DNA from: Allobosea sp.
GTDB taxonomy: Bacteria > Pseudomonadota > Alphaproteobacteria > Rhizobiales > Beijerinckiaceae
Assembly: GCF_017308075.1 (NCBI RefSeq)
Contig: NZ_JAFKFX010000030.1
Coordinates: forward strand, 248,001 to 312,000
Direction of reading: 5' to 3'
DNA: 64,000 nucleotides
Positions 1 to 64,000 of the stretch are shown here, piece after piece (the stretch's first letter is position 1; the number at the start of each line of letters is the position of its first letter). Made by a program: the position numbers and the translations under genes. The notes under the pieces were generated by a model that saw only the letters and a list, made by a program, of their open reading frames with translations, did no database searches and was not told the origin of the DNA.

Positions 1-285
1 GTCGCCATCATCGAGGATGCAGGACCAAACCACGCCGTTGGCGTCTGGTTCCCGGACCTGCCCGGCTGCTTTTCGGCCGGCGACACGCTGGACGAGGCGA
101 TGGCGAATGCGCCCGAAGCGCTGGCGCTCTGGCTGGAAGATGCGGAGCAAGAAGGCCGCGCCCCCCCCGCTCCACGCACACCGAGCCAATTGAAAGCCGT
201 TCCCGAAATCGCAGCCGACATGGCGCAAAATGTCGTCGCCCTCATCGCCGTCCCCGACGCCGCCTTCAGCCCTGCCGCCGAATAG
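1..285 (+). CDS. HicB-family antitoxin, 5' end outside window
   Basis: The open frame runs from the first base and ends at TAG; 94 residues are visible and the start lies left of the window. The stretch FPDLPGCFSAGDTLDEA is the typical HicB fold signature, followed by a helix rich in Ala and Glu. HicB proteins neutralise the HicA mRNA interferase and often repress their own operon. The visible C-terminus is Pro/Ala-rich with no obvious DNA-binding helix-turn-helix, so this is the short HicB type. hicA would be expected just upstream, out of view, so pairing cannot be confirmed. Confidence 0.8.
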   Translation, partial: VAIIEDAGPNHAVGVWFPDLPGCFSAGDTLDEAMANAPEALALWLEDAEQEGRAPPAPRTPSQLKAVPEIAADMAQNVVALIAVPDAAFSPAAE

Positions 286-432
286 CGCCTTTCCTCCGTC
301 TTGAGGCTCTGCCGCAGGCATCAACCCGGAGCGCACGCCTTGCCGCGGCGATGACGACCGGAGCCTCGATACGTCGGCCAGTGGTTGTTCGCGCTCCCGC
401 CGTTACGGAATGACAGGCGCGGTTCGCCGCCC

Positions 433-1218
433 TCAAGCGGCCTGCGCCACCCGGCCCGCGAACGCCACCCGGTCGCGGCCGCGCCGCTTTGCCTTGTAGA
501 GCAGCCGGTCGGCCTCGGTCATCACCTGTTCGAAATTGCGCCCCGGACCGGCCCGCGCACCACCGATGCTGACACTCAAGGGAACCTGGGTGCCGTCCGG
601 CGCCTCGAACCGGACGGCTGCGACGGCCGCGCGCAGCCTTTCCGCGATCACCCGCGTCTCAGCATCGGTCGTGCCGGGCAGGTAGATCGCGAACTCCTCG
701 CCGCCGATCCGGCCACAGAGATCACCCTTGCGCAGCACGCCCTTCATCGCCGCGGTGATCGCGAGCAACGCAGCATCGCCGGCCGGATGTCCGAACCGGT
801 CATTGATCGTCTTGAAGTGATCCGCATCGACGACCAGCAGCGCGCCACCCTCGTCCTGTGCGGACAGGCGCGAGGCGTCGCCGAAGAAACTCTCCCGGTT
901 CAGCAGGCCCGTCATGCCGTCACGCCGCGCCCGCTGGGCCAGGGCCGCATGGGCCCTCGTCAGTTCTCCATGCAGCCGGCCGATCTCGTCACGGGCCGTG
1001 CGCAGCCGCTCGTGCTGCCAGAACTGGTAGGCGCTTGCCGGAAAGGCGATCAGCAGCGGGCACAGCACCGTCATCAGCCAGGCGTTGCCGTCCACCACGC
1101 CGCCCAATAGCGGAATGATGCTCATCGCGAGCCCCAGTGAAGCGGCGATGGAAAGAACGGTCGCGATCGACGCCTTGACGACGATCCTGCGCATGGAAGC
1201 AGTCATGCCTGTTGGCAT
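433..1218 (-). CDS. Membrane-anchored diguanylate cyclase (GGDEF)
   Basis: 261 residues. Two hydrophobic segments (about 12-35 and 42-62) lead into a short coiled linker and then a GGDEF domain (about 95-255) that makes cyclic di-GMP from two GTP. The active-site motif reads GGEEF, preceded five residues upstream by RKGD, which fits the RxxD inhibitory I-site, so both catalysis and product feedback look intact. No PAS, GAF or other sensor domain is present; the signal would have to come through the membrane segments. It lies downstream of the ABC exporter on the same strand but about 235 bp away, so it is probably a separate unit. Confidence 0.9.
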   Translation of the reverse strand: MPTGMTASMRRIVVKASIATVLSIAASLGLAMSIIPLLGGVVDGNAWLMTVLCPLLIAFPASAYQFWQHERLRTARDEIGRLHGELTRAHAALAQRARRDGMTGLLNRESFFGDASRLSAQDEGGALLVVDADHFKTINDRFGHPAGDAALLAITAAMKGVLRKGDLCGRIGGEEFAIYLPGTTDAETRVIAERLRAAVAAVRFEAPDGTQVPLSVSIGGARAGPGRNFEQVMTEADRLLYKAKRRGRDRVAFAGRVAQAA

Positions 1219-1380
1219 GGCAGCAATTGTTGAACACCCCGTTTCCGCTGCGCCACCTCAGGCCGCGTCACGCTGCCCGCACGGCCGAGCGACCGATCGC
1301 CAGCCATCCCGGGGGCAAGCCATGGCGGGAGGCCCGCTTTCGCCCACGCCTGACCTTTGCGGATCGAGGCGCAGACATGG

Positions 1381-1410
1381 GTCCCGGGCCTCGCGGCGCT
1401 CGCCCGGGAC
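1381..1410. repeat. Inverted repeat between GGDEF and ABC exporter genes
   Basis: A perfect 9-bp inverted repeat (GTCCCGGGC at 1381-1389, GCCCGGGAC at 1402-1410) with a 12-base loop. It lies between the exporter stop and the cyclase start. There is no T-run, so it is not a classical intrinsic terminator. It resembles the short palindromic dispersed elements elsewhere in the window. Confidence 0.55.
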
Positions 1411-1453
1411 AAGGGCTGATGACTGTATCGGTTCGCTCAGATCGAGACCGCCC

Positions 1454-3238
1454 CTACGCCGCCTCGCGCCCGAATTGCAGCGCCGCCAGCCTCGCATAGA
1501 GCCCGCCCTTGGCGACGAGAGCGGCATGGGTGCCCTCCTCGACGACCCGGCCCTCCTCCATCACCAGGATGCGGTCGGCCGAGAGAATGGTGGCGAGCCG
1601 ATGGGCGACGACCAAAGTGGTGCGGCCCTGCATCAGCCGGTCGAGCGCGTCCTGCACCGCCCGCTCGCTCTCGGAATCGAGCGCCGAGGTCGCCTCGTCG
1701 AGCAACAGGATCGGCGCGTCCTTCAGCACCGCCCGCGCGATCGCGAGGCGCTGGCGCTGGCCGCCGGAGAGCGTCACGCCGCGCTCGCCGATCACCGTGT
1801 CGTAGCCCTCCGGCAAGGCGCGGATGAAATCATCGGCCGCGGCGAGCTTCGCTGCCTCCTCGATCTCGGCCCGGCTGGCGCCGGGGCGGCCATAGGCGAT
1901 GTTGTCGGCGACCGAGACGCCGAACACGGTCGGCTCCTGCGGCACCAGCGCGAAACGGCTGCGCCAATCGGTCGGGTCGGCCTCCGGCCCGGCGACGCCG
2001 TCGACGACGACGCGCCCGGCGAAGGGATCGTAGAAACGCAGCGCCAATTGCAGCACCGTGCTCTTGCCGGCACCGGACGGACCGACCAGCGCAATGCGCT
2101 CGCCGGGCCGGACGGCGATGTCGAGATCCGCCAAGGCGAGGTTCGTCCGCCCGGGATAGCGGAAAGAGACGTTCTCGAAGGACAACGCTCCGGCTGCGGG
2201 CTGCGGCATCGGCCTGGGATGGGTGGGAGCCGCGATCGCCGGCCTCGTCGCCAGGATCTCGCCGAGCCGCCCGGCCGCGCCCGCCGCGGCAGAGATATCG
2301 CCATAGACCTCGGAGAGCTGGCCGAGCGAGCTCGCCGCCAGCACCGCATAGAGCACGAACTGCGACAGCCGCCCGCCGCTCATCCGCCCGGCGAAGACCT
2401 CGGTCGCACCGGCCCACAGGACCATGACGACGCTGGCGCTGACCAGGAAGATCGCGAAGCCCGAGAGCCAGGCCCGCGAGCGCGTCGCGTCGCGCGAGGC
2501 GGCATAGGCCTCCTCGGAGGCATTCTGGAAGCGCCGCGCCGTATCGCGCTCGGCCCCGAAGGACTGCATGGTGCGAATCGCGCCGACCGCTTCCGAGGCG
2601 AAGGCCGAGGCGTCGGCCAGCCGATCCTGCGCCGCCCGCGAGCGCTTGCGCACGCTGCGGCCCGAGAACACCAGCGGCAGCACGACCAGCGGGATCGCGC
2701 CGATCACGATCGCCGACAGGCGCGGGCTGGTCGCGACCATCATGGCGAGCGCGCCGAGGAACATGATGGCGTTGCGCAGCGCGATCGAGGCCGTCGAGGC
2801 GAAGGTCGACTTGATCTGGGTGGTATCGGCGGTCAGCCGCGAGACGAGATCGCCCGCCCGGCTGGCGTCGAAGAAGGCCGGTTCGAGCCGGGTCAGATGG
2901 CCGAACACATCGGCGCGCAGATTCGAGACGATGCGCTCGCCGACCGTCATGACGAGGTAGAATCGCGCCGAGCTTGCCAGCGCCAGCACGGCGACAACGC
3001 CGATCAGCAGGGCGAAATAGGAGTTGGCGAGCTGCTGTTCGCCACCCGAGAAGCCGGCATCGATGACCCGGCGCACCGCCAGAGGCAGCGCCAGGGTCGC
3101 CCCCGATGCGACGACCAAAGCCAGCAGAGCGAAGGCGATCCGCCGCTTCTGCGCCTTTGCATAGGGCCAGAACGAGCGCAGCGCGCTGAAATCCGGGCGC
3201 TGCTTGCGGTCTTCCACCAGTTCTTTCGCCACTCTCAC
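1454..3238 (-). CDS. ABC exporter, fused permease and ATPase (MsbA-like)
   Basis: 594 residues, normal for a half-transporter. The N-terminal type-I exporter membrane domain (about 30-310, six segments) is followed by an ATPase domain with Walker A GPSGAGKS, signature LSGGQ and Walker [13 protein letters not shown]. Such half-transporters dimerise and export lipids, peptides or drugs across the inner membrane; the substrate cannot be read from the sequence. The chosen start is GTG; another GTG lies two codons further in, and neither has a strong ribosome site. rpmE is divergent about 140 bp away. Confidence 0.9.
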
Positions 3239-3378
3239 ATATCCCGAAAAGCTTGCACCGCAGCCAAGGCTGCGCTATGGCCACGCGACTTCACGACAGG
3301 CTCGTACGAATTGTTCGAAGAGCCGGCGATGCGCGCCGCGTTCCGGCCGCCCGCTTTTCGAAACTTGAGGAATTCGCC

Positions 3379-3612
3379 ATGAAGACCGGCATTCATCCTG
3401 ATTACCACACCATCAAGGTCGTCATGACCGATGGCACCGAATACTTCACGCGTTCGACCCTCGGCAAGGAGGGCGACACGCTGAACCTCGACATCGATCC
3501 GAAGACCCACCCGGCCTGGACCGGCGGCACCCAGCACATGCTGGACCGCGGCGGCCGCGTCTCGCGCTTCAATTCGCGCTTCGGTGCGCTCGGCGCCCTC
3601 GGCAAGAAGTAA
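3379..3612 (+). CDS. rpmE: 50S ribosomal protein L31
   Basis: 77 residues starting [19 protein letters not shown], the standard L31 N-terminus. The zinc-binding CxxC pair of the C+ type is absent, so this is the zinc-free form usual in Alphaproteobacteria. The start is fixed by homology and by the TTGAGG ribosome site about 9 bases upstream; the same frame is open further upstream but that part is not L31-like. It is monocistronic, with an intrinsic terminator about 45 bp past the stop. Confidence 0.97.
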
Positions 3613-3655
3613 TTCCCGGCTTTTCGGGCCCTACGGGGCCGGATGCCCGAAATCG

Positions 3656-3684
3656 AAAAGCCCGGCCTCACGGCCGGGCTTTTT
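3656..3684 (+). terminator. Intrinsic terminator of rpmE
   Basis: Stem CCCGGCC (3661-3667) pairs with GGCCGGG (3672-3678) around a four-base loop, extended by AAAAG/CTTTT, and ends in a T-run. The flanking A and T runs could make it work in both directions. Confidence 0.85.
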
Positions 3685-3826
3685 GCATCGCGGCGACGAA
3701 TGGCCGCGGAAGAATACTGCGCTTTCAGAAGCGATCACGCACAAGGACCGGCGCTGCGGCCGGCTCTGCCGCGACCGCAGGCCGCGCTCGCGCTCCGGCC
3801 CCGGCATGGGGCAGCGCCCTCCCCGA

Positions 3827-4357
3827 TCAGGCCAGGGCGCCGAGCCGCGCCTGCAGGTTCGCGAGCTGCCCGCGTACCGGATTGACGGCGGCGACCGGAG
3901 CGAAAGCCTCCGACATCTGGTTCTCGAGATGGCCGATCCGCTCCTGCAGCCGGATCGAATGGGCGATCAGCTCACGCAGGCGCAGGGGCAGGCGGGCCGC
4001 CTCGGCGCTGGTCGGCTGCAGCATCGGCTCGGCGATGCGGACCTTGTTCTTCTCGGCACGCGCCTGCTCCGCCGTCATTTCGCCCTCGGCCACGGCGCGC
4101 TGCACCAGCAGCCAGGAGGCGATCTGCATCAGCCGTGTGGTCAGGCGCATGCTTTCGGTCGCATAGACCAGCGAAACCTCGCGCGGCAGCGCCGCTGATT
4201 CCGAGCGCCCTTCGCCGTCGAGATAATTCGCGGTCAGCTCCACCAGGCCCATGCCTTCGCGAAAGAGCTGCATGAAGGCCTCCGACTTGACGAAGGTGCG
4301 CGCGAACGAGATCGCTCCATCCTCGACCGCCAGCCTCAGCGTCGGAAAATCGCTCAT
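3827..4357 (-). CDS. rcdA: DUF1465 protein, RcdA family protease adaptor
   Basis: 176 residues from MSDFPTLRLA. The start is set by a GGAGA ribosome site 7 bases upstream; the frame is open further up but is not conserved-looking. DUF1465 is the family of Caulobacter RcdA, which helps ClpXP degrade the cell-cycle regulator CtrA. Conserved-looking features are the N-terminal helix with FARTFVKSEAF, a central MRLTTRLMQIASWLL helix, and the LPLRLRELIAHSIRLQERIGHLE helix. The C-terminal tail is short. A perfect CtrA box lies about 300 bp upstream, beyond an intervening terminator. Symbol is by family; function in this organism is inferred. Confidence 0.82.
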   Translation of the reverse strand: MSDFPTLRLAVEDGAISFARTFVKSEAFMQLFREGMGLVELTANYLDGEGRSESAALPREVSLVYATESMRLTTRLMQIASWLLVQRAVAEGEMTAEQARAEKNKVRIAEPMLQPTSAEAARLPLRLRELIAHSIRLQERIGHLENQMSEAFAPVAAVNPVRGQLANLQARLGALA

Positions 4358-4533
4358 CGCACGTCTCCATTCGGCACAAGGGCGTGCGTGTGCGAGACGC
4401 AGCGCCGTTTCATGCCGGAAGCCCCGCAAAGATAAAGCCATAGCATTGTCGTTGCCGCGGCAAGGCTTCGTTAACCTTAATAATGGCAGGTTGACGGCGC
4501 CGATGCGGATCGCGCCGCGGACCTCCTCCGAAC
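4358..4533 (-). promoter_or_regulatory. Leader/promoter region of rcdA
   Basis: This non-coding stretch contains TTAACCTTAA at 4471-4480, two TTAA half-sites only two bases apart. That is not the TTAA-N7-TTAA spacing of a full CtrA box but could be half-sites. No clear -35/-10 pair was recognised. Confidence 0.35.
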
Positions 4534-4560
4534 CAAAAAAAGAGCCGCCCGAGGCGGCTC
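4534..4560 (-). terminator. Intrinsic terminator of the candidate sRNA
   Basis: A perfect 8-bp GC-rich stem (plus 4542-4549 with 4553-4560) and a three-base loop are followed on the minus strand by seven Ts (plus 4535-4541). No protein gene ends just upstream of it, which is the main reason to look for an RNA gene. Confidence 0.85.
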
Positions 4561-4631
4561 GAAGGTCAACAGGGAGGCGTCAAACAGAGTGGGCAGGAGC
4601 CACTCGACATCCAGACAAACTGGATGATCAG
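4534..4631 (-). ncRNA. Candidate ~97-nt small RNA with three hairpins
   Basis: Read on the minus strand, the region folds by eye into three perfect hairpins. The first is CATCCAG/CTGGATG (plus 4608-4614/4620-4626, 5-base loop). The second is GAGTGG/CCACTC (4587-4592/4600-4605) with loop CTCCTGC. A single-stranded linker carrying GCCTCCC follows, then terminator stem GAGCCGCC/GGCGGCTC (4542-4549/4553-4560) and seven Ts. The CU-rich loop and linker resemble anti-Shine-Dalgarno seed regions of rhizobial trans-acting sRNAs. A -10-like TAAATT (plus 4638-4643) puts the start near 4631. A 23-codon frame (4566-4637) overlaps, but has no ribosome site. Expression is not shown; the family is unassigned. 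Confidence 0.6.
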
Positions 4632-4637
4632 ATTCAT

Positions 4638-4665
4638 AATTTAGAATCGTTAAGAGCCCGTTAAC
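4638..4665 (-). promoter_or_regulatory. CtrA box and -10 upstream of candidate sRNA
   Basis: TTAAGAGCCCGTTAAC at 4650-4665 is an exact TTAA-N7-TTAA CtrA box, reading TTAAC on both strands. It overlaps where a -35 would sit for the -10-like TAAATT at 4638-4643 (minus strand), the arrangement known for CtrA-activated promoters. Three GANTC sites (4631, 4644, 4684), the CcrM methylation motif, fall within about 58 bp around it. Confidence 0.65.
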
Positions 4666-4689
4666 GCCGCGTCCGAGGGCATTGATTCC

Positions 4690-5024
4690 TCCCGTATTTT
4701 GCTCGGTGGGCGAAGTGCGCGCCGAAACTGGCACGCGCTCTGTCAAATCCGCCCCGGGACGGGCCGCGGCGTCCGGCGCCGCGGCTGACATCAAGCGCGA
4801 GCCTGCCCGGAACGGAGCGCCGGGCCCGCCGCGCAACGCGGCCGCCACCGCCAGGACGAGAGCTGCTTCCGGTGATCTCAGCCGCGGCGCTGCCCGCCTA
4901 CGGGCGGCCGGCGCTCGCGCCCGACAGCGACTGACCAATCCTGCACAGTATCGTCAGATATCGGAACGTAGCGCCCTCGGCGCCGGAGACAGCGACATCG
5001 AAGCGCCGCCGCGTCGCGCCCCGC
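4690..5024. other. Non-coding stretch, nothing recognised
   Basis: The longest frame here is an Arg/Ala/Pro-rich plus-strand one with no ribosome site, which I take as chance in GC-rich DNA. No hairpin with a T-run, tRNA-like fold or repeat was found. Confidence 0.5.
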
Positions 5025-5225
5025 TCAATCCCGCTTCCGGAAAAAGGCGTCGGCCGCCGAGCGCGAAGCGGTCTTCTTGAGGCGCGCCTCGCCCAGCCTG
5101 GCGATCTCGGCCTCCAGCAGGGCCACCCGCTCATCGATCTCCGCCACGGAAAGCTGCGAAAGATCCTGCCCGATCTCATGGACGCGCTTGGGCGCCGGGC
5201 GATCGTCCTCGATAAATCCAGCCAT
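5025..5225 (-). CDS. DUF1192 family small protein
   Basis: 66 residues from MAGFIEDDRPAPKRVHEIGQ. The pattern DDRP.P...HEIGQDLS.LSV.EI.ERI..L..EI.RLE, with the phrase LSVAEIDERVALLEAEIARL forming a short coiled coil, matches the DUF1192 family, common and uncharacterised in Alphaproteobacteria. A purine-rich GCAAGGCGAGG stretch before ATG supplies the ribosome site. It is divergent from the quinone reductase gene; a fragment of the dispersed palindromic repeat (about 5265-5297) lies between them. Confidence 0.85.
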   Translation of the reverse strand: MAGFIEDDRPAPKRVHEIGQDLSQLSVAEIDERVALLEAEIARLGEARLKKTASRSAADAFFRKRD

Positions 5226-5264
5226 GGCAGCCTCGCCTTGCAACGGTTGCGACGGGCAGACTAA

Positions 5265-5297
5265 AGCATCGTCCAGAAAAGTGGATGCCGGTTCGGT
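5265..5297 (+). repeat. Fragment of the GAAAAGTGGA repeat family
   Basis: AGCATCGTCCAGAAAAGTGGA followed by CCGGTT matches the first third of the intact 101-bp repeats at 21965 and 43499 with several substitutions; the rest is missing. It sits between divergent genes. Confidence 0.5.
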
Positions 5298-5346
5298 GGT
5301 CACAGCCGCGCGCCGCGCGCCGACCGCCCCTCGCCAGGAGAGCGCC

Positions 5347-6345
5347 ATGACCACCCTGCCCCAGACCATGACCGCGATCGGTTTCGAGGCCCCCGGCGGC
5401 CCCGACGTCCTGAAGCCGCAGCAGCGGGCGGTGCCGCAGCCCGGCCCGGGCGAGGTGCTGGTCGCGGTCGCCTTCGCCGGCATCAACCGGCCGGACGTGC
5501 TGCAGCGCATGGGCGGCTATGCGCCTCCGCCCGGCGCTTCCGATATTCCGGGCCTCGAATTCGCCGGCACCGTGGTCGGCCTCGGCGAAGGCGTCTCGCG
5601 CTACCGGCAGGGCGAGCAGATCTGCGGCCTCGTCGCCGGTGGCGGCTATGCCGAGTACCTCGTCGTCCACGAGAGCAATGCCCTGCCGATTCCCGCCGGC
5701 CTTTCGCTGGAAGAGGCCGGCGCCATTCCGGAGACCTATTTCACCGTCTGGAGCAACGTCTTCCAGCGCGGCGCCTTGAAGAGCGGCGAGAGCTTCATGG
5801 TTCATGGCGGCACATCCGGCATCGGCACCACGGCGATCCAGCTCGCCAAGGCCTTCGGCGCGACGGTTCTGGCAACCGCGGGATCGGACGAAAAATGCCG
5901 GGCCTGCCGCGATCTCGGTGCCGACCACGCCATCAACTACCGCAGCGAGGATTTCGTCGCCGCCGCCAAGGTCGCGACGGGCAAGCGCGGCGTCGATCTG
6001 ATCCTCGACATGGTCGGCGGCGACTATATCGCGCGCAATTACGAGGCCGCGGCCGAGAGCGGCCGCATCGTCCAGATCGCCTTCCTCAACGGGCCGAAGG
6101 CCGAGGTCGATTTCCGCCGTCTGATGATGAAGCGCCTGACCCATACCGGCTCGACGCTGCGCCCGCGGACCATCGCCGAGAAGGCTGCGATCGCAGCCGA
6201 GCTGGAAGCCAAGGTCTGGCCCCTGCTGGCGCAGGGGCGCTGCAAGCCGGTGATCCATGCCCGCTTCCCGCTGGCGCAGGCGGCGGAGGCGCATGCGCTG
6301 ATGGAGAGCAACGCCCATATCGGCAAGATCGTGCTGACGATCTGA
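5347..6345 (+). CDS. NAD(P)H:quinone oxidoreductase, zinc-independent MDR family
   Basis: 332 residues, the usual length. The N-terminal GroES-like domain begins around MTAIGFEAPGGPDVLK and a Rossmann domain follows with the motif HGGTSGIGTTAIQLAKAFG (about 155-172), the AXXGXXG-type NAD(P)H site of quinone oxidoreductases (PIG3/QorA-like). Zinc-ligand cysteines of alcohol dehydrogenases are absent. It reduces quinones or enones in the cytosol. The start is the ATG after CAGGAGAG; a second ATG seven codons in is possible. It stands alone. Confidence 0.9.
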   Translation: MTTLPQTMTAIGFEAPGGPDVLKPQQRAVPQPGPGEVLVAVAFAGINRPDVLQRMGGYAPPPGASDIPGLEFAGTVVGLGEGVSRYRQGEQICGLVAGGGYAEYLVVHESNALPIPAGLSLEEAGAIPETYFTVWSNVFQRGALKSGESFMVHGGTSGIGTTAIQLAKAFGATVLATAGSDEKCRACRDLGADHAINYRSEDFVAAAKVATGKRGVDLILDMVGGDYIARNYEAAAESGRIVQIAFLNGPKAEVDFRRLMMKRLTHTGSTLRPRTIAEKAAIAAELEAKVWPLLAQGRCKPVIHARFPLAQAAEAHALMESNAHIGKIVLTI

Positions 6346-6379
6346 ACGGCCGGTGCGACCCGCGCCTGCCTGGAAAGCC

Positions 6380-7015
6380 TCACCAGCGCAGCAGCCTTCG
6401 CCCGATCAGAAAACCGGCGCCGGTCACGATCGAAGCCGCGATCGGATACCAGGCCAGCACGAAGAGCGGGCTGTCGTCGGTGCAGTTCGCCGCATAGAAG
6501 CTCGCTCCGATACCGCTCGCCACAAGTCCCGCCAGGGCGCCTGCCAGACCCGGATCGGACGGTGCGCCCTGCCGCAAGCCGGCAAGTATGCAGGCGAGCG
6601 GCCCCGCGGAGAGCAGCGGGATAAGGGTCAGACAGAACATTGCGTTCTCGCCGATCAGGCTGGGCAGCCACTGCTCTTCGGGAATTCGCGTCAGCTCGAC
6701 GGCCACGGCGCCGAGAAGCAACGCCGGCGCGAGCATCATCAGGAGCCCCGGATAGGACCGGGCGAGGCCAGGGCGGCTCAACCGGAACACGCTCCACAGG
6801 GCCGTGCTCGCCAGCGCGGCCGTGACGACGAATTTGAACAGGAAACGCCCGCTCTGCATCGCCTCCTGAAAATCGGGCCGCACACCGATCGCGACGAAGA
6901 ACAGGATCGCCGCCGCGACGACCGCAGCGCCGAACGATAGCGCCAGGACGGAGCGGAACGGCCGGATCGGGCCGGCATCGTTCGCCAGCATTGCGATGAG
7001 ATCATCAGTCTTCAC
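6380..7015 (-). CDS. nrsF: NrsF family anti-sigma factor (DUF1109)
   Basis: 211 residues with six hydrophobic segments and almost no soluble part, matching DUF1109/NrsF, the membrane anti-sigma factor that holds SigF inactive. Cysteines at 128, 142 and 178 are present; 128 and 178 are 50 apart, the spacing of the two functional cysteines reported for Caulobacter NrsF. This suggests the same release mechanism by heavy metal or oxidative stress. Its start overlaps the last codons of sigF by 11 bp, so the two are co-translated. Confidence 0.88.
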   Translation of the reverse strand: MKTDDLIAMLANDAGPIRPFRSVLALSFGAAVVAAAILFFVAIGVRPDFQEAMQSGRFLFKFVVTAALASTALWSVFRLSRPGLARSYPGLLMMLAPALLLGAVAVELTRIPEEQWLPSLIGENAMFCLTLIPLLSAGPLACILAGLRQGAPSDPGLAGALAGLVASGIGASFYAANCTDDSPLFVLAWYPIAASIVTGAGFLIGRRLLRW

Positions 7016-7565
7016 GTAAGCGATCCCGGTAAAGAGCGCCCAGCGTCTTGAGCGCGCGATGCAGGGCGACGCGGACCGCCCCTTCCGTCATTCGCAAGCG
7101 CCCGGCCGTTTCCCGGATGGAAACGCCCTCGATCGAGATCGACCGGACAATCTCTTCCTGCGCCGGCTTGAGCTCTGCAAGCAGCCTGTCGATCTCACTC
7201 GCACTGAGCTCCGGCGCAGTGTCGTCGAGCGGCAGACGATCCGCGACATCCTCGATCGGAACGCTGACGTGCCGCCCTCGCCTGCGCATCGTATCGATGA
7301 GCTTGTGCCGGGCAACCGCTGCGATCCAAGGCACGACCGGCCGCGCGGGATCCCAGGTCCCGCGCTTGAGATGGATGGCCAGCAACGCTTCCTGCACGAC
7401 GTCCTCGATCTCGCTTTCGTTTCCCGAGCCACGGCAGCCGGAACGGACGACCGTTCTGACGAACGGGGCGATTGCCTGCAGAAATCGTCGATAGGCATCC
7501 GCATCGCCAGCCATGGCCAAGCGGAGCCACATGGCCCAGTCATTTTCGCGCAGCGACGAGTTCAT
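7005..7565 (-). CDS. sigF: ECF sigma factor SigF
   Basis: 186 residues. Region 2 (about 20-95) includes the [20 protein letters not shown] core-binding and -10 recognition segment. Region 4 (about 125-180) includes the [21 protein letters not shown] helix-turn-helix. It belongs with the SigF-type ECF factors that pair with NrsF. The promoter element TGTAAC-N17-CGTA lies immediately upstream and is shared with the divergent bufA, implying autoregulation. The -10 ends only about 10 bp before this ATG, so either the mRNA is nearly leaderless or the true start is Met12 (7532). Confidence 0.9.
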
Positions 7566-7574
7566 TCTCCGCTT

Positions 7575-7603
7575 CCTACGAAGCAGGGTCGCAACTTGTT
7601 ACA
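7575..7603 (-). promoter_or_regulatory. SigF-type promoter of sigF-nrsF
   Basis: On the minus strand, TGTAAC (plus 7598-7603) and CGTAGG (plus 7575-7580) are 17 bp apart, the same spacing and core as the element before bufA. Confidence 0.7.
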
Positions 7604-7746
7604 TCCATCGCCGACGGCGGCCGCCTTGATCGGTCGCATATGGCCGGGGCCGTCGCAGCCCCGGGCCCGAAAGCGCTCGTCCGCGCGCCTCCGATTTGTC
7701 ACCCGTCCGAGATTGCGGAGCACGCGATCAGAAAAGCTCCCGGCGC

Positions 7747-7775
7747 TGTAACAGCCGGTCCCCGCCCTGCGTATA
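7747..7775 (+). promoter_or_regulatory. SigF-type promoter of the buf operon
   Basis: TGTAAC (7747-7752) and CGTATA (7770-7775) are separated by 17 bp, and bufA begins 54 bp downstream. The divergent sigF promoter carries the same two cores at the same spacing. Confidence 0.75.
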
Positions 7776-7828
7776 GGCTTTGTGTCCGGCTCCATGGGCA
7801 CGATTGCAACTCTAGTCGGAGAATTCCC

Positions 7829-8134
7829 ATGACCGTCAAGTCTGCCGTCAGCTCCGCCCTTCTCGCAAGCGCCATGGCGACGGCGCTGGCTTCGCTTGCG
7901 AGCGCCGCACCGCTGAGCAAAGCCGAAGGCGAGGCCGCCGTCGCGGCCAAGAAGGAGAAGTGCTACGGCGTCGCCCTGAAGGGCCAGAATGACTGTGCCG
8001 CCGGCCCCGGCACCACCTGCCAGGGTTCCTCCACCGTCGATTTCCAGGGCAATGCCTGGAAGTTCGTCCGCGGCGGCACCTGCGCCTCGATCACCCTGCC
8101 GAACGGCAAGCAGGGCTCGCTGAAGCCGCTCTGA
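7829..8134 (+). CDS. bufA: Bufferin precursor, BufA1/DUF2282 family
   Basis: 101 residues. A signal peptide (1-27, cleavage after ASA) precedes a short secreted protein with exactly four cysteines (45, 56, 64, 85). Motifs [15 protein letters not shown] and GTTCQG are characteristic of DUF2282. In this family the cysteines are modified, by the adjacent MNIO enzyme and its partner, to heterocycles that bind copper or other metals in the periplasm, giving a RiPP-like metal buffer. The first gene of the SigF-controlled operon; bufB starts 37 bp after its stop. Confidence 0.88.
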
Positions 8135-8171
8135 TCGCTGTCTCCACGAACCGGAAAGCGCAGAGGACGTC

Positions 8172-9089
8172 ATGACGGCAGATCTCGCATCCGGGCCCGC
8201 ACCCGCGGCCCACCCTCTCCGCTTTCCGGAACATGGCGTCTCCGGCCTGGCGGGCACGAGCTTCAAACCCGAGCATCTTCGCAGCATCCTGAGCGAAAGG
8301 GGGCCAAGGGGCTTCTTCGAAGTCCATGCCGAGAACTATATGGGCGCGGGCGGGCCGCCGCACCGCGCCCTGGAAGCCATACGCAGGGACAATCCATTGT
8401 CTCTGCACGGCGTCTGCATGTCGCTCGGCGGCCCCCAGCCGCTCGATCGGGAGCATCTGGCGGGCTTCAGATCGCTGGTCGAGCGCTACGAGCCTGCGCT
8501 GGTATCGGAGCATCTCGCCTGGTCGACCCATGAGGCGACGTTCTTCAACGACCTCCTGCCGCTGCCCTACACGGCGGAGAGCCTGGCCTGGGTCTGCGAC
8601 CATATAGACCAGATGCAGGAGGCGATCGGCCGGACGATCCTGCTCGAAAACCCGTCAACCTATCTGATTTTCGAGGAATCGACGATGAGCGAGACCGAGT
8701 TCATCCGGGCGATCGTCGCGCGCACCGGCTGCGGCCTGTTGCTCGACGTCAGCAACGTCTTCGTCTCGGCGACCAATCACGGCACGTCGGCGCTGGACTA
8801 TCTCGCCGATTTTCCGCTCGCCCATGTCGGCGAGATTCATCTCGCCGGCCATGCCGAGCAGAGCGACGACGAGAACGCCCTGCTGCTGATCGACAGCCAT
8901 GACGGGCCGGTGCCCGACGGCGTCTGGCGGCTCTACGAGATCGTGCTCGGTCGCTGCGGCCCGCGCCCGACGCTGATCGAGTGGGACAGCAAGATTCCGG
9001 ATTGGCCCATACTCAAGGCCGAGGCGATGGCGGCCCAGCGCCTGCTGGATCGCCATGCCGGCCAGGCGAGCTTGCGCCATGCGGTCTGA
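8172..9089 (+). CDS. bufB: MNIO (DUF692) iron oxidase BufB
   Basis: 305 residues, full length for DUF692. It is a TIM-barrel multinuclear non-haem iron oxidase. Metal-site motifs visible include FFEVHAENYMG, SLHGVCMSLGG, SEHLAWS, LLENPSTY, LLDVSNVFVSATNHG and GEIHLAGH, with the terminal LIEWDSKIPDW. Such enzymes convert cysteines of the precursor to thiooxazoles or oxazolones using oxygen. It overlaps bufC by 11 bp, showing translational coupling. Confidence 0.92.
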   Translation: MTADLASGPAPAAHPLRFPEHGVSGLAGTSFKPEHLRSILSERGPRGFFEVHAENYMGAGGPPHRALEAIRRDNPLSLHGVCMSLGGPQPLDREHLAGFRSLVERYEPALVSEHLAWSTHEATFFNDLLPLPYTAESLAWVCDHIDQMQEAIGRTILLENPSTYLIFEESTMSETEFIRAIVARTGCGLLLDVSNVFVSATNHGTSALDYLADFPLAHVGEIHLAGHAEQSDDENALLLIDSHDGPVPDGVWRLYEIVLGRCGPRPTLIEWDSKIPDWPILKAEAMAAQRLLDRHAGQASLRHAV

Positions 9090-9885
9090 TATCCGCATCG
9101 GCCCGTCCGCCGGGAACGACGGCTCCTATGCCTCGGCCTTCGCACCCGGCTTGAACGATCCCGAGCGCCAGACCCCGGCGCTCGTTTCCGGTCCGGGCGG
9201 CAAGAAGGCGGTCAAACGCTACAATGTCTATCGCAACAACGTGACCGTCGGCCTGATCGACGCACTGGCCGCGATCTACCCCGCGACACGGCGCATCACC
9301 GGGGATGAGTTTTTCCGCGCCATGGCGCGCTTCCACATCCGGCAGACACCACCGAAATCGCCGCTCCTCTTCGATTACGGTCGCGATTTCCCCGACTTCA
9401 TCGCAGGTTACGCATATGCGGAAGCGATGCCCTGGCTGGCCGACACGGCCCGGATCGAGCGGGCCTGGCTCGATGCCTATCACGCGGCGGATGCCGAGCC
9501 CCTGCCGCCGGGCGCCTTCGCCTCCATACCGCCCGAAAGCCTGGCTGATGTCTCGGTCGCGCTTCATCCGTCGACACGGGTGGTGCGCTCGCGCTACGCG
9601 GCTCTCACGATCTTCGCCGCCAACCGCTCCCCCGAGCCGGTCGGGGCGATCAACGCCGCCGAAGCGGAAGAAGGGCTGATAACCCGGCCGGACCTCGACG
9701 TGATCGTCACACGCCTTCCGGCCGGCGGTGCGGCGCTCATCGAGGCCTTGGCCGCCGGCCTCACGCTCGGCGTGGCGATGGCGACCGTCCTCGCTTCCGA
9801 CCCCCACTTCGATATCGCCGCGGCCCTTGCCGGCATCGTCGAGGCTGGCGCCGTCACCGCCCTATCTCCCGGAGACGCCCGATGA
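9079..9885 (+). CDS. bufC: MNIO partner protein BufC (DUF2063)
   Basis: 268 residues. The N-terminal DUF2063 domain (about 20-110), with the phrase KRYNVYRNNVTVGLIDALAAIYPATRRITGDEFF, is the substrate-recruiting module that delivers the BufA precursor to BufB. A C-terminal domain of weaker similarity follows. The ATG lies inside the end of bufB, and the TGA overlaps the ATG of the DoxX gene. Confidence 0.9.
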   Translation: MRSDIRIGPSAGNDGSYASAFAPGLNDPERQTPALVSGPGGKKAVKRYNVYRNNVTVGLIDALAAIYPATRRITGDEFFRAMARFHIRQTPPKSPLLFDYGRDFPDFIAGYAYAEAMPWLADTARIERAWLDAYHAADAEPLPPGAFASIPPESLADVSVALHPSTRVVRSRYAALTIFAANRSPEPVGAINAAEAEEGLITRPDLDVIVTRLPAGGAALIEALAAGLTLGVAMATVLASDPHFDIAAALAGIVEAGAVTALSPGDAR

Positions 9886-10376
9886 CTCCTTTGCCGGAGC
9901 CGAAGCCCATCGACGCGAGAAACGGACGCAGCCCAACTCTGAACGAGATGGCCAATGCGGCGATCCGCGCAATGACGCCCCATGTTCTCGTGCAACTGAC
10001 ACTGCGCCTTGCCCTGGCCGTGCCGTTCTGGCGTTCCGGCATACTGAAATGGGACGGCTTCCTCCAGATCGGCGACACCGCCGTAACGTTCTTCACCGAT
10101 GAATTCATGCTTCATCTGCCGGGCGGCCCCTACCCCTTCCCCGCGCCGGTGCTCATGGCGATTCTCTCGGGAATCGCCGAGCTGGCGCTGCCCTGTCTGC
10201 TCGTCCTTGGTCTCGCGACACGCTTCGCGGCCTTCTGCCTGCTTTTGATGACCGCGATCATTCAGCTGACCATCCCCGATGGCTGGCCGCTGCATCTGAC
10301 CTGGGCAGCCATGGCGCTCGCGATCATGTCGGGAGGGCCGGGCTCGCTCTCGGTCGATCGCAGGCTGAAACGATAG
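9882..10376 (+). CDS. DoxX family membrane protein of the buf operon
   Basis: 164 residues with four membrane segments (about 35-55, 80-105, 108-125, 130-150) and the DoxX-type start of the first helix, LRLALAVPFWRSGILKWDGF. DoxX proteins commonly close DUF692/DUF2063 operons; the role is not settled, with redox or quinone handling at the membrane often suggested. It overlaps bufC by four bases (ATGA). Confidence 0.88.
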   Translation: MTPLPEPKPIDARNGRSPTLNEMANAAIRAMTPHVLVQLTLRLALAVPFWRSGILKWDGFLQIGDTAVTFFTDEFMLHLPGGPYPFPAPVLMAILSGIAELALPCLLVLGLATRFAAFCLLLMTAIIQLTIPDGWPLHLTWAAMALAIMSGGPGSLSVDRRLKR

Positions 10377-10481
10377 ACCGGGCGGTCGATCGAAAACAGC
10401 AGAAGAAAGCGGCTCGCCGTGGACAGTCGCCGGCTGTTCGCCTATAACGCCGCGATCCTCCTCATCGTCGATGATTTGGAT

Positions 10482-10502
10482 GACCGGCCGGGGCGGCCGG
10501 TC
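10482..10502. repeat. GC-rich hairpin between buf operon and trcR
   Basis: GACCGGCC (10482-10489) pairs perfectly with GGCCGGTC (10495-10502) around five bases. No T-run follows, so it may be a weak stop for the buf mRNA or part of the trcR leader. Confidence 0.5.
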
Positions 10503-10546
10503 GGCGCATGAGAGCTTTTGCCCGCGACACTTCAGGAGACGAGCCC

Positions 10547-11275
10547 GTGTCTACATCGCCGCTGATGCCGAAAGCCACCGCGGTCTGGCTGGTCGAAAAC
10601 ACCTCGCTGACCTTCGAGCAGATCGCCGAGTTCTGCAAACTCCACCCGCTCGAGGTGCGTGGCATCGCCGATGGCGAAGTCGCCGCCGGCATCAAGGGGC
10701 TCGACCCGATCACCTCCGGCCAGCTCACCCGCGAGGAACTCGAGCGCGCCGCCAAGAACCCGAACCACCATCTCAGGCTCGCCGAGCGCAAGGTCAAGGT
10801 ACCGGAGATCAAGCGTGCCAAGGGGCCGCGCTACACCCCGGTGTCGAAGCGCCAGGACCGGCCGAACGCCATCCTCTGGCTGCTGCGCAATCATCCCGAG
10901 CTCAAGGACGCGCAGATCATCCGCCTCGTCGGCACCACCAAGTCGACCATCGCGCAGATCCGCGATCGCACCCACTGGAACACTCAGACCCTGACGCCGG
11001 TCGACCCGGTCAGCCTCGGCCTCTCCTCGCAGATCGACCTCGATTTCGAAGTCGCCCGCGCCGCCAAGGATCGCCCGGCCGCGCTCGCGGCGGAGACCGG
11101 CTCGACCCTACTCTCGGCCGAGGAGACCACGGCTCCGGAGCCCGTACCGGCCAGCCAGCCCTTCGCCGATATGAGCAAGCCGAAGCGCGAGGAAGAGGCG
11201 GCGATCGACGTCGACTCCGTCTTCGCCAAGCTCAAGCAGATGAAGCGCCCGGTCGAAGAGGACGACGAGTTCTGA
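10547..11275 (+). CDS. trcR: Cell cycle transcriptional regulator TrcR (DUF1013)
   Basis: 242 residues. The N-terminal half has two helix-turn-helix-like segments, LTFEQIAEFCKLHPLEVRGIADG and KDAQIIRLVGTTKSTIAQIRDR. The C-terminal tail is acidic and variable, ending KRPVEEDDEF. DUF1013 proteins are now named TrcR and are essential regulators in several Alphaproteobacteria. I take the GTG preceded by AGGAG (10534-10538, 8-base spacing); an ATG 13 codons upstream lacks a ribosome site. A hairpin lies just before the gene. Confidence 0.88.
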   Translation: MSTSPLMPKATAVWLVENTSLTFEQIAEFCKLHPLEVRGIADGEVAAGIKGLDPITSGQLTREELERAAKNPNHHLRLAERKVKVPEIKRAKGPRYTPVSKRQDRPNAILWLLRNHPELKDAQIIRLVGTTKSTIAQIRDRTHWNTQTLTPVDPVSLGLSSQIDLDFEVARAAKDRPAALAAETGSTLLSAEETTAPEPVPASQPFADMSKPKREEEAAIDVDSVFAKLKQMKRPVEEDDEF

Positions 11276-11314
11276 GTCGCCCTCCCCGGCGCCGGGACAG
11301 GATCGGAGCGGTCG

Positions 11315-12145
11315 TCAGGCCGCCCCGAGTTCCTCGCTTGCAGCAATCAGACCGTCGCGCACGGCGACGGACGACTTGACGATGCCCCGGCGCTCGCGCG
11401 CGCCGACCCGGCTATAGGCGGCCCCGCCGGGCTCGCCGCCATAGAGCGCATCGACCACCGCCTTCGCCGCCGCGAAGCTCTTGTCGACCTCCTGCGCCAG
11501 CGCCGGCTTCTTCGCCGCGACGCTCACGGCGAAGGGACGGTACTGGCTCTCGATGCCCGCGAGATTGTAGCGGAAGATCAGCAGGCTGCGGTCCGACCAG
11601 GTTTCCTCCTCGCCCGAGATCTTCTTGGCGCCGATCTCGTTCGCGAGCGCGATCATGCCCTTGAAACTGTCCTTGGCCGAGAAGCGCTCGCGCTCGTTCA
11701 GCGCCTTGTCGAGCGCTGCGACCGAGGCTTCCAGCCCACGCGCCAGCGGCAGCGCGGCCGCGAGATCGCCCTCACCGAACAACAGCGCCTCGATCTTGTG
11801 GAAGCCCTTGAAGCCCGGATCGGTATCGCCGAGATCATGAGCATAGGCGCGGGAGTCGATGTCCTTGTCGATCTCCTCGAAATTCGCCGCCAGCACCTCG
11901 ATCTCCTCGTAGGGCGCACGAGAGGCGACATAAGCCGCCTCGGCAGCCGCGCGATCGCTGCCCGACAGGGCTTTGGTCAGCGCCGCCACCAGCGGCTTCT
12001 GCTCGGCGTTGCGCTTGCGGAAATAGGCGAGACCGGCATCCACCGCCGCCGCTTGCGGCTCGGCGGCCGCCGTCGCCCGCGGCAGCACCGTGGCTGCGAG
12101 GAGCCCGGCCGAAGCGAGAACGAGGTCCCTGCGACTGGCATTCAT
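11315..12145 (-). CDS. EfeO-like periplasmic M75 (imelysin/EfeO) protein
   Basis: 276 residues. The N-terminus ASRRDLVLASAGLLAATVLP is a signal peptide of Tat-like form (RRD), cut near ATAAAEP. The rest is an all-helical M75 domain carrying GFHKIEALLFGEGD, the HxxE metal motif of EfeO and imelysins. In EfeUOB systems this protein delivers ferrous or ferric iron to the permease EfeU, but neither efeU nor efeB is in sight, so it is an orphan here. Start ATG follows AAGGA with 8-base spacing. Divergent from the next gene across an AT-rich operator-like region. Confidence 0.83.
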   Translation of the reverse strand: MNASRRDLVLASAGLLAATVLPRATAAAEPQAAAVDAGLAYFRKRNAEQKPLVAALTKALSGSDRAAAEAAYVASRAPYEEIEVLAANFEEIDKDIDSRAYAHDLGDTDPGFKGFHKIEALLFGEGDLAAALPLARGLEASVAALDKALNERERFSAKDSFKGMIALANEIGAKKISGEEETWSDRSLLIFRYNLAGIESQYRPFAVSVAAKKPALAQEVDKSFAAAKAVVDALYGGEPGGAAYSRVGARERRGIVKSSVAVRDGLIAASEELGAA

Positions 12146-12198
12146 GAGCAAATTCCTTTCCTGCGAAGAGACCGCAGAATAGGATCATGAACGAAGCA

Positions 12199-12240
12199 AT
12201 TCTAGCGTATATATAGAAATCATAACTAGAATACTTATAG
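12199..12240. promoter_or_regulatory. AT-rich divergent control region with inverted repeat
   Basis: A perfect 7-bp inverted repeat, ATTCTAG (12199-12205) and CTAGAAT (12226-12232), with a further TAGAA at 12214-12218. The composition is far more AT-rich than the flanks and lies between the divergent EfeO-like and MBL genes. Iron regulators of Rhizobiales (Irr, RirA) bind TTCTAA/TTAGAA-type motifs, so an iron-responsive operator is possible but not shown. Confidence 0.5.
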
Positions 12241-12342
12241 TATTTGAACTACACAAACGCCAACCGGAAAAGCACCGACCATGACCGGCAAGCCGGCCTC
12301 ATCCGGCTTGCCGAGGCTCCCTCGCTTTGCCAATCTTTGGTG

Positions 12343-13236
12343 ATGACGCCGTCCGCAGCCGATCTCGCCTTCACCTTCCTGGGGACCGGTGCGCCGCCGG
12401 TCAGCCTGCGCCGGGCCGGCCCGGCGCATCTCGTCGAGGCCGGCGGCACCAGCGTCCTGATCGATTGCGGCTCGGGTGTCAGCCAGCGCCTCATCGCCGC
12501 CGGCCATGCCGGCGCCAGGATCGACGCGCTGATCGTCACCCATGAACATTCCGACCATCTGGTCGATTTCTACCAGTTGGTGGTTTCGTCCTGGCATCAG
12601 GGCCGAGACCGCCCCTGGCGCGTGCTGGCCCCTGCCCCCGCGCTCGCCAATATGCGCGGGCAGTACGAGGCCTTCGCCCGCGAGCGCGCCCTGCGTGTCG
12701 CCTTCGAGAAGCGGCCCGACGCCACGGGCCTGGAAGTCATCTTCGAGGAGTTGCACGAGGGTCCCGTCGCCGGACTGGACGCCCTCCAAGTCAAAGCCTT
12801 CCTCGTCGACCACCGCCCGGTCGAACCCGCCTTCGGGCTCGAACTGTCGGCCAATGGCAGCCGCATCGTCTTCTCCGGCGACACCCGCCTGACGCCTTCG
12901 CTGGAGCGGGCGGCGCAAGGCTGCGACCTCCTGGTCTGCGAGATCTTCATCGACAGCCAGATGCCGGTCGTCGCCGGGGTGCGCTCGGCGCAAACCGTCG
13001 CTTCTGTGCAGAGCTATCACATGACCCCGGCGGTCGTGGCAGGGCTCGCGCTACGCTCCGGCGCCGGAGCCCTGGCCCTGACCCATCTCGTCCCGCCCGG
13101 CGCCGACACAGCCGCCCTCGCCGGCGAGATCCGTGCCGGCGGCTATGCCGGCCCGCTGATCATCGGCGAGGATCTGATGCGGCTGGAACTGCCGGGCCGC
13201 CTGCTGCGCTGGAACGGCGCGACGATCGGCTTTTGA
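12343..13236 (+). CDS. Metallo-beta-lactamase fold hydrolase, RNase Z-like
   Basis: 297 residues from MTPSAADLAFTFLGTGAPP. The N-terminal FLGTGAP motif and the zinc motif THEHSDHLVDF (HxHxDH) place it in the RNase Z/ElaC-like branch; later ligands appear at SGDTRL and in the closing TH segment LALTHLVPPG. Members cleave phosphodiesters or other esters; without the exosite arm of true RNase Z a tRNA role is unlikely. No clear ribosome site precedes this ATG, so the start is less sure. Confidence 0.78.
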   Translation: MTPSAADLAFTFLGTGAPPVSLRRAGPAHLVEAGGTSVLIDCGSGVSQRLIAAGHAGARIDALIVTHEHSDHLVDFYQLVVSSWHQGRDRPWRVLAPAPALANMRGQYEAFARERALRVAFEKRPDATGLEVIFEELHEGPVAGLDALQVKAFLVDHRPVEPAFGLELSANGSRIVFSGDTRLTPSLERAAQGCDLLVCEIFIDSQMPVVAGVRSAQTVASVQSYHMTPAVVAGLALRSGAGALALTHLVPPGADTAALAGEIRAGGYAGPLIIGEDLMRLELPGRLLRWNGATIGF

Positions 13237-13260
13237 TCACTCGCGACTGGCAAGCTCTCC

Positions 13261-13365
13261 GTCATTCCCGGCAAGCCGCGGACGCGGCGCAGACCCGGAA
13301 TCCATCATAGAGCGCTGTTCCCAACGATGGATTCCGGCGCTTCGCTGCGCTACGGTCGGAATGAC
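13261..13365. repeat. Nested palindromic dispersed repeat (GTCATTCC type)
   Basis: Outer arms GTCATTCC (13261-13268) and GGAATGAC (13358-13365) enclose inner arms GGAATCCATC (13297-13306) and GATGGATTCC (13326-13335), all perfect. It lies between the convergent MBL and prpE genes. This is the common intergenic palindrome style of Alphaproteobacteria. Confidence 0.75.
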
Positions 13366-13400
13366 GAGAGCGTCTACGGTCCAGACTTTTCGGCGCGGCG

Positions 13401-15317
13401 TCAGCCCAGCCCCCTGCCCTTCAGCGCAATGCCGATCTCGCCCAGCACCGCGATGTCCTCGATCGTCGCCGGCACCGCGTAGTCCTCGCCATCGGCGATC
13501 TTCTTCATCGTCGCGCGCAGGATCTTGCCGGAGCGCGTCTTCGGCAGGCGCCCGACGGTGATCGCGATCTTGAACGCGGCGACCGGGCCGATCTTGTCGC
13601 GCACCAGCCCGACCAGCTCCTTCTCGACCTGGTCCGGCGCCTGCGTCACCCCGGCCTTGAGCACGACGAAGCCGCAGGGCTGCTCGCCCTTGAGGGCGTC
13701 CTTGATGCCGACGACCGCGCATTCGGCGACGGCCGGATGCGAGGCCAGCACCTCCTCCATGCCGCCGGTCGAGAGCCGGTGGCCGGCGACATTGATGATG
13801 TCGTCGGTGCGCCCCATGATGAAGACGTAGCCGTCCTCGTCGATGAAGCCCGCATCCGAAGTGTTGTAGTAGCCGGGATAGGCCTCGAGATAGGCGCTGC
13901 GGAAGCGGGCATCGTCGTTCCACAGCGTCGGCAGCGCGCCGGGCGGCAGCGGCAGCTTCAGCACGATCGCGCCCATCGTCCCCGCCGCGACCGGCCTTCC
14001 GCCCTCGTCGAGGCACTGCACGTCATAGCCCGGCAGCGGCACGCTCGGCGAACCGTGCTTGATCGGCAGCAGGCCGAGGCCGACCGGATTGCCGACGATG
14101 CAGGAGCCGGTCTCGGTCTGCCACCAATGGTCGACCACCGGCACCTTCAACACATCCTCCGCCCATTTCAGCGTATCGGGATCGGCCCGCTCGCCGGCGA
14201 GGAAGAGCGTGCGGAAATGCGAGAGGTCATAGGCGGCAAGATGCTTCGCCTCAGGATCCTCCTTGCGGATGGCGCGGAAGGCGGTCGGCGCGGTAAACAT
14301 CGCCGCCACCTTGTATTCCGAGATCACCCGCCAGAAGGCACCGGGATCGGGCGTGCCGACCGGCTTGCCCTCATAGAGGATCGAGGTCGCGCCCTGGATC
14401 AGCGGCCCGTAGACGATGTAGCTGTGGCCGACGACCCAGCCGACGTCGGAAGCGGTAAACATCACCTCGCCGGGGCGGATATCATAGAGTTGGCTCATCG
14501 TCGCGAGCAGCGCGACCATGTGGCCGCCATTGTCGCGGACCACGCCCTTGGGTTTGCCGGTCGTGCCCGAGGTGTAGAGCACATAGAGCGGATCGGTCGC
14601 CGCGACCTCGACGCACTCCGCCTTGCGACCATTGGCCCGGGCGGCGCCGACCATGGCGCGCCAGTTGCGGTCACGCGAGGCATGCATCGAGGCCTCGGCC
14701 TGCGGCCGCTGTAGCACGAGGCAGGCCTGCGGCTTGTGGCTGGCGAGATCGATCGCGCCGTCGAGCAGCGGCTTGTACTCGACGATGCGGCTCGGCTCGA
14801 TGCCGCAGGACGCGGTCAGGATCAGCTTAGGCTTGGCGTCGTCGATCCGCGTCGCCAGCTCCTTGGCGGCAAAGCCGCCGAACACCACCGAATGCACCGC
14901 CCCGATGCGGGCGCAGGCCAGCATGGCGAAGGCCGCCTCCGGGATCATCGGCATGTAGATGATGACGCGGTCACCCTTGCCGACGCCGAATTCCTGCAGC
15001 ACGGCGGCGAGCGTCGCGACCTCGTCGAGCATTTGCGCGTAGCTGTAAGCCGCCTTGGTGCCGGTGACCGGGCTGTCGTAGATCAGCGCCGCCTGCTCAC
15101 CCCTGCCATCGCGGACATGCCGGTCGAGCGCATTGAAGCAGGTGTTGCAGCTCGCATCCGGGAACCAGCGCCCGTAGATGCCGGCCTCACCGTCGAAGAT
15201 CCGCTGCGGTGGTCTGATCCACTCGATACCCCCAGCGATCTCGCCCCAATAGGCCTCCGGATCGCGCCGCCAGGCGGAATAGGTTTCGCTGTAGCGGCTT
15301 GCATGGCTGGCAGTCAT
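13401..15317 (-). CDS. prpE: Propionyl-CoA synthetase
   Basis: 638 residues, the length of the ACS/PrpE group. An N-terminal ACAS domain (YSETYSAWRRDPEAYWGEIA) precedes the AMP-binding core with YTSGTTGKPKGVVRDNGG, and a C-terminal domain follows with PKTRSGKILRATMKKIADG, whose Lys is the acetylation/catalytic site. The VVRDNGGH segment is typical of PrpE rather than AcsA. It makes propionyl-CoA from propionate, ATP and CoA. Start is MTASHASRYS behind a GAGG ribosome site; no prpBCD neighbours are seen. Confidence 0.9.
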   Translation of the reverse strand: MTASHASRYSETYSAWRRDPEAYWGEIAGGIEWIRPPQRIFDGEAGIYGRWFPDASCNTCFNALDRHVRDGRGEQAALIYDSPVTGTKAAYSYAQMLDEVATLAAVLQEFGVGKGDRVIIYMPMIPEAAFAMLACARIGAVHSVVFGGFAAKELATRIDDAKPKLILTASCGIEPSRIVEYKPLLDGAIDLASHKPQACLVLQRPQAEASMHASRDRNWRAMVGAARANGRKAECVEVAATDPLYVLYTSGTTGKPKGVVRDNGGHMVALLATMSQLYDIRPGEVMFTASDVGWVVGHSYIVYGPLIQGATSILYEGKPVGTPDPGAFWRVISEYKVAAMFTAPTAFRAIRKEDPEAKHLAAYDLSHFRTLFLAGERADPDTLKWAEDVLKVPVVDHWWQTETGSCIVGNPVGLGLLPIKHGSPSVPLPGYDVQCLDEGGRPVAAGTMGAIVLKLPLPPGALPTLWNDDARFRSAYLEAYPGYYNTSDAGFIDEDGYVFIMGRTDDIINVAGHRLSTGGMEEVLASHPAVAECAVVGIKDALKGEQPCGFVVLKAGVTQAPDQVEKELVGLVRDKIGPVAAFKIAITVGRLPKTRSGKILRATMKKIADGEDYAVPATIEDIAVLGEIGIALKGRGLG

Positions 15318-15511
15318 GAAATGCGTTCCTCTTCGCCGGATTTTCGGCCTAGAGCTTGGCTCCGGGCGGGCCGTCTGGGGGCCGGATTTGGCGCGTTGGA
15401 TCGTGCCCACTCTCTCCCCTTCGGCGCAAGCGTCCGCATGTCAGACTTTCAGCGCAGCCCGTATGGGAGGCGCCGCACCCGCCGGCCGCCCGGCCGCAGC
15501 CGTGATGGGCC

Positions 15512-16270
15512 ATGAACTTCGATCTCACCTTCTTTGCCGTCATGGTCCCGGCCGTCGTGCTGATGGGCCTCTCCAAGGGCGGGTTCTCGGGGCTCGGCCT
15601 GCTCTCCCTGCCGCTGATGGCGCTGATCGTCTCGCCGGTGCAGGCGGCGGCGATCATGCTGCCGATCCTGATCGTGCAGGATGTCGTCACCGTCTGGTCC
15701 TATCGCCGCGAATTCGACCGACGGAACCTCGCGACCCTGATCCCCGGCATGCTGCTCGGCGTGCTTGCCGGCTATCTCCTGGCGGCGAAGGTCTCCGACG
15801 CCGCGGTCGGGTTCGCGGTCGGGGTGATCTCGATCGGCTTCGCGCTGCGCCGCCTGCTCGGCGGCAAAGCCACCGCGGCCCCGGTGACCAAGGCGAACTA
15901 TTCGGCCGGCACCTTCTGGGGCGTGGTCTGCGGCTTCACCAGCATGATCGCCCACGCCGGCGGGCCGCCCTTCCAGATCTATGTGATGCCGCAGCGCCTG
16001 CCGCCGGCCGTCTTCGTCGGCACCGGTGCGCTGTTCTTCGCGCTGATGAACTGGATCAAGGTGCTGCCCTATTTCATCCTCGGCCAGTTCAGCCCGCAGA
16101 ACCTCACCGCCTCGGCCGTGCTCTTCCCGGTCGCGATCCTCTCGACGCTCGCCGGCGTCTGGCTGGTGCGGCGCGTCCCGGCCGAGCGCTTCTACACGCT
16201 GATCTACTGGCTGCTGGTCGCAGTCGGGCTGAAGCTGATCTATGAGGGGCTGCGGCCGCTCCTCGGCTGA
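15512..16270 (+). CDS. TauE/SafE sulfite exporter family permease
   Basis: 252 residues, almost entirely hydrophobic with about eight membrane segments. The opening motif VVLMGLSKGGFSGLGLLSLPLM and the mid-protein FTSMIAHAGGPPFQIYVMPQRLP are the twin signature loops of the TauE/SafE family. Members export sulfoacetate, sulfite or related anions, or import organic acids; the substrate is not evident from the neighbours. Starts at ATG with no operon partner; it is divergent from prpE. Confidence 0.9.
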   Translation: MNFDLTFFAVMVPAVVLMGLSKGGFSGLGLLSLPLMALIVSPVQAAAIMLPILIVQDVVTVWSYRREFDRRNLATLIPGMLLGVLAGYLLAAKVSDAAVGFAVGVISIGFALRRLLGGKATAAPVTKANYSAGTFWGVVCGFTSMIAHAGGPPFQIYVMPQRLPPAVFVGTGALFFALMNWIKVLPYFILGQFSPQNLTASAVLFPVAILSTLAGVWLVRRVPAERFYTLIYWLLVAVGLKLIYEGLRPLLG

Positions 16271-16386
16271 GCCGCGCCCGCCCCCTTCCCGGCCGGACAT
16301 TGCGCCGCATCGGCAAAAGGGATGAATTACAGGGCCGCGCCTCGATGGTTAAAGCTGCGGCAACATTCCGGCAGAAGAGCGCCCCG

Positions 16387-18015
16387 ATGACCGCATCGCC
16401 CTACGATACCGATCTCGACCGCAACCCCGCGAATTTCCAGCCGCTCTCGCCATTGCCCTTCCTCGAGCGCGCCGCCGCCGTCTTCCCGCAGCAGATCGCC
16501 GTGATCCACGGCCCGCTGCGCCGCAATTATGCCGAGCTCTATGCCCGCACCCGCCGGCTCGCCTCGGCGCTGGCGCAGCACGGCATCGGCAAGAACGACA
16601 CCGTCGCGGCGATGCTGCCGAACACCCCGGCCATGCTCGAATGCCATTACGGCGTGCCGATGTGCGGCGCCGTCCTCAACACGCTGAACACCAGGCTCGA
16701 CGCGGCGATCATTGCCTTCTCGCTCGATCATGGCGGCGCCAAGGTGTTGATCGCCGACCGGGAATTCTCGAAGACGGTCAAGGAGGCGCTGGCGCTCTGC
16801 AAGGTGAAGCCGCTGGTAATCGACTATGATGACCCGGTCTTTGACGGCCCGGGCGAGCGCCTCGGCAGCGTCGAATACGAGGACTTCCTCGCCAAGGGCG
16901 ATCCCGATTTCGACTGGCTGCTGCCGGGTGACGAATGGGACGCGATCGCGCTGAACTACACCTCCGGCACCACCGGCGACCCCAAGGGCGTAGTCTACCA
17001 CCATCGCGGCGCCAATCTCCTGGCGACCTCGAACGTGCTGACGGGCGGCATGGGCCGGCACCCGGTCTATCTCTGGACCTTGCCGATGTTCCACTGCAAT
17101 GGCTGGTGCTTCCCCTGGACGATCTCGCTGCTCGCCGGCACCCATGTCTGCCTGCGTCAGGTCCGGGCCAAGGCGATGTACGACGCGCTCGCCGACCATG
17201 GCGTCACCCATATGTGCGGCGCGCCGATCGTGATGTCGACGCTGCTCAACGCGCCCGATGCCGAGCGCCGCAGCTTCCCCCAGAAGGTGAACTTCTTCAC
17301 CGCCGCCGCGCCGCCGCCGGAGGCGGTGCTCGCCGGCATGGCGCAGGCGGGCTTCCAGGTCGTCCATCTCTACGGGCTGACCGAAGTTTACGGCCCGGCC
17401 GTGGTCAACGAGTGGAACGGCGCCTGGGACGCGCTGCCCGGCTCCGAGCAGGCGGCCCTCAAGGCACGCCAGGGCGTGCGCTATCCGGCGCTGGAAGGGC
17501 TCGACGTGCTCGACCCCGAGACGATGAAGCCGGTCCCGCGCGACGGCCAGAGCCTCGGCGAGGTAATGTTCCGCGGCAATGTCGTGATGAAGGGCTATCT
17601 GAAGAACCCGAAATCGACCAGGGCCGCCTTCGAGGGTGGCTGGTTCCACTCCGGCGATCTCGGCGTCGTCCATCCCGACGGCTATATCCAGCTCAAGGAC
17701 CGCTCCAAGGACATCATCATCTCCGGCGGCGAGAACATCTCCTCGATCGAGGTCGAGGACGCGCTCTACAAGCACCCGGCTGTGCAGGCCGCCGCCGTCA
17801 TCGCCCGTCCCGACGAGAAATGGGGCGAGACGCCCTGCGCCTTCGTCGAGCTGAAGCCGGGGCAAACGGCCACGCAGGACGAGATCGTCGCCTGGTGCAA
17901 GACCCTGCTCGCCTCGTTCAAATGCCCGCGCACCGTGGTCTTCACCGAAGTTCCGAAGACCTCGACCGGCAAGATCCAGAAGTTCAAGCTGCGCGAGATG
18001 GCGCGGGCGCTCTGA
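16387..18015 (+). CDS. Medium/long-chain acyl-CoA synthetase
   Basis: 542 residues. AMP-forming adenylation domain with NYTSGTTGDPKGVVYHHRGA (phosphate loop), LYGLTEVYGPAVVNEW, and C-terminal PKTSTGKIQKFKLREMA, where the Lys is catalytic. The layout WTLPMFHCNGWCFPW is typical of the DmdB/3-methylthiopropionyl-CoA and medium-chain fatty acid ligase group. Start MTASPYDTDLDRNPANFQPL is preceded by a weak ribosome site; the frame is open above it but not conserved-looking. Exact substrate is undetermined. Confidence 0.88.
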   Translation: MTASPYDTDLDRNPANFQPLSPLPFLERAAAVFPQQIAVIHGPLRRNYAELYARTRRLASALAQHGIGKNDTVAAMLPNTPAMLECHYGVPMCGAVLNTLNTRLDAAIIAFSLDHGGAKVLIADREFSKTVKEALALCKVKPLVIDYDDPVFDGPGERLGSVEYEDFLAKGDPDFDWLLPGDEWDAIALNYTSGTTGDPKGVVYHHRGANLLATSNVLTGGMGRHPVYLWTLPMFHCNGWCFPWTISLLAGTHVCLRQVRAKAMYDALADHGVTHMCGAPIVMSTLLNAPDAERRSFPQKVNFFTAAAPPPEAVLAGMAQAGFQVVHLYGLTEVYGPAVVNEWNGAWDALPGSEQAALKARQGVRYPALEGLDVLDPETMKPVPRDGQSLGEVMFRGNVVMKGYLKNPKSTRAAFEGGWFHSGDLGVVHPDGYIQLKDRSKDIIISGGENISSIEVEDALYKHPAVQAAAVIARPDEKWGETPCAFVELKPGQTATQDEIVAWCKTLLASFKCPRTVVFTEVPKTSTGKIQKFKLREMARAL

Positions 18016-18076
18016 CGACGTCAGGCAGAGCGGACGCATTGTGAGGCCCGGAGCCGACCGGACAGCATGCCCGCAC

Positions 18077-18103
18077 AAAAAAGCCGGCCCCTTGCGGGGC
18101 CGG
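18077..18103 (-). terminator. Intrinsic terminator of the minus-strand DUF465 gene
   Basis: Stem CCGGCCCC (18084-18091) with GGGGCCGG (18096-18103) and loop TTGC, followed on the minus strand by a run of six Ts (plus 18077-18082). It could also slow plus-strand transcripts from the acyl-CoA synthetase gene. Confidence 0.8.
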
Positions 18104-18153
18104 TGATCGCGCCTGAGCGCGGGATTGATGCGGACCGGCGGCCCGCCCGGAAT

Positions 18154-18342
18154 TCAATGCAACGTCGGTGTCGGCATGGTTTGCCGCACGCGCTCGATCT
18201 CATCCTTCAGCAGCAGCTTCTTTCGCTTGAGTTCGGCCACGCCGAGATCGTCGGACGAGGGACTGGCGACCGCCTGGGCGATGGCCTCCTCGAGCTGGCG
18301 ATGCTTGCGTTCGAGCTCGGCGAGATGGGTCTGCAGCGACAT
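18154..18342 (-). CDS. DUF465 (YdcH-like) small protein, copy 1
   Basis: 62 residues, MSLQTHLAELERKHRQLEEAI to the end. The pattern L..H..L...I...........V..LKK.KL.LKDEI is the DUF465 signature, a two-helix hairpin seen throughout Proteobacteria with no settled role. Start is the ATG following CAGGAGGATCCAG. A second DUF465 gene faces away from it about 210 bp upstream. Confidence 0.88.
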   Translation of the reverse strand: MSLQTHLAELERKHRQLEEAIAQAVASPSSDDLGVAELKRKKLLLKDEIERVRQTMPTPTLH

Positions 18343-18554
18343 CTGGATCCTCCTGATGAGCGTTCTGGCAAGACAACTCTGACACAGAGCCGGCTTCACG
18401 TCTGCGGGGCAGCCGTGCAGCGCAACATGAGTTTTCGTGATCCCTTCCTGGCTTCTTCCAAAGCCGATGATTCGAAGCGGACCACCCTGCGTCACCGTCG
18501 CGGCGCTCTTGCCGCGCCGCTCCGGCCTGCGCATAGTCGGCAGCGATCGCGGCG

Positions 18555-18788
18555 ATGTTGAGACGGCTTATGGGATTCGAGTTGAGCGCCGAGGAGATCG
18601 AGGTCCTGATGGCCGAGCTGGTGCGGCTGCGCGACGAGCACCGCGACCTCGACAGCGCCATCGACGCGCTGGAACGGCTCGGCGCCATCAACCAGATCCA
18701 GGTCCAGCGCCTGAAGAAGCGCAAGCTCTATCTGCGCGACCGCATCGCCCATCTCGAGGACCAGCTCACCCCCGACATCATCGCCTGA
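18555..18788 (+). CDS. DUF465 (YdcH-like) small protein, copy 2
   Basis: 77 residues. It carries the same DUF465 helix pair, ending QRLKKRKLYLRDRIAHLEDQL, with an N-terminal extension GFELSAEEIEVLMAELVRLRDEH absent from copy 1. It is divergent from copy 1 and 101 bp upstream of purE, with which it may be co-transcribed. No known function. Confidence 0.87.
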   Translation: MLRRLMGFELSAEEIEVLMAELVRLRDEHRDLDSAIDALERLGAINQIQVQRLKKRKLYLRDRIAHLEDQLTPDIIA

Positions 18789-18889
18789 TCTGGAAGGATT
18801 CGGCCCTGCCGCCGATTCCGCCCTTGCTTGCAGCGGCCCCGCCGGTCTAGATCGCCCCCTTCCCCTCCCTTCCGGGAAGCGAGCATTTC

Positions 18890-19387
18890 ATGGCCGATCC
18901 GACCCCTCCCGTCGCCATCATCATGGGCAGCCAGTCCGACTGGGCGACCATGCGTCACGCCGCCGAGACCCTCACGGCGCTTGAGATCGGGCATGAGGCG
19001 CTGATCGTCTCGGCGCATCGCACGCCGGAGCGCCTGTTCGACTTCGCCAAGGGCGCCAAGGCCAGGGGCTACAAGGTCGTGATCGCCGGTGCCGGCGGCG
19101 CCGCCCACCTGCCCGGCATGGCGGCTTCACTGACGCCGCTGCCGGTCTTCGGCGTGCCTGTCGAATCCAAGGCGCTTTCCGGCCAGGACAGCCTGCTCTC
19201 GATCGTGCAGATGCCGGCCGGCATCCCCGTCGGAACGCTCGCCATCGGCCGCGCCGGCGCCGTCAACGCCGCCCTCCTCGCTGCCGCCGTTCTGGCCCTC
19301 AACGACGCCCCCCTCGCGGAGCGCCTCGATGCCTGGCGCCGGCGCCAGAGCGAGGCCGTCGCGCTCCAGCCGGTGGACGGCCAATGA
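18890..19387 (+). CDS. purE: N5-carboxyaminoimidazole ribonucleotide mutase
   Basis: 165 residues. The GSQSDWATM phosphate loop near the start and [10 protein letters not shown] are diagnostic of class I PurE, which moves the carboxylate from N5-CAIR to give CAIR in purine synthesis. [14 protein letters not shown] completes the active site. It overlaps purK by four bases (ATGA), so the two consecutive enzymes are made together. Confidence 0.97.
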
Positions 19388-20484
19388 AACGCCCCGATTC
19401 CAGCGGACTTGCCCCCGGCGCCGTGCTCGGCATCCTCGGCGGCGGCCAGCTCGCCCGGATGCTGGCGCTGGCCGCGGCCGATCTAGGCGTCCGCGCCCAT
19501 ATCTTCGCACCCGAGCCTGACAGCCCGGCCTATGAGGTCGCGGCCCGCCACACCATCGGCGCCTATGAGGACGAGGCGGCACTGGCGACCTTCGCCGACG
19601 CGGTCGATGTGGTGACCTACGAGTTCGAGAACGTTCCGGCGGCCACCGCCGCCTTCCTCGCGGCGCGCACCCCGCTGCACCCCGGCGCCCGGGCGCTCGC
19701 GGTGACGCAGGACCGCCTCAGCGAGAAGCGCTTCGTCTCCGAGCTCGGGCTCGCCGTCGCGCCTTTCCGCCCGGTCGATTCGCTGGCCGAGCTCGAGCAG
19801 GCCGTCGCCGCGCTCGGCCGGCCGAGCGTGCTGAAGACGCGCCGCTTCGGCTATGACGGCAAGGGCCAGGTCAAGATCGGCGCCGACACCGATCTCGCTC
19901 AGGCCTGGGAAGAGATCGGGCATTTCCCGGCCATTCTCGAAGGCTTCGTCAGCTTCGTCCGCGAGGTCTCGGTCGTCGCGGCCCGCGGGCTCGACGGCAG
20001 CTTCGCCGCCTTCGACGTCTGCGAGAACGAGCACCGCGATCACATCCTGGCGCTGACCAGCGTACCGGCGCGCCTCGGCACCGCAGCAGCCGCAACCGCG
20101 ATCGATGCAGCGAGGCAGATCGGCGAGGCCCTCGGCTATGTCGGTGTCTTCGCCGTCGAGTTCTTCCTCGTCGAGACCAGCTCCGGCGAGCAGGTCGTGG
20201 TCAACGAGATCGCCCCGCGCGTCCATAATTCCGGCCACTGGACCAGCGAGGGCGCACAGACCTCACAATTCCACCAGCATATCCGCGCCGTCTGCGGTTT
20301 CCCGCTCGGCGCCACGACACGGCGCGGCCATGTCACGATGGAGAACCTGATCGGCGACCGGGTCCATGACTGGCGCGCCATTCTGGCCGAGCCGAACGCG
20401 CATCTGCACCTTTATGGCAAGCGCGAGGCACGGCCGGGCCGCAAGATGGGGCATGTCACGCGCATCATCCCCGCGGTCGATTGA
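19384..20484 (+). CDS. purK: N5-carboxyaminoimidazole ribonucleotide synthase
   Basis: 366 residues, ATP-grasp fold. The N-terminal [20 protein letters not shown] nucleotide motif and the later FEFENVPA-like segment, [12 protein letters not shown] loop and [14 protein letters not shown] motif are typical of PurK, which joins bicarbonate to AIR using ATP. Coupled to purE by ATGA overlap. Confidence 0.97.
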
Positions 20485-20651
20485 ACGGCCTCGGAAAGGC
20501 CCGATAATCCGGCGTCATCATCCGATTTCCGTGGCGTTGCGGCGTGGACAGGGTCTAGGAATTCTGATATCGGCACGGCCGTTCTGGCAGGTTTTCGTCG
20601 AAGGCCAGCCGCCCACTATTCCGGCCAACCCAATAACCACGGACCAAAGAC

Positions 20652-20885
20652 GTGCAGGTTCTCGTTCGGGACAATAATGTCGACCAGGCGCTGCGCGCGC
20701 TGAAGAAGAAGATGCAGCGCGAAGGCATCTTCCGCGAGATGAAGCTCCGCGGGCACTATGAGAAGCCCTCCGAGAAGAAGGCACGCGAGCAGGCCGAGGC
20801 CGTCCGCCGCGCCCGCAAACTGATCCGCAAGAAGCTCCAGCGCGAGGGCCTGCTGCCCGCGCCGGTGAAGCCGAAGCGCCCCTGA
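20652..20885 (+). CDS. rpsU: 30S ribosomal protein S21
   Basis: 77 residues starting at GTG with [20 protein letters not shown], the S21 N-terminus. The C-terminus is Lys/Arg-rich and slightly longer than the enterobacterial form, as usual in Rhizobiales. Ends PVKPKRP. It is monocistronic, with an intrinsic terminator about 60 bp after the stop. Confidence 0.96.
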
Positions 20886-20946
20886 GCGGCCCCAACAGTC
20901 CGGCGCCGGCTGCGGCCGAAACAGTCCTGATCCGTCATCCGACCTT

Positions 20947-20977
20947 CGCCCGCTTTCGCGGGCGTTGTTGCTTTTTC
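20947..20977 (+). terminator. Intrinsic terminator of rpsU
   Basis: CGCCCGC (20947-20953) pairs with GCGGGCG (20958-20964) around TTTC, followed by a T-rich tail ending in five Ts. Confidence 0.8.
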
Positions 20978-21077
20978 GGGCCGCGTTAACCAAAAGTTGT
21001 CACGCTTTCGGCGTTTGATCGCGGATCAGCGCTGCGCCGGGAGCGGGCGGCACAAGAAGGGACATGAGCCGAGAGTG

Positions 21078-21935
21078 ATGAGACAGAGCATCTTCCGAGG
21101 CCGGAACTGGCTGGTCGCTATGGGCCTCGCCACCGCACTGGCCGGCTGCGACACGGTCAGCATGAATTCCGGCGCCGGGATCGCCGAGCTGCAGACCGAG
21201 AACACGGAAACGGCAAGCGTCAACATCGGCTCGCTGACCGAAGTCATCAACCGCAACCCGAACGATCCGCAGGCGTATAATACCCGGGGCGCCGCCTATG
21301 CTCGCATCGGCCGCTATTCGGACGCGATCTCCGATTTCGGCAAGGCGACCCAGCTCGACCCGAACTTCGCGCCGGCTTTCACCAATCGCGCGCTGGCCCT
21401 GCGCCAGACCGGCCGCAACGACGGCGCCCTGCAGGATTTCAACCGCGCCACCACCGCTAATCCGAATTACAGCCCGGCCTATATCGGCCGCGCCAATCTG
21501 CTGCGCGCTCAGGGCAACAGCCAGCAGGCGCTGGCCGATCTGAACACCGCGATCCGCCTCAATCCGGAATCGGCCGAGGCATTCCATGCGCGCGGGCTGG
21601 TCTACCAGAAGGAGGGTCAGCACCAGCATGCCGTCACCGATTTCGACTCGGTGATCGACCGCAACCCTTACAACGCACCGCCCTATATCGCGCGCGGCCA
21701 GAGCCTGAACGCGCTCGGAAAGTATGAATCGGCGCTCGAGGACTTCACCGCCGCGCTGAACGTCGACAACCGCAACGCCGACGCCTGGGCCGGCCGCGGC
21801 TTCGCCTTCGAGAAACTCGGCAAGAAGACAGAGGCCAGCGAGGCCTATCAGCGCGCGCTCGGCCTCGACGGCAACAACCAGACCGCCCGCGCCGGCCAGA
21901 GCCGTCTCGGCGGCGGCGGCCTGTTCCGGATGTAG
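21078..21935 (+). CDS. TPR-repeat lipoprotein
   Basis: 285 residues. Lipoprotein signal peptide with lipobox LAGC near residue 24, then about six tetratricopeptide repeats of 34 residues (for example AYNTRGAAYARIGRYSDAISDFGKATQLDP and successors). Ends GGGGLFRM. Such proteins are membrane-anchored scaffolds in the periplasm; the partner is unknown. Start ATG is preceded by GAGAG, weak. The sequence resembles alphaproteobacterial NlpI-like TPR lipoproteins. Confidence 0.85.
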   Translation: MRQSIFRGRNWLVAMGLATALAGCDTVSMNSGAGIAELQTENTETASVNIGSLTEVINRNPNDPQAYNTRGAAYARIGRYSDAISDFGKATQLDPNFAPAFTNRALALRQTGRNDGALQDFNRATTANPNYSPAYIGRANLLRAQGNSQQALADLNTAIRLNPESAEAFHARGLVYQKEGQHQHAVTDFDSVIDRNPYNAPPYIARGQSLNALGKYESALEDFTAALNVDNRNADAWAGRGFAFEKLGKKTEASEAYQRALGLDGNNQTARAGQSRLGGGGLFRM

Positions 21936-21964
21936 CGGCACCAGGTCGGCCGCCGCCGGCCTGT

Positions 21965-22065
21965 AGCATCCGACCGGAAAGTGGAGTCCCCTTTTCGGAA
22001 AACTCCGATGCGATGACGATCAGATCGATCGCCGTGACCGCGCCCCAACGGACGCGCGGCGATCT
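21965..22065 (+). repeat. Dispersed 101-bp repeat, copy A
   Basis: Begins AGCATCCGACCGGAAAGTGG and ends GCGGCGATCT. Aligned by eye without gaps to the copy at 43499-43599 (reverse orientation) I count 14 differences in 101 bases. It carries a palindrome around GAAAGTGGAGTCCCCTTTTC. Its last two bases supply part of the TAG stop of the hydrolase gene. Confidence 0.85.
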
Positions 22066-22918
22066 AAGGCGTCGCGGCGACCAGAATCTCGCTGCCGGCC
22101 AGCGCGCCGGCCGCGGCATCGGCCAGGAAGCGCCGGATTTCCGGCACCGAGCCCTGCGAAACCAGATTTCCGTGGTTTCCTTCCGGGAAGCGGACGAAGC
22201 GCTTCGGCGCATTCGCCAGCGCAAACAGCGCCTCGCCCTGGCTGTAGGGGATCACGGTGTCGCGCACGCCATGCAGGACCAGCACCGGCCCACGCACCTT
22301 GCCGATCGCCAGGTCCGAGCGGAACTGGTCGTGCATCAGCAGCGCGACCGGCACATAGGGATAGATCTGCTGCGCCACCGCGGCGGTCGACATGTAGGGC
22401 GCCTCGAGAATCACGGCCCTGAGCGCTTTGCTGGCGGCGAGCTTGAGAATCACCCCGGTACCGAGCGATTCGCCATATCCGACCAGCTTGTCGGCGCCGA
22501 AGCGGGCCATGGCGGCGTCATAGGCGGCGAGCGCGTCCTGCTCCAGCCCCGCCTCGCTCGGCGCGCCCGTCGAGCCGCCATAGCCGCGATAGTTCACTGC
22601 GAACAGCCCGGTCCCGTCCTGCGTCAGCGCCCGAAAGCGTGCCTGCCGTCCCGGCCCGCCGAAATTCCCGGCATTGCCATGGAAGAACAGCAGCACGGGC
22701 TTGCCCTCGCGCGGCGGCACCACCCAGGCGATCAGCGTCTCGCCATCGGCCGTGGTCAGCCGGACCTCCTCGACGCCGGGCAGATTCGCCGCGGCGATTT
22801 CGGCACGCGCCGGATTGCGCGGATAGAGCAGATCGCGCTGCTTGACGTAGAGCAGGCCCAGCACGCCGGCATAGGCGCAGGCCAGGGCGACCGCGACGAT
22901 GGCGAGGAGGCGCCTCAT
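22064..22918 (-). CDS. Alpha/beta hydrolase, BEM46-like
   Basis: 284 residues. An N-terminal membrane anchor (about 5-25) leads to an alpha/beta hydrolase domain with oxyanion motif FFHGNAGNFGG, nucleophile elbow GYGESLGTG (Ser), acid in HGVRDTVIP and a C-terminal NHGNL histidine. Serine hydrolases of this type act on unknown esters at the membrane. Its start overlaps the GNAT gene by four bases (ATGA) and its stop lies in repeat copy A. Confidence 0.88.
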   Translation of the reverse strand: MRRLLAIVAVALACAYAGVLGLLYVKQRDLLYPRNPARAEIAAANLPGVEEVRLTTADGETLIAWVVPPREGKPVLLFFHGNAGNFGGPGRQARFRALTQDGTGLFAVNYRGYGGSTGAPSEAGLEQDALAAYDAAMARFGADKLVGYGESLGTGVILKLAASKALRAVILEAPYMSTAAVAQQIYPYVPVALLMHDQFRSDLAIGKVRGPVLVLHGVRDTVIPYSQGEALFALANAPKRFVRFPEGNHGNLVSQGSVPEIRRFLADAAAGALAGSEILVAATP

Positions 22919-23397
22919 CGCAGCCGCTTGACCATTTCGACGGCATGCGGCGCGAAGCCGAAGCGCTGGTAGAGCCGCTCAGCGCCCGCATTGCCCGCGA
23001 GCACGCCGACACCCAGCGCCGCGACGCCCTGCCCGCGCGCATAGCGCTCCGCCTCGCCCAGAAGCGCCGCGGCGACGCCGCGTCCGCGATAGGGCTCGCC
23101 GACCACCAGGGTCGTGACATAGGCCTGCCGCCGCAGCTCGGCGCGCAGGAACGGCCCGCCATTGGTCAGGACGCAGCAGAGATAGCCGGCGACCGCGCCG
23201 TCGATCAGCGCGACCAGCGCCACACCGCCGCGGCTGGCCATCTGCTTCTCGTCATCGGCGAGGCAGGCCACGGCATCCTCCCGCTCGAGCGCACGGTCGC
23301 CGGAGACGGTCTGCTCATGGCGGTTGAGTTCCCAGTGCAAGGCGATGACCGCCTCGCGGTCCTGCGGTTCGAAAGAGCGGATCGGCAGTTCAGGCAT
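22915..23397 (-). CDS. GNAT family N-acetyltransferase
   Basis: 160 residues. The acetyl-CoA motif VVGEPYRGRGVAAALLGEAERYARGQG (RGxGxA) is clear, followed by GVLAGNAGAERLYQRFGF. Substrate unknown. First gene of a two-gene unit with the hydrolase; an intrinsic terminator of the upstream pnt operon separates it from pntB. Confidence 0.9.
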   Translation of the reverse strand: MPELPIRSFEPQDREAVIALHWELNRHEQTVSGDRALEREDAVACLADDEKQMASRGGVALVALIDGAVAGYLCCVLTNGGPFLRAELRRQAYVTTLVVGEPYRGRGVAAALLGEAERYARGQGVAALGVGVLAGNAGAERLYQRFGFAPHAVEMVKRLR

Positions 23398-23407
23398 GGA
23401 GCTTCCA

Positions 23408-23440
23408 ATAAAAAAGGGCCGGCATGGAAGCCGGCCCTTT
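23408..23440 (-). terminator. Intrinsic terminator of the pnt operon
   Basis: GGGCCGGC (23416-23423) pairs with GCCGGCCC (23430-23437) around six bases, followed on the minus strand by a run of six Ts (plus 23410-23415). It lies 23 bp past the pntB stop. Confidence 0.88.
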
Positions 23441-23462
23441 GCGTCATTGCTATGGCGGGCGC

Positions 23463-24869
23463 TCAGTGCGCCATCGCCTTGACGATCTCGTCGGTGACCT
23501 TCTTGGCGTCGCCGAACAGCATCATCGTATTGGGGCGGAAGAACAGCTCGTTCTCGACGCCGGCATAGCCGGCCGCCATGCCGCGCTTGATGAACAGCAC
23601 GGTCTTGGCCTTCTCGACGTCGAGGATCGGCATGCCATAGATCGGCGAGGACTTGTCGGTCTTGGCAGCCGGGTTGGTAACGTCGTTGGCACCGATGACG
23701 AAGGCGACGTCGGCTTGGCCGAACTCGGAGTTGATGTCCTCGAGCTCGAAGACCTCGTCATAGGGCACATTGGCTTCCGCCAGCAGCACGTTCATATGGC
23801 CGGGCATGCGGCCCGCCACCGGATGGATCGCGTACTTGACCTCGACGCCCTCCTTCTTGAGGAGGTCCGCCATCTCGCGCAGCGCGTGCTGGGCCTGCGC
23901 CACCGCCATGCCATAGCCCGGAACGATCAGGACCTTGCCGGCATTCTTCATGATGTAGGCGGCATCGTCGGGCGAGCCCTGCTTGACCGGGCGCGCTTCC
24001 ACCGCGCCACCCGGACCGGCCGCGGCATCGTCGCCGCCGAAGCCCCCGAGGATGACGGAGATGAAGCTCCGGTTCATCGCCTTGCACATGATGTAGGACA
24101 GGATCGCGCCGGAGGAGCCGACCAGCGCGCCGGTGATGATCAGCGCCATGTTGCCGAGCGTGAAGCCGATGCCCGCCGCCGCCCAACCCGAATAGGAGTT
24201 CAGCATCGAGACGACGACCGGCATGTCCGCGCCGCCGATCGGGATGATCAGCAGGATGCCGAGGGCGAAGGAGACCAGCACGATCAGCCAGAACAGGACA
24301 TGGCTTTCCGTCTGCAGGAAGATCAGCAGCATCACCACGAGCGCGATGCCGAGGCCGATATTGATGGCATGGCGCTGCGGCAGCATGATCGGCTTGCCGC
24401 TCATGCGCCCGTCGAGCTTGAGGAAGGCGATGATCGAACCGGTGAAGGTGATCGCGCCGATGGCGACGCCGAGCCCCATCTCGAACAGGCTGGCGCCCTT
24501 GATCTTGCCGACCTGGCCGATACCGAAGGCTTCGGGCGCATAGAGCGCGGCGGCCGCCACCAGCACGGCGGCGAGACCGACCAGCGAGTGGAAGAAGGCG
24601 ACGAGCTGCGGCATCTGCGTCATCTGCACGCGCTTGGCCATGAAGGCGCCGATGCCGCCGCCGATGGCGATGCCGAGGATGACGAGCAGCCAGCCGGAGA
24701 AGCCGGCCGGCGGATAGAAGATCACCGTGGTCAGCACGGCGATCGCCATGCCGACCATGCCGTAGAGATTGCCCTGGCGCGAGGTCGTCGGATGCGACAG
24801 CCCGCGCAGGGCCATGATGAAGAGGACGCCCGAGACGACGTAGAGCAGGGCGGAGAGGTTCGCGGCCAT
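23463..24869 (-). CDS. pntB: NAD(P) transhydrogenase subunit beta
   Basis: 468 residues. Roughly nine N-terminal membrane helices (1-260) form the proton channel, followed by the NADP(H)-binding domain III with PGYGMAVAQAQHALREMADLL, ANVPYDEVFELEDINSEFGQADVAFVIGANDVTNPAA and the terminal GDAKKVTDEIV. With PntA it transfers hydride from NADH to NADP, driven by the proton gradient in the inner membrane, supplying NADPH. It starts four bases after the pntAB stop. Confidence 0.97.
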   Translation of the reverse strand: MAANLSALLYVVSGVLFIMALRGLSHPTTSRQGNLYGMVGMAIAVLTTVIFYPPAGFSGWLLVILGIAIGGGIGAFMAKRVQMTQMPQLVAFFHSLVGLAAVLVAAAALYAPEAFGIGQVGKIKGASLFEMGLGVAIGAITFTGSIIAFLKLDGRMSGKPIMLPQRHAINIGLGIALVVMLLIFLQTESHVLFWLIVLVSFALGILLIIPIGGADMPVVVSMLNSYSGWAAAGIGFTLGNMALIITGALVGSSGAILSYIMCKAMNRSFISVILGGFGGDDAAAGPGGAVEARPVKQGSPDDAAYIMKNAGKVLIVPGYGMAVAQAQHALREMADLLKKEGVEVKYAIHPVAGRMPGHMNVLLAEANVPYDEVFELEDINSEFGQADVAFVIGANDVTNPAAKTDKSSPIYGMPILDVEKAKTVLFIKRGMAAGYAGVENELFFRPNTMMLFGDAKKVTDEIVKAMAH

Positions 24870-24873
24870 GCGC

Positions 24874-25305
24874 TCAGCCCTTCTTCTTGTACATCGCGAG
24901 CATACGCTCTGTGACGAGGAAGCCGCCGAAGATGTTCACGGAGGCGAGCACGAGGGCGACGAAGCCGAACACCTTGGCCCAGAGCGGGCCGTCGCCCAGA
25001 GCGGGCGCAGCCTGGACGCCGACCGCGAGCAGCGCGCCGACGACGATGACCGAGGAGATCGCGTTGGTGACCGACATCAGCGGCGTGTGCAGGGCCGGGG
25101 TCACCGACCAGACCACGTAGTAGCCGACGAAGACGGCGAGGACGAAGATGGCGAGGCGGAAGACCGTCGGGTCGACACCGGTCGCGGCGCCGGCGGCATG
25201 CGCCGCCTGCTCGGCGTACTTCTCGGCGAGCTCGGCGGCCTGCTTGGCAAGCGCAGCGGCCGAGCGGGCCTGTTCGAGCGCCTGTTCGGGGGTCGGATTA
25301 GCCAT
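24874..25305 (-). CDS. pntAB: NAD(P) transhydrogenase subunit alpha-2
   Basis: 143 residues. An Ala/Glu-rich N-terminal helix (about 1-45) precedes three membrane segments ending [15 protein letters not shown], the phrase found at the C-terminus of fused PntA. This shows the three-subunit (split alpha) form common in Alphaproteobacteria. It sits between pntAA (25 bp) and pntB (four bases) in one operon. Confidence 0.95.
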
Positions 25306-25330
25306 GGTTTGACACTCCCTCGTCGACCGC

Positions 25331-26470
25331 TCAGGCCTTGGCCGCGAAATTCGGATGGATGACGGCGCCGTCCCTGGTCAGGCAGGTCGCCTTGACGAGT
25401 TCGTCATCCCAGTTCACCGCGAGCTTCCTCTCCTTCTTGTCGATCAGGGTCTCGACGAAGGCGAAGAGGTTCTTGGCGTAGAGGCTGGACGAGGTCGCCG
25501 GCAGCCGGCCCGGCACGTTGAGATGGCCGACGATCTTGACGCCATTGGCGGTCGTCACCGTCTCGCCGGGCTTGGCGAGCTCGCAATTGCCGCCGCGCTC
25601 GACCGCGAGGTCGACGATCACCGAGCCCGCCTTCATGCTCTCGACCATTGCGGCCGAGATCAGCTTCGGCGCCGGCCGTCCGGGAATCAGCGCGGTGGTG
25701 ATGACGATGTCCTGCTTGGCGATGTGGCTCGCCGTCAGCTCGGCCTGCTTGGCCTGATACTCCTTGGACATTTCCTTGGCGTAGCCGCCGGCAGTCTGTG
25801 CCTGCTTGAACTCCTCGTCCTCGACCGCGAGGAACTTGGCGCCGAGCGATTCGACCTGCTCCTTGGTCGCCGGCCGGACGTCGGTCGCGGTAACGATCGC
25901 GCCCATGCGGCGCGCGGTGGCGATCGCCTGCAGGCCGGCGACGCCGACGCCCATGATGAAGATCTTCGCCGCCGGCACGGTACCCGCAGCGGTCATCATC
26001 ATCGGCAGCGCCCGGCCATATTCGGCCGCGGCGTCGACGACGGCGCGGTAGCCGGCGAGGTTCGCCTGCGAGGACAGAACGTCCATCACCTGCGCACGCG
26101 TGATGCGCGGCATGAACTCCATGGCGAAGGCGGCGACATTGGCCTTGGCCAGAGCCTCGACCTGCGCCTCGCTGCCATAGGGATCCATGATGCCGACCAC
26201 CAGCGCACCGGCGGGTAGCCCGGCGATCTCGGCCTCGGCCGGACGGCGCACCTTCAGCACGATCGTCGCGCCGGCGAGCGTTTCGGCCGCGCCTGCCGCG
26301 GTTTTTGCGCCAGCCGCCTCATAGTCCGCATCGCTGATGCCGGAAGCAGCGCCGGCACCTTTCTCGACCACGACCTCGGCACCGAGGCCGATGAACTTAC
26401 GGACGGTTTCCGGCGTCGCGGCGACGCGGGTCTCCGCCCCTTGCGTTTCCGCGGGGACAGCAATGCGCAT
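25331..26470 (-). CDS. pntAA: NAD(P) transhydrogenase subunit alpha-1
   Basis: 379 residues, soluble NAD(H)-binding domain I of the alanine-dehydrogenase fold. Begins [20 protein letters not shown] and contains the Rossmann motif [20 protein letters not shown] and the [25 protein letters not shown] segment. No membrane part, which is on the separate pntAB. Heads the pnt operon; the cytochrome oxidase subunit gene lies 22 bp upstream. Confidence 0.96.
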
Positions 26471-26492
26471 GGGAGGCCGGGCCTTTCAGGCT

Positions 26493-26780
26493 TTACAGGA
26501 GGAGGAGCGCGAGCAGCATCAGACCGAACGGAACGGCAGGCGCGCGCCAGCCCACCGACGGCGCGGCGATGCCGATACCGGTGCTGATCAGCGTCAGCAG
26601 CGTGCCGATGATCGCGGTGCCCCAGGCGTGCTTGGTGCCGCCGACGGCCAGCGCCGTAACGATGGCCAGGCAGGCGATCGTGGCGATCTCGGCGAAGCGC
26701 ACGAAGCCATGATAGGTGCCCTCGTGCTCCGCATAGTCCATCTGCGGAATGTCGGCGGCGTGCTGTCCGTGGTCGGCCAT
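26493..26780 (-). CDS. aa3-type cytochrome c oxidase subunit IV
   Basis: 95 residues. The N-terminal soluble part MDYAEHEGTYHGFVRFAEIATIA matches the bacterial aa3 oxidase subunit IV family (one helix in Paracoccus); here two or three further hydrophobic segments follow. It is commonly found beside pntA in Rhizobiales. Start MADHGQHAADIP is preceded by a GAGCAGGGA ribosome site. Probably co-transcribed with pntAA. Confidence 0.85.
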   Translation of the reverse strand: MADHGQHAADIPQMDYAEHEGTYHGFVRFAEIATIACLAIVTALAVGGTKHAWGTAIIGTLLTLISTGIGIAAPSVGWRAPAVPFGLMLLALLLL

Positions 26781-26943
26781 GAAAAATGGTCCCTGCTCGA
26801 TGAAAATCCTGTTGCCCTGTAGCGCACTGGCGCAGCCGATGGCAACGCATGACACCATGCCGCTTGCCTCATCCCTAGGCAATCACCGGGGAAAGCGACG
26901 TCGCGTCAGGGGGTGCCGCCGGAAAGCTCCGCCGCGCCTTGCT

Positions 26944-27567
26944 TCAAGGCAGCAGATCGGCAGGAATCCTGGCCGGCTCATAGGTCCGGGGCGCGTTCCT
27001 CTGGACCCAGCGGAAATAGCCCGAGACGAAGGCGAAGCCGACGAAGACGACCCAGAGCATGCTCAATTCGCCGGTCATCGCCAGCAGCACGAGCGGCAGA
27101 GCGACCATCAGCAGCCCCATGACGATCAGCATCACCTGGATGAAGGCGATGCGCGCCTCGCTGACCCCGGAGGAATAGCGGACCTTGCCGGGCATGCGCA
27201 TGGCGAGCGTCGTGTGCAGATCCTCCAGGAAGGCGCGGTAGGTCTGGTTGCGCTCCTCGTCGGCATAGCCATAGGCGGTATTGGAGCTGACGATCAGCGG
27301 CGGTGCCCCCGAGAACGCGATCGAACAGGTGCCGAAATCGCCCTGCCGGGCGATATGCACCGTCGACAGATGCACGCCGGAGATCTCGGAGAACGGTCTG
27401 GCGACCTCGCCCTGCGGCGTGCTCCAGAACAGGAGATCTCCGTCCAGCCCGACGCCTTCATCGCTCTGCTTCAGCACGAAACCGCCCGGGCCGCGCCGCA
27501 CGAACAATTCGTAGCGGCGGCGCTCGCCGCCCGTCTTCGCCTCGGCCTCCGTGCCCTGCCTGGCCAT
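26944..27567 (-). CDS. Hypothetical membrane protein with two helices
   Basis: 207 residues from MARQGTEAEAKTGG. A soluble N-terminal part of beta character (about 20-130) with the phrase RPFSEISGVHLSTVHI resembles a PH-like fold. Two adjacent membrane helices (about 145-190) follow, then a short C-terminal tail ending YEPARIPADLLP. I do not recognise the family. It lies 62 bp downstream of the ABC1 kinase gene on the same strand. Confidence 0.7.
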   Translation of the reverse strand: MARQGTEAEAKTGGERRRYELFVRRGPGGFVLKQSDEGVGLDGDLLFWSTPQGEVARPFSEISGVHLSTVHIARQGDFGTCSIAFSGAPPLIVSSNTAYGYADEERNQTYRAFLEDLHTTLAMRMPGKVRYSSGVSEARIAFIQVMLIVMGLLMVALPLVLLAMTGELSMLWVVFVGFAFVSGYFRWVQRNAPRTYEPARIPADLLP

Positions 27568-27628
27568 GTCCGCCCCCCGCCGCACTGCACGAGCCTTGTG
27601 CCGGCATGAGGCAATATGGCGCAGGCGC

Positions 27629-28993
27629 TCAGGATCCGGCCAGCCCCGCCGCGGAAAGGGCCGCGCCCTGCACGCCGGCGACCCGCGCCACGCTGAAATT
27701 CTCGATCTCCTGCTCGAACAGCCGGTGGAAATTCAGCTCGGCGTCGAGATGCAGGAAGACGCCGCCGAGCCCGATCGCGGCGCGGTCCATGAAGACGAAT
27801 TCGCGCGGCACCGTCACCGGCCCGCGCGCCTTCAGCGCGCTGTGGACCTGGAAGGCCTGCTTGCGGCCATATTCGGCCGGGCTGACGCCCTCGGCGATCC
27901 GGCGCGTGCGATCCTCCAGCAGCGGCCCATAGATGAAGCGCGCCCAGATGTTCAGCGTGTCGATCAGCTCCTTGGTCAGGCCCTTGAAGCCCCAGACCTC
28001 GTAGGCATGCACGACACGCGCCTCGTCACCTTCGAGCAGGCCGCGATAGAGGTCGACGACGCCGCCGACGAAGCTCGGCGGGAAGATCCGGATGCAGCCA
28101 TAATCGAGCAGGTTGATGCCTTCAGGCTCGCCGCCTTCCTGGAAGACGGTGTAGTTGCCGAGATGCGGGTCGCCATGGATGACACCGTGGTGGCTGAAGG
28201 GTCGCCACCAGGCCCGGAACATCGCGGTCGAGATCCGGTCCCGGATCTCCTGGCTGGCCTGCTTGTGGGCGAGGATCTTGTCGCCATCGAGCCAGTGCAT
28301 GGTCAGCAGCCGCCGCGTCGACAATTCGGCGACCACGCCCGGCACCCGCACCTCCGGCGTTTCGGCGAGCATGCGCTGGTAGAGGGCGACGTGCCTGGCC
28401 TCGCGCCGGTAGTCGAGTTCCTCGCGAACGCGGGCACTGATCTCCTTGGCGATCTCGCTGGTGTCGATCACCGCGCCCATGCGCCGGTGCAGGCCGAACA
28501 GGATTTCGAGCTGGGCGATATCGGCCTCGACCGCCGATTCCATGTCGGGATACTGCAGCTTGCAGGCCAGAGGCGCGCCGTCGAGCGAGGTGGCGCGGTG
28601 CACCTGGCCGAGCGAGGCTGCCGCCGCCGGCTTCAGCTCGAACGCGCCGAAGCGCTCGCGCCAGTTAGCCCCGAGTTCGGCCTGCATGCGGCGCTTGACG
28701 AAGGCCGCGCCCATTGGGGGCGCCTCCGATTGCAGCTTCTGCAGCTCGGCGGCGTATTCCGGCGGAACAACATCGGGAATGGTGGCGACGAGCTGCGCGA
28801 CCTTCATCAGCGGGCCCTTCAGGCCGCCGAGCGCCTTGGCCAGCGCCTCGGCATTGGTCGCGTTGCGGCCTTCGAGCCCGAACAGCTTCGTGCCGGCGAT
28901 CCGCGCCGCGACCCCGCCGACATTGGCGCCGACGCGGGCATAGCGCGCGGCCCGGGCGGAAAATCGGTTGGCTTCGCTATCGCGTTCGGACAT
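27629..28993 (-). CDS. ABC1/AarF atypical kinase (UbiB/COQ8-like)
   Basis: 454 residues. Motifs are ALGGLKGPLMKVAQL (KxGQ-like, here KVAQ), AAAASLGQVHRA (the Ala-rich loop that replaces the P-loop), ELDYRREARH and HGDPHLGNYTVF with LLDYGCIRIF (catalytic and metal residues). Family members support ubiquinone synthesis or lipid export, with ATPase rather than protein kinase activity. The KVAQ variant and lack of C-terminal membrane anchors separate it from classical UbiB, so it is probably a paralogue. Confidence 0.85.
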   Translation of the reverse strand: MSERDSEANRFSARAARYARVGANVGGVAARIAGTKLFGLEGRNATNAEALAKALGGLKGPLMKVAQLVATIPDVVPPEYAAELQKLQSEAPPMGAAFVKRRMQAELGANWRERFGAFELKPAAAASLGQVHRATSLDGAPLACKLQYPDMESAVEADIAQLEILFGLHRRMGAVIDTSEIAKEISARVREELDYRREARHVALYQRMLAETPEVRVPGVVAELSTRRLLTMHWLDGDKILAHKQASQEIRDRISTAMFRAWWRPFSHHGVIHGDPHLGNYTVFQEGGEPEGINLLDYGCIRIFPPSFVGGVVDLYRGLLEGDEARVVHAYEVWGFKGLTKELIDTLNIWARFIYGPLLEDRTRRIAEGVSPAEYGRKQAFQVHSALKARGPVTVPREFVFMDRAAIGLGGVFLHLDAELNFHRLFEQEIENFSVARVAGVQGAALSAAGLAGS

Positions 28994-29081
28994 CGGGTCT
29001 CGCTGGGCCTGAGCGGGCTTGTCCGGCCAATGTAGGTGGCGCCCCGGCCAAGCTCCAGCCCTCGCCGCCCCCAGAACCGGC

Positions 29082-29861
29082 TCAGCCCGGCGCCAGCCCC
29101 GGCCAATAATGCCCGTTCGCCGTCGGGCGCTTGCCGAAGATCGCCTGCCCGACCCGGACCACGTCGGCGCCTTCCTCGATCGCCGCTTCGAAATCGCCGG
29201 ACATGCCCATGGAGAGCTCGCCGAGGCCCGGATGCAGCTGCACCGCCTCGTCGCGGAGCCGGCGCAGCAGGCGAAAACAGGGTCGTACCCGCTCCATCTC
29301 GTCGCTGAACAGCGCCAAGGTCATCAACCCGCGCGGCCTGAGCCTGGGGAAGTCCGGCAGCGCCGCGACGAAATCGCGCAAGGCATCGGGATGCAACCCG
29401 TATTTGCTCTCCTCGCCGGAGGTGTTGACCTGGACATAGACGTCGAGGCTGCGCCCTTCCGCCGCCAGCCGAGCATCGAGCAGCGCCGCGAGCTTCAGGC
29501 TGTCCAGCGCATGGAACTCGACGGCGAAACGGGTCAGGTTGCGGACCTTGTTGCTCTGCAGATGACCGACGATGCTCCACGCCACCGGCAGGTCGGCGAG
29601 CGCCTCCTGCTTGCCCTGCGCCTCCTGGATCTTGTTCTCGCCGAACCGGTCGATGCCGGCGGCGAAGGCGTGGCGCAGCATCTGTGCCGGCACCGTCTTG
29701 CTGATCGGCAGCAACCGCACCGAATCGGGATCGCGCCCGGCGCGCCGGCAGGCCGCGGCAATGCGCTCGCGGACAGCGGCGAGATTCTGCCTGAACATGG
29801 TCTCGGGATCAGAGCCGAAGCGGGCTTCGAGCTCCCCCGAAACCGATGCGACGATGTTCAT
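29082..29861 (-). CDS. PLP homeostasis protein, YggS/PLPBP family
   Basis: 259 residues, slightly long at the N-terminus. Single-domain TIM barrel with the PLP-binding lysine in LLPISKTVP (Lys55), the GENKIQEA motif, WSIVGHLQSNK and the terminal LSMGMSGDFEAAIEEGADVVRVGQAIFG phosphate-binding stretch. It binds pyridoxal phosphate and balances vitamin B6 and amino acid pools. It overlaps the PaiB-like gene by four bases (ATGA), an uncommon partner. Confidence 0.95.
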   Translation of the reverse strand: MNIVASVSGELEARFGSDPETMFRQNLAAVRERIAAACRRAGRDPDSVRLLPISKTVPAQMLRHAFAAGIDRFGENKIQEAQGKQEALADLPVAWSIVGHLQSNKVRNLTRFAVEFHALDSLKLAALLDARLAAEGRSLDVYVQVNTSGEESKYGLHPDALRDFVAALPDFPRLRPRGLMTLALFSDEMERVRPCFRLLRRLRDEAVQLHPGLGELSMGMSGDFEAAIEEGADVVRVGQAIFGKRPTANGHYWPGLAPG

Positions 29862-30493
29862 GCCACGCCTCCTTCAGCCACCAGCTCGGCCACGACATGG
29901 TCGCTGGCGCGCTCGCCCTGGCGCAGGCCGGCGACGACGCCGGAGCGGTCCTCGGCGCTGCGGTTCTGGCTCATCTTGCGCTTGCCCACGAGCCTCGTGA
30001 TCGGCATGCGCAGCCCGACGATGCCGCGCAGCTGCGCCGCGATGAAGGACTCCGGCGCATCCGACACCGCCCAGGCTTCGATCCGGGGCCGCTCGTACAG
30101 ATTCGTCAGGCGCGTGACCGCCGCGCGCAGCCGCTCCGGATCCTCGAAGAACTCGACCGGTCCCGAGGCCTGCACCGCGATGTAATTCCAGGTCGGCACG
30201 ACCTTGCCGTGCTCGCGCTTGGCCGCATACCAGCTCGGCGTGACATAGGCGTCCGGCCCCATGAAGATCGCCATCGCCTCACCCAGAACCGGCACCTGCC
30301 ATTGCGGGTTAGGCCTGGCGATATGTCCATAAAGCGTGCCGAATGCCCCCTCGCTCTCGTCGAGAAACAGCGGCAACGGCGTCGCCATCGGCCCCTCCGC
30401 CGTCGCCGTGACAAAATTGCACAGGCGGGCGGCGCGCATCAGAGCGTGCAGGGCGGCGGAATCGTCTTCGCGGAAGGCTGGCGGTGTGTACAT
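29858..30493 (-). CDS. FMN-binding PaiB-type protein
   Basis: 211 residues from MYTPPAFREDDSAALHALMR, the standard PaiB start. The split-barrel flavin-binding core contains GHIARPNPQW and VPTWNYIAVQASG. Related proteins are called FMN-binding negative transcriptional regulators and share the fold of pyridoxamine-phosphate oxidase. It is divergent from a MocR regulator across a repeat-rich operator, and translationally coupled to the PLP homeostasis gene. Confidence 0.92.
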   Translation of the reverse strand: MYTPPAFREDDSAALHALMRAARLCNFVTATAEGPMATPLPLFLDESEGAFGTLYGHIARPNPQWQVPVLGEAMAIFMGPDAYVTPSWYAAKREHGKVVPTWNYIAVQASGPVEFFEDPERLRAAVTRLTNLYERPRIEAWAVSDAPESFIAAQLRGIVGLRMPITRLVGKRKMSQNRSAEDRSGVVAGLRQGERASDHVVAELVAEGGVA

Positions 30494-30529
30494 GACTGGT
30501 CCTGTCGAATAGGCGCAGGATAGGAAGAT

Positions 30530-30578
30530 ACTGGACCGCATGAAACGTCCAGTTTATAGATTTTTATCTGGTCCAGTT
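30530..30578. promoter_or_regulatory. MocR operator repeats between divergent genes
   Basis: Two direct repeats GTCCAGTT at 30547-30554 and 30571-30578 (24 bp apart) and one inverted copy ACTGGAC at 30530-30536. MocR/GabR-type regulators typically bind direct repeats upstream of their own gene, and this array lies within 65 bp of both start codons. The neighbourhood is clearly AT-rich. Confidence 0.7.
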
Positions 30579-30592
30579 GACAAGGTGGCGAT

Positions 30593-32053
30593 GTGATCTC
30601 GGCTCGGCCCCAGCGCGCGCGGGACATTTACGCCGCGCTGAAGGCGCAGATCGGCACCGGCGTCTATCGTCCTGACGCCGCCCTGCCCTCGACCCGCACG
30701 CTCGCCGCCGAGCTCGGCGTATCCCGTACCACCGTGACGGCCGCCTATGAGCAGCTCCATTCGGAAGGCTTCATCACCGGCCGCCAGGGCGCTCGCGCCC
30801 GTGTCGCAGCCATGCCCGCAGCAGCCAAGCCGGAAACGCCCGACGATGGCGTGAACGCGGCAAGGCCGGCCCTCTCCCGCTTCGGCGAACGCATCGCGGC
30901 GATGGCCCTGCCAGCGCGCCCACCAGGGTCGGCCGGGCTCGTCGCCGATTTCCGCTATGGCGACCTCGCCTCCACCGATTTCCCGGCCGATATCTGGAAA
31001 CGGGCCGTCGCCATGGCGGCGAGCCGTCGGCCACAGCGGCTGAGCTATGACGCCCCGGCGGGCGCGGAAGAACTGCGCCAGGCCCTTCAGGGCTATCTCT
31101 GGCGGGCCCGCAGCCTGCGCTGCGAGATGGAGCAGATCGTCATCGTCAACGGCTCGCAGCAGGGGCTCGACCTTTGCGCCCGGCTTCTGCTCGAACCCGG
31201 CGAGAGCTTCGTCGTCGAGGATCCCTGCTATGGCATGGCGCGGCAGGTCTTCGCCGCGGCGGGGGGCGTCGCGATCCCGGTCGAGGCCGATCAGGACGGG
31301 CTCCGGACCGACCGGCTCGCCTCACTTTCCGCCCGGCTCGCCTATGTCACGCCGTCGCACCAGTATCCGCTCGGCGGGGTCATGCCGGTCGCCCGCCGGC
31401 TCGAACTGCTCGCCTGGGCTCGCCGCTGCGGCGCCTGTATCGTCGAGGACGATTACGACAGCGAATACCGTTACGACATCGCCCCGGTTCCGCCGCTCCA
31501 CGCGCTCGCCGAGGGCAGCGAGATCATCTATCTCGGCACCGTCTCCAAGGCGCTCTCGCCGACGATCCGGCTCGGCTATCTCGTCCTGCCGCCGACCCTC
31601 GCCCCCATCTTCACCACCGCCAAGGCGTTGGCCGATCGTCACGCGCCCGGACTAGAACAGCAGGCGCTGACGATCCTGCTCGAAAGCGGGGCCTATGAGC
31701 GCCATATCCGCCGCAGCCGGCGGCGCAATGCCGAGCGGCGCGCGACGCTACTCGCTGCGCTCTCCCGCCGGCTCGGTGACCGCATCGTCGTCTCCGGCGC
31801 CGATGCCGGCCTGCATGTCGTCCTCTGGTTCCGCGACGTCGCGGCGGCCGACGAAGCCAAGTTCATCGCGCAGGGCCGCGCACGCGGCATCGGCGTCTAC
31901 CCGATCGGGCCGCTCTACATGTCTCCGAACACCGCCGCCCGGCCGGACATGGCCGGCCTCGTCATCGGTTATGCCAGCGTCGAGCCACAGGAGATCGAGC
32001 GCGGCGTCGCGATCCTGGCCGAACTTGTCGAGGCGTTCAGCCGCGCGCCTTGA
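30593..32053 (+). CDS. MocR family regulator (GntR plus aminotransferase domain)
   Basis: 486 residues starting at GTG behind AAGGTGG. A GntR winged helix (about 5-70; LPSTRTLAAELGVSRTTVTAAYEQL) is linked to a full class I aminotransferase fold with the EDDYDSEYRY motif and the PLP lysine in GTVSKALSPTIRLGY (Lys319). These proteins sense PLP or an amino compound as external aldimine. The divergent PaiB-like gene and its partner PLPBP are the likely targets. The C-terminal coding end overlaps the convergent BKACE gene by 17 bp. Confidence 0.93.
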   Translation: MISARPQRARDIYAALKAQIGTGVYRPDAALPSTRTLAAELGVSRTTVTAAYEQLHSEGFITGRQGARARVAAMPAAAKPETPDDGVNAARPALSRFGERIAAMALPARPPGSAGLVADFRYGDLASTDFPADIWKRAVAMAASRRPQRLSYDAPAGAEELRQALQGYLWRARSLRCEMEQIVIVNGSQQGLDLCARLLLEPGESFVVEDPCYGMARQVFAAAGGVAIPVEADQDGLRTDRLASLSARLAYVTPSHQYPLGGVMPVARRLELLAWARRCGACIVEDDYDSEYRYDIAPVPPLHALAEGSEIIYLGTVSKALSPTIRLGYLVLPPTLAPIFTTAKALADRHAPGLEQQALTILLESGAYERHIRRSRRRNAERRATLLAALSRRLGDRIVVSGADAGLHVVLWFRDVAAADEAKFIAQGRARGIGVYPIGPLYMSPNTAARPDMAGLVIGYASVEPQEIERGVAILAELVEAFSRAP

Positions 32054-32918
32054 GGTCGGCGCGCACCTCGGCAGTGCTCGCCGGCCGGCCCCCGGCCGCC
32101 TCGACACGGGCGACCAGCTCGGTGATCAACGCGCGATTGCTGCACGTCTCGCCGAAATGCGCATCCTCCAGCCCGGCGCGGACATGGACGCCGCGCGCGA
32201 CCGCGTGCGGGATCAGCTCGCCGAGCTCGACGCCGAGCCCCGCGATCATCACCGGAGCACCGGGCGCGCATTCGTCGAGCAAGGCAAGATGTGCCTCGAG
32301 TCCAAAGAGCTTCGGCGGAAAGCCCCAGGCGAAGGCATCGGAGAACATCAGCCGGTAGATCGGCATCGGCATGCCCGGATAGGCTTTGGCCAGCCCCGCT
32401 CCGAGCCGGGTGAAGCCCGGCTCGTAGATCGCGAAGCTCGGATGGACCTTGTGGCGCTGCGCCACCTCCATACCCTCGCGGATATGCTCGCCCGGATTCT
32501 GGTAGATGAAGCCGGCCTCGCCCTCGGGCATGCCGGCATAGGTCATCCAGTTGCAGGAGCCGGGATCGAGCACACCCCATTCGACGAGGCCGCGCTTCGC
32601 CAGCTCCTCGAGATGCGTGTAGCGCCCGGAGCCATGCATGTCGCCGGCATAGCCGGAGCCCAGGATCGGGATGGTCGGATAGACGATGGCGTCGACCTTC
32701 GCCCTGATCCCCTCTATCGCCCGGGCATAGAGCTCCCAGTCGTCGCGCTGGCGGCCGGTCTCAACGTCGTAGACATGCAGATGGACGATCGCCGCCCCGG
32801 CCTCGACGACCGCGATCCCGTCAGCGACGATCTCCTCGATCGCAATCGGGATGCCGGGCTGGCGCTCCTTGCCCCAGGGACCGTTGATCGCGGCCTCGAC
32901 CCAGATCGGCGTCTTCAT
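32037..32918 (-). CDS. BKACE family beta-keto acid cleavage enzyme (DUF849)
   Basis: 293 residues, TIM barrel. Zinc ligands His46 and His48 (VHLHVYD) and Glu251 (GLED) fit the BKACE family, which cleaves a beta-keto acid with acetyl-CoA to acetoacetate and an acyl-CoA (Kce acts on 3-keto-5-aminohexanoate in lysine breakdown). The specificity pocket cannot be assigned by eye. Its start overlaps the Doc toxin stop (ATGA), so a metabolic enzyme is coupled to a toxin-antitoxin pair. Confidence 0.88.
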   Translation of the reverse strand: MKTPIWVEAAINGPWGKERQPGIPIAIEEIVADGIAVVEAGAAIVHLHVYDVETGRQRDDWELYARAIEGIRAKVDAIVYPTIPILGSGYAGDMHGSGRYTHLEELAKRGLVEWGVLDPGSCNWMTYAGMPEGEAGFIYQNPGEHIREGMEVAQRHKVHPSFAIYEPGFTRLGAGLAKAYPGMPMPIYRLMFSDAFAWGFPPKLFGLEAHLALLDECAPGAPVMIAGLGVELGELIPHAVARGVHVRAGLEDAHFGETCSNRALITELVARVEAAGGRPASTAEVRADLKARG

Positions 32919-33310
32919 ACGGGCGCGTCCTTTGGCCAGTTGTCGCGAATCCAGCGCGTCAGACCGTCTTCGTCGACCTCGCCGGCGGCGAGGGCGAGGA
33001 TCGCCGCGGTGGCTTCCGGCTCAGGCACCAGGAAATCGATGCCGTTGAGACCGAGGAAAACGATCATGCTCGCGAAGGCGGCCCGCTTGTTGCCATCGAC
33101 GAAGGGATGGTTGCGTGCGACGCCGAATGCATAAGTTGCAGCTAAGGTAGCAAGCTCATGCTCGCCATAGGAATATTTGTTCGGAGCCCGCGCCAGCGCC
33201 GATTCCAGAAGCCCGTGATCGCGAATTCCAGCCGGCCCGCCGAACAGCGCGAGCTGCTCGGCGTGAATATCGACCACCAGCTCGACGCTGACCCAGATGG
33301 GCTCGGTCAT
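32915..33310 (-). CDS. Doc-family toxin (death on curing, Fic fold)
   Basis: 131 residues. The Fic/Doc motif HPFVDGNKR spans residues 68-76, matching HxFx(D/A)xN(K/G)R. The preceding GGPAGIRDHGLLESALARAP is typical Doc. Doc phosphorylates elongation factor Tu and stops translation. The active site looks intact. It overlaps the antitoxin gene upstream and the BKACE gene downstream by four bases each. Confidence 0.95.
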   Translation of the reverse strand: MTEPIWVSVELVVDIHAEQLALFGGPAGIRDHGLLESALARAPNKYSYGEHELATLAATYAFGVARNHPFVDGNKRAAFASMIVFLGLNGIDFLVPEPEATAAILALAAGEVDEDGLTRWIRDNWPKDAPV

Positions 33311-33567
33311 TTCGCCAAAGCGCGATAGGTATTCGCGTAGGTCTTGAACGAACGGCGGGCGATCTCAAGCCCGCGCGCATGGGTATCGTCATAGCGCGTC
33401 AGTTTCAGGCCGAGCTCCGGCTGCTCGACCACCGTCAGCTTGTCGCCCTCCGCCAGCTTCAGCCGCGCCAGCAATTCCTTCGGCAGGATGATGCCGACCG
33501 AGTTGCCGATCTTGCGGACCTGCAGGACCATGGCCTGCGCGCCGGCGGGCTTTTCGGGCTTGTTCAT
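33307..33567 (-). CDS. AbrB/MazE-type antitoxin partner of Doc
   Basis: 86 residues. The swapped-hairpin DNA-binding segment VLQVRKIGNSVGIILPKELLARLKLAEGDKL (about 14-44) is the SpoVT/AbrB fold, with a C-terminal helical tail (ARGLEIARRSFKTYANTYRAL) likely to bind the toxin. Doc is classically paired with Phd; AbrB-type partners are a known alternative. The inverted repeat 20 bp upstream is its probable operator. Confidence 0.93.
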   Translation of the reverse strand: MNKPEKPAGAQAMVLQVRKIGNSVGIILPKELLARLKLAEGDKLTVVEQPELGLKLTRYDDTHARGLEIARRSFKTYANTYRALAK

Positions 33568-33586
33568 CGCCTGCTCCGGGGCTCGC

Positions 33587-33605
33587 GTTATACAGACCGT
33601 ATAAC
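33587..33605. promoter_or_regulatory. Operator/promoter of the toxin-antitoxin-BKACE operon
   Basis: GTTATAC (33587-33593) and GTATAAC (33599-33605) form a perfect inverted repeat around five bases. On the minus strand the arms contain TATAAC, a good -10. AbrB-type antitoxins usually repress through such sites. Confidence 0.75.
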
Positions 33606-33686
33606 AGAAAGAGCGGCGCCCGTCAGCGCCGCTCCGTCATTCCGTGCAGGCGGGCGGCCGAACTCGGCCCCGCCGATGCCGTAAGC

Positions 33687-34517
33687 TCACTCGCCCTTGT
33701 TGACCGAAATCGGCTTCAGGGCGTTGTCGGGCAGGCCGTATTTGGCGATCAGCGCGTCATAGGCGCCGTTCGCCTGCAGCCGCTCCAGCGCGCCCTTGAC
33801 CGCGTCGCGCAGCTGGCCGCCCTCAGCCGTCTTTGGGAACGGAATGCCGGCGAGCGAACGGGTGAAGGGCGTGCCGAGCACCACATAGGTGTTGGGCTCG
33901 AGCTTCTGGTTGTGGCTCATCGTCTCGCTGCCCTGGACGCCGCCCTGCAGGCGCTGCGTCTTGAGCTGGGTGCGGGCATCGACCGAGCCTTCCGTGCCGA
34001 CCACGTTGATCGCCGGCTTGCCCTTGGCGACGCAGTTGGCCTCGCTCCACTCGCCGATCTGGCGGGGCCAGTTGGTCGAGCGGCTGGCGCCGACGGTCTT
34101 GCCGCAGAGATCCTCGGGCGTCTTGATCGAGCCGGCGAGCGCGGTGACGGTGTAGAACTGCGCGCCCGAGACGAGGTAGTTGACGAAATCGGCGGTCTCG
34201 CGACGGGCCGGCAGGTCGCTCATGCCGGCCATCACCATGTCGACGCGGCCGGTCTGCAGCGAGGGCAGCATCTGGGCGAAGGCAGTCTCCTGCCACTCGG
34301 CCTTGACCCCGAGCTCCTTGGCGATCGCCTCGCCGAGTTCGTAGTCGAAGCCGGTCATCGTGTTGGTCGCCGGGTCTTTGTAGACGATCGGCGCGTAATT
34401 CGGCTGCGTCGCGATGACGATCTTGCCGGCGTTCTTGATGCGGTCCGGCAGGGCCTGGGCCTGGGCGGCGAGCGCGGTGCCGGCGAGGAGCGCGGCAGCG
34501 AGAGAAAGGCGAAGCAT
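33687..34517 (-). CDS. Amino-acid ABC transporter, substrate-binding protein
   Basis: 276 residues with a signal peptide ending AAQAQA (about 22). The SBP type-3 fold is seen in the GKIVIATQPNYAPIVYKD start, TMTGFDYELGEAIAKELGVKAEW, and DMVMAGMSDLPARRETADFVNYL. The ligand is likely a polar amino acid or a related compound. Separated from the ATPase gene by 44 bp; last of the four-gene argH-transporter run. Confidence 0.92.
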   Translation of the reverse strand: MLRLSLAAALLAGTALAAQAQALPDRIKNAGKIVIATQPNYAPIVYKDPATNTMTGFDYELGEAIAKELGVKAEWQETAFAQMLPSLQTGRVDMVMAGMSDLPARRETADFVNYLVSGAQFYTVTALAGSIKTPEDLCGKTVGASRSTNWPRQIGEWSEANCVAKGKPAINVVGTEGSVDARTQLKTQRLQGGVQGSETMSHNQKLEPNTYVVLGTPFTRSLAGIPFPKTAEGGQLRDAVKGALERLQANGAYDALIAKYGLPDNALKPISVNKGE

Positions 34518-34561
34518 GGTGATCTCCCTGTTTTTTCAGGCCGAACTGGCCTGGCTTGAAC

Positions 34562-35341
34562 TCACTTGAGGACGGCGGCGATGAAGTCGCGGGTTCTGGC
34601 CTGGCTCGGCGCAACCAGTACCTGCTGCGGATGGCCACGCTCGACGATCTCGCCCTTGTCCATGAAGACGACGTCGCTGGCGACCTCGCGGGCGAAGCCG
34701 AGCTCATGGGTGACGACGATCATCGTCATGCCGCTGGCGGCAAGATCGCGCATCACCGCGAGCACCTCGCCGACGAGCTCCGGATCGAGCGCCGAGGTCG
34801 GCTCGTCGAACAGCATCAGCTTCGGCTTCATGGCGAGCGCCCTTGCGATCGCGATGCGCTGCTGCTGGCCGCCCGAAAGCTCGATCGGGTAGGAATTGCG
34901 CTTCTCCGAGAGGCCGACGCGGGCGAGCAGCTTCTCGGCCTCCGCCACCGCTTCCTGCCTCGGCCGCTTCAACACCGTGACCGGGCCCTCAATGATGTTC
35001 TCGAGCACCGTCATATGGTTGAACAGGTTGAAGCGCTGGAAGACCATGCCGGTCGTAAGACGCTGGCGCGCGATCTCGGCGTCGCTCAGCTCGTGCAGCT
35101 CATTGCCCTTGATCCGGTAGCCGATCAGCTCGCCATCGACCCAGATCGCGCCCTGGTCGATCCTCTCGAGCTGGTTGATGCAGCGCAGCAGCGTGCTCTT
35201 GCCGGAGCCCGACGGCCCGATGATGCACTGCACGGCGCCCGGCGCGATGGTCAGCGAGACATCGTTCAGCGCCCGCAACTCGCCGAAGCGCTTGGTGACG
35301 TTGGCGGCGGTGACGATGGCCTCCTTGGCGGCAGCGCTCAT
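34562..35341 (-). CDS. Amino-acid ABC transporter, ATP-binding protein
   Basis: 259 residues starting [20 protein letters not shown]. Walker [11 protein letters not shown]-loop [17 protein letters not shown], signature [15 protein letters not shown] and Walker [15 protein letters not shown] are intact, and the NHMTVLENI stretch is the polar amino-acid (GlnQ/HisP) subtype. ATGA overlap with the permease gene. Confidence 0.95.
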
Positions 35342-36231
35342 GCCCCGGCCTCCTCGGCAACCTGGGCTTTGGCACGGCGGCCACCGCGGCCCTTGGAGAA
35401 ATGGCGCTCCAGGAAGAACTGGCCGATCTGCAGGAGCGTGACGACGATCAGATACCAGCCGGCAGCGACGATCAGCAATTCGATGACACGGGCATTGGCA
35501 TAATAGATCGTCTGCGCATTGCGCAGGATCTCGGAGAACTGGATCACGCTGGCGATCGAGGTCAGCTTGACCATGCTGATCACCTCGTTGCCGACCGGCG
35601 GGATGATCACCCGCATCGCCTGCGGCAGCACGATCCGGCGCAGCGTCGTCAAACGGGTCATGCCGATCGACTTGGCCGCCTCCGTCTGGCCGACATCGAC
35701 CGAGAGGATGCCGCCGCGCACGACTTCCGCCGTATAGGCGCCCTGGTTCATGCCGAGCCCGAGCAAGGTCGCCATGAACGGCCCGATCACGTCGATGGTG
35801 CGCCATTCGATGACGCCGGGAATACCGATCGTCGGGAAGACCAGCGCCAGGTTGAACCAGAGCAGGAGCTGCAGCAGCAGCGGCGTGCCCCGGAAGAACC
35901 AGATGTAGAACAGCGCGACGCCGCGCAGCACCGGGTTCGGCGACATGTACATGATCGCGAAGATCACGCCGAGCGCGATGCCCAGCGCCATGGCGCAAAC
36001 CGTCATGATGATGGTGTTGACGAGGCCGCTGAGAATGGCGGGCGCCGTGAAGAACTGCCCGACCACCTTCCAGTCGATCTGCCCTTCGGCGAAGGCCTTG
36101 ATGATCCAGGCCAGCACCAGGATGATTAGCGCGGCCGCGACCCAGCGTCCGTAATAGCGGCGCGGCACGAGCTTCAGGCCGGCGATTCCGGCGAGATCCC
36201 GCCCTATTCCAATTCCGACTGCGCTGGTCAT
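35338..36231 (-). CDS. Amino-acid ABC transporter, permease
   Basis: 297 residues from [10 protein letters not shown]. About five membrane segments with the cytoplasmic EAA loop [24 protein letters not shown], the subtype of HisM/GlnP. Only one permease is encoded, so it probably forms a homodimer. The longer N-terminus has a Pro/Arg segment before the first helix. Coupled at both ends by ATGA overlaps to the ATPase and to the ArgH-like gene. Confidence 0.94.
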
Positions 36232-37643
36232 TTCTGCGCTCCGCGCGTCCAATCTTCAAAAGCTGCGAGCCAGAGGCGGAAACGGGCGATCTGCTCGGCC
36301 ACGCGCACCGGCGCCGTACCGCCGAAACCGCTGCGGGCGGCCACCGCAGCATCAAGGGTGAGACAGGCCCTTACATCCTCCGTAAGGCGTGGATCAATGG
36401 CGCTGAGCTCGACCGCCTCGAGTTGCTCCAGCTCGCGGCCCATTTCCTCGCAATAGCGCACCAGCGATCCGGAGATCTCGTGTGCCTCGGCGAAGGGCAC
36501 GCCCTTGCGCGCCAGATAATCGGCAACCTCGGTGGCGAGCGCGAAGCCGGCGCCGGCCTGGGCCCGCATCACCTCCGGCCGCGCTTCCATCGTCTCGATC
36601 ATGCCGGCGAAGGCCGGCAGCACCTCACCAAGCACGTCGACCGCGTCGAAGGCGGAGCGCTTATCTTCGGCGAGATCGCGATTATAGGCCAGCGGCAGCC
36701 CCTTCAGCGCGCCCAGCATGGCGACGAGATCGCCGGTGAGCCGTGCCGCCCGGCCGCGCGAGAGCTCGGCGATATCCGGGTTCTTCTTCTGCGGCATGAT
36801 CGAGGAGCCGGTGGCAAAGGCATCGTCGAGCACGACCCAGCCGAACTGGCGCGAGGTCCAGAGCGTCACCTCCTCCGCCAGCCGGGAGAGATTGGTCGCC
36901 AGCATGGCGGCGACGAACAGGAACTCCGCGACATGGTCGCGCGCGCCGACGGCGTCGACCGAGTTCTCGCAGGGACCGTCATAGCCGAGCGCCTGCGCGC
37001 TCATTTCGGGGGTCAGCGCGATCGCCGAGCCGGCCAGCGCCGCCGCCCCGAGCGGCGACTGGGTCGAGCGCCTGTCCCAGTCCTGGAGCCGCGTCGCATC
37101 GCGCGACAGCGCCTGACCATGCGCCATCAGCCAATGGCCGAAGGTCACCGGCTGGGCGCTCTGCAGATGGGTGAAGCCGGGGCAGACGGACGCGGAATGC
37201 CGCTCGGCCTGGCCGGCCAGCGCCTCCAGCAATTCGGCCAGCATCGCGCCGATCAGCCGCGACTGCTCGCGCAGATAGAGCTTGAGGTTGTTGGCGGCCT
37301 GGTCGTTGCGCGAGCGCCCGGCCCTGAGCTTGGCGCCGGTCGCGCCGATCCGCGCCGTCAGCACGCGCTCGATGAAGGTGTGGATATCCTCGTCCTCGGG
37401 CCCGGGTACCAGCGTCCCGGCGGCGAATTCGCCGGCGATAGCGTCGAGCGTCGCCACGATCAGCTTCGTCTCGTCGGAGCTCAGCAGCCCGGCCCGCTCC
37501 AGCTCGGCCGCATGGGCCTTGCCGCCGGCGATATCCTGGGGCGCGAGGCGCGAATAGGCGCCGGCCGCGCTGGATAGCCGCATCATCCGCGGGTCCGGCG
37601 GCTTGCGGAAGCGGCCACCCCAGAGGCGCGTGGTCTGATTCAT
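36228..37643 (-). CDS. Argininosuccinate lyase-like enzyme (divergent ArgH)
   Basis: 471 residues. Fumarase/aspartase superfamily: the RNDQ loop is [23 protein letters not shown], not the usual LHTGRSRNDQVATD; the acid/base loop is [17 protein letters not shown] (His159); and the signature is [14 protein letters not shown] (Ser280/281). All catalytic motifs are kept, but the first region diverges from the biosynthetic enzyme. With the coupled amino-acid transporter this suggests a C-N lyase on an imported aminosuccinate-type compound rather than arginine synthesis. LysR is divergent. Confidence 0.8.
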
Positions 37644-37739
37644 GCTGATGGTCTCCCCTTGAGGCGACACTGTCCCCTTGACCGCGAACCCCGCAAACGA
37701 AACGATCTCCGGCAGGATAGTCGCAAAAGGAATATCTGA

Positions 37740-38651
37740 TTGGCCAGCCCGAATCTCCCGCCCTCGACCACGGCGCTTCGGGTCTTCCTTGCTGTGGCGC
37801 GGCTGGGATCGACGGCGAAGGCCGCTTCAGCCGTGCACCTGACCCAGAGCGCGGTCTCCAAGCAGATCCAGGCGCTGGAGGAGCATCTCGGCATCGCGCT
37901 TTTCGAGCGTAGCCCAGCCGGGCTGAAGGCCACGGAGGCCGGCACGATCTACCGGCCCTATGCCGAAGCGGCGATCGAGCAGATGGCGCGCGGCGCCCGG
38001 CGCCTCGCCGAGCGAACCGCGCTCGGACGCCCGATCCGGCTGCATCTCGTCGCCATCGCCGGCGAGCGCTGGCTGATGGAGCGTTTTCCGAGCTTCGCCC
38101 AGGCCCATCCCGAGATCGACGTGCAGTTCACCAATTTCGTCAGCGAGAACGAGACCGAAGACCCCGATATCGACATCGTTCACGGCGCCGGGCCCTGGCC
38201 GGATCGCGAGGCGCATTATCTGTTCGGCCGGCAGGTCGCGCTCGTCGCAGCCCCGGCCCTGCTGGAGCGGATGGGCGGCTTCAGCCGTGCGGCGGATATC
38301 CAGAAAATGACCCTGCTGCAGCATTTTCAGATGCCGGCCTTCTGGGCCGAGTTCACCGAGGCGCATGGGCTGCGCGGCGCGGTCCCGGCCCACACCGTGC
38401 GCTATGGCTATTATTCGGTGATCATCCGCGCCGCAGTGGCCGGGCTTGGCGTCGCACTGGCGCCACGCTGCTATGTCGCGGAAGAGCTGGCGTCCGGCGC
38501 GCTCGTCAATCCGCTCGGTCTCGGCTTCGACAGCGCCGTCGGCTGCTGGATGACCCTCAATCCGCGCGGCCAGCCCGGCCCCGGCATCGAGGCGCTGGTC
38601 GGCTGGCTGCGCGCGGAAGCGGCCCGCTTCGAGGCGGAGGCCGGCGGTTGA
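37740..38651 (+). CDS. LysR family transcriptional regulator
   Basis: 303 residues, starting at TTG behind AAAGGA. An N-terminal winged helix (about 8-66; GSTAKAASAVHLTQSAVSKQIQALEEHLGIALFER) precedes the two-lobe ligand domain. It resembles the GcvA-type. Divergent from the ArgH-transporter operon across about 96 bp, so it is the likely regulator of that operon. Ligand unknown. Confidence 0.92.
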   Translation: MASPNLPPSTTALRVFLAVARLGSTAKAASAVHLTQSAVSKQIQALEEHLGIALFERSPAGLKATEAGTIYRPYAEAAIEQMARGARRLAERTALGRPIRLHLVAIAGERWLMERFPSFAQAHPEIDVQFTNFVSENETEDPDIDIVHGAGPWPDREAHYLFGRQVALVAAPALLERMGGFSRAADIQKMTLLQHFQMPAFWAEFTEAHGLRGAVPAHTVRYGYYSVIIRAAVAGLGVALAPRCYVAEELASGALVNPLGLGFDSAVGCWMTLNPRGQPGPGIEALVGWLRAEAARFEAEAGG

Positions 38652-38709
38652 GGCCGGCCGAGCCTTGCTCTAAACGAAGCCGCCCGGCACTCCAGATGGC
38701 GAAGGCACG

Positions 38710-39603
38710 ATGCGCATTGCCGTGACCGGCACCACCGGACAGCTCGTTCGATCCCTGATCGCCATGGCCCCTTCGGCGAAGGTCGAGGTCGTCGCCATCG
38801 GCCGGCCCAAGCTCGACCTGACGCGCCCCGACGAGATGCACAAGGCTCTCGAGCAAGCCCGGCCCGACTGCATCGTCAATGCCGCCGCCTATACCGCAGT
38901 CGACAAGGCCGAGAGCGAGCCGGAGCTGGCCATGGCGATCAACGCCGCCGGTGCGGGTGCCGTCGCCGCGGCGGCGGCGGTGCTCCGACTACCGCTGGTC
39001 CAGATCTCCACCGACTATGTCTTCGACGGCGCCCTCTCCCGTCCCTGGCGCGAGGATGACGCAACCGGCCCGCTCGGCGCCTATGGCCGTTCCAAGCTCG
39101 CCGGCGAACAGGCCGTCGCGGCGGCAGGCGACAACCACGCCATCCTGCGCACGGCCTGGGTCCACAGCCCCTATGGCGGGAATTTCGTGAAGACCATGCT
39201 GAGGCTCGCCGAAAGCCGCGAGGAGCTCGGCATCGTCGCCGACCAGTTGGGCACGCCGACCTATGCACCGGCCCTTGCCGACGCCGTGATCGCGATTGCA
39301 CGCCGTCTTGCCGCCGAACCCCGGGATGCCGGGCTGCGCGGCGTCTTCCATGTCGCCGGCAGCGGCGAGACGAGCTGGGCGGGCCTCGCCGAGGCGGTCT
39401 TCGCGGCCTCGGCGAGGCTCGGCGGCCCTTCCGCGCGGGTCAGGCCGATCGCGACAGCCGAATACCCGACCCCGGCCCGCCGGCCCGCCAATTCCCGGCT
39501 CGATTGCGGCCTGCTCGCAACGCGCTACGGCTTGCGCCTGCCGCCCTGGCAGGTCTCCGTCGAGGACTGCGTGGCCCGGCTGCTCACCGGCTCCGAATGC
39601 TGA
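38710..39603 (+). CDS. rfbD: dTDP-4-dehydrorhamnose reductase
   Basis: 297 residues. Short-chain dehydrogenase fold with [10 protein letters not shown] at the start, [24 protein letters not shown], the STDYVFDGA motif and [12 protein letters not shown] with the YxxxK pair. It makes dTDP-L-rhamnose for surface polysaccharide. It overlaps the next gene's upstream ATG; rfbB and rfbC are not in the window. Confidence 0.95.
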
Positions 39604-39614
39604 AGGAAACGCGC

Positions 39615-40493
39615 GTGAAAGGCATCATCCTAGCCGGCGGCAGCGGCACCAGGCTTCACCCGATGACCATGGTGACGTCGAAGCAGCTCCTGCCGATCTA
39701 CGACAAGCCGATGATCTACTATCCGCTGTCGACGCTGATGCTCGCCGGCATCCGGGAGATCCTGATCATCGCGACCCCCGAGGACGCGCCGCGCTTCGAG
39801 GCGCTGTTCGGCACCGGCGAACGCTGGGGGCTGAAGCTCTCCTATGCCGTGCAGCCGAAGCCGGAAGGGCTGGCGCAGGCCTACCAGATCGGCGCCGATT
39901 TCGTCGCCGGCGGCCCTTCCGCCCTGATCCTCGGCGACAACCTCTATTACGGCGACGGGCTGACCGAAGTGCTGCGCCGCGCCGCCGCGCGCCGGCAGGG
40001 CGCCACCGTCTTCGCCTATCGCGTCAGCGATCCCGAGCGCTATGGCGTCGTCTCCTTCGATGCCACCGGCAAGGCGCTATCGATCGAGGAGAAGCCGAAG
40101 ATGCCGCGCTCGCACTGGGCGGTGACCGGCCTCTATTTCTACGACGAGCAGGTGGTCGAGATCGCCCGCCGGCTGAAGCCCTCGGCCCGCGGCGAGCTCG
40201 AGATCACCGACGTCAACCTCGCCTATCTCGAGCGCGGCGCGCTCAATGTCGAACGGCTCGGGCGCGGCTACGCCTGGCTCGACACAGGCACCCCGGATTC
40301 GCTGGTCGAGGCCTCGGAATTCGTGCGCACGCTGGAGCGCCGCCAGGGCTTCCGCATCGCCTGCCCGGAGGAGATCGCCTTCGAGAATGGCTGGATCGAC
40401 CGCGAGCAATTGCGCGCGCTCGGCCAGGCGCTGGCGAAGAGCGGCTACGGGCAATATCTGCTCGGCCTGGCCGGGCGCGACCAGTCGGGCTGA
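39615..40493 (+). CDS. rfbA: Glucose-1-phosphate thymidylyltransferase
   Basis: 292 residues. [18 protein letters not shown] is the RmlA N-terminus, encoded from GTG at 39615 behind AAGGA with 7-base spacing; an ATG six codons earlier is less likely. Motifs [30 protein letters not shown] and the C-terminal ENGWID are typical. It makes dTDP-glucose, the first rhamnose precursor step. Follows rfbD after 11 bases. Confidence 0.96.
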
Positions 40494-40511
40494 CGCCACT
40501 CACCCACCCGC

Positions 40512-40623
40512 CCCTCATCCTGAGGAGCGCTCAGAAGGAGCGCATCTCGAAGGATGCTCAAGGAGGTTCGGAGACCGCTGGTCCATCCTTCGAGACGCCG
40601 CTGCGCGGCCCCTCAGGATAAGG
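40512..40623. repeat. Palindromic dispersed repeat (CCTCATCCTGAGG type)
   Basis: Inner arms TCTCGAAGGATG (40545-40556) and CATCCTTCGAGA (40584-40595) pair perfectly over 12 bp; the ends read CCCTCATCCTGAGG and CCTCAGGATAAGGG. This form is very common between genes in Alphaproteobacteria. It lies between rfbA and the D-lactate dehydrogenase gene. Confidence 0.8.
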
Positions 40624-40768
40624 GCCGAGGGAAGCAGACCGATTGTAGTCGGACACTTCCCCTCCCGATGCAGAGCGCTCATGCTGCATCGACTGTGGCC
40701 GAACGTGAAAAGCCGGTCGAAATTGCTGCAGCGCCACGCCGGCAACAGGCTCGGAAGTCGAGGACAAT

Positions 40769-42190
40769 ATGAACGCCCCTGCCGCCGAGACCGCCTCCTC
40801 GCGCCATCCGGAACTCGAGGGGCTGACCGCCGCCCTGCGCGAACTCCTCGGCCCGCGCTGCTCGACCTCGGAATCGGAGCGCGAGCATCATGGCCATGGC
40901 GAATCCTATCACCCGACCAAGGCGCCGGACGTCGTCTGTTATGCCCAGACCACGGAAGAGGTCAGCCGCATCCTTGCCCTCTGCCATCAAGCGAAGGTGC
41001 CGGTCATTCCTTTCGGCGCCGGCACCTCACTGGAGGGCCATGTCGTCGCGCTGCATGGCGGCGTCTGCCTCGACCTCTCGCGCATGCAGCGCATCATCGC
41101 GGTCAACACCGAGGATCTCGACTGCGTCATCGAGCCGGGGGTGACCCGCAAGCAGCTCAACGAGCATTTGCGCGATACAGGCCTGTTCTTCCCGGTCGAC
41201 CCCGGCGCCGATGCGACGCTCGGCGGCATGACGGCGACGCGCGCCTCGGGCACCAATGCCGTGCGCTACGGCACGATGAAGGACAATGTCCTGGCGCTCA
41301 CCGTGGTGCTCGCCGACGGCAGCGTGCTGAAGACCGGCGGGCGCGCCCGCAAATCCTCGGCTGGCTACGATCTGACGCGGCTCTTCGTCGGCTCGGAGGG
41401 CACGCTCGGCGTGATCACCGAGATCACCCTGAAGCTCTACGGCATCCCCGAAGCGAGCTCGGTCGCGGTCTGCTCCTTCCCGGATGTCGGCGCCGCCGTG
41501 TCCTGCGCCATCGAGACCATCCAGAGCGGCATCCAGGTCGCCCGCGTCGAGCTGCTCGACGAGACCTGCATGCGCGCCATCAACCTGCATAACGGGCTGA
41601 GCTATCCCGAGACCGCGACGCTGTTCATCGAATTCCACGGCACGCAGGCCGGCGTCGAGCAGCAATCGACGGCGATGCACGCGATTGCGCAGGGCCATGG
41701 CGGCAGCGGCTGGCGCCATGCCGCCAGCGCCGAGGAGCGGACCAAGCTCTGGCAGGCCCGCCACAATCTCCACTACGCCCTGCTCGCTCTGCGCCCCGGC
41801 GCCAGCAGCTGGGGCACAGATGCCTGCGTACCGATCTCCGAGCTCGCCACCTGCATCACCGAGATGAGGGCGCATACCAAGGACGCGCCCTTCCCGGTGC
41901 CGGCGCTCGGCCATGTCGGCGACGGCAATTTCCATATGGGCTTCCTGATCAGGATGGATTCCCCCGCAGAGATTGCCGAGGCCGAGCGGTTCAACGCCCT
42001 TCTGGTCAACCGCGCCATCGATCTCGGCGGCACCTGCACCGGCGAACACGGCGTCGGCTATGGCAAGTCGAAATTCCTGCGCCGGGAATATGGCGACGAG
42101 GCCGTCGCGGTGATGCGCCGGATCAAGCAGAGCCTCGACCCCGACAACATCCTCAACCCCGGCAAGGTCCTGCCGGCCGCGTCGCCGTGA
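40769..42190 (+). CDS. FAD-linked D-lactate dehydrogenase
   Basis: 473 residues. An N-terminal FAD-binding type 4 domain (about 50-230; VIPFGAGTSLEGHVV, DPGADATLGGMTATRASGTNAVRYGTMKDNVL) and a C-terminal oxidase domain with GHVGDGNFHMGF and TCTGEHGVGYGK. It belongs to the D-lactate/glycolate dehydrogenase group and passes electrons to cytochrome c or quinone. The DLDH subtype fits better than GlcD since no GlcE/GlcF follows. Start MNAPAAETASS. Confidence 0.9.
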   Translation: MNAPAAETASSRHPELEGLTAALRELLGPRCSTSESEREHHGHGESYHPTKAPDVVCYAQTTEEVSRILALCHQAKVPVIPFGAGTSLEGHVVALHGGVCLDLSRMQRIIAVNTEDLDCVIEPGVTRKQLNEHLRDTGLFFPVDPGADATLGGMTATRASGTNAVRYGTMKDNVLALTVVLADGSVLKTGGRARKSSAGYDLTRLFVGSEGTLGVITEITLKLYGIPEASSVAVCSFPDVGAAVSCAIETIQSGIQVARVELLDETCMRAINLHNGLSYPETATLFIEFHGTQAGVEQQSTAMHAIAQGHGGSGWRHAASAEERTKLWQARHNLHYALLALRPGASSWGTDACVPISELATCITEMRAHTKDAPFPVPALGHVGDGNFHMGFLIRMDSPAEIAEAERFNALLVNRAIDLGGTCTGEHGVGYGKSKFLRREYGDEAVAVMRRIKQSLDPDNILNPGKVLPAASP

Positions 42191-42236
42191 GGCCGCCAAG
42201 GTTCGACAGACAAGACCCGGCAGACATGACGCGACC

Positions 42237-43451
42237 ATGAAGGAGCCTCCAGCGACACCGGGCTGGGTCAGCGCCCTCACGGCGATGATCGTCGTGCAGA
42301 TGGCGACCGCCTTCCTGACGCGGGTCACGCCGACCATCGCGCCAGCCATGTCGGCGGAGCTCGGCTGGTCCGACGCCGTGATCGGCTATCTCTCTAGCAT
42401 CAGCACGGTCGGCTCGATCGCCTTTCTGGTAATGGGCGCGCCGATCATGAGGCGCTTCGGCTCGATCCGCGCCTTGCAGCTCGGCCTCGCCCTCGGCATT
42501 TTCGGGCTCTGCTTCCTGCTGCCGCCCTTGCTGCCGGTGGCAATGGCGGGGGCCTTCCTGATCGGGCTCGGCTATGGCCCATCCTCGCCGGCTGGCAGCG
42601 ACGTCCTCCACCGCATCGCCCCGCCCCGGCATCGCAGCCTGATCTTCTCGCTGAAGCAGGCTGGGGTTCCGGCCGGCGGCATCGTCGCCGGCCTCGCTTT
42701 GCCGCCGCTGGTCACCGCCTATGGCTGGCGCGCCTCGCTGCTGTTCTCGGCCGCACTGGTGGTGGCCGTCATCCTGGTCGTGCAGCCGATGCGCCGCCGT
42801 CTCGATGCCGGACGCGATCTGGGGCAGTCACTGGCGCCGCGCGCCTTCTTCTCGCTCGGCAATGTGCTGGAACCGCTGCGGGCGCTGCGCGGCTCGACCT
42901 CGGTGATGCGGATCGCCGCTGTCGGCGCCTGCCTCGCCCTCGGCCAGGGCATCTGGTTCGCCTATCTCATCACCTTCGCGGTGTCCGAGCTCGGCTACGA
43001 CCTGCGCGCCGCCGGCCTCGCCTTCGCCGTTATGCAGGCGACCGGGGTGTTCGGCCGCGTGCTGCTCGGCTGGATCGCCGACCGGATGCGCGACGCGACG
43101 CGCCTGCTCGCCATCGTCTGCCTCGCTTCCGGCGCAACCTCGCTCCTGCTGATGCTGGCGACACCCGCCTGGCCGTCCTGGCTGCTCTATGCGCTGGCGG
43201 CAGTGGCGGGCGTCACGGTCTCCAGCTGGAACGGCGTACAGATCGCCGAGATCGCCCGGCGCTCGCCGAGCGGGCTGATCCGCGAAGCGGCCTCGGGCGC
43301 GACGATCGTCGTCTTCCTCGGCTATGTCGTGGGTCCCTCCTCCTTCGCGCTGCTCGTCGCCGCGACCGGCCGCTTCGACCTCGGCTTCCTCGTCTGCGCC
43401 GCAGCCGGGCTCGCCGGCTTCCTGCTGCTGGCGACCAAGCGAGGCGCCTGA
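42237..43451 (+). CDS. MFS transporter
   Basis: 404 residues with twelve predicted membrane helices. TRVTPTIAPAMSAELGWSD near the first helix resembles the NNP/cyanate (CynX/NimT-like) or monocarboxylate MFS branch. It starts 46 bp after the dehydrogenase stop and may import its substrate, a plausible lactate or hydroxyacid porter, but specificity cannot be read. Confidence 0.85.
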   Translation: MKEPPATPGWVSALTAMIVVQMATAFLTRVTPTIAPAMSAELGWSDAVIGYLSSISTVGSIAFLVMGAPIMRRFGSIRALQLGLALGIFGLCFLLPPLLPVAMAGAFLIGLGYGPSSPAGSDVLHRIAPPRHRSLIFSLKQAGVPAGGIVAGLALPPLVTAYGWRASLLFSAALVVAVILVVQPMRRRLDAGRDLGQSLAPRAFFSLGNVLEPLRALRGSTSVMRIAAVGACLALGQGIWFAYLITFAVSELGYDLRAAGLAFAVMQATGVFGRVLLGWIADRMRDATRLLAIVCLASGATSLLLMLATPAWPSWLLYALAAVAGVTVSSWNGVQIAEIARRSPSGLIREAASGATIVVFLGYVVGPSSFALLVAATGRFDLGFLVCAAAGLAGFLLLATKRGA

Positions 43452-43498
43452 CACGTCTCCGAGTGCGCGGCTGCATGACAAGCCGCCGATGGGCTGCG

Positions 43499-43599
43499 AG
43501 ATCGCCGCGCGTCCGTACGGACCCGGTTACGGCGATCTATCTTTTTGTTATCGCATCGGAGTTTTCCGAAAAGTGGATTCCACTTTTCGGTCCGATGCT
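43499..43599 (-). repeat. Dispersed 101-bp repeat, copy B
   Basis: Same repeat as copy A in reverse orientation. On the minus strand it reads AGCATCGGACCGAAAAGTGG to GCGGCGATCT. It contains an almost perfect 25-bp palindrome, CCGAAAAGTGGA and TCCACTTTTCGG about one central base. It ends 13 bp before the prmA start, so it is part of that gene's leader or promoter. Confidence 0.87.
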
Positions 43600-43612
43600 A
43601 TAAGCCCGCGCC

Positions 43613-44560
43613 ATGCGTGAAGGCCTCCTCCCCTCGACGGTCACGACCGTTCTCGAACTCTCGACCAGCGGCGAGCAGGCGCGCGCCCTGACCGAACTGC
43701 TCGGCGAGATCTTCGACCCGACGGAGACCGCGATCTCCGCCTTCGAGGTCGAGAGCGGCGTCACCACCCTGTCGCTGAACGAGCCCTGGAAGGTCGAGAT
43801 CTATTTCTCCAGCCATCCGGATGAAGAAGCAGTGCGCGACCTGCTGCGACCGATCGTCGGCACGGTCATCGACGGCACCCCGTTCACCACCGTCAGCCAG
43901 CAGGACTGGGTCGCCAACAGCCTCGAAGGGCTGAAGCCGGTACGTGCCGGCCGCGTCCTGGTCCACGGCGCCCATGATCGCGACACCGTGCGCATCAACG
44001 ATGTCGCGATCGAGATCGAGGCCGCACTCGCCTTCGGTACCGGCCATCACGGCACTACCTCGGGCTGCCTGCTCGCCCTCGATGCCGAATTGAGGAAGCG
44101 GCGCCCGCGAAACGCCATCGATGTCGGTACCGGCACCGGCATCCTGGCACTGGCGCTGGCCAAGCAGATCAAGCGCAAGGTTGTCGCCGGCGATATCGAC
44201 GCCGTCGCCGTCGAGGTCGCGGCGCGCAATGCACGTCTCAACAATGCCCCGCAGGCGCTCGACCTTTATGTCGCGCCCGGGCTGCGCCATGCCAAGGCGA
44301 ACCGGTCCCGGCGCTTCGATCTGGTCTTCGCCAACATCCTGGCCGGGCCGCTGCGCAAGCTCGCGCCCTCGATCGCCACGGTTCTTTCCGATGACGGCGT
44401 CGTCATCCTCTCGGGCCTGCTCGAAATGGATGTCGCCGGCGTGGTTTCGGCCTATCGCCACCAGGGCATCGCCCTCGCCCGGCGCTCATCGCGCGAGGGC
44501 TGGGCGACACTGGTCATGAAAAGAGGCGGCGCAGCCGCCAGGCCACGCCGCCTCCGTTAG
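43613..44560 (+). CDS. prmA: Ribosomal protein L11 methyltransferase
   Basis: 315 residues. N-terminal L11-binding region (about 1-110) with the loop SQQDWVANSLEGLKPVRAG, then a class I methyltransferase domain with AFGTGHHGTTSGC, the SAM motif AIDVGTGTGILALALAK, DIDAVAVEVAARNARLN and FANILAGPLRKLAP. It trimethylates the N-terminus and lysines of L11. Its upstream leader is the dispersed repeat copy B. Confidence 0.93.
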   Translation: MREGLLPSTVTTVLELSTSGEQARALTELLGEIFDPTETAISAFEVESGVTTLSLNEPWKVEIYFSSHPDEEAVRDLLRPIVGTVIDGTPFTTVSQQDWVANSLEGLKPVRAGRVLVHGAHDRDTVRINDVAIEIEAALAFGTGHHGTTSGCLLALDAELRKRRPRNAIDVGTGTGILALALAKQIKRKVVAGDIDAVAVEVAARNARLNNAPQALDLYVAPGLRHAKANRSRRFDLVFANILAGPLRKLAPSIATVLSDDGVVILSGLLEMDVAGVVSAYRHQGIALARRSSREGWATLVMKRGGAAARPRRLR

Positions 44561-44586
44561 GCCGTCTGCTTCGAGCGCTGTCGCGC

Positions 44587-44715
44587 TCAGAAGTCGATAT
44601 GGCCGTACTTCTCTTCCGCCTGCGCCTGCATGACACGCGCATCGTGCCAGACGGCGGCCGCGAACTTGGCGGCATCGGCAATGCTCTCGTAAACGTACTT
44701 GATCACAGCGATCAT
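44587..44715 (-). CDS. Conserved-looking 42-residue small protein
   Basis: 42 residues: starts MIAVIKYVYESIADAAKFAA and ends EEKYGHIDF. It is below usual gene-calling size but has a strong GGAGAAGG ribosome site 5 bases upstream and an amphipathic Ala-rich helix. Family unknown. It lies 68 bp downstream of the 80-residue small gene on the same strand; the two probably form one transcript. Confidence 0.65.
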   Translation of the reverse strand: MIAVIKYVYESIADAAKFAAAVWHDARVMQAQAEEKYGHIDF

Positions 44716-44783
44716 GGTCCTTCTCCTCGATCAGGGCGCGGCGCGTATCGCAGCCTGCGCGCCAGGATTCAGCGGATGGAACT

Positions 44784-45026
44784 TCAGCGGTTGAACGGCA
44801 GCTCTGCGTCGTTCTGCAGCGAAGCTTTCGGATAGCCGCCAAGGATCAGCTCGGACTCGCGGGCGAGGTACGAATAGGCGCGCAGCTCGCGCATCGCCGA
44901 GCGGCGGCGGCTTTCGATCATGGCGGCATAGAGGCGCTGCCAGAAGCTCGGGCCGGCGGCCTTCTTGGTCGCCTCGGTGCGCGTGGCTACCGGCAGGTCC
45001 GTGGTGGTGTTCAGCACATAGGTCAT
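44784..45026 (-). CDS. Small protein with a DUF1127-like motif
   Basis: 80 residues from MTYVLNTTTDLPVATR. The stretch FWQRLYAAMIESRRRSAMRELRAYSYLA resembles the short DUF1127 helix pair (Arg-rich, then RELRAY). Start is set by GAGGAG nine bases before this ATG; an ATG three codons earlier is too close to it. DUF1127 proteins in Agrobacterium affect phosphate metabolism and RNA turnover; the relation is tentative. Confidence 0.75.
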   Translation of the reverse strand: MTYVLNTTTDLPVATRTEATKKAAGPSFWQRLYAAMIESRRRSAMRELRAYSYLARESELILGGYPKASLQNDAELPFNR

Positions 45027-45332
45027 AGGGTCCATCTCCTCAGCAAAACGAAGGACAGTCCCGGTCGCTTCCTCGTTCTCTTATGACTGCAAGATGGGCC
45101 TTATTCGCACTTGCGAGAAGATATGTTCGCATATGCACAACATGCAAAAAGCGCATAACAAAATCCGAGAGCCGTTAATCATTGCAAAATATTGCATAAC
45201 GAACCGACAGAGCGCCCAATCGGAAGTCAGCCGGAGCCTGCCGCATGGGCGCGGCGAAAATGCCGGATTTGCACTGGCTTTTGACTTGCTGGCGCGCCAG
45301 CATGGCCGGATATCGCAGCTTCCGGACCCGAC
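45027..45332. promoter_or_regulatory. AT-rich regulatory region between small gene and pepP
   Basis: About 300 bp without a gene. The part from 45085 to 45205 is much more AT-rich than its surroundings and repeats TGCA five times, with GCATAAC twice (45152 and 45195) and the palindrome GCATATGC (45129-45136). It is shared upstream space of the two divergent transcription units. A regulator binding site cluster is likely but not identified. Confidence 0.5.
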
Positions 45333-47177
45333 ATGACCGCCTCGATCCCCGCCAAGTCCTCCGCTCCCCACTTCCAGTCCTTTTCCGAGCCGAGCGATCC
45401 CTCGCAGGTCGCGCCCCGGGTCGCGGCCCTGCGTGCGGCCCTCGCGCGCCAGGGGCTGGCGGGCTTCGTCGTGCCGCGCGCCGACGAACACCAGGGCGAG
45501 TACGTTCCTGCCCATATGGCGCGCCTCGCCTGGCTTAGCGGCTTCACCGGCTCGGCCGGCAATGTGGTGGTTCTGGCCGACAAGGCCGCGCTGATCGTCG
45601 ATGGCCGCTACACCATCCAGTCTGCCGAGCAGACCGACACCGCCGTGATCACCCCGGTCAGGATGGAGGAGACACCGCTCGACAAATGGGTCGCGGCGAA
45701 CCTGCCTGCCGGCGGCAGGCTCGGCTATGACCCGTGGCTGCACACGGTCGATGGCGTCGCGAAACTGGAAAAGGTGGTGGCGGCCGCCGGCGGCGAACTC
45801 GTCGCGGTGACACCGAATCCGATCGATTCGCTCTGGAGCGACCGCCCTGCCCCGCCCTCGGCGCCGGTGAAGGCTCACCCCGCCGCTTATGCCGGCGAGA
45901 GCGCCGCGAGCAAGCTCGCCCGCATCCAGGAGGCGCTCGGCAAGGACAAGGTCGATGCGCTCGTCCTCTCGGATCCGCACGCGCTGGCCTGGACCTTCAA
46001 CATCCGCGGCGGCGATGTCGAGCACACGCCGCTGCCGCTCGGCTACGCCATCGTGCCGCGCGAGGGCCGGCCGACCGTTTTCCTTTCGCCGGAGAAGATC
46101 ACCAACGAGGCCGGCGACGCCATCGGCGCGCTCGGCGAGATCGCCCCGCCCCAGGCGCTGGAGGAGCAGCTCAAGGCGCTCGGCGCGGGCAAGGCCAAGG
46201 TCAGGCTCGATGCGGCGACGGCCGCGGCGGCGCTTGCGACTCTGATCCGCGAGGCCGGCGGCGCGCCGGAAGCCGGTGCCGATCCGGTCGCGCTGATGAA
46301 GGCCCGCAAGAACGAGGCGGAGCTCGACGGCGCCCGCGCGGCGCATCTGCGCGACGGCGCCGCCATGGCCCGCTTCCTCTTCTGGCTCGCACGCGAGGCG
46401 CCGAAGGGCGGCCTCACCGAGATCGACGCGGTCGCGGCACTGGAGGCCGAGCGCCGCGGCACCGGCCTGCTCAAGGACGTCTCCTTCACCACCATCGCCG
46501 GCGCGGGCCCGAACGCCGCCCTGCCGCATTACCGCGTCACCGATTCGAGCAACCGGGCGATCGAGCCCGGCATCTTCCTGGTCGATTCAGGGGGCCAATA
46601 CGAGGACGGCACCACCGATATCACCCGCACCATGGCGGTCGGCGAGCCCAGCCCGGAAATGCGCGACCGCTACACCCGCGTGCTCAAGGGCCATGTCGCG
46701 ATCTCGCGCGCGGTCTTCGTCAAAGGCACTTCGGGTGCGCAGCTCGACGCGCTCGCACGCCTGCCGCTCTGGCAGGTCGGGCTCGATTTCGACCATGGCA
46801 CCGGCCATGGCGTCGGCAGCTATCTCTCGGTGCACGAAGGCCCGCAGCGCCTCTCCAAGCTCGGCACCACGCCGCTCGAGCCCGGCATGATCCTCTCGAA
46901 CGAGCCCGGCTACTACAAGGAGGGCGCTTACGGCATCCGGATCGAGAACCTGATCGTGGTCGAGGAGCGCGCCATCCCCGGCGGCGACCGCACCATCTAC
47001 GGCTTCGAGACGATCACCTGGTGCCCCTATGAGCGCGCCCTGATCGAGCCGGCGCTGCTCGACGCAGGCGAGCGCGCCTGGATCGACGCCTATCACGACC
47101 AGGTCTGGACGAGGATCGGCCCGCTGGTCGAAGGCGAGACCAAGACCTGGCTGGAGCAGGCCTGCCGGCCGCTCTGA
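45333..47177 (+). CDS. pepP: Xaa-Pro aminopeptidase (M24B)
   Basis: 614 residues, the long form with two creatinase-like N-terminal domains (about 30-310) and a C-terminal pita-bread domain. Metal ligands appear in LVDSGGQYEDGTTDITRT (two Asp), DHGTGHGVGSYLSVHEGPQ (His), NEPGYYKEGAYGIRIENLIVVEE (two Glu). It removes N-terminal residues before proline. A short AT-rich leader lies upstream. Confidence 0.94.
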   Translation: MTASIPAKSSAPHFQSFSEPSDPSQVAPRVAALRAALARQGLAGFVVPRADEHQGEYVPAHMARLAWLSGFTGSAGNVVVLADKAALIVDGRYTIQSAEQTDTAVITPVRMEETPLDKWVAANLPAGGRLGYDPWLHTVDGVAKLEKVVAAAGGELVAVTPNPIDSLWSDRPAPPSAPVKAHPAAYAGESAASKLARIQEALGKDKVDALVLSDPHALAWTFNIRGGDVEHTPLPLGYAIVPREGRPTVFLSPEKITNEAGDAIGALGEIAPPQALEEQLKALGAGKAKVRLDAATAAAALATLIREAGGAPEAGADPVALMKARKNEAELDGARAAHLRDGAAMARFLFWLAREAPKGGLTEIDAVAALEAERRGTGLLKDVSFTTIAGAGPNAALPHYRVTDSSNRAIEPGIFLVDSGGQYEDGTTDITRTMAVGEPSPEMRDRYTRVLKGHVAISRAVFVKGTSGAQLDALARLPLWQVGLDFDHGTGHGVGSYLSVHEGPQRLSKLGTTPLEPGMILSNEPGYYKEGAYGIRIENLIVVEERAIPGGDRTIYGFETITWCPYERALIEPALLDAGERAWIDAYHDQVWTRIGPLVEGETKTWLEQACRPL

Positions 47178-47186
47178 CGGCCTGCC

Positions 47187-47486
47187 TCAGAACAACGCCC
47201 TTAAGCCCACCACGGTCGCGACGCCCACGGCGACGACGCCGAGCAGCGGCAGCCGCGTCGCAGCGAGGCCCGAGACCAGCGCCGCGACCGTCTCGACCCA
47301 GCCGGTCGCCAGCGCGCTCGGCGCGATCACCGCGATCAGTACGGCCGGCGGAATCGCGTCGAAAGCGGCCTGAGCTCGCGGCGTCAGGTTGAGCCGGCCG
47401 ACCAAAGCGAGCCCGGCGATGCGGGTGAGATAGGTCACCAGCGCCATGCCGAGAAAGGCGGCGAGATTGATCGGGTCGAGGCTCAT
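47187..47486 (-). CDS. azlD: AzlD branched-chain amino acid export subunit
   Basis: 99 residues with four hydrophobic helices (MSLDPINLAAFLGMALVTYLTRIAGL start). The short AzlD partner joins AzlC as a branched-chain amino acid exporter of the LIV-E family. It overlaps azlC by four bases (ATGA). Confidence 0.93.
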   Translation of the reverse strand: MSLDPINLAAFLGMALVTYLTRIAGLALVGRLNLTPRAQAAFDAIPPAVLIAVIAPSALATGWVETVAALVSGLAATRLPLLGVVAVGVATVVGLRALF

Positions 47487-48196
47487 TCGGCCGGGCTTTC
47501 GACGGGTTGTGCAGCGCTTTCGCTGCCGGCGGCGATCCAGGCGGCAGCAAGGCCGCTGAGCGCGCCAGCCAGCACATGCCAGGGCGGACCGGCGAAGCGA
47601 TAGGCCAGCGCCGAGGCGATGCCGGCCGAAGCCACCGTCCAGGCTGTCACCCGCCCCTTCCAGAAGGCGGCGACCAGCGCGATGAACAGCGCGGTGAAGG
47701 CGAAATCGGCGCCGTAGCGCTTGGGATCGCCGAGCGCCGCGCCGATGATCGCCCCGGCGGTCGAGGTCAGCAGCCACAGGCAGACGAAGGGGATCGCCAT
47801 CGCGAACCAGTAGACCGGCGTGATCGGGTGGCTGCGCGCCCGCTTCTCGGCCAGCGCCCAGTTCTCGTCGGCCATGTAGTAGAGCCCGATAAAGGTCTGC
47901 GTCCGCGAGAAGCCGGAGAGTTTTGGCGCCAGCGACGCGCTCATCAGGATATGACGGGCATTGATCAGCGCCGTCGAGAACACCAGCGCCAGGATCGGCG
48001 CCGGGCTCGCCCAGAGCTCGACCGCGGCGAACTGGGCGCCGCCGGCGAAGACCAGCGCGCTCATCGCGAAGACCTCGAGCGGCGACAGGCCCTTGCCGGC
48101 CGCGAGCGCGCCGAACAGGAAGCCGATCGGCACCGCGGCCAGCGCCGCCGGCCAGATATCGCTGAGCCCTGCGCGAGCTTCATCGGTCCAGGACAT
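47483..48196 (-). CDS. azlC: AzlC branched-chain amino acid exporter
   Basis: 237 residues. FLFGALAAGKGLSPLEVFAMSALVFAGGAQFAAVELWASPAP is the AzlC signature, with INARHILMSASLAPKL a little further on. Forms the large channel subunit of the LIV-E exporter. Located 15 bp downstream of an AraC-type regulator on the same strand, so probably in one operon with it and azlD. Confidence 0.95.
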   Translation of the reverse strand: MSWTDEARAGLSDIWPAALAAVPIGFLFGALAAGKGLSPLEVFAMSALVFAGGAQFAAVELWASPAPILALVFSTALINARHILMSASLAPKLSGFSRTQTFIGLYYMADENWALAEKRARSHPITPVYWFAMAIPFVCLWLLTSTAGAIIGAALGDPKRYGADFAFTALFIALVAAFWKGRVTAWTVASAGIASALAYRFAGPPWHVLAGALSGLAAAWIAAGSESAAQPVESPAE

Positions 48197-48211
48197 TGCT
48201 TTGGAAACCGT

Positions 48212-49075
48212 TCAGGCGAGATGGGCGGCGCGGAAGGCGCCCGGCGTCACGCCGAGCCGCGCCTTGAAGGCGCGCGTCAGATGGGCCTGGTCGCAGAATC
48301 CGGTGGCGGCGGCAACCGCTCCCGGCGCATCGCCGCGGCGCAAGCGCTCGCGGGCGCGCCGGACGCGGATGTCGACGAGATAGGCATGCGGCGTCAGCCC
48401 GGTCTCGCGGCGGAAGGCACGGATCAGGTGATGGCGCGGCAGGCCCGAGCGTCTCGCCAGCTCGGCCAGCGAGAGGTCTTCGTCATAACGCTGCTCCAGC
48501 ATCTCCCGCGCCTGCGCGATCGGCCCGCTCTCCCGCCCGACCCCGCGCACCGTCAGATCGGCATGGCGAGCGAGGCACCAGCCATAGGCGCGCAGCAGCC
48601 CTTCCTCGCCGGCGAGCGCGTCGCCGCCTTCTTCCAGCACGCGGTGAGCGGCGCCGAAGAGCGCCGCCCCTTCCGGGTCCCACACGGTCGGCTCGGGAAA
48701 GAACGGCGTGCCGATATCGTTGCGGCCGGTCAGCGAGGCCGCGACCTCGCGCATCAGCTCGACCGTCGGATAGCTCATCCGGTAGCGATAGCCGCCCTCG
48801 CTGGGAGAGCCGTCATGGACGTCGAGCGGCTGGTTGAAGACGATGTCGCCAGGGCCGGCATAGAGCTTGCGGCCGCGCGCGTGCCAGATCTCGCAGCCGA
48901 TCTCGATCGTGCCGATCGCATAGGTGTCGTGGACATGCGGGGCATAGGCGTGGGTGCGGAAGGTCGCCGACAGGAACTCCAGCCCGTCGAAGCGACGCGC
49001 CGTGAACAGATGCGCCCGCTCCCCCGCCTGGAGCGGGCTCTGTTCCAGCGCCTCGCCCTGTGTGATCAGATCCAT
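48212..49075 (-). CDS. AraC family transcriptional regulator
   Basis: 287 residues. An N-terminal cupin sensor domain (about 20-160; LYAGPGDIVFNQPLDVHDG) and a C-terminal double helix-turn-helix (about 190-285; DLSLAELARRSGLPRHHLIRAFRRETGLTPHAYL). It is the first gene of the azlCD transcription unit and likely controls export of branched-chain amino acids. Confidence 0.92.
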   Translation of the reverse strand: MDLITQGEALEQSPLQAGERAHLFTARRFDGLEFLSATFRTHAYAPHVHDTYAIGTIEIGCEIWHARGRKLYAGPGDIVFNQPLDVHDGSPSEGGYRYRMSYPTVELMREVAASLTGRNDIGTPFFPEPTVWDPEGAALFGAAHRVLEEGGDALAGEEGLLRAYGWCLARHADLTVRGVGRESGPIAQAREMLEQRYDEDLSLAELARRSGLPRHHLIRAFRRETGLTPHAYLVDIRVRRARERLRRGDAPGAVAAATGFCDQAHLTRAFKARLGVTPGAFRAAHLA

Positions 49076-49173
49076 GCCGCAAGATAGAGCGTATGCCGGC
49101 TTCCGTGTCTTGAAGAAAAGTGATGGCGACGATCACGCGAGCGTCGCCATCCTCGCTTTGCCTCGCCGGTTGT

Positions 49174-50388
49174 TCAGGGACGCGGCGGCTCCTTGCCCGC
49201 GACGAGCACCAGCACCGCACCGGCGAGCGTCGCGGCCGCCATGTAGCCGATCGGCCCCCAGCCGCCGACATGGTCGACCAGCAGTCCGCCGAGGACGGCG
49301 CCGCTCGCGATCGCGACCAGGAAGGCGGCGGTCAGGAGCCCGCTCGCCGCTTCGGCATGGTCGGCCGCCGTGCGCACCATCCAGCTCTGGAAGCCGACCG
49401 GCGCGAAGCCGAAGGCGAAGCCCCAGAGAGCCACCGCGATGCCCGCGATGATGGGCGAAGATCCGAACAGGAGCATGGCCAGCGCCAGGACAGCCGTCGC
49501 CAGCGCGAAGGAGACGATGGCAAGCTTGACGCCCCGCGCCACGACCGCCCCGCCCGCGAAATTGCCGATGACGTTGCCGAAGCCATAGCCGAGCAGGACG
49601 AAGGTGATCGCCGTGACGCCGAGCTGTGGAACCTGTTCGAGGAACGGCCGGATATAGGTGAAGCCGGTGAACTGACCCGAGATCGTCACCAGGACGGAGA
49701 TCAGCATCAGGCGCACGCTCGGCCGCGCGAGCAGCACCGCCAGCGTCTCCAGCCGCGGCACCGTCTGCGACGGCAGCCGCGGCATGGTCGTCAGCAGCGC
49801 CAGCAGCGCGACGCCGGCAAGTCCGGCAGAAAGCACGAACACCATCCGCCAGCCGAGCAGCGCGTCGAGATAGGCCCCGAGCGGCCCTGCCCCGATGAAG
49901 GCGGCTGAGACGCCGGCAGAGATGATCGCCAGCGCCCGCGGCACCGACTTCGCCGGCACGAGTCGCAGCGACAGCGCCGGAGCCATCGACCAGAATCCGC
50001 CGAGGCTGAGGCCGAGCAGAAAGCGCGCCGCCAGCAGCATCGCATAGCCATTGGCCAAGGCGGTGGTCAGGCTGGACAGCGCCAAAAGGAACATCAGCGC
50101 CCACAGGACGAGGCGCCGGTCGAAACGGCTGGTGACGATCGGCGTGAAGATCGCGGCGACGACGCCGACCAGCGAGGTCACCGTGACGGTCTGCCCGGCT
50201 GCGCCGATGCTGATCGACAGATCGGCCGCAATCGAGGTCAGGACGCTGGCCGGCAGGAACTCGGCGCTGACCAGGGCGAAGACGCCCATGCCGAGCGCGA
50301 AGACCGCGGGCCAGGCGGCAATGCTGCGTTCATCGGGCGCGATGCCGACGAGTTGGGGATCGGCTGTGGCTGACAAGGAATCCGACAT
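49174..50388 (-). CDS. MFS transporter, DHA1-like
   Basis: 404 residues with twelve membrane helices. GVFALVSAEFLPASVLTSIAADL in helix 1 and the SRFDRRLVLWALMFLLALSS loop between helices 2 and 3 are typical of the AraJ/NepI drug or sugar efflux group. It is divergent from an AraC-type gene 72 bp away, likely its regulator; substrate unknown. Confidence 0.9.
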   Translation of the reverse strand: MSDSLSATADPQLVGIAPDERSIAAWPAVFALGMGVFALVSAEFLPASVLTSIAADLSISIGAAGQTVTVTSLVGVVAAIFTPIVTSRFDRRLVLWALMFLLALSSLTTALANGYAMLLAARFLLGLSLGGFWSMAPALSLRLVPAKSVPRALAIISAGVSAAFIGAGPLGAYLDALLGWRMVFVLSAGLAGVALLALLTTMPRLPSQTVPRLETLAVLLARPSVRLMLISVLVTISGQFTGFTYIRPFLEQVPQLGVTAITFVLLGYGFGNVIGNFAGGAVVARGVKLAIVSFALATAVLALAMLLFGSSPIIAGIAVALWGFAFGFAPVGFQSWMVRTAADHAEAASGLLTAAFLVAIASGAVLGGLLVDHVGGWGPIGYMAAATLAGAVLVLVAGKEPPRP

Positions 50389-50460
50389 GGGTCGCTCCGG
50401 AAAGATCGGACACCGGAGTTAGGCGTGACGACCTGGAGCTTCCATGTTAGGAAATCCACA

Positions 50461-51516
50461 ATGCTTGACCATTCGTCCAGAACCCTATCGGCCGATCCGT
50501 TGACCGAGATGCTGCGCGGCTTGCGGCTCGAAGGTGTCGACTACGCCCGCTACCAGATGACCACCCCCTGGTGCCTGCTGTTTCCCGCACAGGCCGCGGC
50601 GCGCTTCCATTTCATGGCCGAGCATGGCTGCTGGCTGCGCACGCCCGAGGGCGACTGGGTCAGGCTCGAGCAGGGCGACGCCGTGCTGATGCCCCGCGGC
50701 GCCGAGCATGTGCTCGCCAGCGCCCCCGGGGCCTCGGCGACGCCGCTTGGACACTGCACCTTCCGGCCATGCTGCGGCGAGATCGCCGAGGCGCGGGGCG
50801 GCGGCGCAGAAGCAAGCGCCGACAGCGAAGCGACGCTGTTCTTCAGCGCCAGCCTCTGCTTCAACGTCGACGCCCAGCACCCGATGCTCAGGATGATGCC
50901 GGAGCTGATGTGGGTGCACGAAATGGCGGTGCACGAGCCGGCCATCCCGCCGCTCCTGACCACCATGGCCTGCGAGCTCACGCTCGAGCGGGTCGGCGCC
51001 GGCGGCATCCTGACGCGCCTTGCCGATGTCGTCGCCGCGGCGCTGATCCGCTCCTGGGTCGAGCGCGGCTGCGGCAGCGCCACCGGCTGGGTCGCCGCCG
51101 CCCGCGATCCCGATATCGGGCGCGTCCTCGCCGCGATCCATCTCAATCCGAGCGAGGACTGGACGGTCGATGCGCTGGCCAAAGTGATGCACGCCTCGCG
51201 CTCGGCCTTCGCCGAGCGTTTCGCTGCGATCGTCGGCGAGACGCCGGGCCGTTATGTCGCCCAGGTCAGGATGCATCAGGCGAGGCAATGGCTGGTGCGC
51301 GACCGAATGAAGATCGCGGTGGTCGCTCGCCGTCTCGGCTATGATTCGGAAGCCTCGTTCAGCCGCGCCTTCAAGCGGGTCATCGGCAAGCCGCCGAGCC
51401 ATTTCCGCCATGCCGAGCCTCCGATCCCCGCGACCCGGCCGATCGAAGCCTCCCCTGCCGGAGGGTTGCCCGTCATTGCGAAGAGCGAAGCGACGGAGCA
51501 GTCCAGGGAAGCATAG
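50461..51516 (+). CDS. AraC family regulator, C-terminus in a repeat
   Basis: 351 residues from MLDHSSRTLSADPL; start set by TTAGGAAAT six bases upstream. N-terminal cupin sensor (about 20-130), C-terminal helix-turn-helix pair (about 235-330; WTVDALAKVMHASRSAFAERFAAIVGETPGRYV). The last 14 residues (VIAKSEATEQSREA) are encoded by the palindromic repeat at 51471, and the stop is in the repeat, so the original end of the protein was probably extended by insertion. Divergent MFS gene is the likely target. Confidence 0.88.
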   Translation: MLDHSSRTLSADPLTEMLRGLRLEGVDYARYQMTTPWCLLFPAQAAARFHFMAEHGCWLRTPEGDWVRLEQGDAVLMPRGAEHVLASAPGASATPLGHCTFRPCCGEIAEARGGGAEASADSEATLFFSASLCFNVDAQHPMLRMMPELMWVHEMAVHEPAIPPLLTTMACELTLERVGAGGILTRLADVVAAALIRSWVERGCGSATGWVAAARDPDIGRVLAAIHLNPSEDWTVDALAKVMHASRSAFAERFAAIVGETPGRYVAQVRMHQARQWLVRDRMKIAVVARRLGYDSEASFSRAFKRVIGKPPSHFRHAEPPIPATRPIEASPAGGLPVIAKSEATEQSREA

Positions 51517-51560
51517 AGCACTGCCGCTCCCGGATCGCTTCGCTTACGCTCGCAATGACG
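51471..51560. repeat. Palindromic dispersed repeat (CGTCATTGCGA type)
   Basis: Arms CGTCATTGCGA (51471-51481) and TCGCAATGACG (51550-51560) are perfectly complementary over 11 bp. The interior carries GAGCGAAGCGAC with its mirror GATCGCTTCGCT. It supplies the last 14 codons and the stop of the upstream AraC gene. Confidence 0.85.
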
Positions 51561-51598
51561 GACATGATCCGAAGATCCGCGAACGAGTACCGACGACC

Positions 51599-52828
51599 AT
51601 GAGCATTCGCCAGCAGCTGATCGAGCGCTTCTTCCGCTATCTCTCCGTCGCGAGCCAGAGCGACGCCAAGGCGGTGACGCTGCCGAGCACGCCAGGCCAG
51701 CAGCGCCTCGCCGAGCTGCTCGCCGACGAATTGCGAACGCTCGGCCTCGAAGACGTCGTGCTCGACCGGCACGCCACCGTCACGGCGCGAAAGCCCGGTA
51801 CCGTAGCCGATGCGCCGAAGATCGGCTTCATCGCCCATCTCGACACCTTCGATGCCGGGCTCTCGCCCGAGATCCGGCCGCAGATCCTGCGCTTCGAAGG
51901 CGAGGACCTCTGCCTCAACCGCGAGCAGGACATCCGGCTGCGCGTCGCCGAGCACCCGCAATTGCGCGACTGGGTCGGCGCGGAGATCATCACCGGCGAC
52001 GGCACCAGCGTGCTCGGCGCCGACAACAAGGCGGCGATCGCGGTGATCATGACCCTGCTCGCCAATCTTGGCCCGCAGGACGCCCATGGCGACATCTTCG
52101 TCGCCTTCGTGCCCGACGAGGAGATCGGCCTGCGCGGCGCCAAGGCGCTCGACCTGTCGCGTTTCGCCTGCGACTTCGCCTATACGATCGACAGCTGCGA
52201 GCTCGGCGAGGTCGTGATCGAGAATTTCAACGCCGCCGCCGCCGAGATCACCCTCACCGGCGTCAGCGCCCATCCGATGTCGGCCAAGGGCGTGCTGGTG
52301 AACCCAGTGCTGATGGCGCAGGACTTCATCGCCCGTTTCGACCGGGCTGAGACACCGGAGAACACGCAGGGGCGCGAGGGCTATGTCTGGTTCAACAGCA
52401 TCACCGCCAATCCGAGCGAGGCGAAGCTGGGCGCGCTGATCCGCGACTTCGACAAGGAGGGCTTCGCGGCACGCAAGCGCCGGATCGGCACGGTCGCGGC
52501 CGAAATCGCCGCACTCTATCCGACCGGCCGCGTCGAGTGCCTGATCACCGACACCTATGGCAACATCCATGACAGCCTCGGGCAGGACGAGCGCCCGGTC
52601 GCGCTGCTATTTTCCGCGCTGGAGGCGTTGCAGATCCGGAAGAAGCAGATCCCGATGCGCGGCGGCACCGATGGCGCCGCGCTCTCGGCGCGCGGCCTGC
52701 CGACGCCGAACTTCTTCACCGGCGCCTATAATTTCCACTCGCGCTACGAATTTCTGCCGGTCCCGGCCTTCGAGAAGTCCTACGAGGTCGCGCGGATGAT
52801 CTGCTCGCTGGCGGCGGGGCGCGGTTAG
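51599..52828 (+). CDS. pepT: Peptidase T (tripeptidase)
   Basis: 409 residues. M20 zinc peptidase: GFIAHLDTFDAG (first His and Asp), LGADNKAAIAVIM, VPDEEIGLRGAKALD (Glu-Glu), DSCELGEVVIENFNA and a terminal GGTDGAALSARGLPTPNFFTGAYNFHS (His). It cleaves N-terminal residues from tripeptides. Start MSIRQQLIERFFRYL; the upstream frame is open but contains the repeat. Confidence 0.93.
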   Translation: MSIRQQLIERFFRYLSVASQSDAKAVTLPSTPGQQRLAELLADELRTLGLEDVVLDRHATVTARKPGTVADAPKIGFIAHLDTFDAGLSPEIRPQILRFEGEDLCLNREQDIRLRVAEHPQLRDWVGAEIITGDGTSVLGADNKAAIAVIMTLLANLGPQDAHGDIFVAFVPDEEIGLRGAKALDLSRFACDFAYTIDSCELGEVVIENFNAAAAEITLTGVSAHPMSAKGVLVNPVLMAQDFIARFDRAETPENTQGREGYVWFNSITANPSEAKLGALIRDFDKEGFAARKRRIGTVAAEIAALYPTGRVECLITDTYGNIHDSLGQDERPVALLFSALEALQIRKKQIPMRGGTDGAALSARGLPTPNFFTGAYNFHSRYEFLPVPAFEKSYEVARMICSLAAGRG

Positions 52829-52843
52829 GCGGCATTTCCCGTC

Positions 52844-52866
52844 ATGGTCGGGCTTGTCCCGACCAT
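52844..52866. repeat. Hairpin of the GTCATGGTCGGG dispersed type
   Basis: ATGGTCGGG (52844-52852) and CCCGACCAT (52858-52866) pair perfectly around CTTGT. It lies between the convergent pepT and ligA genes; without a T-run it is not a standard terminator. Confidence 0.7.
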
Positions 52867-52938
52867 CCACGTCTTCATTCGGGCAGCGCGGTGTTCAAGA
52901 CGTAGATGCTCGCCACGAGGGCGAGCATGACGGCCGCT

Positions 52939-55098
<2,160 letters not shown>

Positions 55099-55132
55099 CT
55101 AGAGCAGGGGCCAGCCCCTGCGAAGCTCCCCT

Positions 55133-55162
55133 TGTCACGTTTCCGCTCGTCGATTTGTGACA
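55133..55162. promoter_or_regulatory. Inverted repeat upstream of ligA
   Basis: TGTCAC (55133-55138) and GTGACA (55157-55162), perfect 6-bp arms separated by 18 bp, lie in the divergent space between ligA and the DUF2189 gene. Could be an operator; no regulator identified. Confidence 0.35.
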
Positions 55163-55274
55163 GGAGCCCACCGGGTGTAAGCTTGCCGCGCTGACAATTG
55201 GATGCTCGACGCCTCAAGGCTCTCGAACCAGGGATTACGTCAGGGCCACCGAGGCGAACCGGGCTGGAACCGGA

Positions 55275-56102
55275 ATGATCGCCATGGCCGATATCAACAG
55301 CACCCACCCGCACCCCAATATGAGTTCCATGCACGCCACCGGGCCCGCCGAGGCTTTGCCCGTCCGTGCCCTGACGCTCGGCGACATCGGCGACGCGTTG
55401 CGGCGCGGCTATGCCGACTTCATGGCGCAGCCGAGCCATCTGCTCTTCCTCGCCCTGATCTATCCGGTGGCCGGCATCGTCATTGCCCGGCTGACGGTGA
55501 GCTACAACATCTTCCCGCTGCTCTTCCCGCTGCTCGGCGGCTTCGCCCTGCTCGGGCCCTTCGCCGCGGTCGGTCTCTATGAAATCAGCCGCCGCCGCGA
55601 GCTCCACATCAACTCGTCCTGGCTACATGCCTTCGCGGTGCTGAAATCCCCGGCGATCCGGCCGATCGCGACGCTCGGCGGCCTGCTGACCGGACTGTTC
55701 ATCGCCTGGCTGCTCAGCGCCTGGCTGCTCTATCGCTGGCTGATGGGCAGCGTGCCGCTGACCTCGGCCGAGAGCTTCCTGGTGCCGCTCTTCACCACCG
55801 TGAACGGCTGGACGCTGATCATCGTCGGCAATGCGCTCGGCCTGCTCTTCGCCATCACCGCCTTCTCGCTGACCGTCGTCTCCTTCCCGCTGATGCTGGA
55901 CCGGCATGTCGACATCGGCACCGCCGTGCGGACATCGATCGCTGCGGTCGAGGCGAGCCCGCGCGCAATGATGTGCTGGGGCCTGACGATCACCGCGCTG
56001 CTGGTGCTCGGCACCTTGCCGGTACTGGTCGGGCTGATGGTGGTGATGCCGATCCTCGGCCATGCGAGCTGGCACATCTACCGCAAGGTCGTGCCGCGCT
56101 AG
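55275..56102 (+). CDS. DUF2189 family membrane protein
   Basis: 275 residues with about six membrane helices and an N-terminal tail of roughly 40 residues. The segment ALRRGYADFMAQPSHLLFLALIYPVAG and GPFAAVGLYEISRRRELH match DUF2189, a Rhizobiales integral membrane family with no known function. ATG three codons in (55284, MADINS) is an alternative start. Confidence 0.88.
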   Translation: MIAMADINSTHPHPNMSSMHATGPAEALPVRALTLGDIGDALRRGYADFMAQPSHLLFLALIYPVAGIVIARLTVSYNIFPLLFPLLGGFALLGPFAAVGLYEISRRRELHINSSWLHAFAVLKSPAIRPIATLGGLLTGLFIAWLLSAWLLYRWLMGSVPLTSAESFLVPLFTTVNGWTLIIVGNALGLLFAITAFSLTVVSFPLMLDRHVDIGTAVRTSIAAVEASPRAMMCWGLTITALLVLGTLPVLVGLMVVMPILGHASWHIYRKVVPR

Positions 56103-56222
56103 CGTCGTCCCCGAGCGCGCAGGCAATCGGGAAGGATCGGAACCCGGTCCTTCGAGAGCGTGCGCCGGGGCGACGGCCGCCTCTTATTTGCAAAAGAAGT
56201 TCGGCGGCCGACGCTCAGCCGG

Positions 56223-56477
56223 TCATCTCCGCGGCGAACCGGTCACGGGGTCGATCTTGACCTCGACCTTCGAGCCGTCGGTCTTGAAGTACTCGATCTC
56301 CCAGTAGCCGTTGCTGTCCCAATCCACCTCCTTGATGCTCGCAAAACCGCTGACGGCCTCGATGCCGGCGACGATCTGGGACAGGGGCTTGGCGTTCGAA
56401 GGAGGGGCGGCGACGGCCGGACCGACCGCGAGAGCAAAGGCGAGCAGCGCGCCCGCGGCCATGGATTGAGTTCGCAT
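56223..56477 (-). CDS. PepSY domain secreted small protein
   Basis: 84 residues from MRTQSMAAGALLAFALAVGP. A signal peptide (1-24, after AVAA) precedes a PepSY domain with the SNGYWEIEYFKTDGSKVEVKIDPVTG pattern. PepSY proteins are small periplasmic domains thought to inhibit peptidases or bind metals. Start is placed after AGGAG with 6-base spacing; an ATG two codons earlier is too close to the ribosome site. Confidence 0.88.
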   Translation of the reverse strand: MRTQSMAAGALLAFALAVGPAVAAPPSNAKPLSQIVAGIEAVSGFASIKEVDWDSNGYWEIEYFKTDGSKVEVKIDPVTGSPRR

Positions 56478-56710
56478 CGACATCTCCTGCGCGAAGGACA
56501 GCGGAGCAACCAACGAGCGGCCACTCCGCCACGAACTTCGAGCCATCGGGTGACGAAAGCACGGCGACAAATTGCATCAGGCGAGGCGCGCTCGCTCTAC
56601 GGGCGGGGAACAATGGCGCGCGAAAGCGCGTTCTCTAACGGCTGCGGCAGGCACGCCGCAGCCTGATGCCGCGACGGAGCGGCTTAACGCAACCAACGGG
56701 GGGTTCCGCC

Positions 56711-56785
56711 ATGAACAACATCATCTACATCGTCGGTCTTGTCGTCGTCGTCCTCGCGATCCTGTCCTTCCTCGGCCTGCGCTGA
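56711..56785 (+). CDS. 24-residue membrane peptide
   Basis: 24 residues, starting MNNIIYIVGLVVVVLAILSF and ending LGLR: one hydrophobic helix with a short basic end. The upstream run of Gs (AACGGGGGGTTCC) may be the ribosome site. Similar one-helix peptides beginning MNxIYIVGL are seen in other Rhizobiales (from memory). It ends where repeat copy C begins, and its TGA overlaps the first base of the repeat. No known role. Confidence 0.6.
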   Translation: MNNIIYIVGLVVVVLAILSFLGLR

Positions 56786-56863
56786 GCACCGGACCGAAAG
56801 TGGAATCCGCTTCCTGCGGCCTCTAGATCGCCCGCGCGCGTCCGATAGGACGCTCGGCGATCT
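56785..56863 (+). repeat. Degraded copy C of the 101-bp repeat
   Basis: Begins AGCACCGGACCGAAAGTGGA and then shows shortened, diverged GCGCGTCCG and CGGCGATCT parts. Aligns to copies A and B with about 20 bases lost. It separates the 24-residue gene from the DEAD-box helicase. Confidence 0.6.
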
Positions 56864-56893
56864 GGAGGCTGGGAAGGACTAGGACGAAACGGC

Positions 56894-58939
56894 TCAACGA
56901 TCGTCGCGACGCGGCTTCTTGCCCGCGAACGGCTTTTTCGCGCCGAAGGGCTTCTTGTCGGCGAAGGGCTTCTTCTCGCCAAACGCCTTCTTGGCTCCGA
57001 ACGGCTTCGCGCCGCCGAAATCCCGCTCGCCATGCTTCGGCTTGCCGGCGAACGGCTTGCCGCCGCGCGGGAACTCCGCCGCATCGGCCGGCGGCTCGCG
57101 GTCGCGACTGACCGGATCGTAGGTTTCGCGAGTATTCTCCCGGCCGAACGGCTTGCCCTTGCCTTCATAAGGCTTTCGGAAGCCGCGCTCAGCCGGCGCA
57201 TCCTCGCGCCGCGGCGCCTTGCCATGGTGCGCCTTCTCGGCGAAAGGCTTTGCCGGCCGGCGCTCTTCTTCGCCCGTGACCAGCTCGATCACGACCCTGT
57301 CGCGGTCGGGAGCGCTCGTCAGCGAGGCGAAACGCTCAGCGACATCGGCATCGATCTCGACCTTGGTCTCCTTGTCGAAGATCCGGATCGCGCCGACCTC
57401 GTCGCGGGTGATCTTGCCGCGCCGGCACAGCATTGGCAGGAGCTGGCGCGGATCGGCGCCGTCCTTGCGGCCGACATTGAGGCGGAACCAGACCGTGTCG
57501 CCACGCGGCCCGGCCTTGCGCGGGGCATCCGGGTCGGCATTGTCGAAACGCGGCCCGGCCCGGTCGCGCGGCCTGGCATAGTCCTCGGGGCTGCGCGGGG
57601 CGCGGCTCGCCCGGTCGTCGCGGCCGAAGCCGGGATCGCCGACCTCTTCCGTCGCCGGCAGGCGCGAGCGATAGACGCGAACCAGCGCCGCAGCGAGTTC
57701 GTTCGCCGAGCGGCGGGCAAGCAGCGCCTCAATCATGCCTGCATCATCCTCACCCGGCTCGCCGGAGAGCAGCGGATCCTGCAGCAGGCGCTCCTGGTCG
57801 AGCGCACGGATCTCGTCCTGGCTCGGCGGGCCGCCCCAGAGAGCCTGCACCCCAGCGGCACCGAGCAGCATCTCGGCCTTGCGACGGCGCGAAGGCGGCA
57901 CCAGCAGCACGCTCGTGCCCTTGCGCCCGGCACGCCCCGTGCGGCCGCTGCGGTGCTGCATCACCTCGGGATCGTTCGGCAGCTCGGCATGGATCACCAG
58001 GGTCAGCCCCGGCAGGTCGATGCCGCGCGCCGCGACGTCGGTCGCGACGCAGACGCGGGCACGCCCATCGCGCAGCGCCTGCAGCGCCGAGTTGCGTTCG
58101 CTCTGGCCGAGTTCGCCCGAAAGCGAGACCGCCGCAAAGCCGCGCTCGAGCAATGCGGCCTCGAGATGGCGCACCGCATTGCGGGTGTTGCAGAACACCA
58201 GCGCGCAGGCAGCGTCATGGAAGCGCAGCAGGTTGACGACCGCGAGCTCGGCCTCCTTCGGATAGACCCGGACCGCCTTGTATTCGATGTCGGCATGGCC
58301 ACGATCGGCTCCGGCGACCTCGATGCGCAGAGCGTCGCGCTGATAGCTCTTGGCGAGCGCGATGATCGCCTTGGGCAGCGTCGCCGAGAACAGCAGGCTG
58401 CGCCGGTCCTCGGGAGCGGTCTTCAGGATGAATTCGAGATCATCGCGGAAGCCGAGATCGAGCATCTCGTCGGCCTCGTCGAGCACGACCGCGCGCAGCT
58501 CGGAGACGTCGAGCCGCCCCCGCTCGATATGATCGCGCAGGCGGCCGGGCGTGCCGACCACGATATGAGCCCCCTCGTCGAGCAAGGCGGCCTCGCGGCG
58601 CGGATCCATGCCGCCGACGCAGGAGATCACGCGGGCATTGGCCTGCTGGTAGAGCCAGTTCAGCTCACGCTGGACCTGGAGCGCCAGCTCGCGCGTCGGC
58701 GCGATGATCAGTGCCAGCGGCTTGCCGGCGCGGCCGAGCGTCTCGGCGCCCTCAAGCAGCGTCTCGCCGATGGCGAGCCCATAGGCCACGGTCTTGCCCG
58801 AGCCGGTCTGCGAGGAGACGAGCAGGTCGCGCCCGGCCGCCGCGGCTTCGAGAACCGCGTTCTGGACCGGCGTCGGCTCGCTGTAATTGCGTTCGGCGAG
58901 CGCACGCGCGAGGGGCGCACTCGTGGAGATGAAGGACAT
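56894..58939 (-). CDS. DEAD-box RNA helicase with DbpA-like RNA-binding domain
   Basis: 681 residues. Conserved helicase core (1-380) with Q-motif, SQTGSGKT, PTRELALQ, VGTPGRL, DEADEML, SATLP, VATDVAARGIDLPGL and HRSGRTGRAGRKG. A DbpA-type RNA-binding domain follows (about 470-550; WFRLNVGRKDGADPRQLLPMLCRRGKITRDEVGAI). The last ~120 residues are low-complexity Lys/Pro/Phe/Gly repeats (KKPFGA units), encoded by five 18-bp tandem repeats. It probably acts in ribosome assembly or cold adaptation. Confidence 0.94.
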   Translation of the reverse strand: MSFISTSAPLARALAERNYSEPTPVQNAVLEAAAAGRDLLVSSQTGSGKTVAYGLAIGETLLEGAETLGRAGKPLALIIAPTRELALQVQRELNWLYQQANARVISCVGGMDPRREAALLDEGAHIVVGTPGRLRDHIERGRLDVSELRAVVLDEADEMLDLGFRDDLEFILKTAPEDRRSLLFSATLPKAIIALAKSYQRDALRIEVAGADRGHADIEYKAVRVYPKEAELAVVNLLRFHDAACALVFCNTRNAVRHLEAALLERGFAAVSLSGELGQSERNSALQALRDGRARVCVATDVAARGIDLPGLTLVIHAELPNDPEVMQHRSGRTGRAGRKGTSVLLVPPSRRRKAEMLLGAAGVQALWGGPPSQDEIRALDQERLLQDPLLSGEPGEDDAGMIEALLARRSANELAAALVRVYRSRLPATEEVGDPGFGRDDRASRAPRSPEDYARPRDRAGPRFDNADPDAPRKAGPRGDTVWFRLNVGRKDGADPRQLLPMLCRRGKITRDEVGAIRIFDKETKVEIDADVAERFASLTSAPDRDRVVIELVTGEEERRPAKPFAEKAHHGKAPRREDAPAERGFRKPYEGKGKPFGRENTRETYDPVSRDREPPADAAEFPRGGKPFAGKPKHGERDFGGAKPFGAKKAFGEKKPFADKKPFGAKKPFAGKKPRRDDR
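56921..57010 (-). repeat. Five 18-bp in-frame tandem repeats in helicase tail
   Basis: Encodes AKPFGA, KKAFGE, KKPFAD, KKPFGA and KKPFAG in series. Slippage within the array would keep the frame, so length polymorphism between strains is expected. Confidence 0.8.
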
Positions 58940-59099
58940 CGATGTCAGGCCTTAGATTGCAGCTGGCGGGTGGGCAGCACGCAGAACGAGGGGCGGCGCC
59001 GGACGCGGCACCGCGATATTGCGCTGCACATAGAGGAAATCGCGGGAAAAGGGAATGCAGCATCGGCTCATCCCGTATGCGGCCGCGGAGACCGGCCAT

Positions 59100-59120
59100 G
59101 CCGACAGCGCCGCTGTCGGC
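59100..59120. repeat. Perfect 10-bp palindrome upstream of metallo-hydrolase
   Basis: GCCGACAGCG (59100-59109) and CGCTGTCGGC (59111-59120) flank a single C. A T-run is missing, so it is not a terminator. It sits about 50 bp before the gene. Confidence 0.5.
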
Positions 59121-59164
59121 GGCGAGAGCCACGTGATCTAAGCAGAATGCATCGGAGGGGGCCA

Positions 59165-59989
59165 GTGAACATGAGTGAGACTTGGCGGCGTTTCGGACCC
59201 TATGATGTGCTCATCCTGGACGATGGCGTCTTCGAGGCGCCGCTCGATGTCCTGATTCATGCCGGAGGCGAAGCTGCTCGCGACGGGGCTGTGACGCGCT
59301 GGGCCAAGCCGAAGGTCCGCATCCCCGTCAACTGCTTCGCCCTGAAGGGCGCCGACGGCATCACGCTGATCGATGCCGGCACCGGCCCTTCCTGGGGCGA
59401 GGCGATGGGTCATGCGCCCGCCGCCGTGGCCAAGGCAGGCATCGCTCCCGAACAGGTCGAGCGTGTCCTGATCACGCATCTTCACGGCGACCATGCGCTC
59501 GGCCTGTTCGACGGCGAACGCGCCCGTTTTCCGAAAGCCGAGATCATCGTGCCCGAGGCGGATTTCGTCTTCTTCGGAGACGAAGGCAATCGCGCGCAGA
59601 CACCACAGAACCGGCAGGGAGGCTTTGCAATCACCGCAGCGGTGAAGAGGCACTATGGCGACCGCATCCATTCCGTCCCGGCAGGCAGCATGCGGCCCGG
59701 CATCACGCTGATCCCTCTCCCCGGCCACACCGCCGGCCATAGCGGCTATCTGATCGAGGGCGAGGAGAGCCTGCTGCTCTGGGGCGATGCGCTGCATCTC
59801 TCCGATCTGCAGGCCAGCGATCCAGATATCGGCTTCATCTACGACTTCGACGCCGCCACTGCCCGTGCCTCCCGCGGCGCGATCCTCGCACGCGCCGCGC
59901 GCGAAGCCTGGATTGTCTCAGGCGGTCATATCGAAGGTTTCAGGCGTGTCGTCGAAAAGAAGCCCGGATACGACTTGGTCCCGGCCTGA
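59165..59989 (+). CDS. Metallo-beta-lactamase fold hydrolase
   Basis: 274 residues. The zinc motif THLHGDHALGLF (HxHxDH) with LIDAGTGPSWG before it and PGHTAGHSGYL and LLWGDALHL after it. Similar to the glyoxalase II/lactonase-like group; no specific substrate. GTG at 59165 is used because GGAGG sits six bases before it; ATG at 59171 is six bases further and 12 from that site. Confidence 0.82.
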   Translation: MNMSETWRRFGPYDVLILDDGVFEAPLDVLIHAGGEAARDGAVTRWAKPKVRIPVNCFALKGADGITLIDAGTGPSWGEAMGHAPAAVAKAGIAPEQVERVLITHLHGDHALGLFDGERARFPKAEIIVPEADFVFFGDEGNRAQTPQNRQGGFAITAAVKRHYGDRIHSVPAGSMRPGITLIPLPGHTAGHSGYLIEGEESLLLWGDALHLSDLQASDPDIGFIYDFDAATARASRGAILARAAREAWIVSGGHIEGFRRVVEKKPGYDLVPA

Positions 59990-59994
59990 AGACC

Positions 59995-61683
59995 TCAGCC
60001 GCGTATCCCGGCAGCGGCGAGCAGCCTTGCCGCCGCCGCCCTCGCCTCCTCGGTGATCGACGCCCCGGCGAGCATGCGGGCGATCTCCTCGCGGCGCGTC
60101 TCCACTTCCAGCGGCGTGACGCGGGTGACCGTGCGCTCCTTGGCGTCCTCGCCCGCCTGCGCCGATTTGGCGATCAGGAAATGTCGTCCTGCCTTGGCCG
60201 CGACCTGCGGCGCATGCGTCACCGAGACCACCTGCACCCGGGCCGCCAGCCGCGCCAGCCTTTCGCCGATCGCATCGGCGACGGCCCCACCGACCCCCGT
60301 ATCGATCTCGTCGAAGACCAGAGTCGGCGCCGAGCCGCGTTCGGCCAGCACGACCTTCAGCGCCAGCATGAAGCGCGAGAGCTCGCCGCCGGAGGCGAGC
60401 TTCATCATCGGGCCCGGCCGCGTGCCCGGATTGGTCTCGACCCAGAACTCGACGCGGTCGAAACCTTCCGGCCCGCGCGCTTCGGGATCGCTGTCGATCT
60501 GGGTGATGAAGCGGGCTCGCTCCAGCTTCAGCGGCGGCAGCTCGATTTTGACGGCTGCATCGAGTGCGGAGGCGGCACGAACCCGGCCGGCAGACAACGC
60601 GGTCGCACCGGCGATATAGGCGGCTTCCGCTTCGGCCAGTTCCGCCTCGAGCCGCTTCAGCGAGCCCTCGCTCTCGTCGAGGGCCGCAAGATCGGCCGCC
60701 ATGGTCTCGGCCAGCGCCGGCAAGGCATCGACCGGCACGTCGAATTTCCGCGCCGCGGCGCGCAGGGCGAACAAGCGCTCTTCGACCCGTTCGAGCACGC
60801 GCGGATCATATTCGGCCGCGCGCATCGCCACCGCGAGCGCCTCGCCCGCCTCTTCCAGCGCCACGATCGCGGTGTTCAGCGCTGCCGTCGAGGGATCGAT
60901 CAGGCCCGGCGCCTGCACGGCGCGGCGCTCGAGTCGGCGCAGCACGCCGGACAAGCCCGGAACCGGCGAGGCGCCACCGCCGACCGCTTCATAAGCCTCG
61001 GCGATATCGCGCGCGACCTTCTCGGCCTGCATCATGCCCTGCCGCTGAGCCGCCAGGGCCTCCTCCTCGCCCGGCTCTGGCGCAAGCTTTCCGAGCTCGG
61101 CGACGGCGTGGCGCAGGAAATCCGCTTCCTTGCGCGCGGTCTCGACCCGCATGCGCTGACTCTGCAGGGCCTGGCGGGCACGCTTCAGCACGTCGCAGGC
61201 CTGCGCGACCTCGCCGGCCTGCCGCGTCAGCTCGCCGAAACCGTCGAGGATCGATCGGTGCTGGGCCGGGTCGGTCAGCGCCCGGTCGTCATGCTGGCCA
61301 TGAATCTCGACCAATGCCGCGCCGACCATGCGCAAAATCTGGACGCTGACCGGCTGGTCATTGATGAAAGCCCGGGTCCGCCCGTCGGCATATTGCACCC
61401 GGCGCAGGATCAGATCGCCATCGGTGTCGATCTCCTGCGCCTGCGCCAGCGCCCGCGCGGGATGACTGAGCGGCAGATCGAAGACGGCACTGACCTGGCC
61501 CTGCGTCTCGCCGTGGCGGACGAGGCCGCCATCGCCGCGCCCGCCGAGGGCGAGCGAGAAACCGTCGAGCAGGATCGATTTGCCAGCGCCGGTCTCGCCG
61601 GTGAGCACGCTGAGCCCGTCATGAAAGGCCAGATCGAGCCGGTCGATCAGAACGATGTCGCGGATCGAGAGCTGGGCGAGCAT
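59995..61683 (-). CDS. recN: DNA repair protein RecN
   Basis: 562 residues. SMC-like ATPase: Walker A GETGAGKS near residue 32, coiled-coil middle, and C-terminal LASGGELSRFMLALKVVLAERG (signature) with TLVFDEIDTGVGGAVADAIGERL (Walker B) close to the end. It acts in double-strand break repair. It lies 113 bp downstream of bamD on the same strand, the usual alphaproteobacterial order. Confidence 0.97.
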   Translation of the reverse strand: MLAQLSIRDIVLIDRLDLAFHDGLSVLTGETGAGKSILLDGFSLALGGRGDGGLVRHGETQGQVSAVFDLPLSHPARALAQAQEIDTDGDLILRRVQYADGRTRAFINDQPVSVQILRMVGAALVEIHGQHDDRALTDPAQHRSILDGFGELTRQAGEVAQACDVLKRARQALQSQRMRVETARKEADFLRHAVAELGKLAPEPGEEEALAAQRQGMMQAEKVARDIAEAYEAVGGGASPVPGLSGVLRRLERRAVQAPGLIDPSTAALNTAIVALEEAGEALAVAMRAAEYDPRVLERVEERLFALRAAARKFDVPVDALPALAETMAADLAALDESEGSLKRLEAELAEAEAAYIAGATALSAGRVRAASALDAAVKIELPPLKLERARFITQIDSDPEARGPEGFDRVEFWVETNPGTRPGPMMKLASGGELSRFMLALKVVLAERGSAPTLVFDEIDTGVGGAVADAIGERLARLAARVQVVSVTHAPQVAAKAGRHFLIAKSAQAGEDAKERTVTRVTPLEVETRREEIARMLAGASITEEARAAAARLLAAAGIRG

Positions 61684-61796
61684 GATGCGGACTCAGCCGG
61701 TGCGCAGATGCGGGGCGCGGCCGCCGGAAGCGGACCGTAGCGAAAGCCGAGCGGACGGGGCGTGCACGGCAAGGCCGTTTCCGCGCGCCCGCGGGT

Positions 61797-62699
61797 TCAG
61801 CGGATCAGGCCGGTGACGGTGCGGCTGAAACCGCTGAACAGCCGGCTGATATAGGAGCCGCGATCTTCGCGCGGCTGCAATCCGCCGCTTTCGAGGAGCG
61901 AATAGGCGTCCTTGTACCAGGGGCTGTCGGGGAAATTATGCCCCAGAACCGCCGCAGCCGTCTGCGCCTCATTGGTGATGCCGAGCGCCATATAGGCTTC
62001 GGTCAGGCGCATCAGCGCCTCCTCGACATGGCGCGTCGTCTGGTACTTGGTGATGACGTCGCGGAAACGGTTCACGGCGCCGGCATAATTGCGCTTCTCG
62101 AGATAGAAGCGGCCGACATTCATCTCCTTGCCGGCGAGCTGGTCGCGCGCGACCAGCATCTTCTCGCGCACGTCGACGACGTATTCGGACTTCGGATAGC
62201 GGTCGAGCAACTCCTGCATCGCCCGCAGCGCCTGCTCCGTCCGCTCCTGGTCACGCGTCGCGTCCGGGATCTGGTTGAAATAGGACATCGCCAGGATGTA
62301 CTGCGCGTAAGCCGCGTCCGGGCTCGCCGGGTTCTGCGCCAGGAAGCGCTTGGAAGCGGTGATCGCGTCGTCCCAGCGGCTCGCCTGATAGTTCGAATAG
62401 GCGGTGAGAATCAGACCCTTGCGCGAATAGGGCGAGAACGGCGCCTGCTTGTCGATCTCCTCGAACTTCTTGCTCGCGCCTTCGCTGTCGCCGTTCTGGA
62501 GTCGCGCCAGGCCCTCATTGTAGAGTTTGTCGGCCGGCACCGTCGGCAGCACTTCGGGCTTGTAGACTTCCGGGCGGTCGAACGGATTGATCGAGCTCAG
62601 CGTGTCGCAGCCGCCGAGCGCGGCCGCCAGCGAGAACACGAGCGCGAGCCGCTTGCCGCCGCCCGCCATTTCGCCGGTATTGAATGTCTTCAGCCGCAT
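61797..62699 (-). CDS. bamD: Outer membrane assembly lipoprotein BamD
   Basis: 300 residues from MRLKTFNTGEMAG; a GTG three codons up is an alternative. The lipobox LGGC near 31 fixes a lipoprotein anchor, followed by five TPR-like helix pairs (YNEGLARLQNGDSEGASKKFEEIDKQAP and on). BamD supports folding of outer membrane beta-barrels via the BAM complex. Gene order lpxC-bamD-recN fits the family. Confidence 0.96.
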   Translation of the reverse strand: MRLKTFNTGEMAGGGKRLALVFSLAAALGGCDTLSSINPFDRPEVYKPEVLPTVPADKLYNEGLARLQNGDSEGASKKFEEIDKQAPFSPYSRKGLILTAYSNYQASRWDDAITASKRFLAQNPASPDAAYAQYILAMSYFNQIPDATRDQERTEQALRAMQELLDRYPKSEYVVDVREKMLVARDQLAGKEMNVGRFYLEKRNYAGAVNRFRDVITKYQTTRHVEEALMRLTEAYMALGITNEAQTAAAVLGHNFPDSPWYKDAYSLLESGGLQPREDRGSYISRLFSGFSRTVTGLIR

Positions 62700-62873
62700 G
62701 ACGCTCACTTCATCCGTCCTTCAGCGCCGCTTTCGAGGGCGGGCGAAAATGGCTTTACTCCAGAAGTCGCCATTTCGCCAACCATGAAGGGCGCTTCATG
62801 CAATGCAATCGGCGCCGTGCTTCCGACAGGAAACCGGCGAATGCAAGGCGTGGCGTCGTTCAGTCGCCGATTT

Positions 62874-63824
62874 TCAGTGCAGATCGGGCGCAAGAGCCGC
62901 CGGCATCGGCACGCTGGCCGCCATCTGGACGGCGCGCGGCGCGTAGACCGGCTCGGCCTCGACGATCGCGTAATTGGCGCGATCGGCAAAGAGTGCCTCG
63001 AGGATACGGATGTTCATCCGGTGACCGCCGCAATAGGAGCGGAACTCGCCGAGCATCGGGTAGCCGGCCAAAGAGAGATCGCCCACCGCGTCGAGCACCT
63101 TGTGGCGCACGAACTCGTCGGCATAGCGCAGGCCTTCAGGATTGATCACCTTGTCGTCGCCGATGGCGACGGTGTTGTCGAGCGAGGCGCCGAGCGCGAA
63201 GCCGGCCTTCCAGAGCTGCTCGACATCACGCATGAAGCCGAAGGTGCGGGCGCGGGAGATCTCGCTGGCATAGGCCTGCGGATCGAGATCGAAGATCTTG
63301 CGCTGACGGCCGATGGCGGTGGTGTCGAAATCGATCTCGACATCGAGCCGGAAACCCGATTCGGCGGGCGACAGCTCGGCGAAGGCGCGGCCGTTCTCGA
63401 CGCGGACCGTACGCAGCACCTTGAGATAGCGGCGGGCAGCGCCGAGCGCGACGATTCCGGCCGCCTCGATCGCCTTGACGAACTCGGAAGCGCTGCCGTC
63501 CATGATCGGCATTTCCGGACCGTCGATCTCGACCAGGACATTGTCCAGCCCCAGACCGGCGCAGGCCGACATCAGATGCTCGATGGTGGCGACAGAACCG
63601 GAAGCCTGCTCGCCGACCACGGTGCAGAGTTCGGTGGCGCTGACCTTGTTGTGGCGGGCGTGGATCAACTGCTCATGGCCGCCTTCGAGCCCCTTGCGGA
63701 GGAAGACGACACCGGTATTGGCGGCAGAGGGGCGCAGGCACAGGCAGGCGGGAGCTCCCGAATGAACGCCGATGCCCTCAAGGGTCACGGGCGAGCGAAG
63801 GGTCGTCTGCCGGTCAGCCATCAT
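62874..63824 (-). CDS. lpxC: UDP-3-O-acyl-N-acetylglucosamine deacetylase
   Basis: 316 residues. Zinc ligands in ATIEHLMSACAGLGLDN (first His) and VRHKVLDAVGDLSLAG (His and Asp), with EIDGPEMPIMDGSASEFVKAI. It carries out the committed step of lipid A synthesis at the membrane. ftsZ is often upstream in Rhizobiales but is outside this window. Start MMADRQTT or one codon later. Confidence 0.97.
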   Translation of the reverse strand: MMADRQTTLRSPVTLEGIGVHSGAPACLCLRPSAANTGVVFLRKGLEGGHEQLIHARHNKVSATELCTVVGEQASGSVATIEHLMSACAGLGLDNVLVEIDGPEMPIMDGSASEFVKAIEAAGIVALGAARRYLKVLRTVRVENGRAFAELSPAESGFRLDVEIDFDTTAIGRQRKIFDLDPQAYASEISRARTFGFMRDVEQLWKAGFALGASLDNTVAIGDDKVINPEGLRYADEFVRHKVLDAVGDLSLAGYPMLGEFRSYCGGHRMNIRILEALFADRANYAIVEAEPVYAPRAVQMAASVPMPAALAPDLH

Positions 63825-64000
63825 ACTCTTATCCGATCCTTAGCGCGACGATCAGGCCCGGCGCCTGGCGGCGCCATCAATCTGGTGATCGATCGCGGTT
63901 CCCTTGAAACGAGGGATCCAGAGCATGGCCCCGAATCCGTCTTCCCCGGTGTTGCCCTGCAAGATAAGCGCAGGAGGCGGGGCTTCAAAATCACGCTTTC
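63825..64000. other. Non-coding window end upstream of lpxC
   Basis: 176 bp at the right edge with no gene. It holds the expected lpxC promoter space; I see no clear promoter, terminator or repeat in it. Confidence 0.5.

Follow-up and report, generated by a model that had tools for sequence, protein, structure and literature searches.

The closest described relatives of the locus analysed here are alphaproteobacterial small RNAs (sRNAs). Those of the ar8 family (MmgR, SisA-D; RF00519, suhB-MmgR) are small trans-acting RNAs that share with it a terminator and a CCUCCCU motif. They carry a 10-mer, UUUCCUCCCU, downstream of a weak hairpin, and the anti-Shine-Dalgarno (anti-SD) sRNAs SisA-D, which act through an anti-SD motif, are the closest worked example of an anti-SD seed (PMC12559287, available portion). 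The ar14 sRNAs (NfeR1) likewise have three hairpins with anti-SD-like loops, and hold CCUCCUCCC in the unpaired parts of the three (PMC10746234, available portion). EcpR1 is an alphaproteobacterial sRNA tied to the cell cycle (PMC4414408 and PMC12403871, as far as the available text goes) and is encoded beside rpmG. CcnA of Caulobacter, a 182-nt RNA encoded at the replication origin that acts on the ctrA and gcrA mRNAs, is set apart by this description. The remaining relative is BjrC1505 (RF02356), a Bradyrhizobium sRNA; the BjrC names reportedly trace to Madhugiri et al. 2012. BjrC1505 itself was named only in a table in the literature searched, and a text search for its core letters returned nothing. 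A function for RF02356 was stated neither in the Rfam output nor in the available parts of that literature.

The DNA analysed is a 64,000-nt stretch of an Allobosea contig (the window). The original prediction had described an sRNA candidate on its minus strand that could not be assigned to a family. Searching the window with Rfam covariance models (cmscan) assigned it: minus-strand positions 4535-4671 match RF02356 over its full length (model 1-140 of 140) at 91.2 bits, against a gathering threshold of 50. This is the sole match over gathering in the whole window and the one RF02356 match in the genome. The sRNA is thus not an orphan, and has the hairpins, core and terminator of this family. 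The linkage to rcdA and the CtrA box are absent from the Rfam output, and the first ~45 columns of the model appear to be promoter DNA; as read from the sequence, gene order with rcdA, a CtrA-type box and promoter-like 5′ columns go beyond the Rfam entry.

The other families fit less well. RF00519 scores 27.3 bits at the locus (gathering 41), and ar8 loci are found separately in this genome. The window is without the ar8 10-mer and reads ACGCCUCCCU, and CCUCCUCCC is absent from 4535-4671 of the minus strand. Among the five Rfam matches within E 1 at the locus, none is ar14, AbcR or EcpR1, and unlike EcpR1 the sRNA lies beside rcdA. The suhB/ar8 matches over gathering in this genome are at C59:90692-90766 and C11:63037-63112 (69.4 and 67.0 bits).

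Structure and covariation of the predicted RNA

The two perfect hairpins and the T-tailed terminator of the original prediction were confirmed letter by letter (Table 1), as was the claim that no protein gene ends at this terminator: on this strand, the DUF1192 gene upstream has its stop codon at 5025-5027, and rcdA, which comes next, starts at 4357. All three hairpins hold, but the linker can form a weak hairpin of its own (TTGACG / TGTTGA), which gives four stems including the terminator. The predicted product of ~97 nt is near our estimate of 91 nt, though not of the same length. The proposed -10-like TAAATT exists at 4643-4638, but the hexamer that is conserved in the alignment, TTATNA, sits at 4639-4634. 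As far as the sequence tells, a minus-strand sRNA gene with anti-SD-like loops and its own terminator was the right call. The broader interpretation was partly supported; the CtrA box, the rcdA neighbour and the order-wide conservation were missing from it.

Table 1. Features of the sRNA locus and its surroundings (window coordinates)
Feature	Position	Strand	Basis
DUF1192 gene, conserved upstream neighbour	5025..5225	-	Pfam PF06698, 82.7 bits
CtrA-type full box TTAACGGGCTCTTAA (TTAA-N7-TTAA), putative promoter element	4650..4664	-	conserved in relatives
GANTC (CcrM-type methylation) site GATTC, left of the -10	4644..4648	-	both GANTC sites in 27/30 same-genus loci
-10-like hexamer TTATGA (conserved TTATNA)	4634..4639	-	column profile of the 146 loci in the main class of box-to-core distance
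GANTC site GAATC, sharing bases with the 3′ end of the -10	4631..4635	-	inverted repeat with GATTC
Predicted sRNA, ~91 nt	4535..4625	-	start placed from the box at -39 (PMC4287350, available part) and from the -10
Hairpin 1, CATCCAG-TTTGT-CTGGATG, 7 bp	4626-4608	-	helix 1: 4/6 pairs changed on both sides, 96.6% of cells paired
Hairpin 2, GAGTGG-CTCCTGC-CCACTC, 6 bp, anti-SD-like loop CUCCUGC	4605-4587	-	helix 2: 99.5% of cells paired
Near-invariant core TTTGACGCCTCCCTGTT, putative seed; CCUCCC in the loop of the weak hairpin	4568..4584	-	invariant columns of alignment A1
Linker segment GCCTCCC	4578-4572	-	sequence
Intrinsic terminator, 8-bp stem GAGCCGCC-TCG-GGCGGCTC (4560-4542), then seven T (4541-4535)	4535..4560	-	sequence and covariation
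ATTAAGGTTAAC, TTAA-N2-TTAA pair in the terminator-rcdA gap, which may belong to the rcdA promoter	4470..4481	-	exact N2 pair in 21/158 distinct gaps
rcdA, adaptor for CtrA proteolysis, next same-strand gene downstream	3827..4357	-	NF051867 (NCBIfam equivalog), 198.6 bits, cut-off 170; Pfam DUF1465, 182.2 bits

The predicted 91-nt RNA folds at -33.9 kcal/mol, compared with -22.8 ± 2.9 for shuffled sequences, none of which folded as well (0/200; z -3.80). Conservation of the stems in related genomes, on which the original prediction had staked its claim, was found, with covariation. In alignment A1 (MAFFT, oriented loci; row L037 was kept though the trimming rule removed its terminator arm), 96.9% of cells pair in the named structure over 75 distinct sequences, whereas sliding the structure along gave 39.5-55.2%. 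Nine pairs and 64 cells were changed on both sides, against 4.0 and 18.5 in shuffles (reached in 0/500). Most of this covariation is in hairpin 1, where sequence varies and pairing is kept, and in the terminator. Hairpin 2 has one pair changed on both sides, and the weak third hairpin has none among the 75 sequences. RNAalifold alone drew neither hairpin 1 nor hairpin 3, and the named structure was counted instead. The T-run is preceded by GCCG in all 174 relatives with enough sequence, which is a lax test.

Hairpin 2 and the core TTTGACGCCTCCCTG hardly vary, which fits what is expected of a pairing seed. The invariance of the core is partly due to selection, since the core was also used for orienting the loci; of the 180, the four without it (L030, L069, L091 and L097) were excluded. 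We rejected a small protein encoded within the RNA, as an ATG ORF occurs in only 36 of 167 loci and none is conserved.

The promoter region and the CtrA circuit

Of 160 distinct upstream regions, 157 carry the TTAA-N7-TTAA box when up to one mismatch is allowed (8.4% in shuffles; the exceptions are L076, L093 and L099), and 69 carry it exactly (0.7% in shuffles). It is present at this tolerance in 30/30 same-genus loci. Loci picked through Rfam are biased in this respect (91/94 with the box) because RF02356 includes the box columns; among loci chosen by the sequence of hairpin 2 and core alone, 75/75 have it. Spacings of 6, 10 and 9 reach 82, 77 and 69 of 160 at up to one mismatch, which we attribute to overlap among the A/T letters of that one box. 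Exact boxes number 0-4 at each of the nine other spacings tried, versus 69 at spacing 7, and this spacing is kept where the intervening letters vary.

CtrA, whose typical targets include flagellar and peptidoglycan-type genes, activates from a full motif at -39 and represses from one at -14 (PMC4287350, available part). The distance from the box start to the first TCC of hairpin 1, near the predicted transcription start, falls within 39-41 nt at 142 of the 161 loci where both could be located; this is the distance expected if the box starts at -39, so that a start near 4625 would fit activation. CtrA boxes can serve repression as well as activation, which we counted against the reading we favour.

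Around the -10, the two GANTC sites form a CcrM-type inverted repeat, GATTC-N8-GAATC (4648-4631, minus strand), in 27/30 same-genus loci. The pair suggests a genus-specific methylation or GcrA input, or the site of another factor. GANTC as a general promoter feature was rejected: any GANTC occurs in 23 of 149 distinct promoters, against 13 in the upstream control, and is common in the window's genus.

The genome encodes both CtrA (NF045991, 426.1 bits, cut-off 350) and GcrA. An exact TTAAC-N6-TTAA occurs at 13 distinct places in its 5.55 Mb, including the sRNA box (17 rows over both strands; reversed-pattern control 3+3). Flagellar and peptidoglycan-type genes are typical among the targets of CtrA, and 6 of the 12 other places adjoin such genes: FliL with an FlgF/G-type gene, and a FliO-like gene (below its cut-off) with a rod protein 480 nt away, on the flagellar side; Ddl, a transglycosylase, a PBP fragment (below full-length cut-offs) and RlpA on the peptidoglycan side. 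At three further places the neighbouring genes encode a GGDEF/EAL-type protein, a protein of exopolysaccharide transport (below its cut-off) and an extensin-like protein, and at one more a HAMP-domain protein. The neighbour scan covered all places but L230; for L237 it took in one gene, which matched no family.

Gene order with rcdA and distribution

The gene order DUF1192 - sRNA - rcdA is conserved. In 176 oriented loci, rcdA lies downstream on the same strand in 165, DUF1192 upstream on the same strand in 149, and a convergent rpmE in 123. Sampling of these loci was not random: they combine the 60 best-scoring matches, 40 chosen among the listed matches for spread and 80 that share the exact core pattern, and some genomes occur twice, such as those of L031 and L100. 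In the genus, the RNA sits between DUF1192 and rcdA at 30/30 loci. The 11 loci without rcdA downstream comprise five that are cut by the end of the DNA (L113, L124, L130, L168 and L177), five at which it was not found despite room (L009, L021, L066, L072 and L176), and L127. In this last, a Bradyrhizobium MAG, the sRNA is inverted relative to both DUF1192 and rcdA, by inversion or misassembly. Compared with the Bosea loci L128 and L173, the window has 69-70% identity at rcdA and 91-95% at the ribosomal protein L31; the Boseaceae locus L139 is closer still at rcdA (78%). Between terminator and rcdA, TTAA was found in 77 of 158 gaps and an N7 box with at most one mismatch in 34, compared with 2 and 0 of 169 in an rcdA-internal control. 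As this second gap has an N7 box in only 34 of 158 cases, the box of the sRNA is the conserved one.

In the family, 82 of 149 genomes gave an RF02356 match (72 above cut-off) and 67 gave none; in the order, 245 of 297 did (212 above cut-off) and 52 did not, under strict filters. We also built a model of the transcribed part only (R1), from 75 of 98 diverse sequences chosen out of 148 distinct ones. It matched 254/297 order genomes, with 43 lacking it under strict filters; among those listed are five genomes of 1.3-1.4 Mb from one family. Every same-genus genome has an R1 match (31/31), five of them with a second, weaker one. A sample of the class gave 37 genomes with R1 out of 240, three of the 37 from the window's own family, and the weak matches at this level may be ar8 relatives. 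The exact core pattern has at least 120 matches in named genomes; among the matches listed are Bradyrhizobium, Afipia, Tardiphaga, Bosea, Roseibium, Stappia, Chelatococcus and Pseudolabrys. Methylobacterium bullatum scores 50.5 bits with RF02356. Searching plasmid records for the sRNA by blastn gave no match.

Of 20 regions upstream of rcdA outside the order, chosen among the best-scoring rcdA matches, 8 matched R1, and the RNA lies within 1 kb upstream of an rcdA match in 12 of 25 genomes with both, many of these rcdA matches being under the RcdA cut-off. One genome of another order, G641, has three R1 matches (C10:25-128, C10:226-327 and C15:29-131), of which two form a tandem immediately before an rcdA-like match. 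Linkage is lost in two genomes of a single family: strong R1 matches (76 bits; G600 C1:3167035 and G474 C3:139061) lie ~42 kb from the rcdA-like match.

A divergent counterpart of the sRNA, under the Rfam threshold, precedes rcdA in Sinorhizobium meliloti. The DUF1192-rcdA gap of strain Ak57 (L255) combines an exact box with a hairpin, CTCCCTG and a terminator; it scores 27.2 bits with RF02356 (E 0.24) and 31.8 bits with R1 (E 3.8e-6), with a fold z of -4.09. The gaps of Sinorhizobium sp. K101 and Shinella resemble it. Neither RF02356 nor R1 matched a Sphingomonas plasmid or a Rhizobium leguminosarum plasmid with a partial rcdA-like match. The records of L255 (CP090106.1), L256 and L257 are labelled as plasmids (one as pSymB), but at 3.5-4.6 Mb and with rcdA, and in L255 also rpmE, they look like mislabelled chromosomes. 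A second exact TTAA-N7-TTAA box lies between terminator and rcdA in all three Sinorhizobium and Shinella records (L255 2405, L256 2339, L257 2349).

According to the available part of Pini et al. (PMC4433202), CtrA is bound at rcdA in S. meliloti, yet the rcdA mRNA is unchanged on CtrA depletion. The real target of this binding could be the sRNA. Since the second exact box lies after the terminator, the CtrA peak is ambiguous between the boxes, which weakens the proposal that the sRNA alone explains it. In Hyphomonas neptunium, rcdA is not under CtrA regulation (PMC7200025, available part).

Possible function and competing explanations

We consider it probable that the locus is this genome's BjrC1505 gene, that it has a promoter and a terminator to itself, and that it is activated by CtrA and acts in trans on ribosome-binding sites. 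Phosphorylated CtrA would most likely bind the box at 4664-4650 and activate a start near 4625, yielding an RNA of ~91 nt that ends at 4535. Of the features of an Hfq-dependent trans-acting sRNA, a T-run tail and anti-SD-like loops were seen. The CUCCUGC loop, which is exposed, and the near-invariant GACGCCUCCCUGUU would base-pair with purine-rich ribosome-binding sites, probably with the help of Hfq, and so keep translation from initiating. Its control by CtrA and its linkage to rcdA, the product of which furthers CtrA destruction, would let the RNA switch a set of mRNAs during the part of the cell cycle in which CtrA is high.

Simple target scans of the genome gave no convincing target. Allowing up to three mismatches, AACAGGGAGGCGTCAAA found its own antisense match and 12 sites with three mismatches each (reversed-pattern control 3). 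A possible ORF start is close to three of the 12 (L247, L248 and L254; ORFs of 94-174 aa), which we judged unconvincing. The start regions of ctrA and rcdA are outside the best 5% of duplex energies set by 107 ORF starts of the window, with crudely placed starts; relative to the median of these, ctrA is slightly better and rcdA weaker. In the available literature on rcdA, CtrA, DUF1465 and small RNAs, this sRNA was nowhere joined to rcdA or CtrA, although subscription papers fell mostly outside this search and the link may be in print. The available part of an S. meliloti sRNA survey (PMC2873474) does not mention rcdA.

A rival reading takes the feature to be chiefly the 5′ leader of rcdA, with transcription from the CtrA box running on to rcdA and the hairpins and terminator attenuating it in cis. 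In its favour, 165 of 176 loci have the RNA before rcdA and co-oriented with it, published work has attributed upstream CtrA sites to rcdA (PMC2877005, PMC3616915), and rcdA has multiple starts in agrobacteria (PMC10469942; all three in the parts available). We regard this as unlikely. Minimum-energy and centroid folds of one sequence show a closed terminator with no competing antiterminator, the gap after the terminator carries TTAA elements of its own, and in Sinorhizobium and Shinella it holds the second exact box. The loops also seem more conserved than attenuation in cis would need. Some role of the RNA in cis on rcdA is possible. An sRNA of the ar8/ar14 ("cuckoo") type with a general anti-SD role, and with a CtrA box that means nothing for the cell cycle, would account for the shared CCUCCCU and terminator and for weak matches to suhB/mmgR (27.3 bits), SorX and SorY. 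These matches are all under gathering, whereas suhB loci at 69.4 and 67.0 bits exist elsewhere in the genome. Moreover, box and rcdA linkage are conserved order-wide, and 12 of the 25 genomes outside the order with both keep the RNA within 1 kb upstream of rcdA, so that we consider such an sRNA improbable here.

An alternative about extent takes the full 140-nt Rfam element as the RNA, with the 5′ 45 nt as a structured domain and the CtrA box as coincidence. Rfam does draw pairs in this part. Over 135 distinct 43-mers, 52.5% of cells form the pairs of the first 43 columns, slightly above column shuffles (50.1%; 0/300 as high), and 166 cells are changed on both sides against 143 in shuffles, a number reached in 12/300. 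The test was ungapped and anchored on the box, so the outermost pairs may be undercounted. In the covarying hairpins, however, pairing is 96.9%, and the window's own alignment to RF02356 has 14 non-standard marks (~7 of 14 pairs) in the 5′ part. Rfam's 5′ domain did not behave as RNA structure in this test, a result that concerns the model boundary and not membership of the family. With pairing this weak, the 5′ part has far more of the character of promoter DNA than the hairpins have, which favours the short product over 140 nt. Its conserved letters are those of TTAA-N7-TTAA and TTATNA, with spacing 7 constant while the letters between vary. The first ~45 columns of RF02356 are thus probably promoter DNA, and we think a structured 140-nt RNA very improbable.

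More broadly, and with nearly balanced prospects, we tentatively propose that BjrC1505 is an ancient CtrA-activated cell-cycle sRNA, retained next to rcdA across much of the order and in certain other alphaproteobacterial orders, and that part of the CtrA control credited to rcdA in this order is really that of the sRNA. CtrA sites upstream of rcdA in these bacteria should be read with caution, as they may belong to the sRNA, and RF02356 in its current form probably includes promoter DNA and misses the Rhizobiaceae counterparts. The conserved CtrA-type promoter and the linkage to rcdA offer a specific and cheap hypothesis for the function of the family. The CtrA circuit governs division and symbiotic differentiation and, if the hypothesis is true, BjrC1505 would be a missing RNA arm of this circuit.
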